The notes beneath the pieces are model-generated. The model had not been told where the DNA came from. It saw only the letters and a list, made by a program, of their open reading frames with translations, and did no database searches. The translations under genes and the position numbers were made by a program. From NCBI GenBank assembly GCA_937864935.1, contig CALMDN010000328.1, positions 1-9,304 on the forward strand: a DNA stretch of 9,304 nucleotides, written 5' to 3'. How positions within the stretch are numbered: the first letter of the stretch is position 1; each line of letters opens with the position of its first letter. The stretch comes from an uncultured Bacteroidales bacterium. Its GTDB lineage: Bacteria; Bacteroidota; Bacteroidia; Bacteroidales; Lentimicrobiaceae. Shown here piece by piece: positions 1 through 9,304 of this stretch.

Positions 1-207
1 TGCATACCGCAGGCTTGCTTCCGGATCCGATGGCAGAAGTTGCTGGGCAATGGTTAGCAACAGGTTGGCTTTTACGGTATCGGGCTCAGGATGCTTTTTC
101 AGCAGGTTTATGAGACTGTCAGCCTCACCGGCTGCCGATAACTGCAGGCCTGGTATCAGAAAGATTGAAAAAAAAAGGCCATAGCAGAGGGTAGGTAAGC
201 TTTTCAT
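1..207 (-). CDS. Secreted/membrane TPR protein, N-terminal fragment
   Basis: This open frame starts at the ATG at 207-205 and runs off the left edge, giving 69 visible residues and no stop. Residues 1 to about 26 form a signal peptide or membrane anchor: Lys at position 3, a hydrophobic core rich in L, F and I, then a small-residue LSAAG site. The mature start reads EADSLINLLKKHP, then EPDTVKANLLLTIAQQLLPSD and PEASLRYA, which is the usual start of a helical TPR array in Bacteroidota. In that phylum this N-terminus typically leads into TPR sensor histidine kinases, LuxR-type regulators or adenylate-cyclase-like proteins. The effector domain is outside the window, so the function cannot be given. 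A run of nine T on the coding strand (168-176) lies inside the signal-peptide codons. Confidence 0.75.
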   Translation of the reverse strand, partial: MKSLPTLCYGLFFSIFLIPGLQLSAAGEADSLINLLKKHPEPDTVKANLLLTIAQQLLPSDPEASLRYA

Positions 208-516
208 AATTCCGGGGTTTGGTTGGCAATGGTAAAAATTGAACAGCAGGCTGCAAAGCCAGCGCGCAATAAGTGAACTCCCGGGTGAGTGGGCAGATAC
301 CAACGAGTAAGGATGAAAATCCGGTAAATAAATCCCTGAAAAGCCCTTTTGCTTAACTTAAACAACAATAAGCAGTTATAAGTTCAATCAGGCCCAGCAA
401 GCCCTTCAGGATTCCGCAATGGCAGTAGGAACCGGATCAGAGTCAGGAATTGAAAGCTTGAGCCTGCTCCGAAAAGTCAAAAAAGTAGATTTGACATCAA
501 GATTTCAGGACACCAA

Positions 517-569
517 CCTGCCTGAATGCTCAGGCAGACAGGCCTGCCTGACTGCGTCAGGCAGACAGG
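517..569. repeat. Two tandem copies of CTGCCTG palindromic repeat
   Basis: Two back-to-back units occupy 517-542 and 543-569. Each begins CCTGCCTG and ends CAGGCAGACAGG, with a variable centre (AATGCT in the first, ACTGCGT in the second). Each unit folds on itself through CTGCCTG pairing with CAGGCAG, and the second also pairs CCTGAC with GTCAGG. The same family recurs at 793-818, 953-979, 1003-1031, 3235-3254, 6269-6315 (degenerate) and 6387-6405, always outside genes. Confidence 0.9.
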
Positions 570-680
570 TTTACACAAAGTATTGTATATCATTCACTAT
601 TGTCCGGTAAACTTAAAATTGCTTAGTAAGATTCTTCGCTTCACTTTGTTACGCTCAGAATGACAAGCTGTTGGGTACAG

Positions 681-725
681 AATAGGGGGCTTGGTTGCGG
701 CTTTGCCGCAATCAAGCCCCCTATT
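681..725. repeat. 21-bp central hairpin
   Basis: The arms 681-701 and 705-725 pair over 21 bp with one G-T/A mismatch and a 3-base TTT loop. The stem contains AATAGGGGGCTTG on one side and CAAGCCCCCTATT on the other. Short flanking segments (TGGGT at 672-676 and ACCCA at 732-736) extend the symmetry. No T tract follows on either strand, so it is not a classical terminator. It is the centre of the 588-865 element. Confidence 0.85.
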
Positions 726-792
726 CATTGAACCCACGTAAATCAAAGTCATTCTGAGCTTGTCTTCTTGTTGGCACAAGCAAACAAGCAGG

Positions 793-818
793 CCTGCCTG
801 TATGTACAGGCAGACAGG
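793..818. repeat. CTGCCTG palindromic repeat copy
   Basis: This copy starts CCTGCCTG and ends CAGGCAGACAGG, with a TATGTA centre that extends the stem. It sits in the 64-base segment (760-823) that interrupts the right arm of the 588-865 element. It shares the preceding ACAAGCAGG with the copy at 953-979, and both are preceded at a distance by GAGCTTGTC, so the true repeat unit may be longer than the palindrome. Confidence 0.85.
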
Positions 819-952
819 CGTTAGCGAAGAATCTCATAATTTTTACCGGACAACAGTGAAAGATAATAGTAAAATGATCAGCAAACAGTTATCAGGTAAC
901 AGCAACCAGCAACCGAACAGAGCGAGCTTGTCAGCTTGTGTATACAAGCAGG

Positions 953-979
953 CCTACCTTACTGCTTCAGGCAGACAGG
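953..979. repeat. CTGCCTG palindromic repeat copy, left arm diverged
   Basis: The left arm reads CCTACCTT instead of CCTGCCTG, while the right arm CAGGCAGACAGG is intact. Just upstream, GCTTGT GTAT ACAAGC (about 934-949) forms a small 6-bp stem. The GAGCTTGTC...ACAAGCAGG lead-in matches that of the copy at 793-818, supporting a larger ancestral unit of about 60 bases. Confidence 0.75.
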
Positions 980-1002
980 TTCACAGATGGTATTCCGCAA
1001 TC

Positions 1003-1031
1003 CCTGCCTGACTGTCGACAGGACAGGCAGG
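1003..1031. repeat. Repeat-derived hairpin 3' of the S46 peptidase gene
   Basis: CCTGCCTG (1003-1010) pairs with CAGGCAGG (1024-1031), and inside it CTGT-CG-ACAG (1012-1021) pairs again, giving an almost continuous 12-bp stem. It starts 17 nt after the stop codon of the minus-strand peptidase gene, so it would form at the 3' end of that transcript. There is no T tract on the minus strand after it, so it is a possible 3' stabiliser or weak terminator rather than a standard intrinsic terminator. Confidence 0.6.
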
Positions 1032-1047
1032 CGCAATCCGAAATCTC

Positions 1048-3210
1048 TCACTCCACCAGCGTCATCTCTTCTACCAGGTGTCCGGCTCCGGCAAATTTGT
1101 CCACGATAAACAGGCAGTAACGTATATCAAGGCTGATGTTGCGGCACTGATCGGGATCATACATCAGGTCGCTCATGGTACCTTCCCAGTTGCGGTCGAA
1201 GTTTACGCCCACCAGCTGTCCGTCAGCATTGAGTACCGGACTTCCGGAGTTGCCCCCGGTGGTGTGGTTGCTTCCTATGAAGGCAATGCGCATGCTGCCA
1301 TCCTTTGCGGCATAGCGCCCGTAGTTCTTCGTGTTGTAGAGTTCTTTCAGCTTTGGTTCCACCACATAGTCATAAACCGACGGGTCTTCTTTTTCCATTA
1401 TGCCTTCCAGGGTGGTGTAATGCCGGTAGAATACTGCATCGCGGGGATAATAGTCATCCACAACGCCATACGTTACCCTCAGAGTGGAATTGGCATCGGG
1501 GTAAAAGCGTTTGTTCGGCTGAAATTCCATTTGTGCCTGCATATAAATACGCTGCAGACTGTCGAGCTGCATGGCGATCTGCTGAGATAAGGGTTGAATA
1601 TTTGTAAAATAATGATTATAAACCGATTGCGCAAGAATATAGAAGGGGTCTGCTTCAATTTTTTTGTAACTCTTTGCTTTATAGGAACCCAGAAATTTAT
1701 TCAGCTTCACAGCATCCGTGAAGAGGCTTTCGGCAAAGAGTTCATCAGCCCAGGTGTTGAAATCGTTGTTATAGACAATGGCTTGCCTGGCCACCATTTC
1801 GGGCAGTGCCTGAACATCCTGATGTTGCACCCAATCGGCCATCAGGCTGGCAAAAACATCCCTGTCGACCGGTTTGTGGTAGTTTTTGAAGAAACCTTCG
1901 GCACTGCTCTTCAGCTGTGTTACCATTTTATTCAGCTCGTCGGCGGAAGCCGATTTGTCTTTGCTTTTCTCAGCCAGCTGATTGAAGCTATAGGCAAACC
2001 TCAGGGCTTCCACGCCCAGTCCGGCTTCAATGAGGTAGGTTTCTGCCTCACTGATAGGGTTAAGCTTCCGGTAAGCCGATTCAAATGCCGGAATCAGCTT
2101 GCCGTATTGGCCTGCCCTGCCGGCATCGGCATTGGCCCATTCGGTAAACTGCTTTTCGATTGCCTGTTTTTTCTCAATGGCATCCAGTTTTCTGATGCCC
2201 CGGTTTTCACCGATCATTTTCTTCCAGTAGTTGGCAACACCCGCATACTTGTTGGAGTATTGTATCCGCACAAGGTCACTCTGCTCCATGTAACTGTCGA
2301 AGATTCCCAGCCTTTTCTCACGCAGCCTGATCGCGGGAGGGTTCTCAGTCTCTGTGATCATTTCGATGGCGTACGAAGGAAGGTATTCCTGGGTGGAACC
2401 CGGGTAGCCGAATACAAAGGTGAAATCGTTTTTCTCAACCCCTTTCAGCGAAACCGGGATATGGCTTTTGGGTTTATAAGGCACATTGTCGGGGGAGTAT
2501 TCAGCCGGTTCGTTGTTTTTGTTGACATAAATCCTGAACATCGAGAAGTCTCCGGTATGGCGCGGCCACATCCAGTTGTCTGTATCACCGCCGAATTTGC
2601 CGATGTTTGAAGGCGGGGCTCCGACCAGCCTCACATCGTTGAAGGTTTCGGTAATGAAAAGGTAGTACTCATTGCCGTAGTAAAACGGACGTACCCTGGC
2701 ATTGTAGCTGGTGCCTTCGATGGCCTGCTTCTCCGTTTTCCCGGTGTTGGCTTTGATGATGGCAGCCCTTTCCGCTTCTGTCATTCCGGGTTTTATGCCT
2801 TCGAGTATCTGCTTCGTTACATCTTCCATGCGAATGAGCAGGGTAACACTCAACCCGGGATTGGGCAGCTCCTGCGATTTATCCATGGCCCAGAATCCCC
2901 TGGTCAGGTAGTCGTTTTCAAGGGTGCTGTGACGCTGGATTTGTCCGTAACCACAGTGATGGTTGGTGAGTATCAGTCCCTGGTCTGAGATGATTTCGGC
3001 AGTGCACCCCCTGCCAAAAAGCAGGATGGCATCCTTGAGACTCGATTTGTTGATGGAATAGATGTCTTCGGCGCTGATGCGCATGCCCATGGACTTCATT
3101 TCCGGTTCGTTCAGTTGCTCAAGCAGCATGGGAATCCACATGCCTTCGCCGGCAAGGCTCAGCCTGACCGTTATCAGCAGGATGGCAAACAGGGTGGTTA
3201 TTTTTTTCAT
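1048..3210 (-). CDS. dpp11: S46 family dipeptidyl-peptidase, DPP11 type (Asp/Glu-specific)
   Basis: This is a 720-residue periplasmic serine exopeptidase that would release N-terminal dipeptides with an acidic residue in second position. Residues 1-20 are a signal peptide (MKKITTLFAI..., ending LSLA), followed by GEGMWIPMLL, the usual start of mature S46 enzymes. The triad is visible: His85 in LTNHHCGY, Asp221 in RHTGDFSMFR and Ser655 in GGNSGSPV. Ser655 and His85 fall at the same numbers as in Porphyromonas gingivalis DPP11, and the length is also the same. Arg673 in NFDRNWEG occupies the S1 position that is Arg in DPP11 and Gly in DPP7, so acidic specificity is inferred. Cys69 and Cys86 may form a disulfide. 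The gene lies 89 bases downstream of ridA on the same strand, with a repeat hairpin in the gap. Family assignment is near certain; subtype is likely. Confidence 0.93.
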   Translation of the reverse strand: MKKITTLFAILLITVRLSLAGEGMWIPMLLEQLNEPEMKSMGMRISAEDIYSINKSSLKDAILLFGRGCTAEIISDQGLILTNHHCGYGQIQRHSTLENDYLTRGFWAMDKSQELPNPGLSVTLLIRMEDVTKQILEGIKPGMTEAERAAIIKANTGKTEKQAIEGTSYNARVRPFYYGNEYYLFITETFNDVRLVGAPPSNIGKFGGDTDNWMWPRHTGDFSMFRIYVNKNNEPAEYSPDNVPYKPKSHIPVSLKGVEKNDFTFVFGYPGSTQEYLPSYAIEMITETENPPAIRLREKRLGIFDSYMEQSDLVRIQYSNKYAGVANYWKKMIGENRGIRKLDAIEKKQAIEKQFTEWANADAGRAGQYGKLIPAFESAYRKLNPISEAETYLIEAGLGVEALRFAYSFNQLAEKSKDKSASADELNKMVTQLKSSAEGFFKNYHKPVDRDVFASLMADWVQHQDVQALPEMVARQAIVYNNDFNTWADELFAESLFTDAVKLNKFLGSYKAKSYKKIEADPFYILAQSVYNHYFTNIQPLSQQIAMQLDSLQRIYMQAQMEFQPNKRFYPDANSTLRVTYGVVDDYYPRDAVFYRHYTTLEGIMEKEDPSVYDYVVEPKLKELYNTKNYGRYAAKDGSMRIAFIGSNHTTGGNSGSPVLNADGQLVGVNFDRNWEGTMSDLMYDPDQCRNISLDIRYCLFIVDKFAGAGHLVEEMTLVE

Positions 3211-3234
3211 GATCTGGATTTAGAAAGGTAAAAG

Positions 3235-3254
3235 CCTGCCTGTCGGCAGACAGG
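3235..3254. repeat. CTGCCTG palindromic repeat between ridA and dpp11
   Basis: A compact copy, CCTGCCTGTCGGCAGACAGG, with CTGCC pairing to GGCAG and shifted pairing between CCTGTC-type ends. It lies in the 89-base gap between ridA and dpp11, 24 bases upstream of the dpp11 start codon. If the two genes share a transcript, this hairpin would sit in the intercistronic RNA and could affect processing or translation; that role is only inferred. Confidence 0.8.
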
Positions 3255-3299
3255 TAAAAGGTGGAATTCTCACTTTTCAAACTTCACTTTCACCTGATT

Positions 3300-3677
3300 C
3301 TATCTGGAAGCAATGGTTTCAATTTCAATGAGAGCGCCGAGGGGCAGGCGTACCACACCATAGGCAGCCCTGGCTGGTGGATTTTCGGTGTAAAAAGCAC
3401 CATAAACTTCGTTCATTTCAGCAAAATTGGCCATGTCGCTGAGCAGACAGGTTGATTTTACCACATCCGAATATGAATATCCGGCTGCTTTCAGGATGGC
3501 TCCGATGTTTTTCATTACCTGCTCAGTTTGTTCGCGGATACCGCCTTCGACAATTTTTCCGGTTGCCGGATCAATGGGGACCTGCCCCGAAATGAATAAC
3601 ATTCCGTTGGTTTCAATTGCCTGGCTGTAAGGGCCGATGGCTTTGGGCGCATGTTCGGTAAAAATGACTTTTTTCAT
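3300..3677 (-). CDS. ridA: RidA/YjgF/YER057c family enamine/imine deaminase
   Basis: This 125-residue cytosolic protein has the normal full length of RidA, a homotrimer that hydrolyses 2-aminoacrylate and related enamine/imine intermediates released by PLP enzymes. Family motifs are in order: GPYSQAI (residues 15-21), [18 protein letters not shown] (26-43), [15 protein letters not shown] (52-66), [25 protein letters not shown], then [21 protein letters not shown] ending at Glu120. Tyr17, Arg103 and Glu120 match the active-site positions of E. coli RidA (Arg105 there). The Cys107 of E. coli is absent here, as in many relatives. The gene lies 61 bases downstream of pabC on the same strand. RidA next to a PLP-dependent lyase fits its damage-control role but proves no specific link. 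Confidence 0.93.
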
Positions 3678-3733
3678 AACGGTTTGTTTATTAGTTACCC
3701 GTAGATCTATCGTTGAAAACGGGGGTTTGGTTC

Positions 3734-3741
3734 CAAAATTA
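3734..3741 (-). promoter_or_regulatory. Possible -7 box for ridA (TAATTTTG)
   Basis: On the minus strand TAATTTTG matches the Bacteroidota -7 consensus TAnnTTTG. It overlaps the last codons of pabC and lies 56 bases upstream of the ridA start. No TTG-type -33 element is visible at the expected 17-23 base spacing, so this is a weak call; it would give ridA its own promoter. Confidence 0.3.
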
Positions 3742-4389
3742 GTACTTTTTTCTTAGCCGCAGACCAGAGCTGTCAGTGCATTCAATGGATTCCTCCGGAA
3801 TGTTGCCGGTGCTGATACCATTTCCATCTTCCAGCCCACGCATGGCATTGATCAGGCGTACTTCGCTGAATGACCACAGGTCTGCGGCCCCGATTTCCGA
3901 TGCCCTGATCTTGCCTTGTGAAAGCAGCCTGGCTCTGCAGGTGCCTTCGAGCAAAGGAGTGGCCGGGGTCAGCCATTCATGCCCGTTCCATAGGATAACA
4001 TTGGCCATGGAAGTGTCGGTGATCCGCCCGTTTTTTACAACAAGCACATCGTCGCAATGGCCGCGAAGGGCAAATAGCGCGTCAAGCTGGTTCCGATCGG
4101 TATATTTGTGATGGTAATCAATGGTGTTGTCTTCCACAAGCTGAAGACTTTCAATCTCTTTCAGCACATAAGGCGTGAACAGAATTTTCCAATGATGCCG
4201 GTCGTAATCCAGTCTGCACCGGAAGATTCCCCTGCGATATCCGGGTGGGACGTTGATGATTTCCTCCAGATCAAACTCCGGAGCTTTTCCGAACAGTGTT
4301 CTGTATGATGATTCGAGCCGCTGCCGGTGCCATGGCAGGTTCCCGGCAATGCCGTTTCGGATACAGAGGGTTTCAAACAACCGGTACAT
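3739..4389 (-). CDS. pabC: 4-amino-4-deoxychorismate lyase, class IV PLP enzyme
   Basis: This 216-residue fold-type IV PLP enzyme would cleave aminodeoxychorismate to p-aminobenzoate and pyruvate. It starts [13 protein letters not shown], a usual start for this family. Lys95 in YHHKYTDR is the expected Schiff-base lysine. [14 protein letters not shown] (residues 120-133) is the cofactor-binding strand with Asp125 where many relatives have Glu, and [16 protein letters not shown] (141-156) is the phosphate-site segment. The protein is short compared with branched-chain aminotransferases (about 300 residues), which also fits PabC. Its ATG overlaps the end of pabB by 17 nt, implying translational coupling and the shared pathway. 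The family alone does not separate lyase from aminotransferase; the pabB context decides it. Confidence 0.85.
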
Positions 4390-5350
4390 ACACTTTATCT
4401 ATCATTTCACGGTATTCATTCTCCGGATTACTGTTAACCGTGATGCCGCCACCACTTCGGAAAAACAATCCATTGTCGCTTTTTTCAATAAACCGGATCA
4501 TTACTGCCGAATCGAGGCACTGGCCGTCGAACAATCCGAAAACCCCGGTATAGTATCCCCTGTCACTTCCTTCTGCTTCCCGGATGATTTCAACGGTTCT
4601 CTTCTTCGGTGCGCCGGAAACCGAACCAGCGGGCAGCAGGGTCTGCATCAGGCTTCCGATGCTGGTTTCCCATCCCGGCAACAATTGTCCTGAGATCTCA
4701 GAACTGGCCTGCAGGAGGTGCTTCTGATTGGTTTTAATCTCCTCGAGGTACCTGAACCGCTCTACCCTTACGCGATCGGCCACCATGCTGAGGTCATTGC
4801 GGATAAGGTCAACAATGGTGTTGTGTTCTGCAGCCTCTTTCGGATCGTTCTGCAGTTTTCCGGCAGCATCGGGTATCCCGGCATCTATGGTGCCCTTCAT
4901 CGGAAATGACCGGATGGTGTTGTCGCTGATGCGTACAAAACATTCCGGTGAAAAGACCACAAATTCATCCCTGAACAGAAGGCGGTAAGGCGCCTTGCCC
5001 GAAAGGAAGAGCTCCGGAAGGCTGCGGTTGACCTCCACGGCAGTGGCAAACGTAAGGTTTAGCAGGTAGGAATCACCATATTCGAGACCTTTTTTAACAA
5101 TATCAAAAGCCTTTCGATAAACTTTCAGATCAACAGGATGCCGCATGAAGGTGAGCAGATGCGGGTTTTCAGGTATCGGAAAGTTTGCGTTGGTATTGCC
5201 CCTGAGGTTAAAAAAAATCTGCTGCGAGGCTGCAGAAGCTAAAGGCAGAACCATCGGTCTGATCCCCTCAAAATCAATCACAAACAGGAAAGGAATCCTT
5301 TGAGATCCAAACTTGTTCATGGTTTCGAAAACGGGATGATCCGGCAGCAT
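4373..5350 (-). CDS. pabB: Aminodeoxychorismate synthase component I
   Basis: This 325-residue chorismate-binding enzyme adds ammonia (from PabA) to chorismate to form 4-amino-4-deoxychorismate, the first committed step toward p-aminobenzoate. It holds only the catalytic domain: the roughly 130-residue N-terminal part of E. coli PabB is largely missing, as is usual for the short type in Bacteroidota. Motifs in order are GDSYLLNLTF (92-101), FSPECFVRI (133-141), SFPMKGTI (148-155), EAAEHNTIVDLIRNDLSMVA (172-191), AGSVSGAPKKRTVEII (241-256), YYTGVFG (266-272) and RSGGGITVNSNPENEYREM (298-316). Lys152 in the MKGT motif marks PabB; anthranilate synthase TrpE has Ala there. It is first in a minus-strand run pabB-pabC-ridA and divergent from pabA. 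Confidence 0.92.
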   Translation of the reverse strand: MLPDHPVFETMNKFGSQRIPFLFVIDFEGIRPMVLPLASAASQQIFFNLRGNTNANFPIPENPHLLTFMRHPVDLKVYRKAFDIVKKGLEYGDSYLLNLTFATAVEVNRSLPELFLSGKAPYRLLFRDEFVVFSPECFVRISDNTIRSFPMKGTIDAGIPDAAGKLQNDPKEAAEHNTIVDLIRNDLSMVADRVRVERFRYLEEIKTNQKHLLQASSEISGQLLPGWETSIGSLMQTLLPAGSVSGAPKKRTVEIIREAEGSDRGYYTGVFGLFDGQCLDSAVMIRFIEKSDNGLFFRSGGGITVNSNPENEYREMIDKVYVPVV

Positions 5351-5473
5351 TTTTTCAGTTTAAGGGATAGCGAAAATACAAAAATTTGAACCGAAGCTCC
5401 GCCCTGCGAATCCCTTATCTTTGTTGCAGAAAATCCAGCCATAAAACGGCTTGTTCCGGCGAACGGAAAACCC
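5351..5473. promoter_or_regulatory. Divergent pabB/pabA promoter region
   Basis: These 123 bases separate the start codons of two genes that need each other, so they must hold both promoters. The clearest box is TATCTTTG on the plus strand (5416-5423). For the minus strand only a weak TATTTTCG (about 5371-5378) resembles a -7 box. TTCCG-GCGAA-CGGAA (5454-5468) forms a 5-bp stem just before the pabA start codon. No operator symmetry stands out. Confidence 0.5.
5416..5423 (+). promoter_or_regulatory. Likely -7 box for pabA (TATCTTTG)
   Basis: TATCTTTG is a full match to the Bacteroidota -7 consensus TAnnTTTG and lies 50 bases before the pabA start codon. The nearest upstream TTTG (5385-5388) is 27 bases away, longer than the usual -33/-7 spacing, so the -33 element is poor or absent. 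Confidence 0.45.
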
Positions 5474-6043
5474 ATGAACATACTGCTGATCGACAATTAC
5501 GATTCCTTCACTTTCAACCTGCTTCAACTGTTGCACGAAGCCGGGGCCGGCAAGGTGAAGGTAATGAAGAATGATGAGGCCATTGTGGATGCAGCCATGA
5601 CTGCTGATGCAGTGGTGATTTCACCCGGGCCGGGTCTTCCCGGGCAGGCCGGGCAAACCCTGGAGCTGATCCGGACGTTCGGGGGCAGTAAACGCATCCT
5701 GGGCGTGTGCCTGGGGCTGCAGGCCATCGCGGAAGCATATGGTGGAAAGCTCTTTCATACCGGGGAAATCCTCCATGGTGAAAAGACGTTGGTAATGCCG
5801 GAAGCGCCGTTTCATCCGATTTTTAAAGGAATGCAGCATGGATTCGAAGCCGGGTTGTACCATAGCTGGGCAGTGCAGAAAGAGGGCCTGCCGGAAATGC
5901 TCCGCATCACTGCCACCGACAGTCGGGGGGTAATTATGGGCCTCTGCCACCGGGATTATGATGTCTGTGGAGTGCAGTTTCATCCCGAATCCATTATGAC
6001 ACCGATGGGGGAAGAGATGATGAGAAACTGGCTGAGAAGTTAA
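5474..6043 (+). CDS. pabA: Aminodeoxychorismate synthase component II (glutamine amidotransferase)
   Basis: This 189-residue class I glutaminase supplies ammonia to PabB. It begins MNILLIDNYDSFTFNL, the standard PabA/TrpG start, which fixes the start codon. The oxyanion strand SPGPGLP is at residues 50-56, the nucleophile elbow GVCLGLQ carries Cys79, YHSWAV is at 130-135, and FHPES gives His170 and Glu172, completing the triad. The length is normal for a stand-alone subunit. PabA and TrpG cannot be told apart by sequence alone, and one protein often serves both pathways; the neighbouring divergent pabB-pabC supports PabA. It is transcribed away from pabB rather than in the same operon. Confidence 0.93.
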   Translation: MNILLIDNYDSFTFNLLQLLHEAGAGKVKVMKNDEAIVDAAMTADAVVISPGPGLPGQAGQTLELIRTFGGSKRILGVCLGLQAIAEAYGGKLFHTGEILHGEKTLVMPEAPFHPIFKGMQHGFEAGLYHSWAVQKEGLPEMLRITATDSRGVIMGLCHRDYDVCGVQFHPESIMTPMGEEMMRNWLRS

Positions 6044-6268
6044 TTCCGGAAGTGCAGGGAAGTTTTGATTGGTTCTGACAAGGCAGAACGATTTCAGCAG
6101 ATTTCTGTGCATTCACCGATGTTCCCGTGGCAAGGGATTACTTTTTGCTGCCAGATAAGGGTTCAGGACATCCGCCGGGAGTCTTCAGCAATGGCCGGAA
6201 CATATCACCCAGGCTTTCAGAATAAATCCTGCCCGATGGTTTTATCCTGTGTCCCACTGATTCTTAGC

Positions 6269-6315
6269 CTGCCTGCTATGACGGCAGTCAGCCTACCTTA
6301 CTGTGTCAAGAAGAC
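6269..6315. repeat. Degenerate CTGCCTG repeat pair
   Basis: The first unit reads CCTGCCTGCTATGACGGCAG and keeps the CTGCC/GGCAG pairing. The second begins CCTACCTTACTGTGTCA and continues AGAAGACAAAT where intact copies have GGCAGACAGG, so its right arm has decayed. The CCTACCTTACTG start is shared with the copy at 953-979, suggesting a subfamily. Confidence 0.6.
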
Positions 6316-6386
6316 AAATCCGGCTCCGGGCTAAAAGCTCAAAGTTTACCCTGCGAAACGAAGAGGAGGTTGTGCTGTCTGCTCAT

Positions 6387-6405
6387 ACTGTGTCAGGCAG
6401 ACAGG
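6387..6405. repeat. Partial CTGCCTG repeat (right half)
   Basis: ACTGTGTCAGGCAGACAGG matches the central part and right arm of the repeat family; the left CCTGCCTG arm is missing. It may be a remnant of a deleted copy. Confidence 0.65.
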
Positions 6406-6430
6406 GCAACAAGTCTAATATCAGCTTATG

Positions 6431-6445
6431 CCCGGAAAAACCGGG
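6431..6445. repeat. Short GC hairpin CCCGG-AAAAA-CCGGG
   Basis: A perfect 5-bp stem with an A5 loop lies between two convergent gene ends, about 87 bases beyond the stop of the acylphosphatase-like gene. No T tract follows on either strand, so a terminator role is doubtful. Confidence 0.4.
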
Positions 6446-6531
6446 TAACTACCTGTTAATAGAAAATCAGCTATGATAAAATCACCCGGGAATACTTCGG
6501 TTACTGAAAAGAAAGCCTGAACCGGATGTGA

Positions 6532-6882
6532 TCAGAATCCGAATAGACCAATTTTAAATCCTACACTTTTCGGTTTGGTAATCTGTGTATCCCTCAAAGG
6601 AACAGGGGTCGGCAGAATCTCAAGATAAACACAGTTAAGCATACGATCGGGAATCGACATAATGCTGCTCACTTTGCTGTAGGGAGTTCCCTGCCTGAGG
6701 ATGGTTACATATTGCTGTAGAACATTGTCTTTACCTTCGGCATGTATCACAATGCCACCGCTGTCGCCGTAATAAGATATGGTACCTACAATTCCCAAAG
6801 CCTTGCCCTTTTTCAGGGCATAGAAGCGAAAGCCGGAATGTCTTTCGTCGAGGCTGATTACTATTTTAATTGCAGTTCTCAT
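6532..6882 (-). CDS. Acylphosphatase-like small protein, probably catalytically impaired
   Basis: This 116-residue protein, with no signal peptide, aligns by eye over its first 75 residues with the acylphosphatase fold: strand RTAIKIVIS, loop HSGFRFYALKKGKALGIVG (15-33), then SGGIVIHAEGKDNVLQQYVTILRQG (41-65), as in the family pattern GVGFR...A..LGL.GWVRN..DG.V...AEG. Arg19 may be the phosphate-binding Arg. The catalytic Asn of the GWVRN motif appears to be Tyr37 (GTISYY), so hydrolysis of acyl phosphates is doubtful. A C-terminal tail of about 40 residues (LEILPTPVPLRDTQ..., ending FKIGLFGF) is not part of the usual 90-residue enzyme. It stands alone between two large gaps, so context gives no role. 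The fold call is tentative and a homologue search would settle it. Confidence 0.6.
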   Translation of the reverse strand: MRTAIKIVISLDERHSGFRFYALKKGKALGIVGTISYYGDSGGIVIHAEGKDNVLQQYVTILRQGTPYSKVSSIMSIPDRMLNCVYLEILPTPVPLRDTQITKPKSVGFKIGLFGF

Positions 6883-7330
6883 AGTTAAACGGGTTTGAAT
6901 CAGAATAAAAACACATCGGCATCGGCTTGCTAAGTCTTGAATCTACAGCCATTCATATATTTTGGTACCGGACCTCCGTTTACTGGCTTCAGTTTTCCTG
7001 ATCAGGCCATTCCCGGAAGGCTCTCCGGATGTAAAATTTCTTTAAAAGAACAACACTTGTCAGGGCAGCAATCCCAGTCTGGTTTTCAAAACCTCAAAAG
7101 GAGGAATTTAAACCAGCCTGTACCTGAAATTTCGTTATTTCAAACTGTAGTGATGATCGAGTTGGTTGAGACTGTAAAAGTAATGCGCAATTTTGTAATT
7201 GCAATAGGTTAAAATACTAATTTTTCGTTAAAATTACAAATTAAACTCATGGGTATTTATACCTAACTGAAAAAAGGTAAAAATAATATTCAATAAAATT
7301 CCATGTATTTGATAATGAAGAATATAAAGG

Positions 7331-7344
7331 TTTATAATTATAAA
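7331..7344. repeat. 14-bp perfect palindrome TTTATAATTATAAA
   Basis: TTTATAATTATAAA reads the same on both strands. It lies in the AT-rich gap 11 bases from a second palindrome at 7356-7367. It could be an operator-type site, but palindromes are expected by chance in such AT-rich DNA. Confidence 0.5.
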
Positions 7345-7355
7345 TCGGTGGTTCG

Positions 7356-7367
7356 GAATCATGATTC
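7356..7367. repeat. 12-bp perfect palindrome GAATCATGATTC
   Basis: GAATCATGATTC is self-complementary and less AT-dominated than its neighbour, so less likely by chance. It lies about 70 bases past the 3' end of the YyaL-family gene. A regulator-binding site is possible but no nearby start codon is obvious. Confidence 0.5.
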
Positions 7368-7417
7368 TTGATTTCAAACCATCCCGAAAAGCGTCCCGAA
7401 ACGGGCCGGATTCCTGA

Positions 7418-7433
7418 TTCTGAAACATCAGAA
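7418..7433 (-). other. Small hairpin directly after the YyaL-family stop codon
   Basis: On the minus strand TTCTGA-TGTT-TCAGAA forms a perfect 6-bp stem with a 4-base loop, starting 2 bases after the TAA stop. The following bases (TCAGGAATCC) contain no T tract, so it is not a standard intrinsic terminator; it may mark the 3' end of the transcript. Confidence 0.35.
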
Positions 7434-7435
7434 AA

Positions 7436-9304
7436 TTACAAAATGAGATCAACAACGGAAGAAACCGGCGACTCACAGACATTGAGTCTGCATTTATAAA
7501 TCCGGTTGCTTCCAGATTCGAACCGGTGTTCGAATACAGGCAAAGCAGATCCGGTTTCAGCGGCAGCAATAACAAGGCCGGGAATGAATCTGCGGCGGAC
7601 TATACCGGCAAACCTGAGTGCATCGGGACCGGTGAACACCACGGTGGTGATGCCGGCAGCTATGAGTGCCGCCTGCGCTGCCCAGGCAGCATACGCAGAA
7701 GGATAGGCCAGAAACTGCCGGTGCATGGAATCAACCATCCGGGTACCCCTGTCAATGTAACCGGGATTATCCATTAAATGTCCCAGCTCTGCCAACACTC
7801 CGGCCAGCACAGCATTGGCTGAAGGCTCAACCCCATCGGTGGTCACCATCATGCGGGCAACGGCAGCTTTGGTATCTGAGTCCTGAACTTCTTCAGGAGA
7901 ATACCAGAAAAAGCCGGTTTCGTCGTGATAGAACAAGGTATAAATACTTCTTACCAGGTCATCCGCCTTCAGTACCCACGACTCGTCAAACGTAGCCTGG
8001 TAAAGCCTGAGGTAAGCATCTGCCAGAAAAACATAGTCATCCAGCAGGGCATCAATGGCAGCTCCGTCTCGCTTCAGCGAGCGTTTCAGCCTGCCCTTTT
8101 CATCGTAGAAACGCAGTGAAAACAGGGAAGCGGCATCAAGGGCGGCATCCAGCCATGTCTGGTTTCCTGTGGCCATGAAGGCAGCGGTGAGTGATTTTAC
8201 CATGAGTGCATTCCATGACAGGATGATTTTATTGTCGAGACCAGGCCTCACCCGGGCACTGCGGGCATTCAGCAGTTTGCGTCCGGCCATACTGACCAGT
8301 TGGGCGAGTTCAGCCTCAGAGAGGTGTTCGCGCGAAGCAAATTCAGCATCATCGGCAGGCCTCAGAAGGATGCTCTGTCCCTTTTCCCAGAGCCCGCCGG
8401 CATCAACGCCCCAGTAACGGCAGAGCAGGTCAGCATATTCGGGCAGCTCTTCCCTGATCTGTTCGCTGTTCCAAAGGTAAAACAGGCCTTCACGGCCTTC
8501 ACTGTCTGCATCAAGGGCCGAATAAAACAAACCTTCAGGCGATCTCAGTTCCCTGAAAATAAACTCAAGGGTCTTTTCAAGGATTTCTTTATAGAAGGTG
8601 TTTCCGGTGAGGCTGTATGCCCGGCTGTAAAGACCAGTGAGCTGGGCATTGTCGTAAAGCATCTTTTCAAAATGAGGTACTTTCCACTGATTGTCTGTAC
8701 TGTAGCGTGCAAAACCTCCGCCAATCTGGTCGAAAATGCCGCCTCGTGCCATTCGTTGCAGGGTGGTGTTGAGCTGGGTCAGTGCTTCCGCATTCTTTGT
8801 GTTGCAATGATGGGTCAACACAAACTCCCACACCACAGGCATGGGGAATTTTGGAGCACCCCGCAGGCCGCCGAGTTCAGTGTCGAAACTCCAGCTCAGT
8901 TGCGCAAAGGTCTCATCCACCAAAGCCTGATTGATGTTGTCGTGCCCCCCGGGAAGCTTCACCAGGCCTGAAGCTGCGATACCCTGACGGATACGTTCAC
9001 TCTGTTCAACCAGCTCATGATGGTGCTCGGAATACAGCCGGCTGATCTGCCCCAGCACATCCAGCCATTGCTCCGGCCTGAAATATGTACCTCCCCAGAA
9101 AGGCCGTCCATCAGGCAATGCAAAACAATTCAGCGGCCCGCCCCCGTTGCCGTTCAGCAGCTGAACCGCACTCATATACACCTGATCCACATCGGGTCGT
9201 TCCTCACGGTCCACCTTGATGCAGATTAAATTCATGTTAATAAAAGAAGCTAAATCAGCCTGACTGAAGATCTCATGATCCATTACATGACACCAGTGAA
9301 AGTC
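7436..9304 (-). CDS. YyaL/DUF255 thioredoxin-fold protein, N-terminus beyond window
   Basis: The frame is open through the right edge, giving 622 visible residues; the ATG at 9283 is internal. The first visible residues are DFHWCHVMDHEIF, followed by CIKVDREERPDVDQVYM (28-44) and GRPFWGGTYFRPEQW, all typical of the N-terminal thioredoxin-like domain. A six-hairpin glycosidase-like alpha/alpha domain follows, with GGIFDQIGGGFARYS (188-202), VPHFEKMLYDNAQL (209-222), LFYSALDADSEGREGLFYLW and DNKIILSWNALM. The C-terminus (IYKCRLNVCESPV) looks complete. Full-length relatives have about 680 residues, so about 60 are missing. Family members are linked to spermatogenesis-associated protein 20, but the bacterial reaction is not established. 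Where the family has CHWC this protein has FHWC, so the CxxC pair appears lost. Confidence 0.92.
   Translation of the reverse strand, partial: DFHWCHVMDHEIFSQADLASFINMNLICIKVDREERPDVDQVYMSAVQLLNGNGGGPLNCFALPDGRPFWGGTYFRPEQWLDVLGQISRLYSEHHHELVEQSERIRQGIAASGLVKLPGGHDNINQALVDETFAQLSWSFDTELGGLRGAPKFPMPVVWEFVLTHHCNTKNAEALTQLNTTLQRMARGGIFDQIGGGFARYSTDNQWKVPHFEKMLYDNAQLTGLYSRAYSLTGNTFYKEILEKTLEFIFRELRSPEGLFYSALDADSEGREGLFYLWNSEQIREELPEYADLLCRYWGVDAGGLWEKGQSILLRPADDAEFASREHLSEAELAQLVSMAGRKLLNARSARVRPGLDNKIILSWNALMVKSLTAAFMATGNQTWLDAALDAASLFSLRFYDEKGRLKRSLKRDGAAIDALLDDYVFLADAYLRLYQATFDESWVLKADDLVRSIYTLFYHDETGFFWYSPEEVQDSDTKAAVARMMVTTDGVEPSANAVLAGVLAELGHLMDNPGYIDRGTRMVDSMHRQFLAYPSAYAAWAAQAALIAAGITTVVFTGPDALRFAGIVRRRFIPGLVIAAAETGSALPVFEHRFESGSNRIYKCRLNVCESPVSSVVDLIL

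Follow-up and report, generated by a model that had tools for sequence, protein, structure and literature searches.

The window and the borders of the element

The window, i.e., the whole stretch of 9,304 nucleotides analysed here, corresponds to contig C328; the MAG that it comes from is fragmented (3.0 Mb in 589 contigs, 72.5% complete). Among the 80 relatives listed for the S46 peptidase that it encodes, the best five are Bacteroidetes or Bacteroidales MAGs, one of them being named Lentimicrobium. Positions 3739–6043 carry genes for a class IV aminotransferase, a chorismate-binding enzyme and a class I glutamine amidotransferase (Pfam names), which we take to be a trio as in aminobenzoate synthesis.

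The feature under study is a MITE copy of 264 bp (595–858) delimited by paired 17-bp ends, namely the left terminal inverted repeat CACTATTGTCCGGTAAA (595–611, + strand) and the right one CACTGTTGTCCGGTAAA (842–858, − strand). These ends enclose the left inner arm (unit A without cassette; 629–664, + strand), a central hairpin that covaries between copies (680–726) and the right inner arm (748–834, − strand), in which unit A (748–759 plus 820–834) is interrupted by a cassette at 760–819; the two inner arms were compared among copies. The cassette is made of two palindromes on the + strand: D (760–793), which is dispersed in the source MAG and adjoins C in two copies of genome G011 (L198 and L202), and C (794–819; (C)CTGCCTGTATGTACAGGCAGACAG(G)), which has 29 matches in the source MAG, window included.

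An earlier note, made from the letters of the window, had described positions 588–865 as a compound, nested and MITE-like element with three levels of symmetry, and all three qualifiers hold. The 24-bp terminal inverted repeats do match at 22 of 24 positions (arms 588–611 and 842–865, 24 nt, 92% complementary), the second inverted pair is present (629–664 against 748–759 plus 820–834) and so is the central hairpin (680–701 against 705–726, 22 nt, 95% complementary). The outer borders had to be moved inwards: the ends of the family are CACTRTTGTCCGGTWAA, as set by the flanking repeats of sister copies, and the window copy therefore spans 595–858, the outer seven bases on each side (588–594 and 859–865) being flank that pairs all the same. 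Likewise, the inserted segment, first given as 64 bases (760–823), is indeed an insert, of 60 bases (760–819), because the empty arm of sister copies measures 29 nt and the window arm 89 nt.

For the RNA folding that the note had proposed, bases 570–885 give −143.6 kcal/mol, whereas 100 shuffles average −72.6 (sd 4.4; z −16.3); as DNA, bases 595–858 give −77.7, and 200 shuffles average −29.7 (sd 3.5; z −13.6). The three-level symmetry is thus predicted to fold far better than shuffled sequence, beyond chance, both as RNA and as DNA. Three putative ORFs (60, 63 and 83 aa) overlap the element and are without support as genes; with its 264 bp, its 17-bp ends and no supported ORF, the element is short, bounded by terminal inverted repeats and devoid of a transposase gene, as a MITE should be.

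Copies, target sites and insertion sequences with the same ends

Sixty genomes (the source MAG and 59 relatives) were searched, of which 17 have matches to the whole element and 12 to its end. From loci with matches in the source MAG and related genomes, we collected 58 distinct paired-end elements, i.e., 55 MITEs (53–412 bp) and three insertion sequences, which are not a random sample, because the loci were chosen for having matches. Each end had to match at 13 or more of its 17 positions, with one end at 15 and a sum of 29, over a length of 45–420, or 1300–1450 for the three insertion-sequence loci. Rows with the same element and flank were removed, a few orthologous insertions remaining (L293 and L315 share flanks), and the collection leaves out copies cut by contig ends; its 412-bp member, L314, is an insertion-sequence remnant with a doubtful right end. 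In the source MAG, 12 loci (counted by eye, window included) have a recognisable end, 8 of them being truncated at a contig end, besides two further degenerate loci (C64 and C169, also by eye), and the full copy closest to the window element, on C93, is identical to it at 179 of 200 aligned bases. The element is therefore multi-copy, at unrelated sites, as expected of a MITE, and the borders of its copies fall at the inner 17 bp of the terminal inverted repeats, so that neither of the two outcomes named beforehand as contrary to the reading (a single copy, mismatched borders) occurred.

A 9-bp direct repeat, conserved at 8 or more of its positions, flanks 40 of the 58 elements (27 exactly), whereas 1000 shufflings of the flank pairs give a mean of 1.23 elements and a maximum of 6; a 10-bp repeat (at least 9/10) flanks three further elements (shuffled maximum 1). 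The remaining 15 have neither, and include the window copy, where three of nine positions match, as well as two of the three full insertion sequences, L195 (3/9) and L196 (1/9). The target duplications to which the earlier note had pointed are thus a property of the family and are missing from the window copy, which suggests that this copy was probably rearranged after insertion or that its repeat decayed. The missing repeat lowers the claim of an unaltered insertion for this copy and leaves its assignment to the family intact. A search for an empty site at the window locus found that bases 1–1100 align with 80 relatives only at 1047–1100, which is the end of a gene. The target sites are A/T-rich and symmetric, with A in 80% at position 1 and T in 80% at position 9 (40 sites, both directions).

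Three elements found outside the source MAG, L194, L195 and L196 (1400, 1389 and 1413 bp), combine the same 17-bp ends with a 399-aa ORF, so that the ends of the MITEs are common to an autonomous element. In all three, this ORF is an IS4-family transposase according to NCBIfam NF033592 (202–222 bits for a cut-off of 115, in a protein family so large that at least 7970 of 8000 candidates scored pass) and to Pfam (DUF4372 and DDE_Tnp_1). The YREK motif, recognised by its usual spacing, is present in these ORFs as YKLRWQIELLFKQLK or YKIRWQIELLFKQLK. By their features, i.e., size (1389–1413 bp), ends (CACTGTTGT), YREK and 9-bp repeats (in one of the three, L194, and in most MITEs), these insertion sequences would belong to subgroup IS4Sa, for which the published table gives 1150–1750 bp, ends CA------T, YREK and direct repeats of 8–10 bp (De Palmenaer et al. 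2008, PMC2266710); the window element differs from IS4Sa in having no transposase gene.

The terminal core of the element was expected to identify the transposase family, and it does lead to IS4, even though no such gene was found in the source MAG. When 12 genomes were searched for the transposase, some match was obtained in ten: matches of at least 69% over most of the protein in G011, G016, G018 and G029, a broken copy with stops in G001 (76% and 69% in pieces) and a match of 22 residues at a contig end in G002, among others. Since related transposases were found neither in the source MAG (G000, 72.5% complete) nor in G009 (95% complete, with MITEs), the MITEs occur without a detected helper in these two genomes. 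IS4-like proteins of 30–32% identity from the same genus have other ends, where ends are definable, in a comparison that leaves out the ~40%-identical transposases G013:C7 and G018:C50.

The window MITE has no detected similarity to the three insertion sequences beyond ~26 nt at the ends; its right terminal repeat (842–858) and adjoining bases have 26 nt (96%) in common with the left end of L194. Resemblance of a MITE body to the insertion sequences beyond the ends is limited to L314, and a descent of the MITE body from them is without support, because the similarity stops at the ends (L314 excepted). Moreover, unrelated bodies are found on the same 17-bp ends (L293, L312, L315, L323; L210, L318, L319, L321, L322), and the smallest MITE, of 53 bp (L042:6405–6457, G000:C453), has little besides its ends and a perfect 9/9 flanking repeat, which suggests that the ends alone would suffice for mobility. 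This copy lies 91 bases before a tRNA-Val gene at 6548–6623. The IS4 family moves by cut and paste and, judging from the sequences, an IS4-family transposase would bind the 17-bp ends and move the element in this way.

Pairing between the arms and the palindromes nested in them

The central segment was obtained from 28 of the 55 MITEs and not from the other 27. Across these 28 distinct copies, the inner arm and the central stem covary: 95.2% of the cells are paired, against 91.1% after shuffling, and 24 cells show a double change, against 6.2, none of the 500 shuffles reaching this or the level of pairing, while 7 of 27 pairs have changed on both sides, against 3.6 (2/500 shuffles). Control structures slid along the alignment pair in 32–55% of cells. 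This covariation is support rather than proof, because the shuffles ignore relatedness. Departures from pairing are of the G-U type in 16 cells and of the A-C type in 14 and, these small numbers being equally frequent, pairing is probably kept at the DNA level.

Two routes would maintain pairing on DNA: either the DNA hairpin itself matters, or one arm is mechanically corrected from the other by template switching in a hairpin that has no function. To the latter we give appreciable, if less than even, weight, as it accounts for departures without strand bias and for pairs changed on both sides, but 8 of 18 central pairs vary one-sidedly only and the inner arms often differ by 9 nt, so that correction must be incomplete. 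It is compatible with the explanation that we favour, namely a mobile MITE holding palindromes in its arm, and the data do not separate it from selection on a DNA hairpin.

The empty inner arm (unit A) is TGAGATTCTTCGCTAACGCTCAGAATGAC. Seventy arms were scored, of which nine (unrelated bodies) and one deletion junction (L202 L) were dropped, leaving 60 arms from 32 MITEs. A unit B of 28–54 nt follows GATT in at least 23 of the 60 (by eye), a lower bound because L200 L and L203 R carry B and are unscored. C or D+C stands at GAG^CG in four (the right arms of the window copy, L198, L202 and L201), and in three others (L208 L, L295 L, L301 L) a CCCGC hairpin takes the place of some of the arm. When both arms were scored (28 MITEs), B is found in both in four cases, in one in 14 and in none in 10, the four being counted by eye (the automatic tally is three, as it split L305 L wrongly). 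L206 and L208, from one genome, share 197 of 203 aligned bases; what sets them apart is a B of 36 nt in one arm and a small hairpin in the other.

The presence of these guest palindromes follows the genome. C has no match in G001, against its 29 in G000, while palindrome E has 36 sites in G001 and two in G000, and B has 56 matches in G001 (no more than one mismatch in 22), against one in G000, although 15 of these 56 are TTAGCTTCGCTGAGCTC and another 10 belong to a single array (TTACCTTCGGTGATCCC), both of which may represent different repeats; the reversed patterns of C, E and B have no match at all. Among 25 distinct contexts of B, six are enclosed by a terminal-repeat pair and 19 are not, at least one of the latter (L415) looking MITE-like all the same. 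Unit A, tried as an independent repeat, found no support: none of its 15 matches in G001 is farther than 250 bp from a match to the ends (12 belong to paired elements, three adjoin a single recognised end; by eye) and all seven in G000 sit in MITE copies. Further C-like palindromes are found in the window at 517–567 (a head-to-tail pair), 952–977, 1008–1032, 3234–3254, 6291–6316 and 6378–6403, and B-like and E palindromes that lie outside the studied MITEs are clustered at G001:C1:646846–664247.

C was also considered as a possible REP moved by a RAYT. It stands on both sides of a weak Y1_Tnp ORF (G000:C370; 25 bits, cut-off 23), but interrupts another repeat there, one that flanks Y1_Tnp genes of G001 too, without C. 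That C is the repeat proper to this gene was not borne out, the repeat of G001 having no C and the C of G000 lying inside the repeat. As a separate observation, Y1_Tnp-type genes adjoin a palindromic repeat of their own at L332 (G000:C370) and at L346 (G001:C1:547617 region), the latter with two tandem 185-aa copies.

Alternatively, the palindromes might never have been inserted: recombination or replication slippage between similar hairpins would have passed them from one MITE copy to another or removed them. The arms of related copies are indeed close enough in sequence for recombination, L202 resembles a deletion derivative, by short homology, of an L201-type copy, and the cassettes show no insertion signature, because their flanking letters fit no duplication or one of at most 2 bp. 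We nevertheless hold this explanation to be unlikely: B, C and E occur outside these MITEs too, their presence follows the genome, and wherever both arms hold B (four MITEs of four) the inner palindromes are not the same, a sign of separate events. If the palindromes were inserted, they would enter the hairpin by a mobility of their own or via a Y1-type enzyme. More tentatively, and with less confidence than doubt, we propose that the MITE arms act as a docking hairpin, the fixed points GATT^CTTC and GAG^CG taking up the short palindromes that circulate in a genome and the compound travelling on IS4-type ends; if true, this would imply a hairpin-targeted mobility of elements of ~24–39 bp.

Genomic context and closest known systems

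According to a simple ORF call, 36 of the 37 copies with enough flank are intergenic, the flanking genes being convergent in three cases, divergent in 15, codirectional in 18 and unknown in one. It is very improbable that the element is a structured RNA, or a terminator working in both directions, which the host keeps and which spreads only incidentally. The very stable fold, the covariation and the intergenic positions would fit, but there is no excess of copies between convergent genes, Rfam gives no match anywhere in the window at gathering scores and the departures from pairing, in small numbers, do not indicate that one RNA strand is under selection, while both the 9-bp repeats and the occurrence of unrelated bodies between the same ends speak for transposition.

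Altogether, positions 595–858 very probably correspond to a multi-copy MITE with IS4-type ends, likely moved in trans, the right arm of which holds a 60-bp pair of palindromes that was probably inserted. Its weak points are a window copy without flanking repeat or helper and the direction, gain or loss, of the cassette changes. The core is of an ordinary kind, an IS4-type MITE, even if the family is new as far as the literature was searched, while the site-specific nesting is the less ordinary, unusual part; within that literature, as far as the texts were available, we found no IS4Sa MITE and no MITE arms hosting palindromes. The finding gives a little-studied group of Bacteroidales a mobile family with defined ends, a target site and a likely helper. 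It is also a natural archive of short palindromes appearing at set points along a hairpin, so that the way in which REP-like repeats spread becomes testable by sequence comparison.

Among known systems, MIC231 designates the non-autonomous cassettes of IS231 (IS4 family) in Bacillus, which, like the window MITE, are gene-poor and have the ends of an IS4-family insertion sequence, but are larger and belong to another subgroup and host; a palindromic body such as that of the window MITE was not met in the accessible parts of their descriptions. BrickBuilt of Porphyromonas gingivalis (PMC4596501) is likewise a Bacteroidales MITE, intergenic and multi-copy, but its body is a 23-nt tandem repeat, in contrast to the nested palindromes of the window MITE. 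For the nesting itself, the closest cases are REPs inserted within palindromes (PMC3733652) and SDR5 inserted in HIP1 of cyanobacteria (PMC4390886), which, as in the window, are short repeats placed precisely inside other palindromes. B, C, D and E are likened to REPs by this placement, and not by a REP tag or enzyme. As described there, the hosts of REPs and SDR5 are plain palindromes, whereas the host in the window is a MITE with terminal repeats and fixed positions in its arms.
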